Source: Salinirussus salinus (GTDB lineage Archaea > Halobacteriota > Halobacteria > Halobacteriales > Haloarculaceae). Taken from it: a stretch of DNA of 64,000 nucleotides. The stretch covers positions 124,001 to 188,000 of the forward strand of contig NZ_WOWO01000001.1 of assembly GCF_009831455.1 (NCBI RefSeq), given 5' to 3'. A model generated the notes under the pieces. The model saw nothing but the letters and a program-made list of their open reading frames with translations, ran no database searches and was not told the origin of the DNA. How positions within the stretch are numbered: the first letter of the stretch is position 1; each line of letters begins with the position of its first letter. The position numbers and the translations under genes were made by a program. Below, piece after piece: positions 1 to 64,000 of the stretch.

Positions 1-2
1 TG

Positions 3-173
3 GCGCTGCACCCGGACCCGCTGCCGACGCCAGTCGCGCTCGGGAGTCTGGTCGCCGTCCCGCCGCTGGTGGTGGGCTGGACGGGGTACACCCGCCGCCG
101 GGTCCCGTGGCCGACCGTGACCGGGATGGTCGCGCTGGCGGCCGGCCAGTTCGCCGGCTGGTGTCTGGTTTAG
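3..173 (+). CDS. C-terminal end of a membrane protein (partial)
   Basis: The reading frame is open from base 3 and ends at TAG 171-173, so only the last 56 residues are visible. They contain a hydrophobic stretch (ALGSLVAVPPLVVGW), a short basic loop (YTRRR) and a second hydrophobic stretch (VTGMVALAAGQFAGW). This fits one or two transmembrane helices with a positively charged turn. The start and the function lie outside the window. The stop codon overlaps by 4 bp that of the convergent DUF547 gene. Confidence 0.5.
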   Translation, partial: ALHPDPLPTPVALGSLVAVPPLVVGWTGYTRRRVPWPTVTGMVALAAGQFAGWCLV

Positions 174-922
174 TGTGGAGCCCGCTCGCGCTCGGCGTAC
201 GCCCCGGGGTCGAACGACCAGTCCCACTCCCGGTAGGACAGCGACGGGGTCGCGCCCCTGGGGATCCGGTCGTACCGCCGGAGGAAGTCGTATATCCCGC
301 GCTTGCCGCCGAAGTCCCCGCGGAACCACAGCATCACCCGCGGCACCAGCGCCGCGTCGGCCGCGGGGTCGTAGTCGACGTGTTCCTCGAGGTATCCGCG
401 GGTCGCCAGGTCCAGTTGCTCGTCGACGGCCTCGCGGGTGTAGGCGGCGACGGGCGGACAGCTCTCGGCCCCGCAGTTCAGCGCGAAGTGGACCCGGGGG
501 TCCCGCTCGTCGGGGGCGTGTCTGTCGGCGAACGCGCTCCGGAGCGGCCCGGGCACCCGGAGATAGCCCAGCGCGAGCTTGTGGTACGACCGCCGGAGGA
601 CCGCGTGCTCGATGTCGTCGAGGCTCAGCGGCCGGCCGGCGACCGCCACCAGGTCGGCCGTGAAGAACTGCCGTCGGTTGTCGTACCGCGACGGGTCGGC
701 CGCGAGCGCCCGCTGGGTGGCCGCGTTGTAGACGTTGGTCCAGAAGGCCAGCCGCGCGGGGTCGGTGTCGAGCGCCGCCGCGAGCTCCCGGTCGCCGAGG
801 TCGGCGAGGTCGGCCGCCGGCCCGGCGGTGGGCTCCCCCCGCCGGACGGCCAGCAGGAACTCCGCCGAGAGCGTGACTGGGTCGGCGTCGGTCACGTCCC
901 CCGGTACGGGCCACGCCCTCAT
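170..922 (-). CDS. DUF547 domain protein
   Basis: This 250-residue protein carries the DUF547 hallmarks: an FWTNVYNA block near residues 60-67 and HFALNCGAESCPPV near 145-158, with two cysteines (about 150 and 155) and a histidine that could form a catalytic or metal site. The family is widespread in bacteria, archaea and plants and has no firmly established reaction. The start was set at the ATG giving MRAWPVPG, because upstream in-frame residues are low-complexity and unlike the family. No signal peptide is evident, so a cytoplasmic location is likely. It ends against the convergent membrane gene at the window edge. Confidence 0.75.
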   Translation of the reverse strand: MRAWPVPGDVTDADPVTLSAEFLLAVRRGEPTAGPAADLADLGDRELAAALDTDPARLAFWTNVYNAATQRALAADPSRYDNRRQFFTADLVAVAGRPLSLDDIEHAVLRRSYHKLALGYLRVPGPLRSAFADRHAPDERDPRVHFALNCGAESCPPVAAYTREAVDEQLDLATRGYLEEHVDYDPAADAALVPRVMLWFRGDFGGKRGIYDFLRRYDRIPRGATPSLSYREWDWSFDPGAYAERERAPH

Positions 923-959
923 GACCGTTCGGCCGGCGTATCCCGGCAGCGCACGCGGG

Positions 960-1661
960 TCAGCCGTACCGCTCCGCGAGGTCGCGTTTCGTGTCGGCGA
1001 TGACGGCCTCCTCGGCACGCCGCATCGCACGCAGCGCCTCGTCGGTGTAGTCTACCTCGACGGTCGGGAGCCCGCCCAGTGTCGCTCCGAGCCCCGCGAG
1101 CCCGCCCAGCACCTCGCCGGGGTCGAACGTGACTGCCATCCGGAACGCCCCCGGATGGTCGCGGAGCGGCCCCGTGAACGCGAAGTGGTTCTCGACGAGC
1201 GCGACCGCCTCCTCGTGGGGGAGTGTCGCCGTCACGGCGGGCCAGAACGCCTCCTGCTCGGCGGCCACCAGCGGGGCGATAGCCTCGCCGAAGCGACGCT
1301 GGCGCTCGACCAGCCGGTCGCGGACCCGGCCGCGCCGCTCGGCCGGCAGGTCCGGCCGGAGCGCGTCGTCGTAGGCGTCGGCCGCCAGCAGGGGTTCGCG
1401 GTAGCCCTCGATGTCGTCGCCGCTCTCGACGAAGTCGAGCAGCGTCTCGAATTGGTCGAGGACCTGCGCCCGGTGGGCGTCGAGCTCCGGGCGGACGACC
1501 CGCTCGCGGAGCAGGTCCGAGTTCCCCAGCAGCCTGTCGACGACCCCGCTGCCGGGGCCACCCTCCCGGAGCGCCCGGGCGACCCGGAAGGCCTCGGCCG
1601 TCCGGTCGAGCGCCCGGTCGACGTACCGCTCGAATCCCTCGCGGACTGCGGCGCGTGTCAC
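960..1661 (-). CDS. Conserved-looking hypothetical protein, helical and acidic
   Basis: This 233-residue protein is rich in Asp, Glu, Ala and Arg and appears mostly alpha-helical, with no membrane segment or signal peptide. I do not recognise a family. The GTG start (giving VTRAAVREGFERYVDRALDR) is preferred because the in-frame sequence upstream overlaps the promoter of the divergent small gene and is Arg/Ser-rich shadow sequence. Its composition is that of an ordinary haloarchaeal cytoplasmic protein. It is separated by 37 bp from the DUF547 gene on the same strand and may be transcribed with it. Confidence 0.6.
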   Translation of the reverse strand: MTRAAVREGFERYVDRALDRTAEAFRVARALREGGPGSGVVDRLLGNSDLLRERVVRPELDAHRAQVLDQFETLLDFVESGDDIEGYREPLLAADAYDDALRPDLPAERRGRVRDRLVERQRRFGEAIAPLVAAEQEAFWPAVTATLPHEEAVALVENHFAFTGPLRDHPGAFRMAVTFDPGEVLGGLAGLGATLGGLPTVEVDYTDEALRAMRRAEEAVIADTKRDLAERYG

Positions 1662-1782
1662 ACCTCCGGTAGGGCCGGAGTCCGCTTGTAGCTGACGCCG
1701 ACAGGGAACGCGGGTGAGTGCCCGTCCGGACGACGCGCGTCTGACCGGGGTTTTTGTCCCCCGGCGGTCGATGTGGGCAACG

Positions 1783-1965
1783 ATGACCGACCAGTCGCTC
1801 GACCTGACGGAGGTCACCGTCGAGTTCGACGAGGAGGTCCTCGAGCAGGTCGACGAACTCGCCTTCCGCGACCACCGCGACCACCGCGAGGCGGCGGTCC
1901 GGGAGCTGCTCGACCAGTGGTTGAAAGCACACGCCGCGGAACGCGGTTCGGGGGAGACCGAGTAG
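1783..1965 (+). CDS. Small ribbon-helix-helix (CopG/MetJ-like) protein
   Basis: This 60-residue protein has the pattern of a ribbon-helix-helix DNA-binding dimer: a short beta strand (LTEVTVEFDEEVLEQVDELA, with alternating polar and hydrophobic residues) followed by two helices ending in AAVRELLDQWLKAH. Such proteins bind operators as dimers or tetramers. A T-rich stretch about 30 bp upstream of this ATG suggests a leaderless transcript. An alternative start at 1771 would add four residues. No toxin gene is adjacent, so an autonomous regulator is more likely than an antitoxin. Confidence 0.7.
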   Translation: MTDQSLDLTEVTVEFDEEVLEQVDELAFRDHRDHREAAVRELLDQWLKAHAAERGSGETE

Positions 1966-2143
1966 CCGCGGACTCACCGATACCCGGCTCGGAGCCACAG
2001 CTCGCCGGACCGCACCGCGTACTGTTTTTGCTTCTGAGAATTACGGGCAGAAAAAGGGAACTGGTAACGGGTTGGCTGTTTTTCAGAGATAGAAATAGCT
2101 GATCACGGTATAAGTGGAAACAACCCTTTGTACCGATCAGCAG

Positions 2144-2725
2144 ATGAACCAGTCGAACTCGACAACGGAGCAGGCGAGGTCTCGTTCCCAGCACTCTCTG
2201 GAGGGCGCGTCCACTGCGTTGTCCGGAGTGGACACAGACACGAGCTTGGGGGGCGACGACGGTGTGACGCTCGGTCAGCTGTACAACGAGTTGCGCTCGG
2301 GTGATGTCATCTCCGACACCGACGGGGTCCGTCTGGTTCCCGAACAGCACTCCGAGGCAGTCCTCGAGGACGTGACGAGTACGCTGTTCGGCCAGTCCGG
2401 CTTCCAGTTCAGGGAGTCGGTCGTGAAAGAGAATCTCGACGAGATCCTGTTGCTGTTGGTCGCACACCGGAGCTCCGAGACCAACGGCAAGAGCCTGATG
2501 AGTGACCTGGCGGCGGTATTCGATACGCGTCTGAGCCCGGGGACACTCTACCCACAGCTCCACGAACTCGAGGACGAGGGTCTGCTCCAGGCCCAGGAGC
2601 TCGTCCGGACCAAAGAGTACCGCATCGACGACGAGGAGGCGTTGGCCGAGCGGGTCACCGCCGCCGCGGAGCAACACCTCACGTTGGGGCTGTTCTTCCA
2701 CGCCGCACTCGAAGAGCTATCCTGA
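2144..2725 (+). CDS. PadR-like winged-helix transcriptional regulator
   Basis: The C-terminal half (about residues 95-180) fits a PadR-type winged helix: a helix (ENLDEILLLLVAHRSS), then the recognition region LSPGTLYPQLHELEDEGLL, which is close to the PadR signature, then a wing and a terminal helix. The N-terminal 90 residues are acidic and Ser/Thr-rich with no recognisable fold. The ATG at 2144 was chosen. A GTG at 2114 would add ten residues but sits within the likely promoter, where an AT-rich run lies at 2085-2100. It stands alone between the RHH gene and the archaellin operon, so it could be a local regulator, but nothing in the sequence proves its target. Confidence 0.7.
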   Translation: MNQSNSTTEQARSRSQHSLEGASTALSGVDTDTSLGGDDGVTLGQLYNELRSGDVISDTDGVRLVPEQHSEAVLEDVTSTLFGQSGFQFRESVVKENLDEILLLLVAHRSSETNGKSLMSDLAAVFDTRLSPGTLYPQLHELEDEGLLQAQELVRTKEYRIDDEEALAERVTAAAEQHLTLGLFFHAALEELS

Positions 2726-2754
2726 GCGCGGAGCAGCGGCGTCTCGTTTCCCGG

Positions 2755-3192
2755 TCAGCACGGCTCGACCTCGACGTCGAGGGCGGTGTTCTCGAGCAGG
2801 ATAGCGAGGGCTGCTTCCGGTCGGTGCTCTCCAGCGACCAGGCCGACGTACCAGTACACCAGCGACTCGAAGGCCTCGGAGACGTCGTCGGTGTCGGCCA
2901 CGACGGTGTCCTCGGCGTCCCCGGCGCGCGCACCAGCCACGAGGGCGTGTGCGCCCGTGAGGTCGGTAAGGTCGGCGTACGCGCCCGGGGCGGTCTCCGC
3001 GCCCGGCTGACCGTCGCGTTCGTGCACTCGGTGGTTGCCGGGTGGTCGCGAGCTGGGGTCACCGTCCGGCGGGACTCCCTCCCCACCGTCGGTGTGAACC
3101 ACCCGTCGCCCGTCGTCCAGTTCGCGGACGTGTTCGTCGCTCGGTTCGAGTTCGTCCGGCGTCAGAACGCCGTTGGGGTTATCCTCTGTCAT
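2755..3192 (-). CDS. Short acidic haloarchaeal protein (DUF7500-like), end of the archaellin operon
   Basis: This 145-residue protein begins MTEDNPNGVLTPDELEPSDE, resembling short haloarchaeal proteins with a GVL(S/T)P(D/E)EL opening (I believe the DUF7500 group, from memory). The second half (FESLVYWYVGLVAGEHRPEAALAILLEN) is a more hydrophobic helical segment. No catalytic motif is visible. It starts only 2 bp after the stop of the large membrane protein and is therefore probably the last gene of the archaellin-led operon. Function is unknown. Confidence 0.6.
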   Translation of the reverse strand: MTEDNPNGVLTPDELEPSDEHVRELDDGRRVVHTDGGEGVPPDGDPSSRPPGNHRVHERDGQPGAETAPGAYADLTDLTGAHALVAGARAGDAEDTVVADTDDVSEAFESLVYWYVGLVAGEHRPEAALAILLENTALDVEVEPC

Positions 3193-3194
3193 TG

Positions 3195-5147
3195 TTACGG
3201 AAGGACTGGGATTGCACGTTCGACGAGCCGCGCGACCGGAAGGAGATACTGCCGGTCGGCGGCGAAGTACTCGAGTCCGGTAAAGCCCAGAAACAGCGCC
3301 ATCCCCGCCGCCGCCAGCCCGAGCACCAGGGCGCCGATCCGGTCGTCGTCCGGACAGACGACGAGCCAGAGGACCAGCCCCGTTGCGACTGCGAGGTTCA
3401 CCAGTGCGTGGGTCTGCATCAGGGTTCCGACGGCCGGCTCGACCGCCGCGAACGCGACGACCCAGACGGCACCGCCGGCTCCCGCCGCGAGCAGCGACGT
3501 CGTCGTGACCTGCCGCGGGGCGCTTTGCACCACCCGACGGACCGGCGTCAAGCGGAACACGCCGTAGGCGAGCAGCGGGACGGTCGGGACGAGATACCGG
3601 ACGGTGACCGTCGAGTGAAGCGGGAGCCGCGGGAGGTGGGGCAGCGCGAACAGGATGACGAAGGCGAGCGCGAACAGGTCGGTCGCCCGGCGTGGGTCGC
3701 TGGTGTCCGGCAGTTTCGCCACGAGGTGCTCCGGAGACCGTCGCAGCCAGACGACCGGAGCCGCCAGAAGACCAGCCAGGAGCGGCGCGGACTCGAGCAG
3801 CGCCAGGTCGATCGTCTCGCCGCCGGTCTCGGCGTAATCGACCCCAGGGATCCGTCCGCTCCGGAAGACGACGTGGTAGAGGCGCTCCGGCGACAGCGCG
3901 GCTACCCCCTGCTCGACTCTGGCCGCCGCCCGGAACGAGAGGTCCACTCCGGTGGTGGCCGTACTGGTCAACAACGAGGCGGCGACGTCCAGGGGGCTCC
4001 CCGACGACCCGCCCTCCGACCTCGAGGCGGTCGACGGCGACTGCCCCCCGGCGGTCGCGCCTGCCGGGTCCGCCCGGGTCGCCGCAGTACCACCCGGACC
4101 GGCGGCACCGGGGTGGCTCCCGGCCAGCCCGGGGTCGAGTGCCAGTGGGTCGCCGGCGGCGTACGCGGTGAGCAGCCGGGGCGGCACCAACGGGTTCCCG
4201 GCGACAGCAGCGTTGGTCAGCAGGAACGGGACCAGCGATACTGCCAGCGCGGCAGCCGCGGGCGCGAGCGCACGCAGGTCGTTTCGCGGGCTCGTCGCCA
4301 GGTCGACCGGGACGAGCGCGACGAGCAACAGGAACCCCTCGGGGGCGCTGATCCACGCCGCGAGCCCCACCGGCAGGTACGCCGCGGCCCGGTCGCGGAC
4401 CCGACCGGTGTAGCGGCTCCGGGCGAAGAGATAGGCCGTGAGGACGACCAGAAACGCGGTGATGACGTGTCGTTTCGGGATCGTCGCCCAGAAGCCGATG
4501 GGTCCGAGCAGAAGCGTCCCGACCCCGGCGGCGACGCCGGTCCGGCGGTCGTACAGCAGGCTGACCAGGAGATACGAACCCGCGACGAGGCCCGCGGCGG
4601 CGAGCACGGTCACCGTCTGAAGCGCCACGAGCGGGAACAGTCGCGGCGCGAGCGCGGTGGCGAAGGCGACGTTGGCGACGAACGCGAGGGTGCCGACGAC
4701 GATGCCGGCGGTGCGGAGCCGCGGCCGCCCGAAGTGGGTTGCGAGCCGACCGCCGAGGCCGGCGAGACAGAGGCTCCAGGCCCCGGCGAGCAGGAGCCGC
4801 GGCGCCGCGACCGTCGAGACGGCCTCCAGCAGGTAGAGGACGGGCAGCGCCGCGACCACCTGGCCGTAGTTGCGGCCGTAGAGCTGTCCGCCGGCGACGT
4901 AGACGCCGGGCGTCGCGGCGTCCGCGGGGCCGAAGTACACCTGCGTGAACGCCAGCGACCCGTCGGCGAGGTTGGCGAGCGCGTTCGCGACCGCCACCGT
5001 GTCAACGATGAACACGTCGACCCGCCAGGAGGCGCCGAAGAGGACGAGCGCGGCGAGAACCAGCGTCGCCGCGGGCGAGTCGGCCGCACGGCCCAGCGGC
5101 TCGCGGAGGCGGCGGCCCCGCAGCCACCCGCGGGAGGCGTCAGGCAT
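3195..5147 (-). CDS. Large multi-pass membrane protein, GT-C-glycosyltransferase-like architecture
   Basis: This 650-residue protein has about 11-12 predicted membrane helices. After the first helix there is an external loop rich in Asp (WRVDVFIVDT) followed by YFGPADAATPGVYVAGGQLYGRNYGQ. A soluble low-complexity Gly/Ser/Ala insertion interrupts the helices near residues 345-400. The layout resembles GT-C lipid-linked glycosyltransferases, where an acidic residue in the first extracytoplasmic loop is catalytic, but I see no decisive signature. It overlaps the upstream signal-peptide gene by 8 bp and sits in one operon with two archaellins. A role in archaellin modification is possible but is inference only. 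Confidence 0.6.
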   Translation of the reverse strand: MPDASRGWLRGRRLREPLGRAADSPAATLVLAALVLFGASWRVDVFIVDTVAVANALANLADGSLAFTQVYFGPADAATPGVYVAGGQLYGRNYGQVVAALPVLYLLEAVSTVAAPRLLLAGAWSLCLAGLGGRLATHFGRPRLRTAGIVVGTLAFVANVAFATALAPRLFPLVALQTVTVLAAAGLVAGSYLLVSLLYDRRTGVAAGVGTLLLGPIGFWATIPKRHVITAFLVVLTAYLFARSRYTGRVRDRAAAYLPVGLAAWISAPEGFLLLVALVPVDLATSPRNDLRALAPAAAALAVSLVPFLLTNAAVAGNPLVPPRLLTAYAAGDPLALDPGLAGSHPGAAGPGGTAATRADPAGATAGGQSPSTASRSEGGSSGSPLDVAASLLTSTATTGVDLSFRAAARVEQGVAALSPERLYHVVFRSGRIPGVDYAETGGETIDLALLESAPLLAGLLAAPVVWLRRSPEHLVAKLPDTSDPRRATDLFALAFVILFALPHLPRLPLHSTVTVRYLVPTVPLLAYGVFRLTPVRRVVQSAPRQVTTTSLLAAGAGGAVWVVAFAAVEPAVGTLMQTHALVNLAVATGLVLWLVVCPDDDRIGALVLGLAAAGMALFLGFTGLEYFAADRQYLLPVARLVERAIPVLP

Positions 5148-5634
5148 CGCTCGTCACCTCGAGCGTCCCGTTGTGGAGGGTGTAGGTTCGCCCGTCGACG
5201 GCCGCGGTGACCCGCAGCGTCGCGGTCGGGGTGGAACCGAATGCGTCGGTGTCGGGCGCGTCGACGGTGAGTGGTTCGGCGACTGTTCGCGTTTCGCCGG
5301 CCGGGACGACGACGGTCCGGTTCGTGGACCGGTTGCCGACCTGCAGCCGGTATCGAAGCGCGACGGGGTCGGTCCCCGCAGCGACGGTGACGGCCGTCGG
5401 CCCCGTCGAGACGGTGCCGTCGGCGGCCGTCGCGGCCCCGGGCGTCTCGTCGACGGCGTAGGAGAACCGCTCGGAGACGCCCAAGTCGCTAGTCTCGGCG
5501 AAGCCGTCGAAGACCGGTTCCTCGGCGCGCGAATCGCGCGGAAGGTCGACCGCGGACACCGCCGGACCGAACGCGACTGCCGTGAGGACCACGGCCGCCG
5601 CGAGCGCGACCGTCGGTGTGCGGTCGGTGGTCAT
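5140..5634 (-). CDS. Exported beta-rich protein encoded directly after the archaellins
   Basis: This 164-residue protein starts with a signal peptide or N-terminal anchor (TPTVALAAAVVLTAVAFGPAVSA). The rest is Thr/Val-rich with alternating hydrophobic residues (YRLQVGNRSTNRTVVVPAG; TPTATLRVTAAVDGRTY), suggesting an immunoglobulin-like beta sandwich of the kind found in haloarchaeal surface proteins. Asn-X-Ser/Thr sequons (NRS, NRT, NGT) are present. It starts 4 bp after the stop of arlA2 and overlaps the next gene by 8 bp, so co-transcription with the archaellins is very likely. Function is unknown. An accessory or modification partner of the archaellum is an inference from context. Confidence 0.65.
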   Translation of the reverse strand: MTTDRTPTVALAAAVVLTAVAFGPAVSAVDLPRDSRAEEPVFDGFAETSDLGVSERFSYAVDETPGAATAADGTVSTGPTAVTVAAGTDPVALRYRLQVGNRSTNRTVVVPAGETRTVAEPLTVDAPDTDAFGSTPTATLRVTAAVDGRTYTLHNGTLEVTSDA

Positions 5635-5638
5635 TTGC

Positions 5639-6235
5639 TTAGACCGGGACGTACTTTCCGGTGAGGACGTCCGGGACGTTCACGCCGTAGACCGTCGACG
5701 CACCGGACTGGTCGACGATCTTGAGGTCGACGTCCGAGCCTGCCGAGAGGTCGGTCGATCCTTCGACAGCATCGGCGTCGATAGTAATCTTCGCACGGTC
5801 AGCGCTGTTTGCAAGCACGTTACTTGCACTTATTTCTCCCGAATCGTCGACTACGCTGGTGACTGAGAATTTATCACTCGCTAAACTCCCTTGTTCAAGT
5901 GATTTGACCGCTGAACCACTATTGTATTGGATCGTTGTCGAGCTGAGGTCAATCGGGTCAGAGCCGGCTGACTTCTTTATTACCAGTTCGATCTCATCGA
6001 TCTTGTTGTTATCGCTGGTGTCAATGCCAGTCGCCGAAACAACTTCGACCTGGTTGGAGACTTCTGCCTGTGCGTCTGCGCCGGTATCGGACGCCCGGGA
6101 CTCGAGTTGCCCGGACGTGTCGATCAGGACCCCGGCCGCAACCGCCGCGACCAGCACCAGCGCGATGAAGATGATCAACGTGCCGATGCCGACCTGCCCG
6201 CGGCTCTCGGTATCGGTCGCCAAGTACTCTTTCAT
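5639..6235 (-). CDS. arlA2: Archaellin (second copy)
   Basis: This 198-residue protein is an archaellum filament subunit. The N-terminus has a class III signal peptide, with the [16 protein letters not shown] pattern at about residues 12-27 that the preflagellin peptidase cleaves after Gly. A hydrophobic helix that packs in the filament core follows. The C-terminal part ends in the conserved [18 protein letters not shown] region. The middle is variable, less GC-rich than the flanks, and differs strongly from arlA1. It lies 3 bp downstream of arlA1, and the two share an almost identical 141-bp stretch at the 5' coding end. Confidence 0.95.
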   Translation of the reverse strand: MKEYLATDTESRGQVGIGTLIIFIALVLVAAVAAGVLIDTSGQLESRASDTGADAQAEVSNQVEVVSATGIDTSDNNKIDEIELVIKKSAGSDPIDLSSTTIQYNSGSAVKSLEQGSLASDKFSVTSVVDDSGEISASNVLANSADRAKITIDADAVEGSTDLSAGSDVDLKIVDQSGASTVYGVNVPDVLTGKYVPV

Positions 6236-6238
6236 ACT

Positions 6239-6793
6239 TTACACACCGACATACGTTTGCGAACTGATCACGTCCGGAACATTAACGCCGTAGACGGTCG
6301 ACGCACCGGACTGGTCAACGATCTTGAGCTCTGCCGATTCGCCTCCGTTGAGCGTGTCATCGACATCACCACTGCTGCCAACCTCGATCGTGACCGCCTC
6401 ACGGTCTCCAGTGCTCGAGAGAACTGGGCCATCGTCGTCACCAGTGTCGAGATTCGAAACGTCTATTGTTTTTGACGCTTCGTCACTGGTGTACTGGATA
6501 GTGGCCGAATCGAGATCGATCGGGTCTGCCCCTGCTGACTTCTTGAGGACCAGTGTGATCTGTTGAACCTTACTACTATCAGTTTCAGCAGTCGCCGAGA
6601 CGACCTCAACTTGGTTCGAAACCTCTGCCTGTGCGTCTGCGCCAGTATCGGACGCCCGGGACTCGAGTTGCCCGGACGTGTCGATCAGGACCCCGGCCGC
6701 AACCGCCGCGACCAGCACCAGCGCGATGAAGATGATCAACGTGCCGATGCCGACCTGCCCGCGGCCGGAGTCGTCGGGTGTTGGTATGTTCAT
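6239..6793 (-). CDS. arlA1: Archaellin (first copy)
   Basis: This 184-residue archaellum filament subunit begins [20 protein letters not shown]: a short charged leader, the RG/Q processing site and the hydrophobic filament helix. The C-terminal region [21 protein letters not shown] is shared with arlA2, while residues about 70-150 are divergent. The ATG at 6793 was chosen because it gives a normal 11-12 residue leader. Upstream in-frame codons lie in the 5' UTR, where a GGTGTGA ribosome-binding-like stretch is present. Expression is probably driven by the promoter at 6848-6859 (minus strand), which shares its upstream region with the divergent arlCE operon. Confidence 0.95.
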
Positions 6794-6847
6794 TTCGTCT
6801 ATCACACCTGTTTGCTGGGGTGTGCCCACCGGGACGAACGAACCACA

Positions 6848-6952
6848 CCCACTTAGACCGGCGAACGGTTTCAGGGGCCGACTCGGGACTCGAATCGAGT
6901 CTCGAATCGCGGCTCGAATCGTACCTTGAGGCCGTCCGCCGGACTAAGAGGG
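6848..6952. promoter_or_regulatory. Divergent archaellum promoter with three phased direct repeats
   Basis: The 9-mer CTCGAATCG occurs at 6889, 6901 and 6913, exactly 12 bp apart. The first copy lies within a near-palindrome (ACTCGAATCGAGT, 6888-6900). On each side is a matching TATA-like element facing outward: GGTCTAAGTGGG on the minus strand (6859-6848) toward arlA1, and GGACTAAGAGGG on the plus strand (6941-6952) toward arlCE. The layout suggests one regulator site controlling both operons. An inverted copy of the same motif lies at the arlD promoter (13001). Confidence 0.7.
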
Positions 6953-6995
6953 ACGCTCCGTTATCGCCGTCAAGGACCGCCACACACGAGCAACA

Positions 6996-7970
6996 ATGTT
7001 TGATAGACTGTTCGGACGGAACGACGGTGACGAGGAGGACCGAGCCGACCAGAGACGGGACGGCGGACAGCCTCCGGGTGACCCCGCCGCACCCGGCCAG
7101 CCGGGACAGCCGGGGCAGCCCGGCGACCTGATGGCCGGCGACGGCGACAGCGAGGGCGCGGACGACGGGCCGGACGTCGGCGAACTCGACGTGCGCCTTG
7201 GCGAACTCGAGGAGGACGTCGACTCGCTCGAGTCCTCCCTGCGCGCAGTCCGGAGCTCGCAGGAGGAGTTCGCCGACAGCATCGAGGAGATGGACGACAG
7301 GGTGCGCCGGCTGGTCGGCATCTACGACCGTCTCAACGCGGCCGAGAACCCGTTCGTCGACGACCCCGACGCCCGCGCGCGAGAGACGAATCAGCAGGGT
7401 GGGGCTGACGCCGCGGGCGGGTCCGGTGGGGCTGGCCCGGGAGGGCCGACCACACCAGCCGGAACCGACCACGTCGGCGAGGAGGGGTCGGTCGTCAGCT
7501 TCGACGACCTCGAGGGGGGAGACCACGGCGACGGCGACGGCGACGGTGATCTCGGCCGGAGCCACGAGGACTCCTCCAGCGACGGCGAGCACCCTCCCGG
7601 GGGGGCGTCTGACGGCGCAGGCGCGGACGGTGACGGCGCGCACGCGCCGGTGAGTGAGGCGGTGAGTGACCCCGACACGCGGCCGGTTCTGGAGTCGGTT
7701 CCGGACAGCTACGCGGGCGAGATGCTCGTGATGGAGTGGCTGTCGGTGCTGATGGAGGGGTCTGGCCCCGCGGACGCGCTGCGCGCGGTCGGGCACTACG
7801 AGGACGCGGGGTGGATCTCCCGGGAGGTCAGAGACCATCTCGTCGACGTGATCGGCGGACCGACACTCGACGTGCACGTCGACCCGACCCAGTCCCATGA
7901 GTCGACGGCCGACGAACACGCAATCTCGTACCGCTATCTGAGTGTCCTGGCTCAGCTCGACGACGTCTGA
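6996..7970 (+). CDS. arlCE: Archaellum protein ArlCE (fused ArlC and ArlD/E domains)
   Basis: This 324-residue protein belongs to the cytosolic ring of the euryarchaeal archaellum motor, which links it to chemotaxis signals. Residues about 50-125 are acidic and coiled-coil-like (LGELEEDVDSLESSLRAVRS ... RLVGIYDRLNAAENPF), typical of ArlC. Residues about 225-310 hold the ArlD/E domain (LESVPDSYAGEMLVMEWLSV ... ALRAVGHYEDAGWISREV). A Gly/Asp-rich linker of about 100 residues joins them. The stop overlaps the arlF start (TGATG). It is the first gene of the arlCE-F-G-H-I-J operon. Confidence 0.92.
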   Translation: MFDRLFGRNDGDEEDRADQRRDGGQPPGDPAAPGQPGQPGQPGDLMAGDGDSEGADDGPDVGELDVRLGELEEDVDSLESSLRAVRSSQEEFADSIEEMDDRVRRLVGIYDRLNAAENPFVDDPDARARETNQQGGADAAGGSGGAGPGGPTTPAGTDHVGEEGSVVSFDDLEGGDHGDGDGDGDLGRSHEDSSSDGEHPPGGASDGAGADGDGAHAPVSEAVSDPDTRPVLESVPDSYAGEMLVMEWLSVLMEGSGPADALRAVGHYEDAGWISREVRDHLVDVIGGPTLDVHVDPTQSHESTADEHAISYRYLSVLAQLDDV

Positions 7971-8413
7971 TGGGCTTCAGCGTGAGTGGGGCCGTGGCTG
8001 TGGTGTTCGTCGGCTTGCTGGTCAGCGCCGCGACCCTCTACCCGGCCGTCGACCGGGCGAGCGAGCGACGCGCCGACGCGGTCGACGCGCGCAACGAGCG
8101 CGCCCTCGAGCGCCAGAATACGGCGATCAGCCTGGTCAATGCCACGTACAACACGAGCCGGGAGACGCTCACCGTGACCGTCAGGAACACCGGCGCCTCG
8201 ACGCTCGACGTTCGGGCGGTAGACCTGCTGGTCGACGGGACGTACGCGACACCCGCGGCGGCCAACCGCACCGTCGAGGGAGACGCGGCGACCGACGTCT
8301 GGGAACCGGGCGAGACGCTGACGCTCACGCGGAGCGAGCCGGACGCGCCCGAACGGGTGCTCGTCGCCTCCGGACTGGGGGTCGCCGTCACCGGGACCGT
8401 GGAGGTGGTCTGA
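7970..8413 (+). CDS. arlF: Archaellum stator protein ArlF
   Basis: This 147-residue protein has one N-terminal membrane helix (VSGAVAVVFVGLLVSAATLY) followed by a beta-rich extracytoplasmic domain (YNTSRETLTVTVRNTGASTL ... VDLLVDGTYATP), as in ArlF, which with ArlG is thought to anchor the rotor to the S-layer. It overlaps the end of arlCE by 1 bp and directly abuts arlG. Its size and order in the operon match the family. Confidence 0.88.
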   Translation: MGFSVSGAVAVVFVGLLVSAATLYPAVDRASERRADAVDARNERALERQNTAISLVNATYNTSRETLTVTVRNTGASTLDVRAVDLLVDGTYATPAAANRTVEGDAATDVWEPGETLTLTRSEPDAPERVLVASGLGVAVTGTVEVV

Positions 8414-8866
8414 GTGGCCAGCACCTCCGTCTCGACGCTCGTCATCTTCATCGCCGCAGTGAGCATCGCGGCCGCCGTCTCGGGCGTGATGGTCACGACT
8501 GTTGGCGACATCGCGAACTCGGTGGACGAGCGCGGCGGCGACGTCGCCGCTGACATCGACACCGACATCGAGATCATCAGCGACCCCGGCAGCGGTGCGG
8601 TGTACGACGACAGCCAGGAGGAGGTGACGGTGCTCGTCAAAAACACCGGGAGACGGACGGTACAGGCCCGGTCGTCGGCGGTCGAAGTGCTCGTCGACGG
8701 ACGGTACGTCCCCCCCTCAGCGTACGACGTCACTGTCCTCGACAGCGATGCGTGGCACACCGGAACGGTCGCCAGGGTCGTGGTAAACGAGTCGGTGACA
8801 GCCGGAGACCACCGCGTCACCGTCGTGGTGGATAGCGAACGCGAGACCCTCAGGTTCCGAACATGA
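8414..8866 (+). CDS. arlG: Archaellum stator protein ArlG
   Basis: This 150-residue protein has an N-terminal helix (STLVIFIAAVSIAAAVSGVM) and a beta-sandwich domain with VTVLVKNTGRRTVQARSSAV, matching ArlG. The GTG start immediately follows the arlF stop (TGA GTG), and the end overlaps arlH by 4 bp (ATGA). ArlG forms the filament that caps the stator and interacts with ArlF and the pseudoperiplasmic face of the S-layer (family knowledge). Confidence 0.88.
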   Translation: MASTSVSTLVIFIAAVSIAAAVSGVMVTTVGDIANSVDERGGDVAADIDTDIEIISDPGSGAVYDDSQEEVTVLVKNTGRRTVQARSSAVEVLVDGRYVPPSAYDVTVLDSDAWHTGTVARVVVNESVTAGDHRVTVVVDSERETLRFRT

Positions 8867-9573
8867 ACCACCTCTCGCTGGGCCTGGAGAAACGCGACCG
8901 GGTCAACAACGCCTTCGGTGGCGGACTCCCCGAGGGGAGTCTCGTCCTCGTCGAGGGCGGGACCGGGGCCGGGAAGTCCGTACTCGCTTCCCGGGTCGTC
9001 TACGGGCTCTGCGAGGAGGGAACGACCGTCGGAGCGGTGTCGACGGCACTGTCGGTCGGGGAGTACGTCAGGCAGATGCACTCGCTGTCCTACGGCGTCG
9101 TCGACCACCTCCTCGAGGACCGCCTGCGGTACTTCCGTGCGCGGGTCGACGGCGACCAGCGGTTACTGGACCGGTTTCTGCGCCCGAGCCCGCTGTGGGA
9201 CCGGGCGGCTGTTGTCGCCGACGGGTTCGGAACGCTCTGCCGGAACGACCCGGGGCTGGGGCCGGTGCTCGGCACCGACGACGCGGACCTGGCGATGGAG
9301 CGGGTCGTCTCCCGGCTCGAACCGGCGCTCGCGGCGGATACGGTCGTGGTGTTGACCGTCGACCCCGCCACGGTGGGTGACCGTGCGCTGGGACCGCTCC
9401 GGTCGGCCGCCGACGTGCTCCTGGAAATACAAACCGAGGTCGTCGGGCAGTCGGTCCGGCGGAGTGCGGTTGTCCGCCGGTTCGCCGGCATGAAAAGTCC
9501 CGTCGACGACACGATCAGCTTCTCCGTCCAGCAGGGTCGGGGGCTTGTCATCGAGTCGAGGACCGTCGCATGA
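8863..9573 (+). CDS. arlH: Archaellum motor ATP-binding protein ArlH
   Basis: This 236-residue RecA/KaiC-fold protein binds ATP and docks onto ArlI in the motor. A Walker A motif lies at about residues 31-39 (EGGTGAGKSVLASRVVYG). A hydrophobic strand ending VVADGFG near residue 115-122 is the probable Walker B. The C-terminal FAGMKSPVDDTISFSVQQGR is family-like. It overlaps arlG and arlI by 4 bp on each side, consistent with translational coupling. Confidence 0.93.
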   Translation: MNHLSLGLEKRDRVNNAFGGGLPEGSLVLVEGGTGAGKSVLASRVVYGLCEEGTTVGAVSTALSVGEYVRQMHSLSYGVVDHLLEDRLRYFRARVDGDQRLLDRFLRPSPLWDRAAVVADGFGTLCRNDPGLGPVLGTDDADLAMERVVSRLEPALAADTVVVLTVDPATVGDRALGPLRSAADVLLEIQTEVVGQSVRRSAVVRRFAGMKSPVDDTISFSVQQGRGLVIESRTVA

Positions 9574-11246
9574 GAGCGAACACCCGTCTCACGGAGCCGC
9601 TACGCGCCGTCATGGACGACCACGACCACGTCGCTGCCCACCTCCAGTCGTTCCATGAACGGACCGGGACCTACCCCGTGTACGCCGAGGAGCCGACAGA
9701 CGAGCACGCCACGGGAAAGCCGAACCTCCTCTACCCGGCTGAACCACCGGTGTACGTCCACGTCCACGGCGAGCCCGGCAGCGACACCACCTACTACTGC
9801 CTCGAGCCGTCGCTGTCCCCCCGCGAGGAACGGCTCTACGGCCGGCTCCGGGAGGAGGTGCTCGACCGCTCGGTCTCCAAGCCCGTCCCCGGCGAGAGTG
9901 AGGATTTCGACACCCACATCGACGACCTCGTCGACGCCGTCCTGACCGTCGACGGCGACGGGAGTTCGGTTCTGGGTCGGGTGCGGGAGGCGGTCACGGG
10001 TGGTCAGTTCACCGTCGACCGGCGGACCTACGACCGGCTCCGGTACGTCCTCAAGCGGGACATCGTCGGGCTCGGGCCACTGGAGCCAGTGATGGCCGAC
10101 TCGATGAACGAGGACATCCACGTCATCGGGCCCCACGCCTGCTACGTCGACCACGGAGTGTTCGGGATGGTCGAGACGACGGTCGACTTCGGCGACACCG
10201 AGCAGTTCGACAGCTGGATCCGGAACATGGGCGAGCGGATGGACCATCCGGTGTCGGATTCGGACCCGATCATCGACTCGACGCTCCCGAACGGCTCCCG
10301 GATCAACATCATCTACTCCGACGACGTGAGCATCAAGGGGCCCTCACTGACGATCCGCCAGGGGGAGGAGGTCCCGCTGTCGATATTCCAGATCACGAAG
10401 TGGGGGACTCTGTCGCCGGAACTCGCGGCGTATCTCTGGCTGTGTATGGAGAACGAACAGACGGTGTTCGTGGTCGGCGAGACGGCCTCTGGGAAGACCA
10501 CGACGCTCAACTCGATGTTCTCGTTCATCCCGCGGGACCACAAGATCTACACCGCCGAGGACACCGCCGAGGTGATGCCCCCCCACGACAACTGGCAACA
10601 GCTCCTCACCCGCGAGGGCAGCGGCGGTGACGACTCCGCGGTCGACATGTTCGACCTGGTCGCTGCGGCGCTGCGGTCGCGTCCGGAGTACATCGTCGTC
10701 GGCGAGGTACGCGGCGCCGAGGCACAGATGGCGTTCCAGGCGGCACAGACCGGCCACCCGGTGTTGCTCACCTTCCACGCCAGCGACATCGTCTCCATGA
10801 TCCAGCGGTTCACCTCCAACCCGATCAACGTCCCCGAGACGTTCATGGACAACTGCGACGTCGCGCTGTTCCAGAACCGGGTCAAGCAGGACGACGACAT
10901 CCTCAGACGGGTAACGAGCGTCCAGGAGATCGAGGGCTACTCCGAACAGGAGGGTGGCGTCGTGACCCGCGAATCGTTCACCTGGGACCCCCGCGACGAC
11001 GAGGTCGTGTTCAAAGGCCGGAACAACAGTCACGTCCTCGAGAACCAGATCGCGACCCTGCTGGGCTATGAGGATACCCGTGAGATCTACGACGAACTCG
11101 ACCGTCGTGCGGAGATCATCCGCCGGCTGATCGACGCGGACGTCGTGGGGTACCACGAGGTCAACGAGGCCATCGAGACCTTCCAGCGCGACGGGGTCGA
11201 AGCCCTCCCCATCGACATCCAGGGGCTCGCGGAGGTGAGTCGGTAG
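9570..11246 (+). CDS. arlI: Archaellum assembly and rotation ATPase ArlI
   Basis: This 558-residue protein is the type II/IV secretion-family hexameric ATPase that powers archaellum assembly and rotation. The N-terminal domain precedes a GLGPLEPVMADSMNEDIHV block typical of archaeal secretion ATPases. Walker A is GETASGKTTTLNSMF at about residues 304-318, and Walker B lies in EYIVVGEVRGAEAQMAFQAA near 372-391. The TGHPVLLTFHASD His box follows. Its stop codon overlaps the arlJ GTG start. Confidence 0.95.
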   Translation: MRANTRLTEPLRAVMDDHDHVAAHLQSFHERTGTYPVYAEEPTDEHATGKPNLLYPAEPPVYVHVHGEPGSDTTYYCLEPSLSPREERLYGRLREEVLDRSVSKPVPGESEDFDTHIDDLVDAVLTVDGDGSSVLGRVREAVTGGQFTVDRRTYDRLRYVLKRDIVGLGPLEPVMADSMNEDIHVIGPHACYVDHGVFGMVETTVDFGDTEQFDSWIRNMGERMDHPVSDSDPIIDSTLPNGSRINIIYSDDVSIKGPSLTIRQGEEVPLSIFQITKWGTLSPELAAYLWLCMENEQTVFVVGETASGKTTTLNSMFSFIPRDHKIYTAEDTAEVMPPHDNWQQLLTREGSGGDDSAVDMFDLVAAALRSRPEYIVVGEVRGAEAQMAFQAAQTGHPVLLTFHASDIVSMIQRFTSNPINVPETFMDNCDVALFQNRVKQDDDILRRVTSVQEIEGYSEQEGGVVTRESFTWDPRDDEVVFKGRNNSHVLENQIATLLGYEDTREIYDELDRRAEIIRRLIDADVVGYHEVNEAIETFQRDGVEALPIDIQGLAEVSR

Positions 11247-12985
11247 TGGCGACCCGTCGTGACTCGGCCCCGGACGCCGACCCGGGGGGCGTGGCTGGCC
11301 AACTGCGCCGGCTCTTCCGGTCGGTCGCCGATGCGTACCGGTTCATGGAGATGCCGGCCGAACGCTACGCACTCCTCGTGCTCCTGCCGGGGCTCGCGGT
11401 CCCGGTCGTGACGTTTCTCGGCCTCGTGGTCACGACACCGCCGCTGTTCGTCGCCATCCCGCTCGGACTGTTGAGCCTCATCCCGCCGGTGGTCGCGGCC
11501 ATCTATCCGAAGATCGCTGCCGACCGGCGCCGCCGCGAGGTCCGGGAGCAGTTTCATCTCCTGTTGACACACATCACCGTGCTCTCGACGACGAACATCG
11601 ACCGCGTGGAGATCTTCCGGACGCTGGCTCGGGTCGAGGAGTACGGCGTACTCGCCGAAGAGATGGGACGGGTCACAGCCCTCGTCGACACGTGGAACCA
11701 GTCGCTGGACGACGCCTGCCGGCGCCGGTCGAGACGCGTCTCCTCCGAGCTGCTCTCGGACTTTCTCGAACGGTTGGCCTACACCGTCGGCGCTGGACAG
11801 GCGTTGGACGAGTTCCTGATCGACGAACAGGAGTCGATCATCCAGGAGTTCGTCATCCGGTACGAGTCGGCGCTGTCGAAGCTGGACGTGATGAAAGAGC
11901 TGTACCTCTCGATGATGCTGTCGACGACGTTCATCCTGGTGTTCGCCACAGTGTTGCCGCTGTTGCTCGGGACCCCACCAACGCTGTTGATGGGCGGTGT
12001 CATCGCGATGTTCGGAGTGGTCCAGGTCGGCTTTCTGGTGTTGATCCACACGACTGCTCCCAGCGACCCGCTGTGGATCGAGGCCGGCAGCGAACACTCC
12101 CCCGCCTACCGGGTATGGCCGGCAGTCATCGCCGGCGCCGCCCTCACCGTGGTGGCGACGGTCGTGGTGGCAGCCGTCGGCCTCGGGTACACGCCGCTCG
12201 CGCGAGACGTGCTCCCGTTGCCGGTGTATCTCGCCATCCCGACCACGCCGATGCTCATTCCGGGGCTTGCGATGCGACGCGAGGGACGGAAGGTTACCGA
12301 CCGCGACCGGGAGTTTCCCGCGTTCATTCGCGCACTCGGCAGTGTCGAATCGGTCAAACAGACCTCAACCGCGAACGTCCTCGAGTCACTCCGACACAAG
12401 GATTTCGGCTCGCTGACCGACAACGTCGACAACCTCTACAAGCGGCTCCGGACACGGATCGATGTCGAGGGGTCCTGGCAGCTCTTTGCCGCCGAGACCG
12501 GGTCGTATCTCATCCACAAGTTCGGGGATATGTACGTCGTCGGGCGGCGGATGGGCGGTGACCCACGGCAGCTCGGGGGGATCATATCCGCAAACATCAA
12601 TGAGGTTCTGCGGGTGCGCGAGCAACGCCAGCAGGCGACGCGGACGTTCATCGGCGTCGTCTACGGAGTTACCGCCGCCGCGCTGTTCTCCGCGTTCATC
12701 GGGCTGGAGATCGCCGAACAGATGCTCTCGATCGCCGACGGACTCGGCGGACAGAACGGCGACCTGATCGGGTCGCTGTTCTCGACCGGCAACTACGACA
12801 TCGCGCTCATGGAGTTTCTGCTGCTCGTGGTCGTGCTCCTGAACGCCGTGCTTTCTGCGCTGATGATCCGTGTGATCGACCGCGGACACTTCGTGAGCGC
12901 GCTGACTCACTTCGTATTCCTGACGTGGACCGGCGCGCTCGTGGCCACCGCGACACAGGTGGTAGCCGGCGGCCTCCTGGCATGA
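11246..12985 (+). CDS. arlJ: Archaellum membrane platform protein ArlJ
   Basis: This 579-residue polytopic protein belongs to the TadC/PilC-like (T2SSF) family and forms the membrane platform for ArlI. Membrane helices appear in pairs near residues 45-85, 225-270 and 290-345 and again near the C-terminus. Cytoplasmic helical domains lie between, including FHLLLTHITVLSTTNIDRVE and ALGSVESVKQTSTANVLESL. It starts with GTG overlapping the arlI stop. It is the last gene of the overlapping block; 61 bp separate it from the arlD-like gene, which appears to have its own promoter. Confidence 0.93.
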   Translation: MATRRDSAPDADPGGVAGQLRRLFRSVADAYRFMEMPAERYALLVLLPGLAVPVVTFLGLVVTTPPLFVAIPLGLLSLIPPVVAAIYPKIAADRRRREVREQFHLLLTHITVLSTTNIDRVEIFRTLARVEEYGVLAEEMGRVTALVDTWNQSLDDACRRRSRRVSSELLSDFLERLAYTVGAGQALDEFLIDEQESIIQEFVIRYESALSKLDVMKELYLSMMLSTTFILVFATVLPLLLGTPPTLLMGGVIAMFGVVQVGFLVLIHTTAPSDPLWIEAGSEHSPAYRVWPAVIAGAALTVVATVVVAAVGLGYTPLARDVLPLPVYLAIPTTPMLIPGLAMRREGRKVTDRDREFPAFIRALGSVESVKQTSTANVLESLRHKDFGSLTDNVDNLYKRLRTRIDVEGSWQLFAAETGSYLIHKFGDMYVVGRRMGGDPRQLGGIISANINEVLRVREQRQQATRTFIGVVYGVTAAALFSAFIGLEIAEQMLSIADGLGGQNGDLIGSLFSTGNYDIALMEFLLLVVVLLNAVLSALMIRVIDRGHFVSALTHFVFLTWTGALVATATQVVAGGLLA

Positions 12986-13000
12986 GCCCGACTCACCGTT

Positions 13001-13022
13001 CGATTCGAGACCGACGTTTTAG
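13001..13022 (+). promoter_or_regulatory. Promoter of the arlD-like gene with an inverted copy of the archaellum motif
   Basis: CGATTCGAGAC at 13001-13011 is the exact reverse complement of GTCTCGAATCG, found at 6899-6909 in the divergent archaellum promoter. It is followed within 6 bp by a TATA-like GTTTTAG (13016-13022), about 25-30 bp ahead of the ATG at 13047. That is the usual spacing for a leaderless haloarchaeal transcript. The position just upstream of the TATA box would suit an activator. Confidence 0.55.
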
Positions 13023-13046
13023 CCCGGGGAACACCACGCTGGGTAC

Positions 13047-13487
13047 ATGGGAGACGCCGACCACACGCGGCCGTACCTCGACGGCCCGGTCGACACCGAC
13101 CGGGCGGAGACGCTCATCCAGTGGGCCAAGTACCTCGGGACGACGTTCGGGACCAGCGGCGCACTCTGTGCGCTCCGGTACTACGAACGGCTCGGCTGGC
13201 TCACTCCGGCGGCCAGAGTCGAGGTCGAGCAGCAGCTCCAGGGGCTCTCGATCGAGGAGATCCACTCGAAGAAATACGACGAGCCGGGCCATCTCACTGG
13301 ACCGCTCGCGTCGCTATCCGGAACACCGTTCGGCGCACACGCCAAGTCACTGGAATTCATCGCGAATCTCGCCGGCGCGGACCTTGAGGGCGACATCCTC
13401 CGGACCGAGCTGGCAAAGAACCGGGCCGGGGTCGACCTCCCGGACCCGTCCAGTGGGGGAGCGACTCCAGTCCCATCCGGGGAGTGA
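13047..13487 (+). CDS. arlD: Stand-alone ArlD/E-domain archaellum protein
   Basis: This 146-residue protein consists almost only of an ArlD/E domain (LIQWAKYLGTTFGTSGALCA LRYYERLGWLTPAARVEVEQ, with a short charged tail), equivalent to the C-terminal domain of ArlCE encoded 6 kb upstream. Euryarchaea often carry ArlC, D and E as separate or fused proteins that form the cytosolic ring. It follows arlJ but has its own TATA-like box and a copy of the archaellum repeat motif, so it may be regulated in parallel rather than only by read-through. Confidence 0.8.
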   Translation: MGDADHTRPYLDGPVDTDRAETLIQWAKYLGTTFGTSGALCALRYYERLGWLTPAARVEVEQQLQGLSIEEIHSKKYDEPGHLTGPLASLSGTPFGAHAKSLEFIANLAGADLEGDILRTELAKNRAGVDLPDPSSGGATPVPSGE

Positions 13488-13628
13488 GACGCGCACCCGA
13501 CCTCCGCGACCGCCGGGAGCACCGTGAGGTGCCGGTGGATCGACGAGCACAGCTAACCGGGCGAAGACCGGTAACGATCCGCCTGGCTTGCACCATATTA
13601 AAAGGGACTCGCTACGGACGGCCTGGCA

Positions 13629-14822
13629 ATGGACCGGGAGGAAATCGACGAGTACGTCCAGCGGTGCCAGCAACTCATCGAGTCGTCACCGCAGATGGAC
13701 GAGGAGAACACGAAGGTCAAACTCATCCAGCCGTTTCTCGAACTTCTCGGGTGGGACCTCTACTCGACGGAGGTCGCACTCGAATACACGATCCCGATGG
13801 CCTCGGGGAGCACTCACGTCGATTACGCCCTGCTCGTCGGGGACTCCCCGGTGGTGTTCGTGGAGGCAAAGCCGGTCCGGTCGACACTCACCGACGACGA
13901 GGTCCGGCAGTTACGCAGCTACATGCGACAGGAACTGGACGTCGACTGGGGAATCCTGACCAACGGGAAATCCTTCGAGGTGCTGACGAAGAACCGCCGC
14001 GGGAACGGCGGCGAGGAGGTCTCGGTCGTCCAGTTCGACCTCGACGACCTCGCCGAGAATCCGGAGGTGCTGGAACTGCTCACGAAGGAGTCGATCCGCT
14101 CGGGGAAATCCGACGAAGTGGCGGAGCAGGTCGCCCAGACGAACCGCGCGATCCGGCATCTGGAGAACCACGAGGATAGTGTGACCGAATCCGTCGCCGA
14201 GGCGGTGGAAAACGAAGTCAACGGACTCACCATCGACATCGAGGAGCAGTCTCGGGAGTTCGTTCAGAATCTCGTCTCGGTGCTCCGCGAACAGCGACAC
14301 TTCGTTAGCGAGGAATCGCCCAGCGACCCCGATGGACGGAGCGAGAGAACGAAAGAAGCAGCCAGTGATGTTCCCGACGAAACCGACCCGCTCGAAAACC
14401 GAGTAGCGGGCAAAATAGCGCGGAAAGACATAGAGGGCGACCCCGATGCGCGCGTTGCGGTGTTTCCGACGAAAGAATCCGGGCTCCCGTTTCTCAAAGA
14501 AAACGAGGCGTGGGGATTCGTCCGGGTTGGGAGCGACTTCGATTATGTTGCGATGTACGTTACCGGGAATGTTCGAGAGGTGAAATATTTCGCCACGGTC
14601 CGGGACGTCGTCGATCCCGCGGACGCTGAGTTGGTGCGCGAGCCTTCCGGCTACAAGGACGGGGCAAAAATCGAAGAAGGAAAGCAGGTGGTCCGGTTCC
14701 AGCCGGGTTCGCTCTACGAACTCGAAGACCCGGTCCCGTTCGAATCGAAATATCCGCAGGGACTACGGTATACGACTCTCGGTGACCTGCGAACCGCAGA
14801 GACGACCGACGACATGCTTTGA
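13629..14822 (+). CDS. Stand-alone type I restriction HsdR N-terminal (PD-(D/E)XK) domain protein
   Basis: This 397-residue protein has an HsdR-N-like nuclease fold in residues about 1-140: ENTKVKLIQPFLELLGWDL, then HVDYALLVGDSPVVFVEAKP containing the D...EAK catalytic core, then GILTNGKSFEVL. Residues about 150-235 look coiled-coil-like. The C-terminal third (AWGFVRVGSDFDYVAMYVTG ... GLRYTTLGDLRTAETTDD) is a separate beta-rich domain of unknown role. No HsdS, HsdM or helicase gene is adjacent. An AT-rich box (ATATTAAAAG, 13594-13603) lies 26 bp upstream, so the transcript is probably leaderless. The 3' third is visibly less GC-rich than the neighbours, which hints at transfer. Confidence 0.75.
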   Translation: MDREEIDEYVQRCQQLIESSPQMDEENTKVKLIQPFLELLGWDLYSTEVALEYTIPMASGSTHVDYALLVGDSPVVFVEAKPVRSTLTDDEVRQLRSYMRQELDVDWGILTNGKSFEVLTKNRRGNGGEEVSVVQFDLDDLAENPEVLELLTKESIRSGKSDEVAEQVAQTNRAIRHLENHEDSVTESVAEAVENEVNGLTIDIEEQSREFVQNLVSVLREQRHFVSEESPSDPDGRSERTKEAASDVPDETDPLENRVAGKIARKDIEGDPDARVAVFPTKESGLPFLKENEAWGFVRVGSDFDYVAMYVTGNVREVKYFATVRDVVDPADAELVREPSGYKDGAKIEEGKQVVRFQPGSLYELEDPVPFESKYPQGLRYTTLGDLRTAETTDDML

Positions 14823-14853
14823 CTGAGGGGCCAATTTGAAGCGGCCGTCGCGA

Positions 14854-14995
14854 GCATCCGCGCGAGCGCAGCGAGCGCGGTTCACTCGCCGCGAACGGAG
14901 TGAGCGGCGAGGTCGTTTTTCCCCACGTTTTTACGAGGAGTGGTTCCGCAGCGAGCCGAAGGCTCGCGAGGAAACCCGACGAAGTAAAAAGTGGG
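14854..14995. repeat. Composite hairpin/T-tract intergenic element, copy 1
   Basis: The element opens with GCATCCGCGCG and a stem-loop with a 3-nt GCA loop, followed by a second hairpin (CTCGCCGC...GCGGCGAG). It then has TTTTTCCCCACGTTTTT and a conserved block GTGGTTCCGCAGCGAGCC with a hairpin (CGAGCC/GGCTCG), and closes with AAAAAGTGGG. The same modules in the same order occur at 21678-21850 and 63289-63426. This copy lies downstream of tRNA-Ala (minus strand) and of the HsdR-N-like gene (plus strand), so it may terminate transcripts from both sides. Confidence 0.7.
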
Positions 14996-15009
14996 ATGGA
15001 CTCGCGGGG
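14996..15009 (-). repeat. Duplicate of the 3' end of tRNA-Ala
   Basis: The 14 bp ATGGACTCGCGGGG (plus strand) repeat exactly the 3' end of tRNA-Ala and the first base beyond it (15092-15105). The copy lies 96 bp downstream in the direction of tRNA transcription. The match covers the acceptor 3' strand and part of the T stem. It could be a relic attachment site or a local duplication. Confidence 0.6.
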
Positions 15010-15092
15010 GTCTCGCGAGCGAGCGAAGCGAGCGAGTGAGACCACGCGAGGGAATGAACCACTGACCGAGCGCAGCGAGGGAAGGAAGTGAA

Positions 15093-15164
15093 TGGACTCG
15101 CGGGGATTTGAACCCCGGGCCTCTTCCTTGCGAAGGAAGCGATCTGCCACTGATCTACGAGCCC
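15093..15164 (-). tRNA. tRNA-Ala (anticodon CGC)
   Basis: The minus strand folds into a complete cloverleaf of 72 nt: acceptor GGGCTCG/CGAGTCC with the G3:U70 pair that identifies alanine tRNAs, D arm GATC...GATC, and anticodon stem CTTCC/GGAAG with loop TTCGCAA giving anticodon CGC. The T arm is CGGGG/CCCCG with loop TTCAAAT. The discriminator is A and CCA is not encoded. It lies just downstream of rpsJ on the same strand. Confidence 0.95.
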
Positions 15165-15195
15165 GCGAAAGCCCCTGCGCGGGGCGAGGCGGTCC

Positions 15196-15504
15196 TCAGT
15201 CCTCGAGGACGATCTCGATGCTGACGTCGTTTGGCACCTGGATGCGCATCAGCTGGCGCAGCGCGCGTTCGTCGGCGTCAATGTCGATCAGCCGCTTGTG
15301 GACGCGCATCTCCCAGTGCTCCCAGGTGGCGGTCCCCTCGCCGTCGGGCGATTTCCGGGTGGGGACCTCCAGGGTCTTGGTCGGGAGCGGCACCGGGCCC
15401 GACAGCTTCACACCCGTCTTGTCCGCGATGTCGCGGACGTCGGCGCAGATGTCGTCGAGGTCGTCGGGGCTGGTGCCCGCCAGCCGGACGCGTGCCTGCT
15501 GCAT
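15196..15504 (-). CDS. rpsJ: Ribosomal protein uS10
   Basis: This 102-residue protein is small-subunit ribosomal protein uS10 (family features: [20 protein letters not shown] and [20 protein letters not shown]). The length is normal for archaea. It starts 1 bp after the stop of tuf, with which it is certainly co-transcribed, in the conserved archaeal tuf-rpsJ order. tRNA-Ala follows 31 bp downstream and may be processed from the same transcript. Confidence 0.97.
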
Positions 15505-15505
15505 C

Positions 15506-16774
15506 TTATCGCTCGTTGACGCTGCGGACCTTGCCCGCCGCGATGGTCTGACCCATGTCGCGGATGGCGAAGCTCCCCAGTTCGGGGATCTCGTCGGCCG
15601 GCTCGATGCTGAGCGGCTTCTGTGGCCGCACCGTCACGATGGCGGCGTCACCCGACTGGATGAAGTCGGGGTTCTCCTCGCCGGCGCCCTCGCCCGCCGG
15701 GTCCATCTTCTGGTCGATGGACTCGATGGTACAGGCGACCTGGGCGGTGTGGGCGTGGAAGACCGGGGTGTAGCCCGCGGTGATCACCGAGGGGTGCTGC
15801 ATCACGACGATCTGGGCCTGGAACGTCTCGGCGACCGACGGCGGGTCGTCGGCGGGGCCACAGACGTCGCCGCGGCGGATGTCGTCCTGGCCGATGCCGC
15901 GGACGTTGAAGCCGACGTTGTCGCCGGGCTCGGCCCGGGGGATCTCCTCGTGGTGCATCTCGATGGTCTTGACCTCCCCGCCAACGTCCGAGGGCTGGAA
16001 GGAGACGTTGTCGCCGGTCTCCATGACGCCGGTCTCGACGCGGCCGACGGGGACGGTCCCGATGCCCGAGATGGTGTAGACGTCCTGGATCGGGAGCCGC
16101 AGCGGCGCGTCCGTCGGCGGCTCCGGCTCGGGCAGGCCGTTCAGCGCCTCGAGCAGGATCTTGCCGTCGTACCAGCCGAGGTTGTCCGACCGCTCGGCGA
16201 CGTTGTCACCCTCGAACGCCGAGACGGGGATGAAGCTGGCGTCGTCGGCGTTGAACTGGACCTGCTGGAGCAGCTCCTCGACCTCGGCGACGACCTGGTC
16301 GTAGGTGTTCTGCTCGTAGTCGACCAGGTCCATCTTGTTGACCGCGACGATGAGCTCGCCGATGCCCAGCGTCCGGGCGAGGAAGACGTGCTCCTGTGTC
16401 TGGGGCTGGACGCCGTCGTCGGCAGCCACGACGAGCACGGCGTTGTCGGCCTGGCTCGCGCCCGTGATCATGTTCTTCACGAAGTCACGGTGGCCGGGAC
16501 AGTCGACGATGGTGAAGTTGTACTCGTCGGTGTCGAACTCCTGGTGGGCGATGTCGATGGTGACACCCCGCTCCCGCTCCTCAGCGAGGTTGTCCATGAC
16601 GTAGGCGAACTCGAAGCCGCCCTTGCCTTTCTCCTCTGCCTCTTCCTTGTACTGTTCGATCACGTGCTCCGGTACCGACCCCGTCTCGTAGAGGAGTCGG
16701 CCGACGAGCGTGCTCTTTCCGTGGTCAACGTGGCCGATGATGGCCAGGTTCTGGTGCGCTTGGTCTTCACTCAT
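15506..16774 (-). CDS. tuf: Translation elongation factor EF-1 alpha (aEF1A)
   Basis: This 422-residue GTPase delivers aminoacyl-tRNA to the ribosome. GTP-binding motifs are visible: GHVDHGKST near residue 14, DCPGH near 91-95 and NKMD near 146-149, followed by the two beta-barrel domains. Upstream (about 16826-16836, minus strand) a GGTTTTATGAA stretch could be the TATA box. A conserved-length protein in a conserved neighbourhood. Confidence 0.98.
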
Positions 16775-16947
16775 GATATCTCACGCGCAGGGGCGCTCTG
16801 TCGGGTTTGTAGCGCGGTTGTTCATAAAACCATTTCGATACGGGGTACAGGCCGTCCTTCTGCCGTCCGGTGATTTGGGAGCCCGTGACACGCCGACGGC
16901 GACCGGATGCCGGACGCGCTCCACGGACCCGGTGGCCCCGCGCCGTG

Positions 16948-17892
16948 TCACTCCGACAGCCGGCCGATGTCCGCGAGCACCGCCGTCGCCGTCTCCGGGC
17001 CGCCGGCTCCCCGACCGGAGATATCGAGCAGGCCGGCATGTTCGGTCTCGAGTTCGACGATGTTGCGGGTCCCCGTCACGGCCAGCGCGCCGTGTTCGGG
17101 GATCAGCCGGGGTCCGACCCGGATCGCCCCGTCCTGGACCTCGCCGATCAGCCGGATCGTCCGGCCGTCCTCGGCGGCGAGTTCGAGCGCGCTGCCCGGC
17201 AGGTCGCGGATCCCCTCGACGGCCGCGTCCGAGAGCGTGTACTCCCGGTCGTAGAGGACGTTCGCCAGGATCACACACTTGAGAGCGGCGTCGGTCCCCT
17301 CGACGTCGAAGGAGGGGTCGGCCTCCGCCACGCCCAGGTCCTGGGCCTCCGCGAGGACGTGCTCGTAGTCCAGTCCCTCGGCGGCCATCCGCGAGAGGAC
17401 GAAGTTGGCGGTCCCGTTGAGCACGCCCCGGGCGGCCTCGATGTGCTCGGCCCCGAAGTCGGCGATGGTCGAGAGGACGGGCATCGCGCCCCCCACCGTC
17501 GCCTCCAGGTACACCTCGCCGGCGCTTTCCCGTTCCAGTTCCCGGACCTCGCCGTAGCGCTCGGCGACGGGCCCCTTGTTCGCGAGTACGACGTGACGGT
17601 CCCGCTCCAGGGCCGTCTTCACGTTGCCGAAGCCGGGCTCGGCGTCGCCGAGCGTCGTCGGCGTCGCCTCCACGAGGACGTCATAGGCACCTGCCAGCGC
17701 GTCCGCGACGGAGGCAGTGCCGACGGTCCCCTCCGCGTCCTTGCGCTCCAGGGCGCCATCCACGTCGATCCCATCAGGGTCGACGACGGCGCCACCGGAG
17801 TCCGCGAGCGCGGTGACGGTGTGGCCGTACTCCCCGGCCAGCTCCGCGACCGAAGAGCCGACCGCCCCCGCACCGACGACTGCGAGTCTCAC
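16948..17892 (-). CDS. hom: Homoserine dehydrogenase
   Basis: This 314-residue enzyme would reduce aspartate semialdehyde to homoserine for threonine and methionine synthesis. A Rossmann motif is present at the N-terminus (VVGAGAVGSSVAELAGEYGH). The catalytic domain contains EATVGGAMPVLSTI and GTANFVLSRM, which are typical of the family. The protein is short and lacks its own regulatory ACT domain. Instead the preceding gene encodes a separate ACT protein that overlaps it by 4 bp (GTGA), which is the split archaeal arrangement. Confidence 0.92.
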   Translation of the reverse strand: MRLAVVGAGAVGSSVAELAGEYGHTVTALADSGGAVVDPDGIDVDGALERKDAEGTVGTASVADALAGAYDVLVEATPTTLGDAEPGFGNVKTALERDRHVVLANKGPVAERYGEVRELERESAGEVYLEATVGGAMPVLSTIADFGAEHIEAARGVLNGTANFVLSRMAAEGLDYEHVLAEAQDLGVAEADPSFDVEGTDAALKCVILANVLYDREYTLSDAAVEGIRDLPGSALELAAEDGRTIRLIGEVQDGAIRVGPRLIPEHGALAVTGTRNIVELETEHAGLLDISGRGAGGPETATAVLADIGRLSE

Positions 17893-18419
17893 GCGGTCTC
17901 ACCCGCCGTCAGCGGCTCGATGACCCGCAAGTCCTTGTCGTCGGCGACCGCACGGATCGTCTCCAGGGCCGACTCCGCCCCACCGGCGTTGGTCGATAGC
18001 CTGACCCGGGCGCTCGAGATCCCCTCGTCGCCCTCCGGCGCCGACAGCGAGAGGTCGTCGACGTTCGCGCCCGTCGCGCTCTGGATCCGCTCTAGGGTGT
18101 TCGAGAGGTCGGTGTTGACGAGGTGGCCGACGAGCACGACCGTCAGCTCCTCGGTGTACTGCTCGGCGCCCGCCTGGATGACGTTGATCCCCTCATCGCG
18201 GAGCGCGTCGACGATGCCGTCGAACTGCTCGGGGGTGGCCTCCATGTCCACCTCGACGGGGATGTGCCCGCGGGGCGTGACGTTGCCCCGCTCGTGGAAG
18301 ATCGACAGGAGGTTCCCGCCGTGCTCGGCGATGGGCGACAGCGCCCGGAGGAGTTCGCCGGGCCGGTCGACCAGCTCCAGCCGGACGGTGTAGGACCTGA
18401 CCTCCGTCGAGTCGCTCAT
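17889..18419 (-). CDS. ACT-domain protein, probable regulatory partner of homoserine dehydrogenase
   Basis: This 176-residue protein has an N-terminal ACT domain (YTVRLELVDRPGELLRALSP ... VEVDMEATPEQFDGIVDALR) and a second region (TVVLVGHLVNTDLSNTLERI) that could be another ligand-binding unit. ACT domains sense amino acids. Overlap with hom suggests that it provides feedback control in trans. The ATG at 18419 gives a clean N-terminus; the upstream 11 in-frame residues are not needed. A TATA-like TTCTTATACG lies about 50 bp upstream (18466-18475, minus strand). Confidence 0.85.
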   Translation of the reverse strand: MSDSTEVRSYTVRLELVDRPGELLRALSPIAEHGGNLLSIFHERGNVTPRGHIPVEVDMEATPEQFDGIVDALRDEGINVIQAGAEQYTEELTVVLVGHLVNTDLSNTLERIQSATGANVDDLSLSAPEGDEGISSARVRLSTNAGGAESALETIRAVADDKDLRVIEPLTAGETA

Positions 18420-18536
18420 CCGCTGGTCACCTCTCGGCGGCTCATTGGCCACCCTCGGGTGGCCTCGTATAAGAATCCCGCCGTTCGAGAGCGGGAGCCG
18501 GCCGGTCGCCCCCGGCCGGGGCGCCAGCTCCGGCGG

Positions 18537-18755
18537 TCAGGGAAGATACCGGTCGTAGACGTCGTCGATCATCTCGTTGTACCGGTCGCCGTCGGGGCTC
18601 CCCCAGGGGTTGCGCGAGAAGTAGAACGTCGCCGCGAGGAAGGCCCCGACGGAGATGGCCAGGTACGCCTGCATCACCGCGCTGAAGGCGAAGGTCGAGA
18701 CGCCGGCGATCAGCCCGCCCACGACCACGTCCGCGACCTGGTGAACGAGGGACAT
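18537..18755 (-). CDS. Small two-helix membrane protein
   Basis: This 72-residue protein has two hydrophobic segments (VADVVVGGLIAGVSTFAFSA; QAYLAISVGAFLAATFYF) and a charged C-terminal tail (YNEMIDDVYDRYL). The start MSLVHQV at 18755 is preferred over an upstream in-frame ATG. I do not recognise the family. It lies upstream of the ACT-hom pair on the same strand, separated by 117 bp. Confidence 0.65.
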   Translation of the reverse strand: MSLVHQVADVVVGGLIAGVSTFAFSAVMQAYLAISVGAFLAATFYFSRNPWGSPDGDRYNEMIDDVYDRYLP

Positions 18756-18832
18756 ACCGGGCCTACCCGCCGCTCGCACCTAAGTGCCGCGCTCGCTTCG
18801 CTCGCGGGCCAGGCCCTGGCGACCAGCGCGAC

Positions 18833-19207
18833 TCAGCGACCCACGTCGGTTTCGGTAGCGAGATAGACGCCGAGATACCCGCCGAGCGCGCTCAGTCCGA
18901 TGACCCAGACGAGCGCAAACACCACCCCGAACAGAAACACGACGACGAACCCACCGGGCACGCCCATACCACCCCCCATCATGGACCCCGTGAACAGGAA
19001 CCCGCCAAACACGAAAAACAACAGGAGAAACGGCAGGATCGCGATAGCGCCGGAGAGCGCACCGACGCGGACGCCGTCGGTACGGTCCCCCCGCTGGAGG
19101 TAGCCGGCGACCATCCCACCCAGAACCGGGGAGAAGCCGGTGAACGTCAGGACGACCGTCACGACTGCACCGATCACTGCGTTCACAACCGTGTCTCCCT
19201 CGCTCAT
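18833..19207 (-). CDS. DUF5518-type small membrane protein
   Basis: This 124-residue membrane protein carries the motif GFSPVLGGMVAGYLQRGDRT typical of the haloarchaeal DUF5518 family, followed by three more hydrophobic helices separated by Gly/Met-rich turns. Function of the family is unknown. It lies divergently next to the 55-residue membrane protein at 19383, with an unusual inverted repeat between them. Confidence 0.8.
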   Translation of the reverse strand: MSEGDTVVNAVIGAVVTVVLTFTGFSPVLGGMVAGYLQRGDRTDGVRVGALSGAIAILPFLLLFFVFGGFLFTGSMMGGGMGVPGGFVVVFLFGVVFALVWVIGLSALGGYLGVYLATETDVGR

Positions 19208-19327
19208 CTGTCCTGGCTCTCTCACAAGCCGGTATAATAATCCACGACCTACCCGGGTGACTCGGCCGGCGCCCCGCCGCTGCCGGGGTGGGTACGCGGT
19301 ACCGACGCGCTCGCAGCGGCCGCGAGT

Positions 19328-19362
19328 GCTTGTGTATAACTTCGACAATATTATACACAAGC
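19328..19362. promoter_or_regulatory. Perfect 12-bp inverted repeat, candidate operator
   Basis: GCTTGTGTATAA (19328-19339) and TTATACACAAGC (19351-19362) are perfect inverted copies separated by 11 bp. The right arm contains TTATA 32 bp upstream of the ATG at 19383, so the palindrome would overlap the core promoter. The 13-mer ATATTATACACAA, including most of this arm, recurs at 20625-20637 before a CPBP protease gene. Confidence 0.6.
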
Positions 19363-19382
19363 GTGGGCTACCGTGGGATACG

Positions 19383-19550
19383 ATGCTCCTCCAGATGTTC
19401 GGGGTCAATCCGCTCGGCGGCCTGGTGATAGCACTCGTGGTCCCCGTCGTGGCGATCGCCTTCGGGACGTACGTGGGCGTGCTCATGGCGCTACAGTCGT
19501 TTTTCGGCGAGTCGTCGTGGCAAGACGTCTCGACCTCCGACGCGGAGTGA
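19383..19550 (+). CDS. 55-residue membrane protein
   Basis: The protein has a single long hydrophobic helix (PLGGLVIALVVPVVAIAFGT YVGVLMALQSFF) and a short acidic tail (SSWQDVSTSDAE). It is small, but the AT-rich palindromic promoter directly upstream and the correct spacing support expression. I know of no family. It is convergent with the CPBP protease at 19672. Confidence 0.55.
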   Translation: MLLQMFGVNPLGGLVIALVVPVVAIAFGTYVGVLMALQSFFGESSWQDVSTSDAE

Positions 19551-19671
19551 GACGGTCTTCACCGTCCGATGCGGCGCAGTCGGTCGTACAGCCGTGGCTG
19601 GTCGCAGAGACGCGTCCGGGCCGGCCCCACCTATCTCGTCGACCACCGACGGTCACTCGGACGACAGTGCC

Positions 19672-20481
19672 CTACGTAGGGTGCGGTGCGAGGTCGCTCG
19701 GCCCGTAGGCCACCACCAGCAGCGAGGCGACCCCGAGAAGCGTCGCGACGAGGAGTCCCAGTCCCAGCGCGGAGGTCGCTCCTGCGACCCCGCCGACCGG
19801 GTAGTAGTTCAGGACGGCGTTCCCACCGGCGTGCAACAGGACCGCCGGGACGACACTCCCTCCCACGGCGTTCGTCAGCCACGTCAGTACGACCGACATC
19901 GCCAGTATCTGGGAGAGATACAGCACCAGGGACATCTGGCTCTGGACGGTCCCCGGCAGGACGAACAGCGGGAGGTGCCAGCCCGCCCAGACGACCCCGA
20001 CCACGAGCGCGGCGACGAGAGCGCTGTACCGCCGCTGGAGCTGTGGCAGGAGATACCCCCGCCAGCCCGGCTCCTCGAGACCGCCACCGAACAGGAGGAT
20101 AAACCCCAGAAAGAGCGGATATTCGTAGGACCCGGGGAGGGCTTCGAGCGTCAACCCTCCGTCGAAGACGACGGTGTGGACCGCTCCGGCCACGAGAATA
20201 ACGGCGACCGGCAGGGCCAGAGCAGCGGCGTAATATCGGACGGGGACCTGAATGCGGAAGATGGCCGCGAGCCACGACCGGACCTGCCGGCGTGAACGAT
20301 ACGTCAGCGCCACACCGACGAGGAACGGCCCCAGGCCGCCGAGCACGAAGAGGACAGTCCCGAGGGCTGACGGTCCGGCCGGGAGCATTCCCCACAGCCC
20401 CCAACTCGTCCACGAAACGGCGTACGTGAGACAGGTGTAGACCGCGAGCGAGCGCAGGGGGGATCCCCCGTCGCGACCCAT
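19672..20481 (-). CDS. CPBP (CAAX-like) intramembrane metalloprotease
   Basis: This 269-residue, about seven-helix membrane protein carries the three CPBP signature elements: EEPGWRG (EExxxR-type), VVWAGWHLP (catalytic His after a Trp-rich helix) and LLHAGGN. These residues coordinate the catalytic metal in the Rce1/Abi family. Substrates of haloarchaeal members are not known. The start MGRDGGSP at 20481 was chosen because residues before it belong to the divergent intergenic region. It is divergent from a closely similar paralogue at 20678. Confidence 0.88.
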   Translation of the reverse strand: MGRDGGSPLRSLAVYTCLTYAVSWTSWGLWGMLPAGPSALGTVLFVLGGLGPFLVGVALTYRSRRQVRSWLAAIFRIQVPVRYYAAALALPVAVILVAGAVHTVVFDGGLTLEALPGSYEYPLFLGFILLFGGGLEEPGWRGYLLPQLQRRYSALVAALVVGVVWAGWHLPLFVLPGTVQSQMSLVLYLSQILAMSVVLTWLTNAVGGSVVPAVLLHAGGNAVLNYYPVGGVAGATSALGLGLLVATLLGVASLLVVAYGPSDLAPHPT

Positions 20482-20624
20482 ACTCGCCGGTACGACGCAG
20501 CGTCTGTTCAATCTACCGACGAATAGGCGCGCTGGTCGTCGTATCTCCACCTCGTCCTCACGCCCGCTACGCACACGGTGAGGATCCGGAGCGCACGGTC
20601 GTCGCGGCGCGAAATAAGTAACAT

Positions 20625-20637
20625 ATATTATACACAA
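20625..20637 (+). promoter_or_regulatory. ATATTATACACAA box upstream of a CPBP protease
   Basis: This 13-mer is identical to 19348-19360 in front of the 55-residue membrane protein. It lies about 40-50 bp before the ATG at 20678 in an otherwise AT-rich island between two divergent protease genes. It contains a TATA-like core (TTATA). Unlike the first site, no second inverted arm is present. Confidence 0.45.
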
Positions 20638-20677
20638 TTCACCAACATTATCTCTCCGGATCCTGCATACCTCCCCT

Positions 20678-21550
20678 ATGGACGAAAGCCGCCTCTCCTG
20701 GGTCGACGCGCATCCGGTGGCGTCGTTCGCCATCGGTGCGTACGTCTACACGTGGGTGGTCTCATCCCCCGCCTTTTTTATGGAAGAGAGCTGGACCCCC
20801 TGGCTTCTCATCTATCTCGGCAGCTTTGGCCCGCCGATAAGTGCCGCTGTCGTCACCTGGCTGCAGGGTGAAAGCGTCCGCGCCTGGGCCCGTCAGATCG
20901 GCCGATGGCGCGTCGGTTGGCCCTGGTGGCTCGCCGCCTTCGGCGTTCCAGTCGCCATCGTCGTCGTCACGACCGGTCTCCTGGTGGTTATCGGGGGCCC
21001 GGTCGACCTGGCCCAGCTCTCGGCATCGCCTGTCCTGGTCGCTGTCATCTTCGTCTTCGGCCTCACGGTGAGCGGCGGTTTGAACGAGGAGCCGGGGTGG
21101 CGGGGGTTCGCCCAGCCGTATCTGAACGACCGGTACGGTGCGCTGACGGCGAGTCTGATCGTTGGAGTCGTCTGGGCGGGCTGGCACCTCCCGTACTTTT
21201 TCATCCCGATCACCCCCCACTCGAGCTTCACTCCGGTCAACCAGGCCGGCTGGTTTCTGGGGATCCTGCTCCTCTCGGTCATTCTGGCATGGGCCTACAA
21301 CAACACCGGCAGCGTGCTGGTCGTGATGGTTCTCCATGCGATGGTCAACACCGCTGATGTCCTGTTGCCACTCGCCCCGGACCAGCTTGTCAGAGACGGT
21401 TTCATCGTCGAAAGCGCCGTCGCGACGGTGACGGTGACCCAGCTGACAGTGCAGGCGGCCGTCGTCGTTGCCGTCGTCGCGTACTTCGGCCGCCGCTCGC
21501 TCGCACGCCGCGAGATACCGGGCAGTGCCTACGTCCGGGGCGGGGACTGA
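20678..21550 (+). CDS. CPBP (CAAX-like) intramembrane metalloprotease, second copy
   Basis: This 290-residue multi-pass membrane protein has NEEPGWRGFAQPYL, GVVWAGWHLPYFFIP and VLHAMVN, matching the three catalytic motifs of the CPBP family. It resembles the divergent paralogue closely around the active site (EEPGWRG and VGVVWAGWHLP are identical) but differs elsewhere, so the pair is an older duplication or two related acquisitions. Promoter signals are shared with the neighbouring 55-residue protein gene (see 20625). Confidence 0.88.
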   Translation: MDESRLSWVDAHPVASFAIGAYVYTWVVSSPAFFMEESWTPWLLIYLGSFGPPISAAVVTWLQGESVRAWARQIGRWRVGWPWWLAAFGVPVAIVVVTTGLLVVIGGPVDLAQLSASPVLVAVIFVFGLTVSGGLNEEPGWRGFAQPYLNDRYGALTASLIVGVVWAGWHLPYFFIPITPHSSFTPVNQAGWFLGILLLSVILAWAYNNTGSVLVVMVLHAMVNTADVLLPLAPDQLVRDGFIVESAVATVTVTQLTVQAAVVVAVVAYFGRRSLARREIPGSAYVRGGD

Positions 21551-21677
21551 CCGAGCCCCGGGTCCGGCTCGCGCGACCCGTTCGAGACCTGTCGAGTAAC
21601 CTCTCTGTATCCAGCACACCACCTCCGTCGGCGATCAAGAACGCACTGGGCCCGGCAGACACAGGGGTCGCGGTCCA

Positions 21678-21850
21678 GCATCCGCGCGCCGCAGGCGCGC
21701 GGTTCGCCGTCAGAGCGCAGCTCTGACGAGCCCTCGTTCGGTCCCCTCACGAGGACACCGCTCGCGCCCGGCGGGCGCGAGCGGCCTTTTTCGCCCACGT
21801 TTTTGCGCCGAGTGGTTCGCCTCCGGCGAACCCGAGGCGGAAAAAGGTGG
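21678..21850. repeat. Composite hairpin/T-tract intergenic element, copy 2
   Basis: It has the same modular order as the copies at 14854 and 63289: GCATCCGCGCG with a hairpin of 9-bp stem and GCA loop, a variable hairpin region (GTCAGAGC/GCTCTGAC; CCGCTCGCGCCC/GGGCGCGAGCGG), then CTTTTTCGCCCACGTTTTT, then a GTGGTTCGCC...GGCGAACC hairpin, then GAAAAAGGTGG. It starts 5 bp beyond the fusA stop on the minus strand. It fills most of the 305-bp gap between the CPBP gene and fusA, where no gene was found. Confidence 0.75.
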
Positions 21851-21855
21851 TGGGT

Positions 21856-24045
21856 CTAGAGGTAGTCGACGGTCTGGGGCAGCTCCAGCTTCATCCCCTT
21901 GCGCTCGCGGATCTCCATGATCGTCTCGCGCTGGAGGTTGTCGGCCATCACCTGGAAGCCGGCGTTCTCGGTGTTCCAGGAGGCCCGCCCCTCCGTCGCC
22001 GAGCGGATGTCACTGGAGAAGCCGATCATCTCTTCGACCGGAGCCACGCCTTCGACGACCATCAGGTCGCCCTCCTGGTACATGTCGTCGACGCGGCCCC
22101 TGCGTCCCTGGATCTCGCCGGAGGCCGCACCCATGTGCTCGTTGGGCACGTCGATGCGGACCTCCTGGATGGGCTCGAGCAGGCGGATCTCCGAGTCGAT
22201 GAGCGCGTTGTGCAGCGCCTCCCTGACCGCGGGAATGACCTGTGCGGGGCCGCGGTGGATGGCGTCCTCGTGCAGGCGGGCGTCGTGCAGGCGGATGAGC
22301 GCGCCCTCGACGGGCTCGGCCGCCAGCGGGCCGTCGTTCAGTGCCTCCTCGAAGCCCTCCAGCACCAGCTCCATCGTCTCGTTGAGGTGCTGGATCCCCT
22401 TCGTGTCGTCGATGATGATGTTGGCGCCGTGGACGTGCTCGACCTCCTGGGAGGTTTCCTTGTCCAGCCCGGCGTCCTGTAGGGCCTCCCGGCGCTCGAG
22501 TTCGGGCATGTCCATCGTCGCCTCGCCCAGCTTGAGCGCGTCAATGACCGACTGCTCGAGGGGCTCGACGGTCAGGTAGAAGCGGTTGTGCCGGTTCGGG
22601 GAGATCCCCTCGACCTCGCGGCTGGACCCCTGGGGAGCCTCACGGAAGACGACGATCGGTTCGCCGGTCGTGACCGGGATCCCCTGGTTGCGCTCGATGC
22701 GCTGGGTGATGACCTCGAGGTGGAGTTCGCCCTGTCCCGAGATGAGGTGCTCGCCGGTGTCCTCGTTGATCTCCACCTGGATGGTGGGGTCCTCCTTGGC
22801 GACCTGCTGGAGGGTCTCGATGAGCTTGGGCAGGTCGTCCATGTTCCGGGCCTCGACGCTTTTGGTGATGACGGGCTCGGAGAGGTGTTCGATGGACTCG
22901 AAGGGGGTCATCTCCACGCTGGAGACGGTGGAGCCCGCGATGGCGTCGTCAAGCCCCGTGACGGCGGCGACGTTCCCGGCGGGGACGCGGTCGACCTCCT
23001 CGCGTTCCCCGCCCATGAAGATGCCGACGCTCTGGAGGCGGTTGGTGCCGACGGTGCCGGAGACGTACAGCTCCTGGCCCTTCTCGAGGGTGCCCGAGAA
23101 GACCCGGCCGGTGGCGATCTCGCCGGCGTGGGGGTCCATCCCGATGTCGGTGACCATGAAGACGACCTCGCCGTCCTCGTCGACCAGCTCCATCTGCTCG
23201 GCGATCTCGGAGTCAGCGTCCCCGCGCCAGATCCGGGGGATCCGGCGGGGCTGGGCGTCCACGGGGTTGGGGAAGTGCTCACAGACCATGTCGAGCACGA
23301 CGTCGGCCAGCGGCGTCCGCTCGTGGAGTTCCTGGCGCTTGTCGGCCTGCTCGAGGTCGATGATGTCCCCGAAGTCCATCCCGGTGCGCTGCATGGAGGG
23401 CATGGAGACGCCCCACTTGTACAGCGCCGACCCGAAGCCGACGGTCCCCTCCTCGACGGAGACCGTCCAGTCCTCGTTGATATCCTCCATCTCCTCGGTC
23501 ATTCCCCGGATCAGCTCGTTGACGTCCCGGATGACGCCGGTGAGCCGCTCCTGCATCTCGGCGGGGCCCTCCTGGAGCTCCGAAATGAGGCGGTCGACCT
23601 TGTTGATGAACAGGGCGGGCTTGACCCCCTCACGCAGCGCCTGCCGCAGGACGGTCTCGGTCTGGGGCATCGCCCCCTCGACGGCGTCCACCACCACGAG
23701 CGCGCCGTCGACGGCGCGCATCGCCCGGGTGACGTCCCCGCCGAAGTCGACGTGACCCGGCGTGTCGATGAGGTTGATGAGGTGGTTGGTCTCCTCGTAC
23801 TCGTGGGTCATCGAGACGTTCGCGGCGTCGATCGTGATGCCCCGCTCCTGTTCGTCCTCCTCGGTGTCCATCGCGAGCTGCTCGCCCGCGGTGTCCTCGG
23901 AGATCATCCCCGCACCGGCCAGCAGGTTGTCGGTCAGGGTTGTCTTCCCGTGGTCGACGTGGGCGGCGATGGCGATGTTCCGGATGTTCTCCGGCCGGTC
24001 CATCAGCGCCTCACACTCCTGGACGATCTTCTTGCGTCGGCCCAT
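21856..24045 (-). CDS. fusA: Translation elongation factor EF-2
   Basis: This 729-residue GTPase drives ribosomal translocation. It has [28 protein letters not shown] and NKVDRL for GTP binding, and the C-terminal [17 protein letters not shown] region with the histidine that archaea convert to diphthamide. The start [11 protein letters not shown] at 24045 is the usual archaeal one; a further in-frame start upstream is not conserved. In most archaea fusA follows rpsG directly, but here about 8 kb of accessory genes separate them. Confidence 0.98.
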
Positions 24046-24180
24046 TCTTACCCCGATTACCGGCAGGAGGGTCAAAAGGGTAGTGTTTCGACCGGCGGCT
24101 GTGTCCGCGTGACACGGCCGAGGGACCCGGCACGGCCGAACCCGGGGCCAAATCCGAACGAATTCTAGAGAGTGTTTGGC

Positions 24181-24240
24181 CCGACCCCGGAGACATCTTG
24201 CCCCGACTCCGAAGACATGTTGAAAAATTTACTTTCAACA
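24181..24240 (+). promoter_or_regulatory. Promoter with tandem repeats and an inverted repeat upstream of the spondin lipoprotein
   Basis: CCGACCCCGGAGACATCTTG (24181-24200) and CCGACTCCGAAGACATGTTG (24203-24222) agree at 17 of 20 positions with a 22-bp period. The second runs into a perfect 8-bp inverted repeat TGTTGAAA (24218-24225) / TTTCAACA (24233-24240). The AAAATTTA between the arms is a probable TATA box about 35 bp before the ATG at 24263. This fits an operator covering the core promoter. Confidence 0.6.
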
Positions 24241-24262
24241 GTCCTCCCTCGGTCCGGCCGTG

Positions 24263-25177
24263 ATGTCAGACGACACGACGCGGCGACGGTTCCTCGCGGT
24301 GGCGGGAAGCACGACTGCGCTCGCCCTGGCCGGCTGTGCCGGCGGGGGCGACGACGGGGACGGCGGGGACGGTGGCGGAACCGAGTCCATGGACGACGGG
24401 ATGACCGAAACCGATTCCATGGACGGTGGGATGACCGAGACGGACGAGGGGATGATGCGCGGGCCGACGACGGTGACCGTCCGGATCGAGAACGTCGCCC
24501 CGACGGACTTCTACGGCGCCGAGACGTCGACGGGCGGCGCGATATGGGTCACCCCGGGCGCGTACGCGGTCCACACCGGCGAGAATCCCATCTTCACCGA
24601 GGGGGAGGAAGCCTCGGTCGGGCTCGAAGCGCTGGCGGAGGCCGGCCCGCCGACCGGCTTCATGAACGAGCCGGGGCTGGTCGACGAACTCCAGGACATG
24701 GCGGGCTCGATGGGCGTCGACGCCGCGGGAGCCTACACGCCCGAGAACACGGTCGCGGACCCTAACGACCCGATGGGAGAGGTACCCGGCGCACCCCCGA
24801 TCGCCCCGGGTGGGGCCTTCGAGTTCGATGTCGAGGCCGAACCCGGCCAGCGGCTCTCCTTCGCTTCGATGTTCGTCCCCTCGAACGACCTCTTCTTCGC
24901 GCCCGGCGCGGAGGGGATCGAGCTGTGGCCCGAGGGCGGCGAGCCGGTGGCGGGTGACGTGACCGACAGCGTCGGGCTGTGGGACGCCGGCACCGAGCCC
25001 AACGGGCAGCCGGGCCGGGACCCCGACCAGGCGCCCGCCCAGGACAGCCCCGACCAGGGCGCCGACGAGGGCGGCGTCGTCCGGCCCGTCGACGGCGTCA
25101 TGGACGGCTACGACTACCCCGCGGTGAGTGACGCCATCCGGGTGACCCTGACGCCGGGCGGGTCGATGGACGGGTAG
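24263..25177 (+). CDS. Spondin-domain lipoprotein exported by Tat
   Basis: This 304-residue protein starts with a twin-arginine signal (TTRRRFLAVAGSTTALALAG) ending in a lipobox Cys, so it is probably lipid-anchored on the cell surface. A Met/Gly/Asp-rich linker with a repeated MDDGMTETDSMDGGMTETD pattern follows. The rest matches the Spondin_N type (TVRIENVAPTDFYG ... PGQRLSFASMFVPSNDLFFA ... LWDAGTEPNGQPG). The ATG is one codon after a GTG. Its stop abuts the start of the Mo oxidoreductase gene. Confidence 0.85.
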   Translation: MSDDTTRRRFLAVAGSTTALALAGCAGGGDDGDGGDGGGTESMDDGMTETDSMDGGMTETDEGMMRGPTTVTVRIENVAPTDFYGAETSTGGAIWVTPGAYAVHTGENPIFTEGEEASVGLEALAEAGPPTGFMNEPGLVDELQDMAGSMGVDAAGAYTPENTVADPNDPMGEVPGAPPIAPGGAFEFDVEAEPGQRLSFASMFVPSNDLFFAPGAEGIELWPEGGEPVAGDVTDSVGLWDAGTEPNGQPGRDPDQAPAQDSPDQGADEGGVVRPVDGVMDGYDYPAVSDAIRVTLTPGGSMDG

Positions 25178-26650
25178 ATGGTCGACATCCCCTCCCGGTA
25201 CGAGCTGGGGGCCGCGGGCCTGACGGGCGCGGCCGGCGTCGCCGGCTCCTTCGCCGTCGCGGGCTACACCCGGTCGTTCGTCGCCGCGCCCATCGACGCC
25301 GCCGTCGTCACGGCCACGCCGGGGCCGGTCGTGGCGTTCATGATCGAGAACGTGGGCGCGGAGGCCCACCTGCTGCACATCGGGCTGGCGCTCGCGATTG
25401 CGGTCGGGCTGTTCGGCGCGGCCGCACTCGGCGGGGTCCGGGTCGCCGAACGTCTCGACAGCCGGCTCGCCGGCGGCCTGCTGGCCGGGCTGGCGGCCTG
25501 GGCGCTCGCGGCACTGCTCACGCGAGCCCCCGCCCTCGCACTCGGGGCCGCCGTTCCCGTCGCTGTCGGAGCAGCGGCGGGCCCCCGGCGCACTCCGCCC
25601 GAACTCGACGCCTCCCGCCGGCGCGCGCTCGGGAGCGTCGCGGGCGCCGTCGCCTTCCTGGGGGCCGCGACCGGCGTCGGCGTTCTCCGCTCGGGTACCG
25701 ACCCGCTCGGTGCGGCCCCCGGAGCGGACGGTGCAGAGGTCCGACTGCAGGAAGCCGAGGAGCGGTCGCTGTCCGTCGAGAGCGACGAGCTCCCGGGGCT
25801 GGTCAGCGAGATCGGGAATTTCTACAACGTCGACATCGCGGAGTTCGAGCCCGAACTCCCGGCCGAGGAGTGGTCGCTGACTGTCACCGGCGAGACCGAA
25901 CGGGGGCTGACCGTCGACTTCGCGGACCTGCTGGAGCGGCCGGTCGAACACCGCTTCGTGACGCTGCGGTGTGTCGGCGAGGACCTCAACGGCCGCAAAC
26001 TCGACACCGCAGTCTGGACCGGGACGCCCATCGCGCCGCTGCTCGACGCGGTCGACCCCGAGGGGGAGTGTGGCTGTGTCGTCCTGCGGGGCGAGGACGG
26101 CTACTTCGTGGAGTACCCCATCGAGGTCCTCCGGGACGGCTTTCTGGCCTGGGGGATGAACGGGAAGGAACTCCCCGCACAGCACGGCCACCCGGTCCGG
26201 ATACTGGCCCCCGGTCACTGGGGGGAGACCAACGTCAAGTGGCTCACCGAGGTCGAGGTGCTCGACCGGGAGGTGGACGGCTACTGGGAGCAGCGGGGCT
26301 GGGAGGGGACCGGGCCGGTCAACACCGTCGCGAAGCTCTGGGAGGAGGGGGTCACCCAACTGGAGGACGGTCGGGTCGAGCTTGCCGGCCACGCCTACGC
26401 CGGGACCCGCGGGGTCGACGCCGTCGAGGTGTCGACCGACGGCGGCGACACCTGGGTCGAGGCGACCCTCTCCGACCCGCTGCCCGACGAGGACGTCTGG
26501 CGGCAGTGGCGCCACCGCTTCGTACCCGAGGGGAGCCACGACGTGGTCGTCCGGGCGGTCGACGGGACTGGAACCGTCCAGCCCGGCGAGCGCTCGGCGT
26601 CGTTCCCCTCCGGGGCCTCCGGGTGGGTCCGGCGGACGGTCGGTGTGTAG
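25178..26650 (+). CDS. Membrane-anchored molybdopterin oxidoreductase (sulfite oxidase family)
   Basis: This 490-residue protein has an N-terminal membrane region of about five helices (to residue ~180), then a Mo-cofactor domain of the sulfite oxidase family (EEWSLTVTGETERGLTVDF; THRCVGED-like LRCVGEDLNGRK with the probable Mo-ligand Cys about 265; QHGHPVRILAPGHWGETNVK), and a C-terminal dimerisation-like domain (RGVDAVEVSTDGGDTWVEAT). The substrate cannot be read from the sequence. Immediate linkage to the lipoprotein gene (stop and start adjacent) suggests a joint extracellular or membrane redox function. Confidence 0.87.
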   Translation: MVDIPSRYELGAAGLTGAAGVAGSFAVAGYTRSFVAAPIDAAVVTATPGPVVAFMIENVGAEAHLLHIGLALAIAVGLFGAAALGGVRVAERLDSRLAGGLLAGLAAWALAALLTRAPALALGAAVPVAVGAAAGPRRTPPELDASRRRALGSVAGAVAFLGAATGVGVLRSGTDPLGAAPGADGAEVRLQEAEERSLSVESDELPGLVSEIGNFYNVDIAEFEPELPAEEWSLTVTGETERGLTVDFADLLERPVEHRFVTLRCVGEDLNGRKLDTAVWTGTPIAPLLDAVDPEGECGCVVLRGEDGYFVEYPIEVLRDGFLAWGMNGKELPAQHGHPVRILAPGHWGETNVKWLTEVEVLDREVDGYWEQRGWEGTGPVNTVAKLWEEGVTQLEDGRVELAGHAYAGTRGVDAVEVSTDGGDTWVEATLSDPLPDEDVWRQWRHRFVPEGSHDVVVRAVDGTGTVQPGERSASFPSGASGWVRRTVGV

Positions 26651-26768
26651 CGTGGCGCCCGTCCGGCCGGATCGAGCCACCGGTGCCCGTCACGTTTTCC
26701 GGCCCCGGTCGGCCGTGACACGGTGTCGAAACGACTTTCAGGATACTCCCGGCATCAAGGGACAGCCA

Positions 26769-27044
26769 ATGGAGAAGGCCCTGTGGTACCTGTTCGCGGG
26801 CACGCGCGGCGGGGCAAACAGGGTCCGTATCGTCCGCGAACTCGAGGCCCGGCCCCGGAACGCAAACGAACTGGCCGACCGCCTCGACGTCGACTACAAC
26901 ACCGTCACCCACCACCTGGACATGCTCGAGGAACACGACGTCGTCGAACCCGGCGGGAGCGACTACGGCACGCTGTACTTTCTGACCGACCGGTTCGAAC
27001 GACACTGGGATACGTTCGAAGAGATTACCGAGGAGGTGAACTGA
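26769..27044 (+). CDS. Winged-helix (ArsR-like) regulator
   Basis: This 91-residue protein is a winged helix: RVRIVRELEARPRNANELAD RLDVDYNTVTHHLDMLEEHD is a typical HTH with recognition helix, and VVEPGGSDYGTLYFLTD forms the wing. It lacks obvious metal-binding cysteines. It lies 1 bp before a small membrane-protein gene and downstream of the lipoprotein/oxidoreductase pair. It could control that pair through the palindromic promoter at 24218, but this is inference. Confidence 0.82.
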   Translation: MEKALWYLFAGTRGGANRVRIVRELEARPRNANELADRLDVDYNTVTHHLDMLEEHDVVEPGGSDYGTLYFLTDRFERHWDTFEEITEEVN

Positions 27045-27045
27045 G

Positions 27046-27342
27046 ATGGCGATGGGACCGGCAGTCATGGGCGCGATGGGGCTGGCGGGAGTCAACGCCC
27101 TCATCCTGGTCGTGCTCTCGGGGGTGTGGGTGCGCAACTACCGGACGTTCCGCTCGAATCTCACCCTCGCGCTGCTGGCCTTCGGGGTGGTGCTTCTCCT
27201 CGAGAACCTCATGGCCATCTACTTCTTTTTCAGCATGGGGTCGCTGTACGCCGATAGCCCGCTGGTCGGCGAGGCGGTACTCGTCCTCCGGGCGCTACAG
27301 TTTCTCGCGCTGGTCTTTCTGAGCTACGTGACGATGCAGTGA
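27046..27342 (+). CDS. Small three-helix membrane protein linked to a winged-helix regulator
   Basis: This 98-residue protein has three hydrophobic segments (GVNALILVVLSGVWV; LTLALLAFGVVLLLENLMAI; LRALQFLALVFLSYVTM). A gene of this size and type placed 1 bp after a winged-helix gene is a common haloarchaeal pair, and the membrane protein may act as a sensor or modulator. I cannot name a function. Confidence 0.7.
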   Translation: MAMGPAVMGAMGLAGVNALILVVLSGVWVRNYRTFRSNLTLALLAFGVVLLLENLMAIYFFFSMGSLYADSPLVGEAVLVLRALQFLALVFLSYVTMQ

Positions 27343-27385
27343 CCGGTCACCTGGATACTTACCCCGGGCGAGCACAAGGTCGGGT

Positions 27386-27877
27386 ATGGACGTTACCGAG
27401 AGCGACCTCCCCGGGGTCGGCAAGCGCCACAAGGTCCCGCTGGGCGACGGGCGGGAACTCGTCATCGTCACCCACAACACGGGCACACGCGAGGTGTTCG
27501 TGAGAGAAAGCCCCGACGCCGACTCGGAGAAGCTGCTGGAACTGTCCGACCGGCTGGCCCGGACCGTCGGGACGATCCTCGAGGGGGCGTACTTCCAGCC
27601 CGTCGAGTCCGAGCACGTCGAGACGATGCTGAGCGAGGGGACGCTGCTCGAGTGGTACGCCGTCGACGAGGGGTCGCCGCTGGCCGGGCAGACCCTCGGA
27701 GACGCCGCGGTCGGCGAGCGGACCGGGGTGACCGTGGTCGCGGTCCAGCGGGACGGCGACGTCATCGCCGGGCCCGGGCCGGAGACGACCATCGAGGCCG
27801 GCGACACGCTGGTCGTGGTCGGCGACCGCGAGAGCTGCGAGGCCTTCGAGGCGACGCTTCTGGGGAGCGCCGAATGA
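27386..27877 (+). CDS. RCK_C (TrkA-C) regulatory subunit, KhtT-like
   Basis: This 163-residue soluble protein has a KhtT-like N-terminal half (VGKRHKVPLGDGRELVIVTH NTGTREVFVR) and a C-terminal RCK_C domain (LEWYAVDEGSPLAGQTLGDA ... IEAGDTLVVVGDRESCEAFE). Such subunits gate potassium/proton antiporters in response to nucleotides or pH. It precedes, by 61 bp, the antiporter gene it presumably controls. Confidence 0.85.
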   Translation: MDVTESDLPGVGKRHKVPLGDGRELVIVTHNTGTREVFVRESPDADSEKLLELSDRLARTVGTILEGAYFQPVESEHVETMLSEGTLLEWYAVDEGSPLAGQTLGDAAVGERTGVTVVAVQRDGDVIAGPGPETTIEAGDTLVVVGDRESCEAFEATLLGSAE

Positions 27878-27938
27878 GCGGCGGGCAGAAGACAACACGG
27901 GCTGTAATCGGCCCGCCGGCACGCGAGGGGGGACGGTA

Positions 27939-29150
27939 GTGGCCGACCTGCTCGAGGTCGGGGTCCTGTTCGCCGCCGTCGCGGCCGTCGGCGCGGTCGC
28001 GGCCCGGCTCGACAAGTCCGTGATCCCCTTCTACATCCTCACCGGGATCGCGCTCGGTCCCTCGGTCGCCGGCGACCTCTCCGTCGCGGGCGTCGCCGTC
28101 CCCTCGGTCACCGCCTCGGAGTTCGTCGACCTCGGCGCCGAACTCGGGATCGTCTTTCTGCTTTTCTTTCTCGGGCTGGAGTTCAACCTCGACCGGCTGC
28201 TGGCCAGCCGGAGCCGGATCGGCACCGCCGGTACGGTCGACCTCCTGGTGAACTTCGGCGTCGGGCTGGTCCTCGGGTTCGCGCTGTTCGGGGAGGCGCT
28301 GGCCGCTCTGCTGGTCGCGGGGATCGTCTACATCTCCTCGTCGGCGATCATCACCAAGTCGCTGATCGACCTGGGGTGGATCGCGAACCCCGAGGCCGAC
28401 CCGATGCTGGGGACGCTTGTCTACGAGGACCTGTTCATCGCGGTCTACCTCGCGGTGGCGGCCGCGCTCGTCGCCGGCGGGGACGGCCTCGGCGACGCGG
28501 CGCTGTCGGTCGGGGTCGCGCTGGGGTTCATCGCCGTCCTCGTCGTCGCCGTCCACGTCGGGACGCCCGCCTTCGAGCGGGCGCTCCGGACCGGCTCGAA
28601 CGAACTGCTGGTGTTGCGGGCGGTCGGCGTCACCGTCCTGGTGGCCGGCGTGGCGCTCGCGGTCGGGGTCAGCGAGGCCGTCGCCGCCTTCTTCGTCGGG
28701 ATGGGCTTTGGCTCGACCTCGCAGGTCGAACGCCTCGAGGGGTTACTCGAACCGGTCCGGGACGTGTTCGCCGCCGTCTTCTTCGTCTGGATCGGGCTGG
28801 AGACCGACCCGGCGCTGCTGCCCGGTGTCGCCGGGCTCGTCCTGGTCGCCGTCCTCGTCACCACGCCGACCAAGCTCGTCTCGGGATACCTGGGCGGGCG
28901 GACCTACGGACTCAGCCCCCGGCGGTCCGCCAGGGTCGGTCTGGGGATGGTCTCCCGGGGGGAATTCTCCCTCATCATCGCGACGGCGGCCCTGGCGGGT
29001 GCCGGTGCGGGGCTGTCGACCGAGGTGGCTGAGACCCTCTACGCCTTCACCGTCGGCTACGTGCTCGTGATGAGCGTGGTCGGGACGCTGCTGATGCAGT
29101 ACTCCGGCCCCTTCGAGGCGTTCGCGACGGCGCGGTTCGGTCCCGGATGA
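27939..29150 (+). CDS. CPA2-family cation/proton antiporter (KhtU/KefB-like)
   Basis: This 403-residue protein has about 12 membrane helices of the Na+/H+ exchanger (CPA2) type, including ILTGIALGPSVAGDL in the first part and LGIVFLLFFLGLEFNLDRL. It lacks the cytoplasmic TrkA-N domain of full KefB; the separate upstream RCK_C protein supplies regulation instead, as in the KhtT-KhtU system. The GTG start is in the usual position directly after an upstream stop. It would export potassium (or sodium) in exchange for protons. Confidence 0.88.
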   Translation: MADLLEVGVLFAAVAAVGAVAARLDKSVIPFYILTGIALGPSVAGDLSVAGVAVPSVTASEFVDLGAELGIVFLLFFLGLEFNLDRLLASRSRIGTAGTVDLLVNFGVGLVLGFALFGEALAALLVAGIVYISSSAIITKSLIDLGWIANPEADPMLGTLVYEDLFIAVYLAVAAALVAGGDGLGDAALSVGVALGFIAVLVVAVHVGTPAFERALRTGSNELLVLRAVGVTVLVAGVALAVGVSEAVAAFFVGMGFGSTSQVERLEGLLEPVRDVFAAVFFVWIGLETDPALLPGVAGLVLVAVLVTTPTKLVSGYLGGRTYGLSPRRSARVGLGMVSRGEFSLIIATAALAGAGAGLSTEVAETLYAFTVGYVLVMSVVGTLLMQYSGPFEAFATARFGPG

Positions 29151-29273
29151 CCGGCCGCGGAGACGACGGGCGGCACGTGGCGGGACGGCGGGCGAGAACG
29201 ACCGTCGCAGGACGGGGACGCAAACCCTGCGACCGGCGCAAGCGTCATACGGTCACGTCCCCCCACTAGAGGC

Positions 29274-30080
29274 ATGGACGTGCAGGTACGCGGACCGGGG
29301 CCGGCCGACCCGTTTCTCGGGGCACGGGACCTCTTTGCCACCGAGTGTGACCTCGCCCGGCCGGTCACCGTGCGGATCGTCGACGACCCCGACGAACGGA
29401 CCCGGGCCAGCCACACCGACGACGCCCACCGGCTGACTATCTCCCGGCAGGCCGCCACCTCGGCGATGGCCCGCGAACTCGCACTCCACGAGTTCGCCCA
29501 CATGCACCACTACGAGGCCGACCACCCCTCCCACACTCAGTCCACCGAGGAGGCCATCTTCCTCGCGCTCGCAGGGAGGAGCGTCGAGCAGCGCAAGCTC
29601 ACCCACTGCTACCAGATCGCCAACCACATGAAGGACATCTACGCCGACGACCTCTGGCTGGAGGTCGCCCCCGCCGACAAGCTCGTCGCCTTCCTCGAGT
29701 CCTCGCTTGCGGCCGCGGTCGCCGACCGGCCCGCCGAGCCAGGCACCGGGACCCGGGAGCACGTGGCGGCGAAGCCGCCCCGGGACGGGGAGTCGGCGCA
29801 GCCGGTCTCCCGACTGACTCCTGCTGCCGACCCCGAGATCACTGCCGTCAACGCCGCCTTCGCGCTCGCGCTCGTGGAGCGCCACGGGCTGGTCGACGAG
29901 GACCACCGGCTGTACGACCTCGCGCACGCGGCCGCGGCCGACGCCCCCGAGGTCGACCTGGCGGAGTTCAAAGGGCACTTCCGCTCGCTGTCGCCGGAGC
30001 CCGACGAGAGCGAGTACCGGAAGGCCCTCGTCGACGTCACGCGCGCGTACGCGGGCGGTTCCGGGCCGGCGGCCGACTAA
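29274..30080 (+). CDS. DUF5781-like protein with a zincin-type HEFAH motif
   Basis: This 268-residue protein contains LALHEFAHMHHYEADHPSH, an HExxH-type zinc site (His72, Glu73, His76) in a helix, followed by a possible third ligand region (QSTEEAIFLALAG). It matches, from memory, the haloarchaeal DUF5781 family. The protein is cytoplasmic with no signal peptide. A metallopeptidase-like activity is suggested by the motif but has not been shown for this family to my knowledge. Confidence 0.75.
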   Translation: MDVQVRGPGPADPFLGARDLFATECDLARPVTVRIVDDPDERTRASHTDDAHRLTISRQAATSAMARELALHEFAHMHHYEADHPSHTQSTEEAIFLALAGRSVEQRKLTHCYQIANHMKDIYADDLWLEVAPADKLVAFLESSLAAAVADRPAEPGTGTREHVAAKPPRDGESAQPVSRLTPAADPEITAVNAAFALALVERHGLVDEDHRLYDLAHAAAADAPEVDLAEFKGHFRSLSPEPDESEYRKALVDVTRAYAGGSGPAAD

Positions 30081-30104
30081 CCGGCGGCGCCAGGTTCGCG
30101 GCCA

Positions 30105-30809
30105 TTAGAGAAGCGGCGTCGCGGCCAGCAGTACAGCCAGTGCGAGCACCGGGTAGTCCGGCCGCGAGAACCGGAGTGCCGGCAGTGTCGGGTCGTAGGC
30201 GAAACACCGGGCCCGGAGTGCGAGTGCCAGCCGGTCCGACCGGGCCAGCGCCCGCAGGACCGACAGGGTCGCCAGCCGGCTCGCGCGGTCCCGCAACGAC
30301 CGCCCGTCACCCCCGCGTGCGCGAACGGCGTCCCGGACGCGGCGCACGTCCGCGCGGACGACGGGCACGAACCGGACGGTCAGCCCCACACCGACGCCCA
30401 ACAGCTGCCCGGGACGGCCCGGGACGGTCCGCTGGACCGCGGCCCGGGTGTCCCGGACGGGCGTCGAGCGGATGAACGCGGCACTGACGAGCAACACCGG
30501 CACCACGCGCGCGACCGCCCGCAGTGACTCGAGAGCGGGGCCGACCCGGAACCACGGCGGCCCCGGCACGACCCCGCCGAGGACCGGCCCGAGTGCCAGG
30601 ACGACGAGCACGACGCGGTAGGCCCACAGCGCGCGAAGCGGGGAGAGTCGCGCCACGGCCAGACAGCCCGCCGCGAGCGCGGTCATCGCGGCGAGCCACG
30701 CCGGCGTCGGCCCCGCGAAGACGGCGACGGCAAACCCCGCCTGGAAGGCGAGCTTCGAACGGGGGTCGAGCCGGTGGGCGAGACCGTCGCCGGGCCGGTA
30801 GTTCAGCAT
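30105..30809 (-). CDS. bioN: ECF transporter transmembrane protein EcfT (BioN)
   Basis: This 234-residue membrane protein is the T component of an energy-coupling factor vitamin transporter. It begins with YRPGDGLAHRLDPRSKLAFQ, which matches the DPRxK signature of the family, and carries a C-terminal cytoplasmic coupling helix region (ALRARGGDGRSLRDRASRLA; LARSDRLALALRARCF). It overlaps the ATPase gene by 7 bp and completes the biotin module bioY-bioM-bioN. Confidence 0.9.
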   Translation of the reverse strand: MLNYRPGDGLAHRLDPRSKLAFQAGFAVAVFAGPTPAWLAAMTALAAGCLAVARLSPLRALWAYRVVLVVLALGPVLGGVVPGPPWFRVGPALESLRAVARVVPVLLVSAAFIRSTPVRDTRAAVQRTVPGRPGQLLGVGVGLTVRFVPVVRADVRRVRDAVRARGGDGRSLRDRASRLATLSVLRALARSDRLALALRARCFAYDPTLPALRFSRPDYPVLALAVLLAATPLL

Positions 30810-31507
30810 CCCGGGACGCGCACACCCAGGTCGGGTAACCGGTCGCGGGCTGTCTCGGGGTCGGCGTCGACGACGAGTCGACCGTCCCGCAGGCCGAGCA
30901 CCCGGTCGGCCCGCGACAGGACGTCCCTGAGGTCGTGGGTGACGACCACGACACCGGTCCCGTCGGCGTGCAGGGCATCGAGGTGGGCGAGGACCGACTG
31001 CCGCGCCGGCCAGTCCAACCCCGCGAAGGGCTCATCGAGCACGAGGTGGTCGGGCTCCATCGCGAGCGCGCCGGCGACCGCGACCCGGGCCTGTTCGCCC
31101 CCCGAGAGCGCGTCGACCCGCTCGTCGCCGCGGCCGGCCATGTCGACGGCCGCCAGCGCCGCCTCGACCCGGCGGTCGACGGCCTCCCGGGCCAGCCCGA
31201 GGTTCTCGGGGCCGAAGGCCACGTCGGCGCCGACCGTCCCGGCGACGAACTGGTCGCGTGGCCGCTGGAACACCATCCCGACGGCCGTCCGCGCGGCGAC
31301 CGGGTGGTCGGCGGCCGACCGCCCGTCGACCAGCGCCTCCCCCTCGTCGGGCACGAGCAAGGCGTTGAAGTGTCTGACCAGCGTCGTCTTCCCGCTGCCG
31401 TTCGGGCCGGCGACGACGACCCACTCGCCGTCCGGGATAGTGACGGAGACGCCATCGACCGCGGGCTCGCCGTCGTACCGGTGGACCAGGTTCCGGACCT
31501 CGATCAT
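30803..31507 (-). CDS. bioM: ECF transporter ATPase EcfA (BioM)
   Basis: This 234-residue ABC ATPase has Walker A GPNGSGKTTLVRH, the Q-loop region VFQRPRDQFV, the ABC signature LSGGEQARVAVAGAL and Walker B HLVLDEPFAGLD. The start MIEVRNLVHRYDG at 31507 is the natural one; an upstream in-frame extension is Arg/Gly-rich and overlaps bioY. It overlaps bioY by 4 bp and bioN by 7 bp. Confidence 0.94.
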   Translation of the reverse strand: MIEVRNLVHRYDGEPAVDGVSVTIPDGEWVVVAGPNGSGKTTLVRHFNALLVPDEGEALVDGRSAADHPVAARTAVGMVFQRPRDQFVAGTVGADVAFGPENLGLAREAVDRRVEAALAAVDMAGRGDERVDALSGGEQARVAVAGALAMEPDHLVLDEPFAGLDWPARQSVLAHLDALHADGTGVVVVTHDLRDVLSRADRVLGLRDGRLVVDADPETARDRLPDLGVRVPGC

Positions 31508-32091
31508 GTGGCCCGACGGAGCGCCTCGTTCCCGCTCGCGACGGCGCCGACGGTCAGCGCCGCCTTCAGCACGTCCGGCGGGAGAAACGGCGCCATGGCC
31601 GTCGCTGCTGCCTCCAGGGGGATACCCTGCGCCCACGCGAACCAGGGGACGCCGACGGCGTAGATGGCGGCGACCCCGACGCCGAGTGCGACGGCGAGCG
31701 TGACGACCGACACCCTCCGGAGGTCCCGGGGTTCGACCCGGCGGTGGACGACGGCGCCGACCAGGACCGCCGCGAGAAGGAATCCGACCAGGAATCCACC
31801 CGTCGGACCCAGAACGTACCCGAGTCCCGCGTTGCCGTTGGAGAACACCGGTGCCCCGGCGAGTCCGACAGCGAGGTACAGCGCCAACCCGAACCCGCCC
31901 CAGACCGGCCCGAGCAGGAGGCCGGCGAAAAAGACCCCGAACGGCTGGAGCGAGAACGGAACGGCGATCCCCGGGACCGGTATCGACACGTACGCCAGCA
32001 CCGCCGTCAGCGACGCGAGCAGGACGGCCGACGCGACGTAGCGGACGGTCCGGTCGCCGACCAGCTCGACGGACTCGTATCGTTCTGCCAT
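31504..32091 (-). CDS. bioY: Biotin transporter substrate-binding protein BioY
   Basis: This 195-residue membrane protein is the S component that binds biotin (family features: VPFSLQPFGVFFAGLLLGP and GLAGAPVFSNGNAGLGYVLG PTGGFLVGF). It is the first gene of a three-gene operon with bioM and bioN. A possible TATA box (TTTTAT, minus strand about 32114-32119) lies about 25 bp upstream, so the transcript may be leaderless, and a BirA-like operator overlaps it. Confidence 0.93.
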   Translation of the reverse strand: MAERYESVELVGDRTVRYVASAVLLASLTAVLAYVSIPVPGIAVPFSLQPFGVFFAGLLLGPVWGGFGLALYLAVGLAGAPVFSNGNAGLGYVLGPTGGFLVGFLLAAVLVGAVVHRRVEPRDLRRVSVVTLAVALGVGVAAIYAVGVPWFAWAQGIPLEAAATAMAPFLPPDVLKAALTVGAVASGNEALRRAT

Positions 32092-32104
32092 ACCCGGCGG
32101 TGCG

Positions 32105-32136
32105 ACGTCAACGATAAAAGAATCATTGGTTTACGA
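32105..32136 (-). promoter_or_regulatory. Candidate biotin-repressor (BirA-type) operator before bioY
   Basis: GGTTTACGA (32128-32136, plus strand) and ACGTCAACG (32105-32113) form an imperfect inverted repeat with a 14-bp spacer. This is the layout of BirA operators (TTGTAAACC-N14-16-GGTTTACAA). One half is good and the other matches at 6 of 9 positions. The spacer contains the presumed TATA box, so binding would block transcription. No birA gene lies in the window. Confidence 0.4.
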
Positions 32137-32234
32137 GCCGGGCGGACACCCCGGACCGACGGCCGGCTCCGGGCACAGGTGAACGACGGAGCGAACGCGC
32201 AAAACGAACAGGGTGAGGCGAAGAGCCGGTCGCG

Positions 32235-32837
32235 TTACCGTGCTGCGGCGGCGACGCGCTCTTTCTCTTCTTTCTGGTTGACCGCGTAGGTGGAGACGTC
32301 GTTGTTGGCGGCGCCGATGAGCTGCTGGGCGACGGCGTCGGCGGCGTCGGTCTCGGTCTTGAAGGAGTCGCTGTGGACTCCTTCGGCGATGAACTTCAGC
32401 GCCTGGTCGACCCGGCGCTGGGGGGAGATGTCGACGGCCTTGGGAACCGAGATCCCGCCGTACTTCAGGCGGACGGTCTCCTCGCGGGGGGCGCTGTTCT
32501 CGATGGCCTCGACGAGCACCTGGACGGGGTTCTCGCCGGTCCGGTCGTGGATGGCCTCGAAGGCGTCCCGGACCAGGGAGGTCGTCAGCTGCTTCTTGCC
32601 GGTGTTCTCGTCGGTCTGCATCAGGCGGTTGATCAGCCGCTCGACGATGCTGATCTCCGACTTCTTGAACTGCTTGTCGGCGTGGCGCCCCATCGTGTGG
32701 GCGATGGGCGTGACGGTGATGTACCGCTCGGTGGAGGGGTCGGTGTACTCGATGTCGTCGACGCTCCAGCGCTGAAAGAGGAGGGCGTCGCTGTCCTCGC
32801 TGCCTGGAGCCTCGGGTTCGGGCTGGTCGGTGCTCAT
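32235..32837 (-). CDS. rpsG: Ribosomal protein uS7
   Basis: This 200-residue small-subunit protein includes [20 protein letters not shown] and the archaeal N-terminal extension ([20 protein letters not shown]). Its start overlaps the rpsL stop by 4 bp. In most archaea fusA follows directly; here the biotin transporter operon comes next on the same strand, after a gap of 143 bp. Confidence 0.97.
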
Positions 32838-33262
32838 CTGACTGGCTTCTCCGCGTTGCCCCGCACCAGTTCGATCATCGACACGCCGTTGACCTTCTCA
32901 ACCTTGTAGTTGACCCCGGAGAGGTCGCCCATCGCACGGCCCTTCGCGCCGCCGATGCCCGCGATGGTCACTTCGTCGTGCTCGTCGATGAAGGAGATGG
33001 CGCCGTCGCCGGGACAGAAGGCGGTGACCTGCTTGCCGTTTTTGATGAGCTGGACCCGGACGCACTTCCGGATCGCGGAGTTGGGCTGTTTCGCTTCGAT
33101 GCCGACCTTCTCGAGGACGATACCCCGGCCCTGCGGGGCGCCCTCCAGGGGGTCCGATTTCTCGCCGAGCCCCCGCTCGCGGCGCGCGTACTCCGAGTCG
33201 GACCACCGTCGCTTCTGGCGGTCCTTCTTGAGTTTCCGCGCGGCGTACTTGCCGTTTGCCAT
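32834..33262 (-). CDS. rpsL: Ribosomal protein uS12
   Basis: This 142-residue archaeal/eukaryal-type uS12 carries [20 protein letters not shown] and the downstream [18 protein letters not shown] block. It lies in the conserved rpsL-rpsG order. A TATA-like CGCTTAAGTGG lies at 33297-33287 on the minus strand, and a GGGGAGGT stretch ahead of the ATG looks like a ribosome binding site. About 90 bp upstream begins an unusual hairpin-rich element. Confidence 0.97.
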
Positions 33263-33286
33263 AGTGCACTCCGCTACCTCCCCGAG

Positions 33287-33297
33287 CCACTTAAGCG
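33287..33297 (-). promoter_or_regulatory. Core promoter of rpsL-rpsG
   Basis: On the minus strand the box reads CGCTTAAGTGG. The rpoH promoter has nearly the same box (GCGTTAAGTGG, 43949-43939), and arlA1 has GGTCTAAGTGGG, which supports this as the local TATA consensus. It lies about 25-35 bp before the start codon plus a short leader. Confidence 0.55.
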
Positions 33298-33348
33298 TCG
33301 TCTTTCGCCACGGGGTGTCTCGTGAAGGGATTCAGGGCGGGAGAGACC

Positions 33349-33739
33349 TGAGAGCAGCAAGAAAGCCCCCGCTCGCTCGGCTATTGCGACTCGCTGTCTC
33401 CGGAAATCGGAGATTTCCGGGATGAGCGCGGGACTCCGTCCCGCGAACCGTGCGAGCGGGCGCGTTGCGCCCGCGAGCAGATGACGAGAGACGGCTTCGC
33501 CGTCTCTCGAACCACGCTCCTCACTCCGTTGCGGTGTCTGCTCACGGCAGCTTCGCTGCCGTTCGCACGGGCCGAGGCGCCTGCGGCGCCTCGCGGCTTG
33601 CGTCGTCTCAGGCGCCGAGCGCGAGGTCGGCGCCGCCGACCTCGTCATGCCGTGGCGGCGAAGCCGCCACGCGAGCGGCCCCTTTCAGTCCCGCCCGGCC
33701 TGGACAGCCGAATTGGGCGGGGCTTTCTTGCTGCTCTCA
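33349..33739. repeat. 391-bp hairpin array bounded by perfect 21-bp inverted repeats
   Basis: The left end (33349-33369, starting TGAGAGCAGCAAGAAAG) is the exact reverse complement of the right end (33719-33739). Between them lie at least eight separate perfect stem-loops in a row, most with 3-nt loops, for example CCGGAAATC/GATTTCCGG (33400-33420), CGCGGGAC/GTCCCGCG, GCGGGCGC/GCGCCCGC, GAGAGACGGC/GCCGTCTCTC, ACGGCAGC/GCTGCCGT, GAGGCGCC/GGCGCCTC, CGAGGTCGGC/GCCGACCTCG and GTGGCGGC/GCCGCCAC. No transposase or credible reading frame is inside. It occupies most of the 561-bp gap between the rpsL promoter and the HTH gene at 33824. Confidence 0.85.
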
Positions 33740-33823
33740 ATATCCCTGCAGCACGACAGCCCAACTACACGCTACCTTCGCCACCGGCGGGAGCCTTTTG
33801 TGCGCGCCGGCCGACCCGCCGGC

Positions 33824-34699
33824 ATGTCCGAGACCGGTGACGGCGAGCAGTTCCCCGACGCGCTCGACCCCGCCGACGCCTTCGCCGCCCTGGCGGACGG
33901 GACCCGCGTCGCCATCCTCCAGGCGCTGTGGGAGGCCGACGACCAGACCGCCACCTTCTCCGAGCTGCGCGAGGCCGTCGGCGTCGGGGACTCCGGACAG
34001 TTCAACTACCACCTCGACAAGCTCGCCGGCCACTTCCTCCGCAGGACCGACGACGGCTACGAACTCGCGCTGGCCGGCCGCCGCGTCATCGGGAGCCTGC
34101 TCGAGGGTGCCTACACCAAACGCGGGTCCATCGACCCCATCGCGCTCGACCGGCCCTGTTCGTACTGCGGTGGGGACCGCACCTTCCGGTACGAGGACGA
34201 ACGGGTCACCATCGACTGCGCGGACTGCTCGCTCTCGGCCCGCTTCGAGGTCCCCCCGGGGGTGTTCGCCGGCTACGACCGCGGGCAGTTCCCCGTCGTC
34301 GCCCGGCAGTATCTCCGGGTGATGCTGTACGAGGCCGCGAGTGGCTTCTGCCCGTTCTGCGAGGGGCGCTTCGACGTCGCTGTCGACCCCGCGGGGGTCG
34401 CTGCCGACGACTACGAGTACGACTTCCCGACCGCGCGGTACACCTGCGCCCGCTGCGGGGAGGAACTCGTGACCGACCTCGGGACCGCACTCCTGTTCGA
34501 GCCCGCGGTCGTCGGCTTCTACGCCGACCACGGCCTCGACGTCCGGGAGGGGCCGCTGAACCGGTTCATCGTCACCCACGACGTCGATGTCCTGGCGGAC
34601 GACCCGCCCGAAGTCGCCGTCACCTACACCGCCGACGGCGAGCAGTTGCGGGTGGTCGCCGGGCCGGGCCTGTCCGTACGCGAGACGGAGCGGGTCTAG
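33824..34699 (+). CDS. HTH protein with two split zinc ribbons (DUF7351-like regulator)
   Basis: This 291-residue protein has an ArsR-like winged helix in residues about 15-95 (DAFAALADGTRVAILQALWE; FNYHLDKLAGHFLRRTDDGY). Two Cys4 zinc-ribbon units follow: CSYCGG...CADC near residues 109-130 and CPFCEG...CARCGE near 174-215. The layout matches haloarchaeal regulators of the DUF7344/7351 type (recalled, not searched). The cysteine clusters may sense metal or stabilise a ligand domain. The start is directly upstream of MSETGDGEQF. It is preceded by the hairpin array. Confidence 0.82.
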   Translation: MSETGDGEQFPDALDPADAFAALADGTRVAILQALWEADDQTATFSELREAVGVGDSGQFNYHLDKLAGHFLRRTDDGYELALAGRRVIGSLLEGAYTKRGSIDPIALDRPCSYCGGDRTFRYEDERVTIDCADCSLSARFEVPPGVFAGYDRGQFPVVARQYLRVMLYEAASGFCPFCEGRFDVAVDPAGVAADDYEYDFPTARYTCARCGEELVTDLGTALLFEPAVVGFYADHGLDVREGPLNRFIVTHDVDVLADDPPEVAVTYTADGEQLRVVAGPGLSVRETERV

Positions 34700-34930
34700 A
34701 TGGGCCACACCTCGCGAACGGTCACCGAGACGGTCCCCCCGACTGCCACCGCCGGGCCCGCCGGTCGCGAACAGCACGGCAGGCAGGGCGTCGAGACGGC
34801 GGCGCATGAGTACGCCTCCGGCAGCCGTGGTGAACACGCGCCCGACAGTTGCCAGCCGCCGGGTCCCGGCGATACCAAGACATACCAGCCCGGCCGGCGA
34901 ACGGGGCGGCATGAACGGGCGTGAACGGCG
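34700..34930. other. Intergenic region before the SDR gene
   Basis: This 231-bp stretch has reading frames on both strands but none with a persuasive composition or start. A short AT-richer patch near 34875-34885 (GATACCAAGACATACC) is a possible promoter for the SDR gene at 34931. No hairpin of note was found. Confidence 0.35.
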
Positions 34931-35704
34931 ATGACGGTGCTCGACCGGTTCCGGCTCGACGGCGACGTGGCCCTGGTGACGGGTGCTGCGGGCGGCATCG
35001 GCGGCGCCCTCGCGGAGGCGATGGCCGAGAGCGGGGCGGACGTCGCGGTCGCCGACATCGACGAGGAGGTCCACGCGGTCGCCGACCGGCTGGCTGCGGA
35101 GACCGACGCGGCTGTCGAGCCGGTCGTCGCCGACGTGAGCGAGGAGAGCGAGGTCGAGGGGATGGTCGACCGGACGGTCGAGGCGCTGGGCGGGCTCGAC
35201 GTCGCCTTCGCCAACGCCGGCGTCGCCATCCGCGGCGGCCCGGCGCCGGAGTACGACATGGACGCCTGGGACGAGCTGATGGACGTCAACCTCAGGGGCG
35301 TGTTCCTGACCGCGCGGGCAGCGGCCGCCCACATGCGGGACCACGGCGGCGGCCGCATCGTCAACACTGCGTCCATCCTGGGATTCAACGGGACGAGACT
35401 GGAGGGACTGGCGGGATACACTGCGGCGAAGGGTGGCGTCGTCAACCTCACCCGCCAGCTGGCGGCCGAACTCGCCGACCACGACATCCGGGTCAACGCC
35501 ATCGCGCCGGGCTTCATCGAGACGGCGATGACCGAGGAGGGACTCGGCGAGGTCGACAGGGACGTACTCGTGGGTCAGATCCCCGCCGGCCGGATCGGAC
35601 AGCCGGCGGACCTCAAGGGACTGGCTCTCTACCTGGCAAGCGAGGCCTCGCCGTACACGACCGGCGAGACGGTCCTCGTCGACGGCGGGATGGACGCGGC
35701 CTGA
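34931..35704 (+). CDS. Short-chain dehydrogenase/reductase (FabG-like)
   Basis: This 257-residue SDR enzyme has the cofactor motif TGAAGGIG (residues about 17-24), NAGVA, and the catalytic Ser...Tyr-x-x-x-Lys (NTASILGF ... GYTAAKGG near residue 163). The length is that of classical SDRs. The acidic residue after the second strand (ADIDEE) favours NAD(H). The substrate is not predictable. It ends 1 bp from the convergent nusA gene and, with the HTH protein, forms a plus-strand block inserted between nusA and rpsL. Confidence 0.88.
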   Translation: MTVLDRFRLDGDVALVTGAAGGIGGALAEAMAESGADVAVADIDEEVHAVADRLAAETDAAVEPVVADVSEESEVEGMVDRTVEALGGLDVAFANAGVAIRGGPAPEYDMDAWDELMDVNLRGVFLTARAAAAHMRDHGGGRIVNTASILGFNGTRLEGLAGYTAAKGGVVNLTRQLAAELADHDIRVNAIAPGFIETAMTEEGLGEVDRDVLVGQIPAGRIGQPADLKGLALYLASEASPYTTGETVLVDGGMDAA

Positions 35705-35705
35705 G

Positions 35706-36128
35706 CTACGTCAGCTCGATGCCGTCGATATCGAAGTGTCGCTGGGCCAGCTCGCGGGCGGCCTCGATGTTCTTGCCGCCGGTACCGATGGCGGCCCCGT
35801 GGTCCTCCTGAGCCACCTCGGCGTAGGCGACGGTGTCGTCGTTCTCGCTGATGGTGACGTTGTAGACTGCCGCCGGAGCCAGGGCGTTCGCCACGAAGTC
35901 CTCCGGGGTGGCGGCGTCCTCGACCAGCTTCACCTCGCGGTCCAGCCGGTCCTCGACGCGCTTGACGTTCTCGCCGCCGGCGCCGATCGCCTGGCCCATC
36001 TCCCCGGCCGCCACCAGATAGACCACGCGGTCGTGTTCGTCGTCGACGATACAGTCCCGGGCGGTCGCGTCGGTCTCCTCCTCGAACAGCGCGAGCAGGC
36101 GACGAGCCTCGTCGGACAGGCGGATCAT
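35706..36128 (-). CDS. nusA: Archaeal NusA-like KH-domain protein
   Basis: This 140-residue protein has two KH domains with GxxG-type loops (AIGAGGENVKRVEDRL and AIGTGGKNIEAARELA). It corresponds to the archaeal NusA, which lacks the N-terminal and S1 domains of bacterial NusA and binds RNA during transcription. It follows rpoA2 by 6 bp, the conserved archaeal position. Confidence 0.93.
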   Translation of the reverse strand: MIRLSDEARRLLALFEEETDATARDCIVDDEHDRVVYLVAAGEMGQAIGAGGENVKRVEDRLDREVKLVEDAATPEDFVANALAPAAVYNVTISENDDTVAYAEVAQEDHGAAIGTGGKNIEAARELAQRHFDIDGIELT

Positions 36129-36134
36129 CTCGTC

Positions 36135-37349
36135 TCAGTCCGCGCCCGACTCGGAGCCGGTCTCGCGCTCGCCGGAGGCCATCCGCAGGTCCACGTCCCC
36201 GGTCCCCAGTTTGATCGGCTTGCCGACGATGACGTTCTCCGTGACGCCGTTGAGGTCGTCGACCTCGCCGTGGATCGCGGCGTCGAGCAGGTGCGAGACG
36301 GTCACCTCGAAGGCCGCCCGCGCGAGCACCGAGTCCTTCGAGCCGGAGATGCCGTGGCGGCCGATCGACTCGATCGTCCCCTCGTTTGTCATGATGTCCG
36401 CGACCAGCATCAGGTGGCGGATGTTCACGTCGTCCAGCCCCTGCTCTTCGAGGGTGTTCATCGTCTCCTCGATGATGGCCTCGCGGGCCGCCTCGACGCC
36501 CAGGTTCCGGTAGATCTCGTGGATGTTGTTACAGGTCGTCCGGGAGGCGTCGACGCCCTCGATGTCCAGCGCGTCGCCGAACGCCGACCCCTCCGTGTAG
36601 AGGACGAACTCTTCGCCGTCTTCGGTCTCCTCCTTGCGGATGACGACCCGGGAGACCTCCTCGATCCCCTTGAAGACGATCTCCCGGAGCTCCTCGACGA
36701 GCTGGAGCAGGTCCCGGTAGGAGGGCTGTTCGGGCCCGAACTGCACCACGAGGTCGCGCTGGGTGGTCTCGACGCCGAGTTCGGCCTCGATGGTCTCGGC
36801 GATCTCTTCGGCGACGGCGACCGGGTCCTCGGCGGTCGGCCACCGCTCCATCAGCGTCTCCTCGTTCAGCGCCACCTGCACCACCATGTCCGCGACGTTC
36901 GTCGACACGTCGCCCAGCTGGAGGATCTTCGTCGCCTCGATGTTCCAGACCACCTCGTGGGCCTTCTCGCGGTCGGCCGCGTACTCCTCGTCGAGGTGGA
37001 CGGTCATCATCGGCGTATCCGGTTCCTTCCGGGCGTCGACCAGCTCGATGAGCCGGGGCAGCCCCTGCGTGACGTCGATCTCCGCGACCCCGGCGTAGTG
37101 GAACGTGTTCATCGTCATCTGGGTGCCGGGCTCGCCGATCGACTGGGCCGAGACCGTCCCGACCGGGTCAAGCGGGTCGACGCGGGTCTCGCGGTACTCC
37201 GCGACGGTCGCCTGGATGACCTCGTCGGCCTCCTCGGCAGTCGCGTCCCGTCCCTCGAGCGCCTCGTACAGGTTGTCCTTCAGCCGGCGCGGGAGGTCGG
37301 CGTCCTCGACGAGTGCGGCGACGTCCTCGGAGACGTCGTAGTCGGTCAT
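36135..37349 (-). CDS. rpoA2: RNA polymerase subunit A'' (Rpo1C)
   Basis: This 404-residue protein is the C-terminal part of the largest RNA polymerase subunit: [20 protein letters not shown] is the bridge-helix/trigger-loop region, and the later [20 protein letters not shown] block is conserved. Its start overlaps the rpoA1 stop by 1 bp. Confidence 0.98.
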
Positions 37350-40258
37350 CAGTCGTCACCCTCCGCGGCCCAGTAGCCGTCGGCGTGTTCGGAGAGGTTC
37401 GTCGGCTCCGTCCGTTCGCCGAGGAACCGCGCTTTCTCGCGCTCGTCGTCGAACTCCTCGTCGAGGACGCGCTCGGCGATGGCGTCGACATCGACGGCCT
37501 CGCCTTCCTCGGAACTGGAAACCTCGACCGGCGAGGTGCCGTCCTCGCCGAACTCGAACTGGACGACCGTGTCCGAGGTGTCCCGGACCGTGCCGTCGTA
37601 CTGGGTCTCGAGTTCGGAGAGCGCGTTGATCAGCCGGCGCTGGAGGTAGCCGGACTTGGAGGTCCGGACCGCCGTGTCCACAAGCCCCTCGCGGCCACCC
37701 ATCGCGTGGAAGAAGAACTCCTTGGGCTCGAGACCCTCGCGGTAGGAGTGTTCCACGAAGCCGTGGGCGTCAGCCGAGAGGTCGTTGGGCTCGAAGTGAG
37801 AGAGCGTGCGACCCTCGTAGCCGCGGTTGATCCGCTCGCCCCGGACCGCCTGCTGGCCGACACAGCCGGCCATCTGCGTGAGGTTGAGCATCGACCCACG
37901 CGCGCCGGACTCGGCCATCACGACCGCGGGATTGTCCGAGCCGAAGTGGTCCTCGGCGATGTCGCCCGCGCTGTCACGGGCCTTGCCCAGCGTCTGCATG
38001 ATCTTCATCTCCAGGGTCTCGTCGACCGTCCGGCCCGGCAGCGACTCGAGGTCGCCGCGGCGGTAGGTCTCGATGAGCTCCTGGACGCGCTCGCGGGCGT
38101 TGCCGATGGCCTCGTCGACCTGCTCCTGGGCCTCCTCGGGGATCGACTCGTCGTCGATCCCGATCGAGAAGCCGAAGTGCATGATCGTCCGGACCGCGAG
38201 CGACGACACTTCGTTGATGAAGATGCGCGCCCGGGTCCGCGAGTAGGCCTTGGCGATGGTGTCGACGACTTCGCCGCCGAAGGCGCCGACGGCGTCCTCG
38301 TCGATGGTGCCCTCGAGTAGCTGGCCGTCCTCGATGACGACCTCGTCGCCCGCCGAGGAGGTGAACTGGAGGTCCAGCCCGTCGGGCAACAGCTCCGAGA
38401 AGATGGTCCGGCCGGTCCAGTAGGCCTCGCCGTCCTCCTCCCCGTCGGGTGCGGGCAGCTCGTCGATCCGGGTCGCCCGCAGCAGGTCGAGCGCCTGCGT
38501 CTCGTTGAAGTGGGGGTTCTGATTCGTGAGGAGGTATGTCGCGGTGACGTGGTCCTGGATGGCGCCGAGGATGTTCTCGCCGAATCGCGGGGAGAGCATC
38601 TGCTCCTGGACGCGCATCAGCACGCGGGCCTCCGCCCGGGCCTCCTCGTTCTGGAGGGCGTGCATGTTCATCTCGTCGCCGTCGAAGTCGGCGTTGTAGG
38701 GGGGACACACGGTCGTGTTCAGACGGAAGGTCTTGTACGGCATCACGACGACCTCGTGGGCCATGATCGACATCCGGTGCAGCGACGGCTGGCGGTTGAA
38801 CACGACGATGTCGCCGTCGATGAGGTGTCGGGAGACCTCCCAGCCGGGCTCGACCTTCTCCGACAGCTCCTCGCAGTTCTTCTCGGTGACCTTCAGCCGG
38901 CGTCCGTCCGGGCGGCGCACGTAGTTCGCGCCCGGGTGGGCCTCGGGCCCGTTGGAGACGTAGCGGCGCGCGGTCTCCAGGTTGCGCTCGTTGACGTTCA
39001 TCGTCTGGGTCATCTCGGAGGCCACCCGCTCGGGGACGCCGACCTCGTTCAGGCTGAGGGTCGGGTCCGGCGAGATCACGGTCCGCGAGGAGAAGTTCAC
39101 GCGCTTGCCCGACAGCGAGCCCCGGAACCGCCCCTCCTTGCCCTTCAGGCGCTGTGAGAGGGTCTTGAGGGGGCGACCCGAGCGGTGTCGCGCTGGCGGC
39201 GTCCCCGAGATCTCGTTGTCCATGAACGTGGTAACGTGGTACTGCAGCAGTTCCCAGAGGTCCTCGATGATCAGCTGGGGAGCGCCGGCCTCGCGGTTCT
39301 CCATGAACCGCTGGTTGATCCGGATGATGTCGACCAGCTTGTGGGTGAGGTCGTCCTCCGAGCGCTGCCCGTTGTCGAGCGTGATCGAGGGCCGGGCGGT
39401 CACCGGCGGCACCGGGAGGACAGTCAGGATCATCCACTCCGGCCGGGATTTCTCGGGGTCGATCCCCAGGACGGCGATGTCCTCGTCCGGGATGTCCTCG
39501 AACCAGTCCCGGATGTCGGAGGGCATGAGCTTGTTCATGTCCTCCTCGGTGAGGTCGACGTCCAGCGCGGACTCGATGGCCCGGCGGTCCTCCTCGCGGG
39601 GGCGGAACTCCCCGGAGAGGATCTCCTGGACGCGGCCGGCGTCGATCCCCGTCTCCTCGGCCAGGTCGGTCGGCGTCACCCGCTCGCTATCCTCGTCGGG
39701 CTCCATCGCCGCCGTGATCCGCTGGGGGTACTCCGCGGCCAGCACCTGCTGGACCTCGTAGTAGGTGGTGGGCTTCTCGTGGTTGATGTCGAACTGCTGT
39801 TCGCCACAGTACGGACAGCGGTCCTTCTTGCGGGCCTGCCGGATCGCGGCCTTGGTGACGTCGCTGAGGTCGTCCCCCAGGTCCCGCGAGCGCTGGAGCC
39901 GGTCGCGGAACTCCGCCTTCTCCTCGTCGGTGAGACAGAGCCGGGAACACTCCCGGCAGGTCCCCCGGAGCAGCCGGCGGATGAGCTTCGCGAAGCCGAC
40001 GTGGATCACCGGCGCCGCAAGCTCGATGTGCCCGAAGTGGCCGTTACAGGAGCCGGAGTGTTTCCCGCAGGTCTTGCACTCCAGCCCGGGGTCGATGACA
40101 CCCAGCCGCGGGTCCATCAGCCCCATGTCGATGGGGAAGCCGTCGTCGTCGTAGGTGTCGGCCGTTATCACCTTCGTGGCCGACATCTCGCGGTACTCCT
40201 CTGGGTCCATCAGCCCGAAGCTGAGCTTGCCGATCTCTTTGGGTGCTTGTGTGCTCAT
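37349..40258 (-). CDS. rpoA1: RNA polymerase subunit A' (Rpo1N)
   Basis: This 969-residue protein is the N-terminal part of the largest RNA polymerase subunit. It contains the clamp zinc motif ([20 protein letters not shown]), a second zinc module (CRECSRLC ... CPYCGEQQ) and the catalytic metal loop [10 protein letters not shown]. Length and order are normal. Confidence 0.99.
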
Positions 40259-42091
40259 TTATACAGCGTCCTCCAGTTCGATCCGCGGCGCGATACCCAG
40301 CGCCTTCATCTCGTCGAGCAGGAGCTTGAAGGCGTAGCTCATCTCGATCTCGTGGACCTCCGTCTCCTCTTCGCAGTTGGGACAGTAGACGCGGCGTTGC
40401 TCGACGTTCTCGACGGCGGTCATCCCGCACTCGCCACAGACGTTGATGTACTCGCGGTCCGATTCGTCGAGCAGCCGTTCCTTGAGCGCCATCGCGGCGC
40501 CGTGACCGATCAGGACGTCCCGCTCCATCTCCCCCACACGAAGGCCGCCCTCGCGGGCGCGACCCTCCGTGGGCTGGCGGGTCAGCACCTGCACCGGCCC
40601 CCGCGAACGGGCGTGGATCTTGTTCGACACCATGTGGTAGAGCTTCTGGTAGAAGATGGTGCCGACGAAGATCTCCGCCTCGATCTTCTCGCCGGTCACG
40701 CCGGAGTAGAGCGTCTCCTTGCCCGAGGAGTCGAAGCCGTGCTCCTCCAGCGAGGTGCGCAGTTCCCCCTCGTCCTCGCCGGTGAAGGCGGTGCCGTCGA
40801 CCCGCCGGCCCTCCAGCGAGCCGACCTTGCCGCCGATCATCTCGAGGATGTGGCCGACGGTCATCCTGGAGGGCAGGGCGTGTGGATTGAGGATCAGGTC
40901 GGGAACGACGCCCTCGTCGGTGAATGGCATGTCCTCCTGGGGGGCGATGTGGCCGACCACGCCCTTCTGGCCGTGCCGGGAGGCGAACTTGTCCCCGAGT
41001 TCCGGGATCCGTTCGTCCCGGACCGAGACCTTCGAGAGCTTGGAGCCGTCCTCGCCTTCCATCAGGGTCACGGTGTCGACGACGCCCGATTCACCGGAGC
41101 GCATCGTCACGCTGGTCTCGCGGCGCTTCTGTGGGGAGAGTCCGCCCATGTCGTCGGGCTCCTCCAGAAAGCGGGGCGGGGACGTCTTCCCCAGCAGGAC
41201 GGCGTTCTCGTCGACCCGCGTCTCGGGATTGACCAGGCCGTCCTCGTCCAGGTGCGTGTAGGCTTCCTCGCCGCGGGCGCCCCGGACCTCGTCGTCGGGG
41301 ATCTCGAAGCGGTCCTCCTGGCCGCCCGGGTACCGTCGCTCCTCGCCCTCGTAGGTCCGGAAGAAGTGAGAGCGGGCGAGCGCCCGGTCGACGCTGCCCT
41401 GGTTCATCACCAGCGCGTCCTCGATGTTGAACCCCTCGTAGGACATGACGGCGACGACGAAGTTCTGGGCGGCTGGCCGGTCGTCGTAGCCGATCTGCTC
41501 GGTCGTCTGGGTCTTGACAAGCGACAGCTGCGGGTAGTGCAGGAGGTGCTGGCGGGTGTCCGGGCGCACCCGGTAGTTGGCGCTGGGCAGCCCCAGGGAC
41601 TGTTTGATCATCCCCGACCCCATCGTGATCCGCGGGGAGGCGTTGTGCTCGGGGTAGGGGATCATGCCCGCGCCGATGCCGAACATCAGCTGTGGGTCGA
41701 TCTCCAGGTGGGTGTGGTTCGGGGTGAGCTCCTCCTCCTCGACGGCGACGTAGATGTCGCCCTCCTCCTCGGCGTCGATGAACTCGACGTAGCCGTGTTC
41801 GACGAGGTCCTGAAACTCCAGCTCGCCCTCCTTGAGCGCGTCGACCTCCTCCTGGGAGATGAGCGGCTCGCCGTCCTCGACCACGAACAGCGGGCGCCGG
41901 GCCCGGCCGGCGTCGGCGTTGACGATCACCTCGTCGGTGTGTTCGTTCACCGAGACGTTGACCATCTCGCTGACGTCGCCCCGGCGGCGGGCCTGGCGGA
42001 TCTGGTGTGCGAGCTGTTCGGGGTCGGGGTGTGTCCCGACCAGGCTCCCGTTGACGTAGACTTTGGCCTCTCTGGCCTGTTGCTGGCTCAT
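40259..42091 (-). CDS. rpoB1: RNA polymerase subunit B' (Rpo2C)
   Basis: This 610-residue protein is the C-terminal part of the second-largest subunit, split from B'' as in other haloarchaea. It has [15 protein letters not shown] and a C-terminal zinc site ([20 protein letters not shown]). The start [15 protein letters not shown] at 42091 was chosen; an extension to 42118 would overlap rpoB2 without family support. Confidence 0.98.
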
Positions 42092-42092
42092 G

Positions 42093-43655
42093 TTAGTCGT
42101 CCGCGGGCTGTTCGACACTCTCGATGCCGGGGATGCCCTGGACCCCCATCTCCGCGAGTTCCTGTTTCAGCTCCTGTTCGTCGGCCACGTTCTGGGACAG
42201 TTCCATGGCCTGGGCGAAGTTTTTCACCAGGCCACAGTTGGGCCCCTCCGGCGTCTCGGAGGGACAGATGCGACCCCACTGGGTCGCGTGCAGGTCGCGG
42301 GCCTCGAAGTGCGGTTGCGAGCGGGAGAGTGGGGAGCGCAGCCGCCGGAGGTGTGAGAGGACGCCCATGTAGTCTGTGCGGTCGACCAGCTGGCTCACGC
42401 CCGAGCGGCCGCCGACCCAGTTGCCCGTGGCGATGGGATGCTCGAGTCGCTCGGTCAGCACGTCCGACCGGACGACCGTCGACACCGAGAGGTTCCGGTT
42501 GCGCATGTTCGCGCGCTCGAGCTGGTATTTCACGTCCCGTGCCAGCTTGTTCAGCGCCGTCCGGAACAGGTCACGCATCAGGTCGCCCGACACTTTCAGG
42601 CGCTTGTTGGCGTAGTGGTCCTTGTCGTCCGGGTCACGGCGGTCCAGCGCGAGCTCGAAGCAGGCCTCGGCCATCCGGCAGAGGTAGTAGGCCTTGTTGA
42701 TCCGGACGTCCTCCTCGTCGACGCCCTCCTCGTGGAGATGTGGCAGCAGGTACCGGTCGATGACGTAGTTTGCGCGCTTGAGCTGGTAGTTTTTGCCCTG
42801 GCCGGAGGCGACCCGCTGGCCCAGCGTCTCGATGGCCTCCTCGGTGGTCTGGACCTCCGCGGCCTCCAGGTTCTCCAGCATGAACTTCACGATCTCCGGG
42901 TCGTCGGAGACCCGGTGGACGATCTCCTCGTCGGACTCCAGTCCGAGTGCGCGCACGAGCGTCACGAAGTTGACGTCGCCCGACACGGAAGGGAAAGAAA
43001 CCTGCAACAGGCCGTCGCGCTGGCGCTCGACGAGCACCAGGGCGCGATACCCGCGGCGCTGGCTGAAGGTCTTGGCGACCTCGATGGTGTCGCCGTACTT
43101 GGTGTCGGTCTCGGCGAGGATCTTGTTCGGTGCCAGGTCCTCGCTGGTCATCAGGACGCGCTCGGAGCCGTTGACGATGAAGTAGCCGCCGGGGTCGGCG
43201 GGGTCCTCGCCGATGTCGATCAGTTCCTCGCGGGTGAAGCCCGCGATGTTGCACTTCTCGGAGCCGACCATGACCGGCATCCGGCCGATCTTGGTCTCGG
43301 TCTGGTCGACGACCCGCTCCTCCTCCTCGATGCCGCCCTTGATGATGGCCATCTCCATGAAGACGGGGGCGGCGTAGGTGATGTTCCGGAGGCGGGCCTC
43401 CTGGGGGTAGAGCAGTTCCTCGCTGCCGTCGGCCTCCCGCACGCGGGGCGTGACGACGCGCACGTCCCCGAGTTCGACGTAGACGGGCTCCTCACCCTCC
43501 TTGTCGCCGATGTCGGTGTCGATGGTTTCCTTCTCGTCGACGACCTGTTGCATCCCCCGGTCGAGAAAGGCGTTGAACGACCGGAAGTGGTGCTCTGCGA
43601 GCCGTTCACGGGAGAAGTACTCCCGCGAGATCTCTCGTTTGTCCTGAATATCCAT
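42093..43655 (-). CDS. rpoB2: RNA polymerase subunit B'' (Rpo2N)
   Basis: This 520-residue protein is the N-terminal part of the second-largest subunit ([54 protein letters not shown]-like [20 protein letters not shown]). It starts 1 bp inside the rpoH stop. Confidence 0.98.
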
Positions 43656-43882
43656 TATTCCACCACCAGTCGGTAGACCACGGCCGTGTCCGTGGTCCGT
43701 GAGTTTCGTTCGATGCGGACGACGTCGCCGACCTCGGCCCCGTCCGGCAGGGCGGGGTCGGCGCGCTTGATCTTCGGCAGGTCCGTCTTTTTGATGTTGT
43801 ACTCCTCGAGCACGTCCTCGAGCGCTCCCTCGTCGAGGACGGTGTGGTCCGGTACGAGTTCGTGTTGGCTTACATCTACCAT
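43655..43882 (-). CDS. rpoH: RNA polymerase subunit H (Rpo5)
   Basis: This 75-residue protein matches archaeal Rpo5, the homologue of the C-terminal part of eukaryotic RPB5 ([20 protein letters not shown] and [20 protein letters not shown]). It is the first gene of rpoH-B2-B1-A1-A2-nusA. Confidence 0.96.
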
Positions 43883-43938
43883 GGTGTGGCCGGCTGTAGA
43901 ATGTTGGTCGAGATACTACAGCCCCATATATCGGGCGG

Positions 43939-43949
43939 CCACTTAACGC
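43939..43949 (-). promoter_or_regulatory. Core promoter of the RNA polymerase operon
   Basis: On the minus strand the box reads GCGTTAAGTGG, about 57-67 bp upstream of the rpoH start, which leaves a leader of roughly 30 nt. A second AT-rich stretch (GATATATGG, about 43925-43933) lies slightly closer and is an alternative. Confidence 0.5.
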
Positions 43950-44117
43950 TTGCCAACTCCGCCGGCACGGGCTACCGGGCCCGGCCCGCCGGGCGGGCGA
44001 GCAGAGGGAAAAGTACCCTGTAGCCTACGCTTGTGCGGCCACGGTAGAAAAACTCTCGGGTGGCCCGCGGCGGTTTGGAAAGCCTTAAGAGTAAAACCGG
44101 GATACGTTGGGGTGCGA

Positions 44118-44190
44118 GCCCGGGTGGTGTAGTGGCCCATCATACGACCCTGTCACGGTCGTGACGCGGGTTCAAATCCCGCCTCGGGCG
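44118..44190 (+). tRNA. tRNA-Asp (anticodon GTC)
   Basis: This 73-nt sequence forms a cloverleaf: acceptor GCCCGGG/CTCGGGC, anticodon stem CGACC/GGTCG with loop CTGTCAC giving anticodon GTC, and T arm CGGG-TTCAAAT-CCCG. The discriminator is G and no CCA is encoded. A strong AT-rich promoter (CCTTAAGAGTAAAA) lies about 20-35 bp upstream. Its 3' end is repeated exactly about 113 bp downstream. Confidence 0.96.
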
Positions 44191-44279
44191 TACTTTTGCG
44201 GCGAGCGAACCCGCGAGCCGCAAATACGCAACGAGGGATTTGAATCACGCAAATCCGAGCGGCAGCGAGGATTTGCAAT

Positions 44280-44304
44280 CGGGTTCAAATCCCGCCTCGG
44301 GCGT
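44280..44304 (+). repeat. Exact 25-bp duplicate of the tRNA-Asp 3' end (relic attachment site?)
   Basis: Bases 44280-44304 repeat 44167-44191, covering the T arm, the acceptor 3' strand and one base beyond. The repeat period is 113 bp. Between the copies lie an inverted T-arm-like stretch (GGGATTTGAATC, 44235-44246, 10 of 12 complementary to the T arm) and a hairpin (GCAAATCC...GGATTTGC). Archaeal tyrosine integrases commonly duplicate tRNA 3' ends, but no integrase is present. Confidence 0.65.
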
Positions 44305-44546
44305 CTTCTGCGACGAACGGACGTGAGGCCGCTTCTTTGAATTCCACCCGCCAGCGGGGCGTCTCGTCGGCACGGAAAGACAGGCAGCGCGCTGGTTCAC
44401 GCGGGACAGCCATATCTGTGCTCCCGATGGTGACGAGAGTGATCCGAGCCGCGTTCCGGGCCGTGTCGCGAAGGGGTTACCGAAGGCTACTGTGCCCCCG
44501 GAAGCAGAGGGCGTCTCGGGGACGGCCATGCGAACTGAGGGTCTCG
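44305..44546. other. Gene-free stretch downstream of the tRNA-Asp repeat
   Basis: No convincing gene was found. A 102-codon frame on the minus strand crosses the tRNA repeat and has an Arg/Pro/Ser-rich shadow composition. The composition is less uniform than in neighbouring genes, which fits a decayed insertion. Confidence 0.35.
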
Positions 44547-45758
44547 CTACCACGAGAGGATGTAGAACGCGATCAGTCCGAGAGAGGAGAGAAGTCCGGC
44601 AACCGCCGTGACCGACACCTGACCGACGTTGAGGGGCGTTCGAAACCCCCGTTCCAGCTCCGGCCGCGAATACCGGAGTTTCAACAGCGCGGCGTTCACG
44701 AGCACGAAGACGACCAGCAGCATGAGGTTGGCCAGTCCGGCGACGACCCCGATATCTCCGAGAAAAATGAAGGGGAGCGTGGCGAGGCCGATAACCACCA
44801 CTGCGTAGTGGGGCGTCTGACGGGACGGGTGAACGCGAGAGAAAACCGCCGGGAAGACGTTGTACTCCGATTTCGACACGCCGTAGAACAGGCGCGAAGT
44901 CGAAATCTGGAGGATGAGCACGGTGTTCGTCGTCGAGAAGAGGGCGATCGCGCCGAGAACTGTCGACCCGAGTGGCCCCCAGCCGACCCGGGCGACCTCT
45001 GCCAGCGGCGACGCCGAACGGCCCAGAACGCGCCAGTCGACCAGCGCGACCGCCGATAACCCGACCAGAACGTACAGGACCGTCGTAATACCGATCGAGA
45101 GGATGATCGCACGCGGGATCGTCACGGTCGCGTCCTCGGTTTCTTCCGAGAGGTTGACGACCGACCCGAAGCCGAGGTAGGCGAAGAAGATCAGAAACCC
45201 CGCGTGGACGACGCCAACTGCGCCGTTCGGGGCGTGGAGGATCTCGGCGTTACCCCAGGACCCACTCGCGATCCAGATGATTATCACCAGTCCGGCGACT
45301 TCGATGGCGGTGAAGAGGATGTTGATCTTGGTGGACAGTTCGATCCCCCAGAAGTTGACGACGGTCATGACGAGGACGAGGAGAACGGCGACCGGGACCG
45401 CCGGCACGTCGACGAAGGCGGAGAGATAGCCCGAGAAGGCCAGCGCAACCGCCGCGGACGAGATGACGCCCATGAACAGCCGGCCGAGGGCTGTCACGTC
45501 TGAGACGATGTCCCGGTCGAACGCCTCGCGAACGTAGATGTAATCACCCTCCGCGCTGGGAAAGAGCGAGGCGAGTTCGGCGTAGCTCAGGCCCGTCAGT
45601 GACGCGATCAGGGCGGCCAGCAGAAACGAGACCACGATCGAGTCGCCGGTCACGCCGGTCGCCTCGCCGAGGATCGCGTAGATCCCGGCGCCGAGGATCA
45701 GGCCGACGCCGTAGACGACGGCTTCGAGGAGTCCGAGTTCGCGACGTAACTCCGGCAT
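44547..45758 (-). CDS. APC-family amino acid permease
   Basis: This 403-residue membrane protein has about 12 helices and the APC N-terminal signature VVYGVGLILGAGIYAILGEA, where the first unwound helix binds substrate, plus LSYAELASLFPSAEGDYIYV. It most likely imports an amino acid or related compound in symport with ions. The ATG at 45758 was preferred to the GTG one codon upstream. It stands alone, downstream of the tRNA-Asp repeat. Confidence 0.88.
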   Translation of the reverse strand: MPELRRELGLLEAVVYGVGLILGAGIYAILGEATGVTGDSIVVSFLLAALIASLTGLSYAELASLFPSAEGDYIYVREAFDRDIVSDVTALGRLFMGVISSAAVALAFSGYLSAFVDVPAVPVAVLLVLVMTVVNFWGIELSTKINILFTAIEVAGLVIIIWIASGSWGNAEILHAPNGAVGVVHAGFLIFFAYLGFGSVVNLSEETEDATVTIPRAIILSIGITTVLYVLVGLSAVALVDWRVLGRSASPLAEVARVGWGPLGSTVLGAIALFSTTNTVLILQISTSRLFYGVSKSEYNVFPAVFSRVHPSRQTPHYAVVVIGLATLPFIFLGDIGVVAGLANLMLLVVFVLVNAALLKLRYSRPELERGFRTPLNVGQVSVTAVAGLLSSLGLIAFYILSW

Positions 45759-45867
45759 CACTCACTCCGTCTCGGTGTCGGTACAAAAACACGATGTCCG
45801 AGGGGGTCGACGCACAGCGGGGCCGACCCCCGTACCGGAACGGAGGGAGCCGCCACGCCGTGTGTGG

Positions 45868-45959
45868 GTGGCCCACGAGTTCGTCTCGACGTGGACGACC
45901 GGTTTGTATCGTCGTGGATGACGGGTTCGTCTCGACGTGGATGCGAGCAGAATTGGTCG
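45868..45959 (+). repeat. Imperfect 23-bp tandem repeats upstream of a CaCA antiporter gene
   Basis: Units begin with GTGG at 45868, 45891, 45914 and 45937. Units 1 and 3 share GTTCGTCTCGAC at their ends (45879-45890 and 45925-45936). Unit 2 has GTTTGTATCGTC in the same place, and the fourth is only partly preserved. A 23-bp period (about two helical turns) that is not a multiple of three argues for protein-DNA binding sites or slippage rather than coding sequence. Confidence 0.5.
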
Positions 45960-46045
45960 TAACTGTGTGCGGCGTCGTTGCCGAAAGAGGCATCTGCACC
46001 CCCTGCGATAGATGCTCACCACTCACCGCGAGGAGGCGGTCGATA

Positions 46046-46966
46046 ATGCTACTGGAGGCGCTGTTGTTTTTGGGCGGCCTGGCAGCCCTCGCTGCCGGGG
46101 CTGACCGTGCAGTCACCAGCGCAGGTGACCTGGCGCTCTACTACGGCGTCTCGCCGTTTTTCATCGGCGTCACGCTCATCTCCATCGGAACCTCGATCCC
46201 GGAGATGGTCACCTCGGTCTACGCCGCTTACTACGGTGCCGGTGACCTCGTGGTGGGGAACATCGTCGGCTCGGAGACCGCACAGATCACACTCGCCATT
46301 GCCGTCGTCGCGTTCATCGCCCCCTTCGTCACCCAGCGACGCCATGTCCTCGTCTACGGGAGCGCGATGATCCTCGCGATGGTCATCATGCTGTTAACCC
46401 TCGACGACGGGGTCATCGGCCGCTCGGAGGGGTTTCTGATGATGCTGGCTTACCTCCAGTTCATCTACACGCTGTACACGAACAAGGGTGGCGAGGAGAT
46501 CACCGAGGAGGTTATCGAGGAACCCCGGACGCCACGCGAGACGTACCCCTGGATCGTCGGAGGCCTTCTGCTGGTCGTCGTTGGCGGGCAAGTGATGGTC
46601 ACGAACGGCGTCGCTATTGCTCGCCTGGTCGGTGTCCCCGAGTTCCTCGTCGGCCTGCTGACCGGTCTGGGGACGACTCTCCCGGAGGTCGTCGTCGCGG
46701 GCATCGCCGCCTACGAAGGTCGGGGCGGTATCTCCGTCGGCGCGATCCTCGGGAGCAACATCACCGACCCCGTGTTCTCGCTTGGGATCGGTGCCCTCTT
46801 TTTCGACGTGGTCGTCGAGGATATCTCCGCGCTGCGGCCATCGTTGACCTACATGCTCCTCGTCTCCATTCTGGTGTTGGGGCTGTTCTACTGGCGACAG
46901 GGCATCGACCGGAAGGCAGCCGTCGTCTGCCTGCTGTTGTATATTCCGACGTTTTTCTTGCTGTAG
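46046..46966 (+). CDS. CaCA-family calcium/sodium:cation antiporter
   Basis: This 306-residue protein has two homologous membrane halves with alpha-repeat motifs (SIGTSIPEMVTSVYAAYYGA; LGTTLPEVVVAGIAAYEG, followed by GAILGSNITDPVFSLG). These line the ion pathway in exchangers of the YrbG/CaxA type. The ATG at 46046 gives MLLEALLFLGGLAALAAGAD; the open frame upstream is non-coding and contains the 23-bp repeats. Confidence 0.9.
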   Translation: MLLEALLFLGGLAALAAGADRAVTSAGDLALYYGVSPFFIGVTLISIGTSIPEMVTSVYAAYYGAGDLVVGNIVGSETAQITLAIAVVAFIAPFVTQRRHVLVYGSAMILAMVIMLLTLDDGVIGRSEGFLMMLAYLQFIYTLYTNKGGEEITEEVIEEPRTPRETYPWIVGGLLLVVVGGQVMVTNGVAIARLVGVPEFLVGLLTGLGTTLPEVVVAGIAAYEGRGGISVGAILGSNITDPVFSLGIGALFFDVVVEDISALRPSLTYMLLVSILVLGLFYWRQGIDRKAAVVCLLLYIPTFFLL

Positions 46967-47008
46967 TCTCACGAGGGTTGTGGAGGGCTCGCCCGGCGAC
47001 CGGTCCCG

Positions 47009-47482
47009 CTACACCGCCCGGACGGCCTCAAGGAGGGCCTTGTAGTCGGGTTCGTTCGTCGGGTCGTCGGCCACCCAGCTGTAGGTGACGGTACCGTCCT
47101 CGTCGAGGACGTAGACGGCCCGGTTGGCGGCACCGTACAGCCCCAGGTCGGGGAGGTCGAGCGAGAGGTCGTAGGCCGCGATGGCGTCACCGTCCATGTC
47201 GCTGACGAGGTCGAACTCGAGGCCGTACTCCTCGGCAAAGGCGCCCAGGGAGAACGACGAGTCGGTGCTGACCCTGAAGAGGGTCGCTCCCGCGTCCTCG
47301 AACTCGCCGAGGCGTTCCTGGAGCGCGACCATTTCGTTCGAACACGGCGGGGTAAAGGCCCCGGGGAAGAAGGCCAGCACGACCGGTCCGTCGCCGAGGT
47401 GGTCAGCGAGGGCGAACGTCTCGTGGTTGCTCCCTCTGTACGTGGCGGTGAACGTCGGCGCGGTCTCGCCTGTCGAAGGCAT
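47009..47482 (-). CDS. Peroxiredoxin (AhpC/TSA family, 1-Cys)
   Basis: This 157-residue thiol peroxidase has the peroxidatic Cys47 in FFPGAFTPPCSNEMVALQ and no second cysteine, so it is a 1-Cys type that needs an external thiol. It would reduce hydrogen peroxide or organic peroxides in the cytoplasm. The start MPSTGETAPTF at 47482 was chosen over longer in-frame starts. It lies between the two CaCA antiporter genes on the opposite strand. Confidence 0.9.
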   Translation of the reverse strand: MPSTGETAPTFTATYRGSNHETFALADHLGDGPVVLAFFPGAFTPPCSNEMVALQERLGEFEDAGATLFRVSTDSSFSLGAFAEEYGLEFDLVSDMDGDAIAAYDLSLDLPDLGLYGAANRAVYVLDEDGTVTYSWVADDPTNEPDYKALLEAVRAV

Positions 47483-47588
47483 GACGAACGAGGCTACGGC
47501 CGCAGCGCTCATAACGCCTTGACCGAACAGCCTCGGGTCGCGTCCCGGATAGTCACAGTTACACGGCCCACCCTCGTTGGGCCCGACA

Positions 47589-48623
47589 ATGGCACTCGGT
47601 GGGCTCCTCCCGAACACGCCGGTCGTCGACGTCGTCGTTGTCGTCGTCGCGACCGGGTTCGTCTGGCTCGGGAGCGGCTGGCTCGAGGAATCCGCCGAGC
47701 ACCTCGCGGCGTACTACGGGCTACCGGCCGTCGTCCAGGGGTCGGTCGTCGTCGCCGTCGGGTCGAGCACCCCCGAACTCGCGAGCGTCGTCTTCACCGC
47801 CCTCGCCGGCATCTTCGACATGGGCGTCGGCGCGGTCGTCGGCTCCGCGATCTTCAACATCCTCGTGATCCCGGCACTCTCCGGGCTCGCCGCTAGGGGC
47901 GACCTGGACACGAACCGGACGCTCGTCTACAAGGAGGCACAGTTCTACATGATCGCCGTCGCCGCGCTCGTGTTGACCTTCGCGCTCGCGGTCATCTACG
48001 TCCCGCCTCCCGGCGGCCCCGCGCTCACCGGCCGGATCACGCGCCCGCTCGCCGTGCTCCCGCTGTTTCTGTACGGACTGTATCTGTTCATCCAGTGGCA
48101 GGACGTCAGCGACCACGACGCCGAGGACGTCACGGGGGTGGCCGTCGGCCGCGAGTGGGCGAAACTCGCCGCCGGCCTGCTCGTCATCCTCGTGGCCGTC
48201 GAGCAGCTCGTCGGGAGCGTCGAGTCGCTCGGAACGACCTTCGGGGTCCCGGAATTCCTGGCCGGCGTCACCCTCGTCGCGGCGGCGACGAGCCTCCCGG
48301 ACACGCTGGTGAGCGTTCGGTCGGCCAGAGCCGACAAGGGGGTCACGAGCCTCGGCAACGTCCTCGGCTCGAACACCTTCGACCTCCTGGTGGTCATCCC
48401 GGTCGGGGTGCTCCTCGTCGGGACCGTGACTGTCGACTTCGCGGTTGCCGTCCCGATGTTCGGCGTGCTCACCCTGGCAACCGTGATTCTCTTCGCCTTC
48501 CTCCGGACGGACTTGGCGGTCACCACCGCGGAGGCGTACGCGCTGCTCGCGGTGTACGGCGTCTTCCTCGCGTGGGTCGTCGCCGAGACGCTCGGCGTCA
48601 CCGGACTCATCAGGGGCGGGTGA
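47589..48623 (+). CDS. CaCA-family cation antiporter, second copy
   Basis: This 344-residue protein has about ten helices and both alpha-repeats (VAVGSSTPELASVVFTALAG with GSAIFNILV; AAATSLPDTLVSVRSARADK with GSNTFDLLVV). It is longer than the neighbour at 46046 because of an extended central loop after helix five. A calcium or sodium export role is likely. The first Met lies just downstream of an AT-poor region, so the start is moderately certain. Confidence 0.88.
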   Translation: MALGGLLPNTPVVDVVVVVVATGFVWLGSGWLEESAEHLAAYYGLPAVVQGSVVVAVGSSTPELASVVFTALAGIFDMGVGAVVGSAIFNILVIPALSGLAARGDLDTNRTLVYKEAQFYMIAVAALVLTFALAVIYVPPPGGPALTGRITRPLAVLPLFLYGLYLFIQWQDVSDHDAEDVTGVAVGREWAKLAAGLLVILVAVEQLVGSVESLGTTFGVPEFLAGVTLVAAATSLPDTLVSVRSARADKGVTSLGNVLGSNTFDLLVVIPVGVLLVGTVTVDFAVAVPMFGVLTLATVILFAFLRTDLAVTTAEAYALLAVYGVFLAWVVAETLGVTGLIRGG

Positions 48624-48627
48624 CGCG

Positions 48628-49284
48628 TCACCGTCGGGTGGAGACGACGGTGCCCATCACGGCCGCTTCGGCCTTCCGGAGGTGTGTGGAGACCGTCGAC
48701 CCCGCGATGTCGAGTTCGTCGGCCACCTCCTCCAGGGTCGCCTCCCGGGGAACGTCGTAGTACCCGAGGCCGACGGCGGTCGCAACGACCTCCCGTTGGC
48801 GTTCGGTCAGCGCCGCTCCCGGATTCCGCCGCGGGTCGTACCCGCCGACGCGTTCCACGGTCGTGTCGATGCCCTCGGGGAGGTCGGCGAGCAGCGCGCG
48901 GAGGTCGTCGGGGTCACCGAGCACCTCGAAGACCGCGCTCCCGGCGTCGGTGTAGACGACCGGCGGCACGACGACGACCGACTCGCGGGCGAACGCGAGG
49001 ATCCAGTCCCACTCCTCGCTGGTCGGCTCTGCGTGCACGAACGCCCAGACGGAGTCGTCGTCCGCCGGCGTCAGCGTGCAGTCAGCGACCGTCTCGACGT
49101 CCCGTATCCGCTCGCGGTAAGGCCCGGCGGGCCCGACGACGCGGAACAGCATCGCCGGCCGCTCGCCGACGAAGCGCCAGGTCCAGAGCTCCTCGCGGTC
49201 CATCTCCGGGTGCGTCACGAGGAAGTCGTGCATGGGATGGCGCGTCTCCGGGGAGAACTCGAGCCTGACGCACAGATACCGCAT
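48628..49284 (-). CDS. HTH-10 family (bacterio-opsin activator-like) regulator
   Basis: This 218-residue protein ends with the HTH-10 domain common in haloarchaea (LTERQREVVATAVGLGYYDV PREATLEEVADELDIAGSTV STHLRKAEA). The N-terminal part (VRLEFSPETRHPMHDFLVTH ... CTLTPADDDSVWAFVHAEPT) is the sensing region typical of this group, whose ligand is unknown. The start at 49284 (MRYLCVRLEF) fits the family. It is convergent with the second antiporter and divergent from the P450. Confidence 0.9.
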   Translation of the reverse strand: MRYLCVRLEFSPETRHPMHDFLVTHPEMDREELWTWRFVGERPAMLFRVVGPAGPYRERIRDVETVADCTLTPADDDSVWAFVHAEPTSEEWDWILAFARESVVVVPPVVYTDAGSAVFEVLGDPDDLRALLADLPEGIDTTVERVGGYDPRRNPGAALTERQREVVATAVGLGYYDVPREATLEEVADELDIAGSTVSTHLRKAEAAVMGTVVSTRR

Positions 49285-49367
49285 ATCCGAGCGTGTGGCG
49301 GGCATCACTTAAACGGGGTCGTATGGCCGCCTCAACGCTCAGGGGCCACGGCCGCCAACAGTGAGGT

Positions 49368-50729
49368 ATGAGCCAGCAGACCCAGCACGACCGGCAGCGC
49401 GAGCCACCCCTTCCCCCGAAGCGGACCGGTCTCCCGCTGGTCGGGAGCGCGGTACGGTTCGCGCGCGACCCGTACGCCTTCTACGAGAGCGTCGCGGACA
49501 ACGGCGACGTGGTTCGGTTCTCGATGGGGAGCTACGACATGGTGGCCGTTCTCCACCCCGACGGGGTCGAGCAGGTCCTGGTCGAGGAGTTCGAGCGGTT
49601 CCGGAAACCCGACGACGCGGGCGGGGTCGACGTCCTCTCGGACGGATTGCTGCTGACCGACGGCGAGCGGTGGCAGGCACAGCGGTCGCGGCTGCAGCCG
49701 ATGTTCTACCGCGAGCGGATCGAGACCTACGCCGAGACGATGGGCAGCTACGCGGCCGCCGCGGCAGACGAGTGGGCTGCCGAGGGAAGCGTCGCTCTCT
49801 CGGAGGCGACCTCGACGTACACGCTGCGGGTACTCGGGAAGACGCTGTTCGGCGTCAACACCGACGACCACCGGGAGGCCGTCCGGGCCGGCGCCGAGGC
49901 GATCCGCGAGCGCAGCAGCCGGAATCCGGTCTCACTGGACCTCCCCGACTGGCTCCCCACGCCCGGAAACCGGCGGTACCGGCGCGGCGTCACCCGGCTC
50001 GAAGGCGTCGTCGACGACCTCCTCGACGAGCGCCGCGACAGCCCGGACGGCGATGACCTCCTGTCGCTGCTGCTCGCGGCGACGGACGGCGAGGGGGAGG
50101 GGACCGGCCCGACCGAGAGCGAGATCCGCAGCCAGCTGATGACCTTCCTGTTCGCCGGCCACGAGACCAGCGCCACCGCGCTGACGTGGGCGCTGTACGA
50201 ACTCGGGCGCAAACCGGAGGTCGCCCGGCGGCTCCGCGAGGAGGTCGACGACGTGGTGACGGGGCCACACGCGACGCTCGCCGATATCCCCGACCTGGCG
50301 TACACGGAGCAGGTCCTCAGGGAGACGCTGCGGCGGTACCCGCCGGCGGCTGCGGTCTTCCGGGAGGCCGACGAGGACGTGACCGTCGGCGGCTACCGGG
50401 TCCCCGAGGACAGCTACGTCGTCCTCCCGCAGTTTCACGTCCATACCGACGACCGCTGGTGGGACGAGCCGCTGCAGTTCGACCCGTCCCGGTGGGACGG
50501 TATCGACGAGCCGCCGGGCGACCGGCCGGAGTACGCCTACTTCCCCTTCGGCGGCGGGCCCCGTCACTGCATCGGGATGCGGTTCGCGCGCATGGAACTG
50601 AAGCTCGCGCTCGCGACGGTCGCACGGCGGTGCCGGGTGACACACGACCACGACGACGTCGCCGTCGACGTCGGGTCGACGGTCGCTCCCGGGGAGACGG
50701 TCCGTGCGACCATCGAGCGCCGGGAGTAA
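49368..50729 (+). CDS. Cytochrome P450
   Basis: This 453-residue haem monooxygenase has the I-helix motif AGHETSATAL (near residue 263), ExxR (ETLRR near 318) and the haem-binding loop FPFGGGPRHCIGMRFARME with axial Cys about 401. No N-terminal membrane anchor is present, so it is soluble. It resembles the CYP102/CYP197-type archaeal P450s in layout. The substrate is unknown, and no ferredoxin gene is next to it. It lies divergent from the HTH-10 regulator, which may control it. Confidence 0.92.
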   Translation: MSQQTQHDRQREPPLPPKRTGLPLVGSAVRFARDPYAFYESVADNGDVVRFSMGSYDMVAVLHPDGVEQVLVEEFERFRKPDDAGGVDVLSDGLLLTDGERWQAQRSRLQPMFYRERIETYAETMGSYAAAAADEWAAEGSVALSEATSTYTLRVLGKTLFGVNTDDHREAVRAGAEAIRERSSRNPVSLDLPDWLPTPGNRRYRRGVTRLEGVVDDLLDERRDSPDGDDLLSLLLAATDGEGEGTGPTESEIRSQLMTFLFAGHETSATALTWALYELGRKPEVARRLREEVDDVVTGPHATLADIPDLAYTEQVLRETLRRYPPAAAVFREADEDVTVGGYRVPEDSYVVLPQFHVHTDDRWWDEPLQFDPSRWDGIDEPPGDRPEYAYFPFGGGPRHCIGMRFARMELKLALATVARRCRVTHDHDDVAVDVGSTVAPGETVRATIERRE

Positions 50730-50789
50730 GGCCGGGCACGGGCGTATCAGCGAAACCGGGGCCGGGAACGAGTCCGGGGGGTGGCTCCC

Positions 50790-50978
50790 CTACCGGACGT
50801 CTTCGAGCGGGACTGCAGTCGAGACGTCGGCCGTGACCCACTCGGTCGTGAGCCGCTGGTTCTCCGGCGCGAAGACCGTCAGTTCGGCCGGGTCGGCCGC
50901 GTCGTCGTAGAGACACTCGAGTTCGAACTCCGGCGTCTCGCCCAGCGCCTCCGCCGGCGGCTCGTGTACTGCGTCCAT
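50790..50978 (-). CDS. 62-residue haloarchaeal protein, DUF7511-like
   Basis: The protein has FELECLYDDAADPAELTVFA PENQRLTTEWVTADVSTAVP LEDVR, a pattern (short beta strands, TTEW, final LxxxR) that I associate with the haloarchaeal DUF7511 group from memory. The start codon overlaps the stop of the zinc-ribbon gene (ATGA). Function is unknown. Confidence 0.6.
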   Translation of the reverse strand: MDAVHEPPAEALGETPEFELECLYDDAADPAELTVFAPENQRLTTEWVTADVSTAVPLEDVR

Positions 50979-51130
50979 CAGGTCGACGACCCCCCGCAGT
51001 CGGCGCACAGCCGCCTGCCTGCGCGGCCGACTTCGACGGGCACGCTGTTTCCACACCTCGGACACCGGGACCTGGTGCGTGCGTATTCGGTGTGTGACTG
51101 GACCGGCGATATTTCACTTTTTGCTGGCAT
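50978..51130 (-). CDS. 50-residue zinc-ribbon protein
   Basis: The protein contains CPRCGNSVPVEVGRAGRRLC ADCG, two CxxC knuckles expected to bind one zinc. A TATA-like TTTGTTAATAG on the minus strand (about 51151-51160) lies 20-30 bp before the ATG, so the transcript is probably leaderless. The stop overlaps the start of the DUF7511-like gene, forming a tiny two-gene operon in an AT-rich island. Confidence 0.6.
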   Translation of the reverse strand: MPAKSEISPVQSHTEYARTRSRCPRCGNSVPVEVGRAGRRLCADCGGSST

Positions 51131-51348
51131 ACCAGTATGGAATGGCACTATTAACAAATATCTTTGGGTATTCATCCATACTTACCCCGCGAAAGACCAC
51201 ACACTGCCTTTCATTGTCGTCCACGCACGACGGACTGTCAGAAGCGGAAGTCAGTGGCTGGCGGGACCGACGGCTTCCGGGCTGGCGAACGGCCCGGTTC
51301 GGGACGAGGAAGGGGTGACTCCGGTCTGAGGCTCGCCGGCAGTGACGG

Positions 51349-52476
51349 CTACAGCGCGTCGAGGAGCGCGTCGATGTCCCCGGCGGTGTTGAAGACGTGG
51401 ACCGACACCCGGCAGGCGTGGGGGTCGGGGATGGAGCGGATCCTGACGCCGGCCTCGTCGAGGCGGTCGACGACGGCGTCGGGGTTCTCGGCCGCGAAGG
51501 TGACCAGTCCGGACTCGTAGTCGCGGGGGCTCAGCAGCCGGTCGCCCAGCCCCTCCTTCAGCCGGTCGGTCAGCTCGGCGATGCGGGACTGGACGGTGTC
51601 CAGTCCCACGGCTTCGATGGTCTCGATGCCGGCCTCCAGCCCGACGTGGGGCGCCATGGCGTCGGTTCCGAGTTCGAACCGGCTGGCGTCGGGGTTGAAC
51701 TCGTAGCCCGCGGCCGCGCCGCCGACTTCCCCGTCGACCTCGACGGTATCGGCGCCGAAGTAGCCGATCCGGCGGGGGTGGAGGGTCTCCAGCGCGGCGC
51801 CGTCGACGTAGAGAAAGCCCGCACCCCAGGGGCCGAGCAGCCACTTGTGCCCGGAGCCGGCGACGAAGTCGGCGCCCCACTCGGTCACGTCGACCGGCAT
51901 CTGTCCGGGGGACTGGACGGCGTCGACGAGCACCTGCGCGCCGGCGTCGTGGGCGATGTCGACGGCCTCGGCGACCGGCAGCTTCGTCCCGTAGTTCCAG
52001 GACAGCGAGCTGAGACAGAGCAGCCGGGCGTCCGCGACCGCAGCCTTCAGCTCGTCGAGGTCGAGCCGGCCGCGGTCGGTCGACAGTTCCCGGACCTCGA
52101 CGCCGTGGAGGTCCCGCATCCGCGCCCACGGGAGTTCGCCCGCGGGGTGTTCGAGGTCGGTCCGCACCACGACGTCGTCGGGCTCCCAGTCGATGCCGGT
52201 GGCGACGTGGTTGATCCCGTCGACGGTGCTGTCGGTGAGTGCTATCTCGCCCGGAGCGGCGCCGAGGTGGTTCGCGACTGCCTCGCGGGCGCTCTCGCGG
52301 GCGTCCGTGGCCATCCCGTAGACCCCCTCGCCACAGGGGGCGTCGAACTGCTGGCCTTCCAGGAAGCCGGTGGCGGCATCGACGACTCGCCGGGGGCTCG
52401 GGCTGCTCGCGCCGGTGTTGAGATAGATACAGTCCGCGAGCGCCGGGATGTCGGCACGGAGCGATCCGGGGTCCAT
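51349..52476 (-). CDS. Class V aminotransferase (cysteine desulfurase-like, SufS/IscS relative)
   Basis: This 375-residue PLP enzyme starts MDPGSLRADIPALADCIYLN TGASSPSPRRV, the common opening of class V aminotransferases. The PLP-binding lysine lies in FVAGSGHKWLLGPWGAGFLY (about K211). The C-terminal domain lacks the usual desulfurase cysteine loop in a recognisable form, so the reaction (desulfurase, isopenicillin-N-epimerase-like or transaminase) is uncertain. It has no linked Fe-S genes. Confidence 0.85.
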   Translation of the reverse strand: MDPGSLRADIPALADCIYLNTGASSPSPRRVVDAATGFLEGQQFDAPCGEGVYGMATDARESAREAVANHLGAAPGEIALTDSTVDGINHVATGIDWEPDDVVVRTDLEHPAGELPWARMRDLHGVEVRELSTDRGRLDLDELKAAVADARLLCLSSLSWNYGTKLPVAEAVDIAHDAGAQVLVDAVQSPGQMPVDVTEWGADFVAGSGHKWLLGPWGAGFLYVDGAALETLHPRRIGYFGADTVEVDGEVGGAAAGYEFNPDASRFELGTDAMAPHVGLEAGIETIEAVGLDTVQSRIAELTDRLKEGLGDRLLSPRDYESGLVTFAAENPDAVVDRLDEAGVRIRSIPDPHACRVSVHVFNTAGDIDALLDAL

Positions 52477-52567
52477 ATCCAGGGGTTGGACGGGGAGGGC
52501 TTGAATCCCTGGCTTGCCGGGTGCCGGCGCGCAGGGACCGGGGGGAGCGCCCGGGTCGTCTGCGGCT

Positions 52568-52921
52568 TCAGACCACACTCACGAGCAGTGCCCCGAGGCC
52601 GACAGCCAGCAGCGCGCCCGCGAGATTGACGGCCGCGTTGCCGAGCGCGCGGCCGGGCTCGCCGGTTTCGGCCAGCCGGACGGTCTCGAAGGCAAACGAG
52701 GAGAAGGTCGTGAAGGCCCCGCAAAAGCCCGTCCCGAGAAACTGCAGCAGCGGGGCGTCGACGGGTGCGGCGACGAGGGCCCCGAGCAGGAAGCTCCCGA
52801 GGACGTTGACCGCCAGGGTGTCTCCCTGGCGGGCGTCGACCCGCTCGCCGAGGAGGTGGCGGGCCAGCGCCCCGACCACGCCGCCGAGGCCGACGAGCAG
52901 TGCCGGGTTCACGACTCCCAC
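52568..52921 (-). CDS. crcB: Fluoride channel subunit (CrcB/Fluc)
   Basis: This 117-residue four-helix membrane protein has the Fluc motif GTGFCGAFTTFSSFAFET and GARxxxR-like GALARHLLG. Fluc channels are dual-topology dimers; here two unequal genes in tandem probably form a heterodimer. It starts 13 bp after its partner. Confidence 0.92.
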   Translation of the reverse strand: MGVVNPALLVGLGGVVGALARHLLGERVDARQGDTLAVNVLGSFLLGALVAAPVDAPLLQFLGTGFCGAFTTFSSFAFETVRLAETGEPGRALGNAAVNLAGALLAVGLGALLVSVV

Positions 52922-52934
52922 CTCGCAGTCCTTC

Positions 52935-53315
52935 TCACGATACCCACCTCGCGACGACCTGCCCGAGCAGGACGGCCCCGAACCCGAGCCCGTAGTTCAG
53001 CCCGACGTTGGTGGCCGCCATCGCGGGCGCGAGCCGGCTGGTCTCCAGCGCGAAGGCACTGTAGGTTGTAAAGGACGAGCAGAAGCCGGTCCCGACGACC
53101 AGCCGCGTCTCCGGGCTGAGCAGGTTCGCCAGCCGCGCCTCGTACAGCAGAACGCCCAGCAGGAAGGTCCCGAGGACGTTCGCGGCGAGGGTCCCGACGG
53201 GAAACGACGAGGGGAGCCAGACAGCCAGCCCGTACCGCAGGACGGCTCCGGCGAACCCGCCGGCGCCGACAAGCGCCAGCGGCCGCAGGCGCGCGAGCCG
53301 GCCTGTCCCGGTCAT
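52935..53315 (-). CDS. crcB: Fluoride channel subunit (CrcB/Fluc), partner
   Basis: This 126-residue four-helix protein has GTGFCSSFTTYSAFALETSR and NVLGTFLLGVLLYEARL, matching the Fluc family. It is paired with crcB at 52568. No fluoride-riboswitch-like structure was recognised upstream, where only about 100 bp separate it from a divergent gene. Confidence 0.92.
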   Translation of the reverse strand: MTGTGRLARLRPLALVGAGGFAGAVLRYGLAVWLPSSFPVGTLAANVLGTFLLGVLLYEARLANLLSPETRLVVGTGFCSSFTTYSAFALETSRLAPAMAATNVGLNYGLGFGAVLLGQVVARWVS

Positions 53316-53420
53316 CGGGCAGGCCGACGGGGGGTTGGTACTACCCTGTTACGGTCGCGGTCGTCCGCCGCCCCTGCTGTCGGCCGGACGTTTATGCCGG
53401 AAGCCGGGACCACCCGCCCC

Positions 53421-53864
53421 ATGGCACGACAGGACCGTCTGTGGCGCGACGAGCGCGCCATCGAGGGACTTCCGATCCGGCTGGTCATCGCGCTCGTGGT
53501 CGGCGTCGCCAGCCTCGCCGTGATGATGAACACGATCCAGGGGCTCGGCGCACTCGGCGTCAGCGAACTCGACGTCCAGCCTTCGCCGGACGTCGTCGAG
53601 CCCGGGACGCAGGAGGTCAACGTCACCGTCGTCGACAGCGGCGGCGACGCGGTGGCCAACGCCACCGTGGTCGCGAAAAGCGGGAGCGCGCGGCTGTCGG
53701 GCGTCACGACCGCCGAGACCGGCGCCGACGGGACGGCGACGCTGACGATCGACCCCCAACTGGGCCCCAATCGTGTCGAGGGGACCGTGGAACTGGACGT
53801 GAAACCGCCCTCAGACAGCTACGCCGACCGGCGCGGGAACACGGACATCCTGGTGGTGAGTTAG
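53421..53864 (+). CDS. Membrane-anchored protein with a beta-sandwich (big_1/carboxypeptidase-regulatory-like) domain
   Basis: This 147-residue protein has an N-terminal helix (LPIRLVIALVVGVASLAVMM), then ELDVQPSPDVVEPGTQEVNV TVVDSGGDAVANATVVAKS, typical of Ig-like carboxypeptidase-regulatory or Big domains on haloarchaeal cell surfaces. A TATA-like GTTTATG lies about 30 bp upstream. The end overlaps the convergent PCMT gene by 4 bp. Confidence 0.75.
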   Translation: MARQDRLWRDERAIEGLPIRLVIALVVGVASLAVMMNTIQGLGALGVSELDVQPSPDVVEPGTQEVNVTVVDSGGDAVANATVVAKSGSARLSGVTTAETGADGTATLTIDPQLGPNRVEGTVELDVKPPSDSYADRRGNTDILVVS

Positions 53865-54592
53865 TCCCAGTCGATCCAGTCCAGCTCCCAGCCCTTGCGC
53901 CGGCGGGCGGCCCGCTCGGCGAACTCCCGGTCCTCCCGGCGGGTGCGGTTGCGCTCGACGGTCGTGGCCTGCTCGCCCTCGACGAGCATCGGGGCGAAGG
54001 CACACCCGCCCAGCCGCTCGGCCTCGCCGTCGGGGTCGAGGACCGCCAGCGACTGCTCGCCGGCGCCCAGCGGCATCACCAGCCGGCCCCCGGGCGCGAG
54101 CTGGTCGAGCAGGGCACGCGGCGGCCGGACGGCCGCTGCCTCCAGCAGGATCCGGTCGTAGGGCGCGTACTCCGGGAGGCCCTCGGCGCCGTCCTGGCAG
54201 TCGACGAGGACGGCCCCGTAGCCGGCGCTGGCGAGATTCTCGCGGGCCTCGTAGACCAGCCTGCGGGTGATGTCCACGGCCTGAACGCTGCGCGGGTCGG
54301 CCACCTCCGCGAGGACGGCGGCGGTGTAGCCGACGCCAGCCCCCACGACGAGTACCGAATCGTCGGCTCCCGCGTCGAGCGCCTCGAGCAACCGCCCGAC
54401 CGTGCTCGGGGCGAGCACGCGCGTCCCCAGCCGCTCGTAGGGGCGGTCGGCGTACGCTTCCCGGCCGTCGGGGACGAACTCCTCCCGGGGAACTGCCCGC
54501 ATCGCGACCGACAGCTCCTCGCTGCGGACACAGCCTTTGCTCTCGTGTTGGAGGCTGTCGACCATGTCGTCGCGCAGCACCGCGGGTTCCAT
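53861..54592 (-). CDS. Protein-L-isoaspartate methyltransferase family, divergent copy
   Basis: This 243-residue protein has the PCMT fold (VAMRAVPREEFVPDGREAYAD; PSTVGRLLEALDAGADDSVL VVGAGVGYTAAVLAEVA). The SAM loop VVGAGVGY differs from the canonical VGTGSGYQ-type, and an extended C-terminal basic tail (ARRRKGWELDWIDWD) is present. It may act on another substrate than the upstream paralogue. It follows the second PCMT gene by 44 bp. Confidence 0.85.
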   Translation of the reverse strand: MEPAVLRDDMVDSLQHESKGCVRSEELSVAMRAVPREEFVPDGREAYADRPYERLGTRVLAPSTVGRLLEALDAGADDSVLVVGAGVGYTAAVLAEVADPRSVQAVDITRRLVYEARENLASAGYGAVLVDCQDGAEGLPEYAPYDRILLEAAAVRPPRALLDQLAPGGRLVMPLGAGEQSLAVLDPDGEAERLGGCAFAPMLVEGEQATTVERNRTRREDREFAERAARRRKGWELDWIDWD

Positions 54593-54636
54593 ACCCCGGC
54601 TTTCGCGCCGACGGTAATGAATTCACTGGGCCCCGC

Positions 54637-55266
54637 TCACTGCAGCGGGACGAAGCGGACGCCGCCGTGGCGCTCGCGGTCGAGCCCGCCGTCCTCGCGC
54701 TTGCGGGCGCGGACGAGCGTCTGGGTGCGCTCGCCGATCGGCGCGAGCACGAGCCCGCCGGCCCGGACCTGCTCGACCACCGCTTCCGGGAAGTCGGGCG
54801 CCGCACAGGTGAAGTAGGCGCGGTCGTAGGGGGCGTGTGCGGGCCAGCCCTCCCGGCCGTCGCCCGCCCGGACCGATACGTCCCCGTAGCCCGCCTTGCG
54901 GAGGGTCTCGCGGGCCTGGCGGGCGAGGCTGTCGTGGTACTCGACGCTATAGACGTTCCCGGCACCGACGACCTCCGCTGTGACCGCCGCGTGGTAGCCA
55001 CAGCCGGTTCCCACCTCGAGGACGCGGTCGCCCTCCTCGGCTTCGAGCAGGTCGGTCATGATGGCGACCATGTGGGGGGCGCTGATGGTCTGACCCTCGC
55101 CGATGGGGAGTGGGGTGTCGTCGTAGGCTCCCGCCTGCCGGTCGGCGGGGACGAAGGCGTGGCGTGGGACGGCCCGCATCGCCCGCTCGGTCGCCGCCGA
55201 GAGGTCCCGGCGGTCGGTCAGCCGGTCGACCAGCGCCTCCCGCTCCCGCCGGCGGTCCCCGCTCAT
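54637..55266 (-). CDS. pcm: Protein-L-isoaspartate O-methyltransferase
   Basis: This 209-residue protein repairs isoaspartyl residues in aged proteins using SAM. It has AMRAVPRHAFVPADRQAGAY DDTPLPIGEGQTISAPHMVA and the SAM loop VLEVGTGCGYHAAVTAEVVG, all canonical. It starts 1 bp from the stop of the zinc-finger gene upstream and is co-transcribed with it and with the divergent paralogue. Confidence 0.93.
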   Translation of the reverse strand: MSGDRRREREALVDRLTDRRDLSAATERAMRAVPRHAFVPADRQAGAYDDTPLPIGEGQTISAPHMVAIMTDLLEAEEGDRVLEVGTGCGYHAAVTAEVVGAGNVYSVEYHDSLARQARETLRKAGYGDVSVRAGDGREGWPAHAPYDRAYFTCAAPDFPEAVVEQVRAGGLVLAPIGERTQTLVRARKREDGGLDRERHGGVRFVPLQ

Positions 55267-55267
55267 C

Positions 55268-55930
55268 CTACCACGCCGACCAGGCGCTGGTCGACTCGTC
55301 GCGGGCGTACACCCTGTTGATGTCCTTCGCGAGCGCGCTGTCGCCGTCGTGGTCGAGCTTGTCGAACTCGTAGCCGACGGCGTCCTCCCGGAGGTGGATC
55401 CCCTCGACGGTGAACTCCTCGCCGGCGAGGTCGTCGGTCTCGCCGACGACGAACTCGTAGTCCCCCGGCACCTGCAGCGAGACGCTCCGGGTCTCGTCGT
55501 GCGTTCCCTCTTTGGGGTGGACCGTGGCGTCCACGGTGACGTTTCCCACCGCCCGCGTCCACAGCGTCCGGGCGTCCTCGACGGCCGCCTCCTCGGCCCG
55601 GCCCTCGTCGAGTTCGACGCTCGTGATACGGACCGTCATGATGGCCTCGTCGGTCTCCAGCAGGAACTCCTCGCCGACGGCGACGGTCTCGGCCGCCGGC
55701 GCCTCCACGGTCGACGAGAAGGAGTCGCCATCCTGCGAGACGACGACCTCGCGCTCGACGGTCCGTTGCTCCGGCAGTTCCTCCTTGTGGACGTGGCCAC
55801 ACTCGGTACAGCGGACGGTTGCCCGTCCGCCATCCGCGAGCACCTCGTGGACCGTCTCGACGTCCGGCGAACAGGCCGGGCAGACGAGCCCGACCCGCTC
55901 GGCCGTGTCGGAGGTCGATGTTTCTGTCAT
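55268..55930 (-). CDS. HVO_0476-type zinc-finger protein
   Basis: This 220-residue protein has an N-terminal Cys4 zinc finger (CPACSPD ... VRCTECGHVH) and a beta-rich body ending DFDKLDHD-like EFDKLDHDGDSALAKDINRV. I believe this is the haloarchaeal HVO_0476 family (from memory). It may bind nucleic acid or a protein partner. It heads the operon with the two PCMT genes. Confidence 0.8.
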   Translation of the reverse strand: MTETSTSDTAERVGLVCPACSPDVETVHEVLADGGRATVRCTECGHVHKEELPEQRTVEREVVVSQDGDSFSSTVEAPAAETVAVGEEFLLETDEAIMTVRITSVELDEGRAEEAAVEDARTLWTRAVGNVTVDATVHPKEGTHDETRSVSLQVPGDYEFVVGETDDLAGEEFTVEGIHLREDAVGYEFDKLDHDGDSALAKDINRVYARDESTSAWSAW

Positions 55931-56005
55931 ATCTACGCGTACGCGAGTGAGGTACAAAAGGCGTCGGCACTCGCGGCGTCCCGTCGGAGGCGGTCCCAGG
56001 TGTGG

Positions 56006-56962
56006 CTACCTCGGGCTCGGCAGCTCGAGTTGCTCGCCGTCCACGTGGACCGTCGGCTCCGTCAGGACGCCGTCCTGGTGGATCGGCGCCTCGACGTCGC
56101 CGCCGATGCCGTGGTCGTCGCCGATGGCGAAGTGAACGGTCCCGGCGGCCTTCTCGTCCAGGAGCACCGACCCCACCAGTTCGGTGACCGCGAGGTTCGT
56201 CCCGATCCCCATCTCCGCGAAGTTGTAGGCGGCGTCGCCGGCCTCCGCCGCGGCGGCCTCGACCGAGTCCCGGAGTCCCTCGTCCTCGATGGACGTGACC
56301 TGGCCGTCCTCGACGGTGAAAGCGACGGTCTCGCCCGCCTCGAGGCGGCCGTGGGGCATCATCGTCCCGTCGACGACGACCCGTCCGTCGGCGGTCTCCG
56401 GGCTGACGAACACCTCGCCAGCGGGGAGATTGGACATCTCGCCCGCCCCGTGGACGACGCCAGTGTCCTCGCGCCACTGCCGGTCGCCCGGCCGGACCGT
56501 GATGTCCGTCCCCTGGGGGGAGGTGACCCGGAGCTCGTCGGCGCCGGCGACGGCCTCGTGGACCTCCGCACAGACCGCCGCGATCTCCTGGTAGTCGGCG
56601 TCCAGCCCCGTCCGGAAGACCTCCTCGGTGATGCCGGGCAGCGTCGCAACGCGGGCGCCGGCCTCGTTGGCGCCGGTCCGGGCGCGGGTGTGGCTGAGGC
56701 TCTTGGTCGTCGGCGCGAGCACCACGTCCGCGCCGGCCATCGCCGCCGCGACCGGCGCGGGCGGCTCCGCGCCGTGTTGCTCGCCCGGCGGATACCGCAC
56801 CAGCGCGGCGTCCTCCGTTACTCCGGCGGCGACCTCGTACAGCGCCTCCCCGATGGCCTGGCGCTTGTCGTCGGTGACGACCGCACACGACTCCCCGGCT
56901 TCCAGGCCCATGCACTGCCGGACGGCGGTCTCCGCCGGCTCCCGGAGCGAGCTGTCGCTCAT
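56006..56962 (-). CDS. M29-like aminopeptidase family protein
   Basis: This 318-residue protein resembles the aminopeptidase T/M29 group: MGLEAGESCAVVTDDKRQAI at the N-terminus, LRVTSPQGTDITVRPGDR and NFAEMGIGTNLAVTELVGSV in the C-terminal half, where metal ligands of this family lie (E and H residues in TVHFAIGDDHGIGGDVEAPI). The reaction in haloarchaea is not established to my knowledge. The start is at MSDSSLREPAET. Confidence 0.8.
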   Translation of the reverse strand: MSDSSLREPAETAVRQCMGLEAGESCAVVTDDKRQAIGEALYEVAAGVTEDAALVRYPPGEQHGAEPPAPVAAAMAGADVVLAPTTKSLSHTRARTGANEAGARVATLPGITEEVFRTGLDADYQEIAAVCAEVHEAVAGADELRVTSPQGTDITVRPGDRQWREDTGVVHGAGEMSNLPAGEVFVSPETADGRVVVDGTMMPHGRLEAGETVAFTVEDGQVTSIEDEGLRDSVEAAAAEAGDAAYNFAEMGIGTNLAVTELVGSVLLDEKAAGTVHFAIGDDHGIGGDVEAPIHQDGVLTEPTVHVDGEQLELPSPR

Positions 56963-57046
56963 GCCCGGACAGTACAGGTGGGACGGATTAGGTCTTGTCC
57001 ACGCTGGCGCGGACCGGAAGGGTTGAAATGGGAGAGCACGCTACCG

Positions 57047-57529
57047 GTGAACGTGACCCTCGACGCGCTCCCGGACCGGCCGCGGGTGTTCGACGGGCCC
57101 CCGGACCGGCGGTTTCTCGCCCTGGCCGTCGAGACGCTCGTCCAGGACGTGTCCCTGGACGGCGACGCAGACGTCGCGAGACAGCTGGGCGGGTACGCCC
57201 TCGGCGAGGAGGACCCACCCGCGGAGGCGCCCGAGTACGTCAGCCTCGCGGGCGACCGGCTCGAACTGTCGAACCCGCCCTTCGTCCTCGGGGCCATAGA
57301 CGTCGAGGGCGGCGACCCCGCAGGTGAGGGGGAGTACCGCATCGAAGCGGGCTTCGACTCGGAGCTGAACCTGCTGATCGACCCGCCGGTCGAGGTCGTC
57401 TTCGAAGGGGAGTTCGAGGCGGTCCTGGAGGCACTGGAGGACACGCTGGCCCAGGTCTACCGGACCAGGGGGCGGTACCTCGAGCAGGTCGACGCGGGCG
57501 TGACAGACCCGGGGACGGCCGGCGAGTAG
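57047..57529 (+). CDS. Hypothetical acidic protein
   Basis: This 160-residue acidic protein has no membrane segment. It has beta-rich C-terminal stretches (EGEYRIEAGFDSELNLLIDP PVEVVFEGEFEAVLEALED) and ends near a Gly/Asp tail. The GTG start (VNVTLDALPDRP) is one choice among several in-frame starts. I do not recognise a family. It forms a plus-strand series with the genes at 57573 and nurA. Confidence 0.6.
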   Translation: MNVTLDALPDRPRVFDGPPDRRFLALAVETLVQDVSLDGDADVARQLGGYALGEEDPPAEAPEYVSLAGDRLELSNPPFVLGAIDVEGGDPAGEGEYRIEAGFDSELNLLIDPPVEVVFEGEFEAVLEALEDTLAQVYRTRGRYLEQVDAGVTDPGTAGE

Positions 57530-57572
57530 GGAGAGCACCGAAGTTATGTATCCGGGCGGCGAGGGGGAGGGT

Positions 57573-57959
57573 ATGGGCTCGCAACTGCTGTCGGAGGAGC
57601 TGGCCGAGCACATCGTGACGACCGCCCGGACGGCCACCGGCGACAGCCTCCGCTCGGTCACCTACTTTACCCGCTCGGATTTCGACCAGCTCTATCTGCG
57701 CGAGGACCTGGAGCGCGACGCCGACCTCAACACCTTCGTCGGCCACGAGTGGCGGGGGTACCGCGAGACACAGAACGCCTACCAGAACTCCGAACTCGGG
57801 GGGTATCGCTTTACCGTCCGTGCCTTCGAGAACGGCTACCTGCTCCGCGTCGCTGCCGACCGCCGGGGCGTGCTGATCACCACCGACGGTCTCTCGATGC
57901 AGAGCTACGAGGAGGTCGCGGAGGCGCTGAGCCGGATGCTCGAGGAAGGCGGCGACTGA
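57573..57959 (+). CDS. Conserved-type haloarchaeal hypothetical protein (DUF7522-like)
   Basis: This 128-residue protein (MGSQLLSEELAEHIVTTART; GGYRFTVRAFENGYLLRVAA DRRGVLITTDGLSM) looks like a small alpha/beta protein, perhaps roadblock-like, and resembles what I recall as DUF7522. A TATA-like AAGTTATGTATCC lies about 30 bp before the ATG, so the transcript is probably leaderless. It precedes nurA by 76 bp. Confidence 0.65.
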   Translation: MGSQLLSEELAEHIVTTARTATGDSLRSVTYFTRSDFDQLYLREDLERDADLNTFVGHEWRGYRETQNAYQNSELGGYRFTVRAFENGYLLRVAADRRGVLITTDGLSMQSYEEVAEALSRMLEEGGD

Positions 57960-58035
57960 GTCGGCGGCCGACCGGCGGACAGTACTGCCGACTGACGCGC
58001 CCGGAGGTTTTTGAGCGGGGCCCCGAAGTGAGGGT

Positions 58036-59286
58036 ATGACGCTCGACCCCGTCCACGTCGACGGTATCGCGCAGCTTGCGGGCCGCGTGGGCCGGACCGT
58101 GGACGACCGCGACCACGGCGAGGCCGCCGAGGCCGCCTGGGAGTTCCTCGACCCGCTGTACGACGACGGGGAGACGGTGCTCGAACCCCTGGGGGAGCAC
58201 CGCCGCCGGAAGGTAGCCATCGAGGATGTCGCGCTCACGGAGTCCCCGTTTCCCACCCAGCACGGCCTCGACGCGGGGACGATCAACCCCACGACATTCA
58301 AAAACGGGCTGGTGCTGGACGTCTCCCAGGCCGCGATGGCTGCCGAGCCCTCCGACGTGGACCTCCACCGCGGCCGGACCATCGTGATGACTGTCCACAC
58401 CAACGACCGGACCGCCGCCCCGGGCGAGGAGGGGTGGCGCGGCGGCGACCGCGGCTACGCCCGCCGGCGGGTACTCCATGCGCCGCGGGTCGACCGCTAC
58501 GAGCAGACCGTCGTCCACGCGCTGGCGCTGTATCTCGCCGAGAGCGAGCACGCCCTCGCGCAGGCGGAAGTGGTCGACGACCTGCTGGTGCTCGACGGCC
58601 CCTTGTACCCCACAGGACTGTTGAAGTGGGGGGAGCGGGACCCGGAACTCCGGCGGCTGCTCACCGACGAGAAACAGCCCCGGGACGTGCTCGCGAACTA
58701 CCTCGACCTCGTGGAGACGTTCGTCCGGCGGGACGTGCCGCTGGTGGGCTTCGTGAAGAACTCCGCCTCGAAGGCCATCACGCGGGTGCTCCGGGAGAAA
58801 ACCGGCGCGCCGTGGGTCGACGACGAGGCCTTCTTCCGGCGGGTGCTCGAACGCCTCGACGGGGACGGAGAGCCGAAGACGGACGCACTGACATTCACCG
58901 GGTGGTTCCGCTCGCGGCTTGGGACCGACGCCGCGCTGGGCTGTGGGGAACTCGAGGTGCCCCACGAGCGCACGCTCGACGCGGAGGCCTACGAGGTCAC
59001 CTTCTTCGTCGTCTACGATCCCAGAGACGACCTGGTCTACCGCGTCGAGGCGCCCTACGCGTTCACCCGCGACCCGGACCTGCGGGCGGACCTGACCACC
59101 CACCTGCTGTCGGAGGTGGCCGGCGAGCGGGGGCCGCCGCTGGCCGTCGGGAAGGCCGACGAGCTCGCCCGGATCGACCGGCAGGGGAAACGCACCCTCC
59201 GGCGGCGCATCGAGCGGGAGTTCGACACCGACCGCCAGCGCTCCTACGACGACAAGCGGTGGTCGGCCCTGGAGGGGATGCTGTGA
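58036..59286 (+). CDS. nurA: NurA nuclease
   Basis: This 416-residue protein belongs to the NurA 5'-3' exonuclease family, partner of HerA in archaeal DNA end resection. Features include GLVLDVSQAAMAAEPSDVDL (first catalytic Asp region), the DLLVLDGPLYPTGLLKWGER block with the second Asp, and VGFVKNSASKAITRVLREKT. The length is within the family's range. HerA is encoded 0.8 kb downstream on the same strand, with two small genes between. Confidence 0.9.
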   Translation: MTLDPVHVDGIAQLAGRVGRTVDDRDHGEAAEAAWEFLDPLYDDGETVLEPLGEHRRRKVAIEDVALTESPFPTQHGLDAGTINPTTFKNGLVLDVSQAAMAAEPSDVDLHRGRTIVMTVHTNDRTAAPGEEGWRGGDRGYARRRVLHAPRVDRYEQTVVHALALYLAESEHALAQAEVVDDLLVLDGPLYPTGLLKWGERDPELRRLLTDEKQPRDVLANYLDLVETFVRRDVPLVGFVKNSASKAITRVLREKTGAPWVDDEAFFRRVLERLDGDGEPKTDALTFTGWFRSRLGTDAALGCGELEVPHERTLDAEAYEVTFFVVYDPRDDLVYRVEAPYAFTRDPDLRADLTTHLLSEVAGERGPPLAVGKADELARIDRQGKRTLRRRIEREFDTDRQRSYDDKRWSALEGML

Positions 59287-59398
59287 GAGTCGACACCCAC
59301 GACTCGCTGTCGGGGCAGGTCGCGCTCGTGACTGGCACCCGCGCGCCCTTTACGACCAAAGCAACAGAATGATTGGTCGGTGCGTGGTACCACAGCAC

Positions 59399-59596
59399 AT
59401 GGACCTCGTTTTGAACGAAGTCACGAACACGGTCCACAGACACGAGACGGGTCGGCCGGGCCGGCAGGCCGTCTGCGGGTCGATGTTTCACGTGTCCCAC
59501 GACAACCTCAGGGTGGTCAGGGGAGCCGAACCAGGGGGTGAGGCGGCCAGCGCGACCAAGTGCGGGCGGTGTTTCGAGGACGGCGGGAGTTACTGA
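59399..59596 (+). CDS. 65-residue protein with possible zinc site
   Basis: The small protein has cysteines at the end (KCGRCFEDG) and further Cys/His residues earlier (AVCGSMFHVSHDN), which could bind one zinc. The start MDLVLNEVTNT is one of two ATGs; the upstream one at 59369 is equally open. It lies between nurA and herA and may be part of that locus, though this is inference. Confidence 0.5.
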   Translation: MDLVLNEVTNTVHRHETGRPGRQAVCGSMFHVSHDNLRVVRGAEPGGEAASATKCGRCFEDGGSY

Positions 59597-59639
59597 GCCC
59601 CGGTCGGGATGGGTCACGACCGGCCCGGCCGGCGTGCGG

Positions 59640-59984
59640 TCAGTGCTCGACCGCCTCGGGGGCGACCTCCTCGGTCTCGAAGGTGACCTCGTCGGTGACG
59701 CCGATCCGGGCGAACTGCTCGCGGACGTGGGCTTTCGCCGCCTGGATGGCCCGCTCGCGGTCGTCGTAGCCCCGCGGGGCGGGCTGCTCGAAGGCGACCT
59801 GAACCGCGCCGTCGTCGAGTTCGAGCGTCTGCCCGCCGGTTTCGACGGCGTAGAACTCGTCACAGACCCAGACGTAGGGCGCGCCCACGTCGGGCGCTCC
59901 CCGGTAGGACGGCGGCGTCTCCCCCGGCTCGTACAGCGTCCCCGTCAGCCCCGTTCCCCCGGCCAGCCCGCGGATGAGCAGCAT
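59640..59984 (-). CDS. Small conserved-type protein between nurA and herA (DUF7113-like)
   Basis: This 114-residue protein (GETPPSYRGAPDVGAPYVWV CDEFYAVETGGQTLEL; AIQAAKAHVREQFARIGVTD) looks like a compact alpha/beta fold without membrane segment. I associate it from memory with the haloarchaeal DUF7113 group. The start MLLIRGLAGGTG was chosen because upstream in-frame sequence lies in the herA coding shadow. It is on the opposite strand to nurA and herA. Confidence 0.65.
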   Translation of the reverse strand: MLLIRGLAGGTGLTGTLYEPGETPPSYRGAPDVGAPYVWVCDEFYAVETGGQTLELDDGAVQVAFEQPAPRGYDDRERAIQAAKAHVREQFARIGVTDEVTFETEEVAPEAVEH

Positions 59985-60084
59985 GTCACTGGGTAGGTGC
60001 GGGACGGGCAAAAGGGGCGCGGCCCCCGACCAGTTCCGCTGCGGTGGGGAAACGGGTATGTACCGGCGGGAGTATGCTGTGGAC

Positions 60085-61929
60085 ATGTCCGACCTCGGGG
60101 ATTTCACGGAATTCGACGGCGACGAAGGGGGTGGCGCCGACGAGGGCGGCGCCGACAGCGACGGCGGGGGAGCGGAGGCCGAGACCGGCGGCCGCGACGG
60201 CGGCGGGCCGGACGCCGAGGACGGCTTCGAGCGCTTCGAGACGGCGCCGGCCGGCCGGGACCGCGGCGTCGGCGTCCTCTCGGCGGCCGACGGGCTCCGG
60301 ATCGCCGAGGAGGAGGAGGAGACCCGCCTGCGGGCGTACGTGACCGCGAACAACCGTTCGGGCGTGCGCGTGGGGTCGTACCTGCTCGCCCCCTACCCCG
60401 ACGACGAGCGGCTGTTCTGCCGGGTTTCCGCGCTGGAGTACGCCCAGGAGTACCGCGCCGACGACGCCACCGAGATCCACGCCCGCCGGGCGATGCGCTC
60501 GGAGGGGATCGACGAGGAGGACTTCAAGCTGATGGCGACGCTGGACCCGGTGGCGGTGCTGTACGAGGACGACGGGGACCTCAAGCGCCGGATGACCGAC
60601 CGCGTCCCCAAGCCCGAGACGGTGGTCCGGGAGGCCGAGGACAAGGCCGACATCAAGACGGGGCTGAAGATGCCCGCCGACGGTGTCTTCCTGGGACACC
60701 TGGCGGTCGGCGGCGAGAAGGTTCGGACGGCCGCCGAGCCGCCGACCATCGACTACCGGCTCAAAGACGACTACGACTCGGGGGACCCGCTGGTCTTTCG
60801 GCACACGCTCGTGGCCGGGGGGACGGGGTCGGGCAAGACCCACGCCGCGAAAAACGTCCTCCGGCAGTACCTGGGCGACCGCACCTACCCCGTCGAGACC
60901 GGCGCCGACCGCAAGATCACGCCCGCAGTCGTCCAGTTCGACCCCCAGGACGAGTACGCCCAGATGCGCCACGACGGCGAGTACCCCGAGGACTTCGCCC
61001 GCCGGCTGGACCGGGAGGGGATCGCCCACGGCGGCCACGAGGACACCGTCGCCTTCGTTCCCACGGTCGGCTCCGCGTCCTACTCCGCGAGCGGCCACCG
61101 CGCCGAGGAAGTCCGCTTCACGATCCCCTTCTCGATGGTGTACGAAAACCCCTGGCTGATCGCCGGCAGCGGCCTCAACGACAACCAGTACGCCGCGCTG
61201 ACCGACGTGCTCCTGCCCCGCTTCCGCAGCGAGTACGGCCGCGAGGGCACCTACGACCAGTTCCTCTCGATGCTGGACGACCCGGCGCTGCGGGAGGAAC
61301 TCGACGAGAGCGGGCGGGTCCACGAGGCCACCTTCGACGCCGTCTCCCGGCGGGCCCGCGGGTTCGGGAACGTCTTCGACCAGGACGCCAAGCCGGTCAC
61401 CGAGCGGGTCCACGAACTCGTCCGGCCGGGCGGGCTGACGGTCGTCCCGACCTACCACATCACCTCCAGCCGGGACACCGAGACGGTGGTGCTGGCGCTG
61501 TCCTCGCTGCTGGTCGACCAGAAACTCTCGAACGACCCCCGCTACGACCGGATCAAGGAGACCCCCCTCGTGGTGGGGATGGACGAGGCCCACAACTTCC
61601 TGACCGACGCCGACAGCGTCCAGGCCCGGAAGGTGATCGGGAAGTTCACCGAGGCCGCAAAGCAGGGCCGCAAGGAACGGCTCGGACTGTTTCTGATCAC
61701 CCAGGACCCGCAGGACATCGCCGACCCCGTCTTCAAGCAGATCAACACGACGGTCGTCCTGAATCTCGGGGACGAGGACGCCATCTCCGCGGTCAACATT
61801 CCAACGAACCTGGAGTCGAAAGTACCCTACATGGAGAAAGGGCAGATGGTGGTCTACTCGCCGGACAACTCCGAGCCCGTCGAGCTGGTGGGGCTTCCAC
61901 ACTGCGTGACCAGACACGGGCGGAGCTGA
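60085..61929 (+). CDS. herA: HerA-type hexameric DNA translocase ATPase
   Basis: This 614-residue ATPase has Walker A GGTGSGKTHAAKNVL (about residues 244-258) and Walker B VVGMDEAHNFL (about 495-505), plus QDPQDIADPVFKQINTTVVL typical of HerA/FtsK-like ATPases. The N-terminal 60 residues are an acidic Gly/Asp linker (haloarchaeal), followed by a beta-barrel domain. The start MSDLGDFTEF at 60085 was preferred to one 27 bp upstream. With NurA it should process DNA ends in recombination. Confidence 0.9.
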   Translation: MSDLGDFTEFDGDEGGGADEGGADSDGGGAEAETGGRDGGGPDAEDGFERFETAPAGRDRGVGVLSAADGLRIAEEEEETRLRAYVTANNRSGVRVGSYLLAPYPDDERLFCRVSALEYAQEYRADDATEIHARRAMRSEGIDEEDFKLMATLDPVAVLYEDDGDLKRRMTDRVPKPETVVREAEDKADIKTGLKMPADGVFLGHLAVGGEKVRTAAEPPTIDYRLKDDYDSGDPLVFRHTLVAGGTGSGKTHAAKNVLRQYLGDRTYPVETGADRKITPAVVQFDPQDEYAQMRHDGEYPEDFARRLDREGIAHGGHEDTVAFVPTVGSASYSASGHRAEEVRFTIPFSMVYENPWLIAGSGLNDNQYAALTDVLLPRFRSEYGREGTYDQFLSMLDDPALREELDESGRVHEATFDAVSRRARGFGNVFDQDAKPVTERVHELVRPGGLTVVPTYHITSSRDTETVVLALSSLLVDQKLSNDPRYDRIKETPLVVGMDEAHNFLTDADSVQARKVIGKFTEAAKQGRKERLGLFLITQDPQDIADPVFKQINTTVVLNLGDEDAISAVNIPTNLESKVPYMEKGQMVVYSPDNSEPVELVGLPHCVTRHGRS

Positions 61930-62010
61930 GCCGGGCTGGTCGCCGCGGTCCACGACCGCCGCCCGGAAACGGAGGCAAACGTTATCCCGCGGGTGGCGGT
62001 AGCTCCGGGT

Positions 62011-62442
62011 ATGGTAGAGCGCGTGCTCGTTCCAGTGGACGGCTCGGAGCAAGGGCTGGAGGCGACGGAGTTCGTCGTCGAGGAGTTCCCGGAGGCGACG
62101 ATGGTTCTGATCCACGTCATCGACCCCGCCAGGGAGACGAGCTACCCTAGCGCCACCCTGCCGAGTTTCTCGGAGGAGTGGTACGAACGCGAGAAGGCGC
62201 GAGCCGAGGAGCTGTTCGAGGAGGTCGAGGAGGCGGTCGGGGAAGACGTCGCCATCGAGCGAGTCACCGAGGTCGGCAAACCCACGGACGTCATCGTCGA
62301 CTTCGCCGGCGACGAGGACAACGCCATCGACCACGTCGTGATGGGTAGCCACGGCCGGAAGGGGGTCTCGCGGCTCCTGCTGGGCAGTGTCGCGGAGACA
62401 GTCATCCGGCGCTCGCCGGTCCCCGTGACCGTGGTGCGCTAG
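62011..62442 (+). CDS. Universal stress protein (UspA family)
   Basis: This 143-residue protein has the UspA fold: RVLVPVDGSEQGLEATEFV at the N-terminus and the ATP-binding pattern GSHGRKGVSRLLLGSVAETV near the C-terminus. It stands alone and overlaps the convergent NUDIX-like gene by 4 bp. Confidence 0.92.
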   Translation: MVERVLVPVDGSEQGLEATEFVVEEFPEATMVLIHVIDPARETSYPSATLPSFSEEWYEREKARAEELFEEVEEAVGEDVAIERVTEVGKPTDVIVDFAGDEDNAIDHVVMGSHGRKGVSRLLLGSVAETVIRRSPVPVTVVR

Positions 62443-62960
62443 TACAGAAACCGGTGGGTACCGGGGATCTCGTCGGCGTCCTCGGGGAGTTCGGCGAACC
62501 AGCCGGCCTCCTCGACGGGGTCGGTCGCCGCCGCGGTGTCGACCTCGTACGCTCCGTCGACCGGCGGGCCCTCGAAGACGGCGAAGGCCCGCGTGGCCGT
62601 CCGGTCGCCGTCGGTGGCGGTCAGGTGGACCTCCCAGACGCCGGCGAGCGTCAGGTCGACCCGGAGGCCGAGCGTCTCGGGGACGTGCTCGCGGGCCGCC
62701 GCGACGAAGTCCTCCCCGGGTGCGACCGACGCCGTCGGGAGTTTCCAGCGGCAGGTGTCGGTCAGCCGCCGGAGGAGCACCTCGTCGCGGTCGTTTCTGA
62801 TCCCGACGGAGGCGAGGTCGGGTAGGTCGGCCACGTCGTCGACGACCGTCCCGGGGACGGTGTCCTCCTCGCGGTGGAACGGGACGTCGTCGCGGTCGCG
62901 GAGCCGGTCGAGGTCGGTGAGCGGTTCGAGCGTGCCGACGGGAGGGGGAGTAGCTGTCAT
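62439..62960 (-). CDS. NUDIX-like protein with a divergent box
   Basis: This 173-residue protein looks like the haloarchaeal NUDIX hydrolase group: VGIRNDRDEVLLRRLTDTCR WKLPTASVAPGEDFVAAARE HVPETLGLRV. The NUDIX box is imperfect: the G-x5-E...REUXEEXGU pattern is disturbed (REHVPETLGL), so classical hydrolase activity is doubtful. The start MTATPPPVG at 62960 was chosen. Confidence 0.75.
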   Translation of the reverse strand: MTATPPPVGTLEPLTDLDRLRDRDDVPFHREEDTVPGTVVDDVADLPDLASVGIRNDRDEVLLRRLTDTCRWKLPTASVAPGEDFVAAAREHVPETLGLRVDLTLAGVWEVHLTATDGDRTATRAFAVFEGPPVDGAYEVDTAAATDPVEEAGWFAELPEDADEIPGTHRFLY

Positions 62961-63288
62961 GTGGGGTCTGGCGGTCGGCCCGCGGTACACGCGCGGACGG
63001 AGTGGGTGGACGTCCCGGTGCACGCAGTCGGCGGACTGGGTTCCGATAGGACAGAACTGTGCCCGAATATAAAATAAAGTATCGCTTTTGCCGCGTGTTT
63101 TGTTTGCATGTAAAATTTGGTACGGAAGAGGAATAAAATCACCGGTCTCCGGTCGGCCGTTCTCGCCGCGCGAGCGTGCCCGAACGCGTCGGGAGCCACC
63201 GGCCGGGCGCGCGTCCCGTCGCGCGCCGCGGGGTGGGCCCCGACACGAACGGCGGCGCCGTGAGGGCGGGAAAAGCAGGCGGGCCCCA
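62961..63288. other. Intergenic region with an AT-rich island
   Basis: The stretch 63066-63150 is strongly AT-rich for this genome (runs such as ATATAAAATAAAG and GTAAAATTTGG). It could hold promoters for the NUDIX-like gene (minus) or an unrecognised small RNA. No gene was found. From 63150 the sequence returns to high GC and leads into repeat element copy 3. Confidence 0.4.
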
Positions 63289-63426
63289 GCATCCGCGCGC
63301 CGCAGGCGCGCGGTTCACTCCGACCGAGCGGAGCGAGGTCGGAGGTCTTTTTCGCCCACGTTTTTCAAGGAGCGGTTCCGCAGCGAGCCGGAGGCTCGCG
63401 AGGAAACCCGACGCAGAAAAAGGTGG
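63289..63426. repeat. Composite hairpin/T-tract intergenic element, copy 3
   Basis: It shares with copies at 14854 and 21678 the opening GCATCCGCGCG with GCA-loop hairpin (CCGCGCGCC/GGCGCGCGG), a second hairpin (CTCCGACC/GGTCGGAG), CTTTTTCGCCCACGTTTTT, GCGGTTCCGCAGCGAGCC with the CGAGCC/GGCTCG hairpin, and GAAAAAGGTGG at the end. On the minus strand it begins 1 bp after the stop of the KaiC-like gene. Confidence 0.75.
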
Positions 63427-63427
63427 T

Positions 63428-64000
63428 CTAGAAGATGTTGGCCTGCTGGTAGACGGAGATCCCCTCGGCGGTGATCTCGTAGGGTTTGCGCTCGCGGGAG
63501 TGGTTGGCGTTGCGGATCTTCTGGATCTCCACCGCCAGCCGGGTCTCCTGGGACTCCCCGCGGATGTACTGGAGAAAGAGGACCGCGTCGGTCAGGTACT
63601 CGATGATACCGTGACGGGAGGCGTACTCGTTGTCCTCGCTGGCCTCGCTGGTGAGGAAGGTGGTGACGCCGGCCTCCTTCAGCGACCGCGTGAAGTCGAA
63701 CACCTCGGTCCGCCGGCGGGCGACGTCGTCGTACATCATCTCCAGCAGCGAGACGGAGTCGAGCACGAGCCGGTCGGCGCCGAAGTCCTCGACCAGTTCG
63801 GGGAGTTCCCCGCGGATGTTGTCGAGGCTGTTTGCCATCTCGACGGGGTCAAGATCGACGACCGCCAGCGCGCCCTCGCGCTCGTAGCGGTCGAACTCCC
63901 AGCCCCGGCCGTTGGCGGTGTCCATGATGTCCTCGTAGCTCTGTTCGAGCGTGATGAAGACGCCCTGTTCCCCGTTCTGCAGCCCGTGGTGGAGAAACTG
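63428..64000 (-). CDS. KaiC/RAD55-family ATPase (partial, N-terminus outside window)
   Basis: The visible 190 C-terminal residues read through the window edge in frame: QFLHHGLQNGEQGVFITLEQ is the region after Walker A in KaiC-like proteins, RLVLDSVSLLEMMYDD contains the Walker B Asp, and ETRLAVEIQKIRNANHSRER is family-like. Walker A lies outside. Such haloarchaeal proteins are thought to be signalling ATPases. The stop is followed immediately by repeat element copy 3. Confidence 0.88.
   Translation of the reverse strand, partial: QFLHHGLQNGEQGVFITLEQSYEDIMDTANGRGWEFDRYEREGALAVVDLDPVEMANSLDNIRGELPELVEDFGADRLVLDSVSLLEMMYDDVARRRTEVFDFTRSLKEAGVTTFLTSEASEDNEYASRHGIIEYLTDAVLFLQYIRGESQETRLAVEIQKIRNANHSRERKPYEITAEGISVYQQANIF

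Follow-up and report, generated by a model that had tools for sequence, protein, structure and literature searches.

How an array of about eight hairpins enclosed by inverted repeats came to stand next to the promoter of an essential ribosomal operon is the question raised by the rpsL locus of Salinirussus salinus, considered here within a window of 64,000 nucleotides, that is, the whole stretch of DNA that was analysed. The first-pass annotation proposed either a miniature inverted-repeat element (MITE) or a structured regulatory DNA region. According to the analysis presented below, the element is very probably an archaeal IS6-type MITE inserted upstream of the rpsL promoter block and carrying a branched core between its tips; its mobility and kinship are well supported, while the reason for which the core is conserved is something that we infer. 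The position of the array beside the ribosomal operon is explained by an insertion that spared the promoter.

The exact 21-bp inverted repeat was found precisely where it had been reported, at 33349-33369 (TGAGAGCAGCAAGAAAGCCCC) with its reverse complement at 33719-33739. Being correct as inner repeats, these ends nevertheless enclose only 391 bp of a larger element, since an exact 8-bp direct repeat, TTCGCCAC, bounds it on both sides (33304-33311 and 33777-33784, in each case 43 bp outside the box CAGCAAGAAAGCCCC) and sets the true limits at 33312-33776, 465 bp. The terminal repeats are about 57 bp long and imperfect, with the perfect 21-bp stretch as their inner part, and the left tip of the window copy is degenerate (GGGGTGTC); alignment of the sequence outside all copies extended the outward likeness approximately 40 bp past the boxes CAGCAAGAAAGCCCC. 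As had been stated before, no credible open reading frame or gene lies within 33312-33776, an own DDE transposase of ~211 aa being absent, and for this reason the element is regarded as a MITE and not as an IS. The eight perfect stem-loops with 3-nt loops are present as well, although their stems measure 8-11 bp instead of 8-10, and they do not form a simple row; all of them branch off within a single larger nested arm (33370-33678). The parts of the locus are the following, with strand given where it applies.

33287..33307, minus strand: rpsL promoter block CGAAAGACGACGCTTAAGTGG, intact and kept upstream of rpsL in relatives without the element
33304..33311: left target duplication TTCGCCAC, exact 8-mer, with its TTCG reaching into the rpsL promoter block from upstream
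33312..33776: the complete non-coding element of 465 bp, delimited by the two copies of the duplication
33312..33369, plus strand: left terminal inverted repeat with tip GGGGTGTC... and a perfect inner stretch of 21 bp
33355..33369, plus strand: left subterminal box CAGCAAGAAAGCCCC, with exact copies elsewhere
33370..33678, plus strand: left arm in extended form, as compared with the uninterrupted copy L067
33614-33621 (GCCGAGCG) and 33672-33678 (CGAGCGG): partner of the arm base stem CGCTCGCTCGGC, split by two extra hairpins
33400..33420: hairpin 1, 9-bp stem, loop GGA (GNA)
33427..33445: hairpin 2, 8-bp stem, loop TCC (GNA on the opposite strand)
33456..33474: hairpin 3, 8-bp stem, loop GTT
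33485..33509: hairpin 4, 11-bp stem, loop TTC (GAA on the opposite strand)
33544..33562: hairpin 5, 8-bp stem, loop TTC
33573..33593: hairpin 6, 9-bp stem, loop TGC (GCA on the opposite strand)
33622..33644: hairpin 7, 10-bp stem, loop GCC, one of two insertions in the closing strand of the arm
33651..33671: hairpin 8, 9-bp stem, loop GAA, the other insertion in the closing strand of the arm
33679..33692, plus strand: CCCCTTTCAGTCCC, left half of the central palindrome; this copy has neither the right half nor the right arm
33719..33733, minus strand: right subterminal box CAGCAAGAAAGCCCC, with exact copies elsewhere
33719..33776, minus strand: right terminal inverted repeat, tip GGTAGCGTGTAGTT...
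33777..33784: right target duplication TTCGCCAC, exact 8-mer

The element adjoins the rpsL promoter block and is inserted 4 bp upstream of it, not within it. In a genus mate with 99% identical RpsL (G451), rpsL stands beside an SDR gene without the element, and no element was seen upstream of rpsL in any other relative read, locus L231 excepted. The expectation of empty sites in relatives is therefore borne out as far as the absence at rpsL goes, but G451 does not offer a clean empty site, lacking the HTH gene too; an attempt to find one there through the flanks of another copy (L063) was abandoned, the flanks not being continuous in that genome. In the window an HTH gene and an SDR gene occupy 33824-35704 between nusA and rpsL; in some relatives nusA is directly upstream of rpsL, and in G451 the SDR gene alone lies between. 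The idea of regulatory DNA acting at the rpsL promoter finds no backing either in the promoter block, intact here and present in relatives devoid of the element, or in the gene context of other copies, and regulation of rpsL by the window element is probably to be discarded.

Copies at other loci were looked for in the own genome, examined as stretches around matches, and in a sample of Halobacteria. The own genome contains 51 partial matches and 41 end boxes with up to 3 mismatches (1 in the control), which combine into approximately 19-20 paired elements, plus singles, with boxes spanning 177-543 bp. Exact copies of the box CAGCAAGAAAGCCCC number 24 in this genome and 104 in G267, with none for the reversed-pattern control, and the box is present in 9 of 391 Halobacteria genomes, most having none. 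The central motif CCCCTTTCAGTCCC occurs in 87/146 genomes of the family at 0-127 copies each, and a covariance model of one arm found matches in 322/391 sampled genomes and 76/86 genera (E up to 0.001), which, with the hits per genome capped, are not numbers of copies, and with E-values that are rough owing to short calibration; model R1 matches the window at 33370-33459 (E 0.0015). In the best matches from other families box, arm and centre follow one another as they do here, and the outermost bases differ. Flanking genes of 19 copies are convergent in 7, tandem in 6 and divergent in 6 cases, as judged from gene calls by a composition heuristic, so a terminator or promoter role is disfavoured for these intergenic copies. 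The outward conserved sequence was also considered as a promoter and rejected: it has no convincing TATA/BRE, and both ends carry the same sequence. No match was found in phages or IMG/VR that would indicate viral carriage.

Several arrangements of the copies deserve mention in their own right. The only long case that could have passed for an autonomous copy with a gene between its boxes is an element interrupted by the insertion of an IS630-like transposase gene (L255, 2100-3290). A second MITE-like element (TAGTGTTTGTTGCG...CGCAACAAACACTA) has inserted several times at one position of the central stem (L190, L192, L245, L254). Five loci of G267 (L242, L243, L245, L254, L255) have an extra end box ~45-51 bp outside the element's own box, which suggests insertion next to or into emptied elements, and L244 resembles an empty shell of two joined boxes. 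Six haloarchaeal plasmids from two families (L308-L313, at ~2500-4100 in each) carry one arm with half of the centre, and 450-600 bp downstream of it lies the gene of an OB-fold 'DNA-binding protein'; the ~500-bp non-coding region between this arm and the OB-fold gene has matches in 163 PLSDB records and could be a maintenance or transfer region.

Target duplications were revealed beyond the window copy. An exact 8-mer is found at the tip in 3/19 own-genome elements, with 0.28 expected and none of 200 shuffles reaching 3; besides TTCGCCAC, these are GCGCGGAC at L060 and CAGCGGCG at L075, both at the positions expected for their end types. The diverged member L265 has GTCGCTGC/GTCGCCGC, matching at 7/8, and in a second family all three elements considered (L279, L288 and L295, from three genomes) have exact 8-bp repeats lying 39-40 bp out on both sides. 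In total seven elements in two families have 8-bp duplications, six exact and one with one mismatch. No clear duplication was detected in most own-genome copies or in 38/38 copies tested in G267, implying that most insertions are old or rearranged. The circumstance that would speak against mobility, namely ends unique to this place and held at the same position in all relatives, was looked for, and the reverse was observed. Dispersed copies, absence at rpsL in relatives, duplications and the IS6-type tips described below together uphold the earlier proposal of a miniature inverted-repeat element.

The tips of these related elements (GGTNSTGTTNAG..) match those of archaeal IS6-type insertion sequences; they begin with GG and carry the TGTT motif, and the tip pattern GGTNGTGTTTAGTTAG occurs in 4 places with up to 1 mismatch and in 9 with up to 2, with 0 in the control. 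G280, G334 and G239 contain complete ISs, 691-699 bp long, that encode PF13610 transposases (211-212 aa when the frame is unbroken) and have 8-bp duplications; their tips are GGTGCTGTTCAGATTAG, GGTAGTGTTCAGATAAG and GGTCGCGTTAAGTTAG, to be compared with GTACTGTTCAGATTAG (L295), GGTCGCGTTTAGTTAG (L060) and similar ones of the elements. ISs and elements agree at 15/16 tip bases at best and share no likeness beyond the 16-17-bp tip; a clear sharing of ends with an autonomous element is seen in G280 and G334. These two genomes are rich in PF13610 genes; seven are present in G239, one in G231 and one in the own genome (L319), where the tips are related, not identical, and copy-rich G267 and G300 gave no PF13610 match. 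When the tip pattern was looked for near a transposase in the own genome, three further sites emerged, one of them a diverged member (L265) and two unrelated. In size and duplication these ISs agree with published archaeal IS6 members (PMC6807381, PMC7986276), the former giving for ISH29 697 bp, 211 aa and an 8-bp TSD, and also disputing the placement of archaeal members in IS6. An IS6-type mobiliser is proposed because of the tips GGTNGTGTTTAGTTAG together with the 8-bp duplications.

The interior of the element has an organisation of its own. In complete copies, exemplified by L056, L063 and L067 with both palindrome halves and two arms, the closing stem is followed by the left arm and the central palindrome CCCCTTTCAGTCCC...GGGACTGAAAGGGG, and the right arm is the same module inverted; a complete 325-bp copy folds as a four-way junction (z -9.9). 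Folded as single-stranded DNA, 33312-33776 reaches -167 kcal/mol as compared with -113 +/- 5 for dinucleotide shuffles (z -10.7). The window copy is a deletion derivative without the right arm and the right centre half, and hairpins have enlarged its left arm relative to L067. Orthologous copies in three sister species (L089, L090, L091) differ from one another in hairpins that were gained in place. Among 50 arms with 19 pairs, 95.4% of cells are paired versus 69.9 +/- 0.9 in shuffles and 216 double changes are counted versus 55, a comparison inflated by related copies among the arms; slid controls pair at 32-43%, a contrast inflated in turn by the structure having been derived from the same alignment. 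An internal T.T mismatch and the internal-loop sequences of the arm are kept across genera. In G267 the transposon tips have decayed, but 89 copies retain an almost unchanged 15-bp inner box, so that pure transposon decay is an insufficient account, and it looks as though the core were maintained in its own right.

What moves the element and what preserves its core may be conceived differently. Mobilisation by another transposase family producing 8-bp duplications, IS1595-type or ISH6-type, with a coincidental likeness of the tips to IS6, is improbable: such duplications are not unique to IS6 and an IS1595-type gene exists in G079 and G267, but a search of the own genome for the IS1595 type (PF12762) gave no gene, and at best ~15/16 tip bases agree with IS6-type ISs from three other genomes. 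Still slightly less credible is a structured non-coding or cis-regulatory RNA, a terminator or riboswitch-like leader, whose hairpins the DNA palindromes would simply encode. The strong covariation with conserved unpaired and mismatched arm positions and the very stable predicted folds are what such an RNA would display; however, the arms are one module in opposite orientations, meaning that any transcript has one sense and one antisense arm, neighbouring genes are oriented nearly at random, and no Rfam family scored above its gathering threshold (17.8 and 17.4 bits for the best chance matches). G-T/G-U wobble accounts for 5/905 standard pairs versus 8/214 in tRNAs of the same loci (Fisher p 0.0008, with a small control), and GNA 3-nt loops close 45/70 perfect element hairpins versus 16/80 in flanking DNA (stem >=7; Fisher p 5e-8), such loops being the hallmark of extraordinarily stable DNA mini-hairpins (PMC4686876). 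Since wobble is nearly absent and GNA loops are favoured, folding at the level of DNA is indicated, and the whole points to folded DNA being selected, or copied, and not to RNA.

The choice between selected and copied palindromes touches two further readings, each of which we regard as possible but doubtful. Covariation may be mainly a mutational by-product, with replication strand-switching remaking perfect palindromes in a decaying MITE and no selection acting on folding: perfect extra hairpins are gained and lost between copies, also within orthologous ones (L090 versus L091), correction of quasi-palindromes yields double changes without G-T intermediates, and snap-back is favoured by GNA loops. 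Palindrome correction would, however, erase mismatches, while the T.T mismatch is retained in different genera, as are the internal-loop sequences, and the same arm is recognisable in 76/86 genera; the conserved mismatch speaks against strand switching as the whole story. Just as tentatively, the order box, arm, central palindrome, inverted arm, box might represent a functional module of folded DNA, recognised as a cruciform or single strand by a host or plasmid protein and merely carried by IS6-type tips, in which case the occurrences on unrelated plasmids, with their fixed place by the conserved non-coding region and the OB-fold gene, would be the same module at work. Under the preferred reading of an IS6-type MITE, the element would have inserted in this lineage 4 bp upstream of the rpsL promoter block, duplicating TTCGCCAC, by means of an IS6-type DDE transposase acting in trans on GGTNSTGTTNAG-like tips; the branched palindromic core between these tips (closing stem, arm, central palindrome, arm), which is widespread in Halobacteria, may be kept because it folds as DNA, in cruciform or single-stranded form, for transposition or for binding of a host protein, and extra hairpins would arise locally. 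If folding is selected, these elements offer a natural setting in which the recognition of structured DNA in archaea can be tested, and if it is a mutational by-product, they hold a clear record of hairpin birth through strand switching.

MITEs usually conserve their ends alone, and the middle drifts. The present elements thus belong to a familiar kind of mobile DNA with an unfamiliar conserved shape, an elaborate middle kept by compensatory changes in 322/391 genomes, and among the papers found in a literature search none had these sequences in a haloarchaeal setting or reported such a family. One of the closest counterparts is MITEHarch3, named in PMC6807381 as a haloarchaeal IS6-family MITE listed in ISfinder, and alike in being haloarchaeal, IS6-type and without transposase; for the two IS6 MITEs PMC7986276 gives lengths of 227 and 336 bp, the latter being near the 308-325 bp of complete two-arm elements in several genomes. 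Judged by description, MITEHarch3 may be a member of the element's family, and the accessible description mentions no branched or covarying core. Archaeal IS6-type ISs (ISH14, ISH29, ISHarch12 and others) share the GG-starting tip and the 8-bp target duplication, but encode a 211-aa transposase in ~697 bp, whereas the element is non-coding. The MITEs, PATEs and SMRs of Haloquadratum are, in the consulted sections of PMC3119063, likewise haloarchaeal mobile repeats without transposase, and the MITEs among them also have only the tips in common with their IS; PATEs are devoid of terminal inverted repeats and of duplication and SMRs make no duplication, and these sections describe no branched core for any of the three. 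Having both terminal repeats and a duplication, the window element differs from PATEs and other IS200-IS605 derivatives. REP/BIME palindromes with their REP-associated tyrosine transposases are similar as dispersed intergenic hairpins, but the terminal inverted repeats and 8-bp duplications of the element point to a DDE enzyme, not to Y1.

Follow-up and report, generated by a model that had tools for sequence, protein, structure and literature searches.

A short hairpin-rich repeat that copies the end of the neighbouring tRNA, once inverted and once direct, recurs behind tRNA genes across Halobacteria

tRNA genes are classic landing sites of archaeal mobile elements. Another point of reference is the attC site of integrons, a folded hairpin with a base stem that mimics the target site, in which sequence varies while structure is kept and the cut falls after G and before TT. 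The REP/BIME and REPIN repeats (TnpA_REP/RAYT, Y1 HUH) are described as short non-coding palindromes that occur in arrays with inverted elements and are thought to be moved in trans (PMC2817692, PMC8266576), and in Haloquadratum the MITEs, PATEs and small mobile repeats are reported to be transposase-free, with the mobilisation of the small mobile repeats being called enigmatic (PMC3119063). Partial tRNAs have been linked to prophages (PMC3119063), and partial tRNA genes have been explained by island integration and by CRISPR spacers (PMC9897764). No prior account of gene-less units that carry the end of their own tRNA in both orientations was found in the open full-text literature, and an earlier description elsewhere is possible.

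The sequence considered here is a 64,000-nucleotide stretch of a haloarchaeal genome (G000), referred to in its entirety as the window, in which the 3' end of a tRNA-Asp(GTC) gene is duplicated shortly downstream. The locus is composed of the following features:

44118..44190, + strand: tRNA-Asp(GTC), the host gene (ARAGORN; Rfam tRNA, 59.3 bits); its copied part, G53-N73, is 44170-44190, with limits taken from the per-position test.
44191..44234, + strand: linker A, directly 3' of the tRNA, a hairpin with its stem at about 44195-44224 (fold z -3.5 alone).
44235..44244, - strand: left arm, an inverted copy of the tRNA T-loop (complementarity of 100% with either direct copy; tests across the class).
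44246..44282, + strand: body B, with the hairpin stem GCAAATCC/GGATTTGC; 35 of 37 nt are shared with the B found 3' of this genome's tRNA-Gly(CCC) (B comparison, folding).
44283..44303, + strand: direct copy of tRNA G53-N73 (right arm and acceptor end), within the 25-bp repeat at 44280-44304 (repeat and per-position test).
44305..44328, + strand: second A-type linker, CTTCTGCGACGAACGGACGTGAGG, 3' of the copy; similar sequence stands behind many other tRNAs and tRNA-end copies (sequence comparison).

The preliminary description of this locus had reported an exact 25-bp repeat of the tRNA-Asp 3' end, with an inverted T-arm-like segment and a hairpin in the 88 bp enclosed, and both observations are borne out by sequence comparison. 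The sequence CGGGTTCAAATCCCGCCTCGGGCGT occurs exactly at 44167-44191 and at 44280-44304, with 113 bp from start to start and 88 bp between the copies, and both direct copies contain TTCAAATCCC, to which the inverted segment GGGATTTGAA (44235-44244) shows 100% complementarity; two hairpins lie between the copies, at 44195-44224 and within 44248-44276. Folded as single-stranded DNA, the tract 44191-44304 reaches -34.7 kcal/mol versus a shuffle mean of -20.6 (z -5.7; none of 200 shuffles equalled it), with the inverted segment being paired to the far direct copy (44280-44304). Genome-wide there are only two occurrences of the 24-bp core, both at the tRNA-Asp locus. At the gathering score, Rfam recognises two tRNAs only in the window, and the best sub-threshold match in 44185-44360 has an E value of 0.12. 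Elsewhere in the window, a weak acceptor-only copy that lacks a T-loop copy is located at 14997-15020 on the minus strand, 72 nt downstream of tRNA-Ala(CGC) (15093-15164); it has 8 mismatches in 24 nt, matches over its last 13-14 nt, and is perhaps a second module type.

The duplication of the tRNA-Asp end is beyond chance. A search for copies of each tRNA's own 3' end (up to 5 mismatches allowed, in the 250 bp downstream, with the upstream side as a control) found one downstream of 20 of the 53 tRNAs of this genome as opposed to upstream of 1 of the 53, the fraction being approximate because some of the ARAGORN calls among these 53 testable predictions are doubtful; 18 of the 20 also have an inverted T-loop. 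This arrangement, termed here a unit, was likewise recovered by a genus-level DNA search behind tRNA-Gly(CCC), Arg(TCT), Arg(CCG), Val(CAC) and Leu(TAA), in each case with the end of that tRNA. In two further genomes, where sampling covered 30 of the listed tRNA loci, a downstream copy was present at 7 of 32 tRNAs in G038 (6 with an inverted T-loop) and at 0 of 29 in G413, which lies outside the class, with no upstream copies in either.

Recurrence extends across the class. The T-loop pair, written as the pattern GGATTTGAA-N30-60-TTCAAATCC, is carried by 236 of the 292 Halobacteria genomes and by 70 of 77 genera, which is an under-count since the pattern is strict (G038 scores 0 and yet carries units), while the reversed control pattern is present in 0 of the 292 class genomes. 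In a sample of 294 genomes from the phylum the pattern was found in 44, with just one genome (G393) among the 241 outside the class. The genera that carry it among the matches listed include Halorhabdus, Halosimplex, Natronococcus, Natrialba, Halorubrum, Halorussus and Halobacterium, and, again among the matches listed, 29 of 30 archaeal matches have a tRNA no more than 400 bp upstream, compared with 1 of 52 other matches. The named matches being haloarchaea, the window is read as haloarchaeal and its class is given the name Halobacteria. A tRNA stands upstream in the correct orientation at 28 of 30 class loci, with the first unit often 37-50 nt away and later units farther. A Woesearchaeota contig contains a unit-like tract (L357, about 7115-7174) with inverted and direct T-loops, a hairpin and a repeated tRNA-like end, in a locus where ARAGORN predicts no tRNA. 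The alphaproteobacterial palindromes GGATTTGAAGTTCC...GGAACTTCAAATCC (L326, L339, L342, L347, L352 and others) are situated away from tRNAs and are a different repeat matching the same pattern.

The order of elements is tRNA, hairpin A, an inverted T-loop of about 11 nt that matches that tRNA, hairpin B, and a direct copy of G53-N73. Within a set of 141 parsed units, biased towards units since the T-loop-pair pattern itself served to retrieve many of the loci, the median distance between copies is 101 nt, the median lengths of A and B are 46 and 40 nt, and an inverted T-loop (at most 2 mismatches in 10) is found in 118, compared with 1 of 141 shuffled segments. The two arms differ in extent, as illustrated by a per-position test: tRNA-specific sequence in the direct copy extends from the T-stem up to N73, where it breaks off sharply, and in the inverted copy reaches just about two bases past the T-loop region, into the T-stem. 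In an anchored alignment test of the inverted copy, 0 of 10,000 permutations equalled the observed value; when its acceptor part was tested separately, 1070 of 10,000 permutations did as well or better, which is not significant (median p 0.21 with one unit per tRNA kind). Because of this latter result, the inverted arm is described here as the T-loop plus about two bases, and an alternating, BIME-like array of whole tRNA 3' ends, which had been entertained as a candidate from examples read by eye and the anchored test, was withdrawn, the matching also ending about two bases into the T-stem.

The arms match the tRNA beside which they lie. At variant T-loop positions the inverted arm carries the base of its own tRNA in 9 of 10 cases, the tenth being L030, a segment without a convincing inverted arm. 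Where the T-loop of the direct copy departs from the tRNA (39 positions), the inverted arm equals the tRNA at all 39, and where the inverted arm departs (51 positions), the direct copy equals the tRNA at all 51. Both arms therefore derive from the tRNA and decay separately, with no mutual correction; correction of one arm by the other was rejected as a candidate, there being 0 cases in which the two share a change from the tRNA.

Hairpin B has stems that vary in sequence while pairing is kept, as in GCGAGA/TCTCGC, CAAATC/GATTTG and CGAAGC/GCTTCG (6 of 6 pairs each); these stems were compared by script, a MAFFT consensus fold of 14 B bodies having misaligned the variable stem, and many other B bodies pair poorly under the crude scripted stem parse. 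When A and B are folded separately, their median z values over 118 units are -1.57 and -1.07. Another module, CCACCTTTTTnnTCGTCGGGTGCGC with a GC-rich hairpin and apparently lacking the inverted T-loop, is located directly 3' of tRNAs or tRNA-end copies in G000 (L022, L030, L041, L064) and at loci of G008, G051 and G002 (L201, L203, L209, L216, L217). A group of additional tRNA genes clustered in contig C4 of G000 (L052, G000:C4:595000-598500) has no tRNA-end copies at the 5-mismatch cut and looks like a viral or plasmid tRNA array.

Body B is shared between units anchored at different tRNAs. The B of the window and that behind tRNA-Gly(CCC) differ by two substitutions in 37 nt, and the inverted arm of the latter unit is Gly's own T-loop variant, GGAATTGAAC; in G008, identical B and T-loops stand behind tRNA-Ser and tRNA-Pro (read by eye). 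Among 70 units of six genomes, comparison at a cut of 0.75 gave 6 cross-tRNA pairs for B, a count that excludes the G008 Ser/Pro pair owing to a length limit, and none for A; most B bodies are unshared.

Gain or loss of units is seen between congeners and turnover at orthologous tRNAs. At tRNA-Arg(TCT) there are two units in G000 versus one in the congener G001, the difference being about 110 bp inserted right beside the tRNA. At this same locus (L007), the T-stem region of the G000 tRNA reads CCCCCC, as opposed to CCCTCC in both downstream copies and in the tRNA of the congener; this would represent either a recent mutation of the tRNA or an incoming 3' end. The tRNA-Asp gene linked to rpoH was matched in 55 of 57 genomes of the family, and of the 30 loci taken 26 were readable: at least one partial copy is present in 15 and none was detected in 11 (counted by hand), with these 11 including five that have a second complete tRNA-Asp and two with an inverted segment. 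Overall, orthologous tRNA-Asp loci carry zero to three copies with differing hairpins and no island; the two B bodies at L249 are the same, and their A linkers differ. Two complete tandem tRNA-Asp genes are found at L230, L235, L236, L237 and L247, where other relatives carry partial-copy units. Some units could be old and inherited, and the Leu-TAA units of G000 and G001 look orthologous.

The preliminary description had offered two readings, the scar of a lost integrated element and the footprint of a very short mobile unit, and only the latter has stood up. It is supported by the recurrence at many tRNAs, the sharing of B, presence and absence between congeners and the rapid turnover, and it is from these features that we infer mobility; no transposition, circle or enzyme was seen. 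As for the scar, the description had expected some relatives to carry an island with an integrase between the two copies and others a single copy, and had named the finding of the short repeat without an island in all relatives as grounds for abandoning this reading. At the 26 readable tRNA-Asp loci (1.5 kb fetched) there are short units, second tRNA copies or nothing, and an island between the copies in none. G000 does contain an integrase-bearing island at tRNA-Thr(CGT), 7.2 kb long and enclosed by direct copies (integrase PF00589, E 5.7e-7), at the ends of which no inverted T-loop was seen, and among 30 integrase loci from seven genomes a tRNA is present within the locus in 5, with no inverted T-loop between tRNA and integrase in any of the 5 (three T-loop variants searched). 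An origin as an island or integrase scar was rejected on these grounds, the relatives carrying short units and the examined islands lacking the inverted arm and the B hairpin. In G008 a unit lies near an integrase gene in a locus without a tRNA (L204, G008:C1:1220900-1222000), preceded by about 13 bp of acceptor-like sequence; here a real island with a short core probably split the tRNA from a pre-existing unit.

The 25-bp core had likewise been proposed for a search of plasmids and viruses; the 24-bp core has 0 matches in IMG/VR and the surrounding 191 bp have 0 blastn matches in plasmid and phage records, and a viral or plasmid source was therefore rejected. IMG/VR contains 104 stretches with the T-loop-pair pattern; among the 80 loci listed, 0 of the 12 with high GC stand beside a predicted tRNA. 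The Y1 transposase domain (PF01797) is present in 9 of 12 genomes and absent from G000, G146 and G034; since these three genomes are rich in units, a resident Y1 transposase is an unlikely cause, and the candidacy of a RAYT/HUH transposase as the mover is weakened.

The reading preferred here, with a rough probability of 0.55, is that the tRNA-Asp feature represents a single unit of a repeat family, short, non-coding and rich in hairpins, which is anchored at tRNA 3' ends across Halobacteria, and that this family is a miniature mobile repeat served by a recombinase in trans. Body B would fold to a hairpin whose base stem, formed by the paired T-loops, mimics the T-arm of the target tRNA, and a trans-acting enzyme would insert the folded hairpin at the tRNA 3' end; the likeliest candidate is a tyrosine recombinase, either the XerA of the host or an integrase belonging to another element. 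The resident tRNA would end up copied in the arms, once inverted and once direct, and the number of units may then shift via recombination between tRNA-end copies. A tyrosine recombinase that works by conservative recombination does not on its own account for an inverted arm that matches the new target; one guess is that this arm might gain the new sequence by repair of mismatched pairing with the target. No autonomous relative with genes between such arms was found.

The main rival, considered rather unlikely, is template switching by replicative fold-back, in which a polymerase would turn at hairpin A, copy the tRNA end backwards, turn again at B and resume, with arrays changing by slippage and B passing between tRNAs via the shared ten-base T-loop. 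Such a process needs no resident enzyme and fits with two arms that both copy the resident tRNA, with palindromes at the turning points and with a varying number of units. The ends, however, are fixed at the T-loop and N73, whereas fold-back junctions should scatter, and the acceptor, which is passed through in such copying, is not significantly present in the inverted arm; B bodies common to different tRNAs also speak against it, and the restriction to one class is left unexplained.

The two remaining explanations are both improbable. Were the units remnants of classical tRNA-targeting integrase elements, they would be att sites that persisted after deletion of an island, and the hairpins would be former recombinase sites. 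The direct copy does have the form of an att core, archaeal integrases are reported to favour tRNA 3' ends (PMC8371274), and the Thr(CGT) island is itself bounded by direct copies; but the inverted T-loop is missing from the ends of that island and from the five tRNAs near integrase domains, relatives carry short units rather than islands, the units recur in tandem with conserved spacing, and viruses, plasmids and phages yielded no match. Equally doubtful is a host device, by which the hairpins and spare tRNA ends would be kept for a part in termination or in maturing the tRNA 3' end, or to offer integrating elements a decoy landing site in place of the tRNA. Their occurrence throughout the class, the folding of linker and body and the agreement of each inverted T-loop with its own tRNA would suit this proposal, yet most tRNAs of G000 have no unit, 11 of the 26 readable tRNA-Asp relatives have no detected partial copy, and mismatches to the tRNA are similarly frequent in the two arms over the same positions (inverted 51 versus direct 39), which does not point to the inverted arm being the more constrained. 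No cellular function is claimed for the units.

Compared with the described systems, the miniature mobile repeat favoured here resembles REP/BIME and REPIN elements in consisting of short non-coding palindromes in arrays with inverted elements, but differs from them in that the units sit only behind tRNAs, have arms made of resident tRNA sequence, and abound in three genomes that lack a Y1 domain. Tyrosine-integrase islands and their scars share the direct copy of a tRNA 3' end beside an intact tRNA; the units, in contrast, are about 110 bp long and gene-less, contain an inverted T-loop and hairpins, and are found in tandem and at many tRNAs per genome. A MITE with target-site duplication has terminal inverted repeats that are constant at every target, while the arms of a unit follow the resident tRNA and B stays the same. 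The Haloquadratum repeats are described as having terminal sequences of their own, many lying inside PATEs or IS605-type elements, and the description given of them includes no tRNA-end copies (PMC3119063). Unlike integron attC sites, the units are not associated with cassette genes and their site is the tRNA T-loop, the likeness by folding being an analogy. Pending identification of the mover, the family is best filed as a variant of tRNA-targeting or palindromic mobile repeats.

A bolder formulation is offered tentatively, and with clearly less confidence than the reading above: haloarchaea may harbour mobile DNA of a kind not recognised so far, which has only a hairpin body of its own and rebuilds its ends from the target, the folded strand imitating the T-arm, being exchanged in by a trans recombinase and coming to be flanked by inverted and direct copies of that tRNA, in arrays class-wide, with the inverted T-loop serving as an address, either a guide or a folded site by which the unit is matched to its tRNA. 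In practical terms, such copies can be mistaken for island scars or for partial tRNA genes. If the unit is mobile, it would be a very small mobile unit specific to tRNAs, and the switching of an element between tRNA targets would become testable in culturable organisms.
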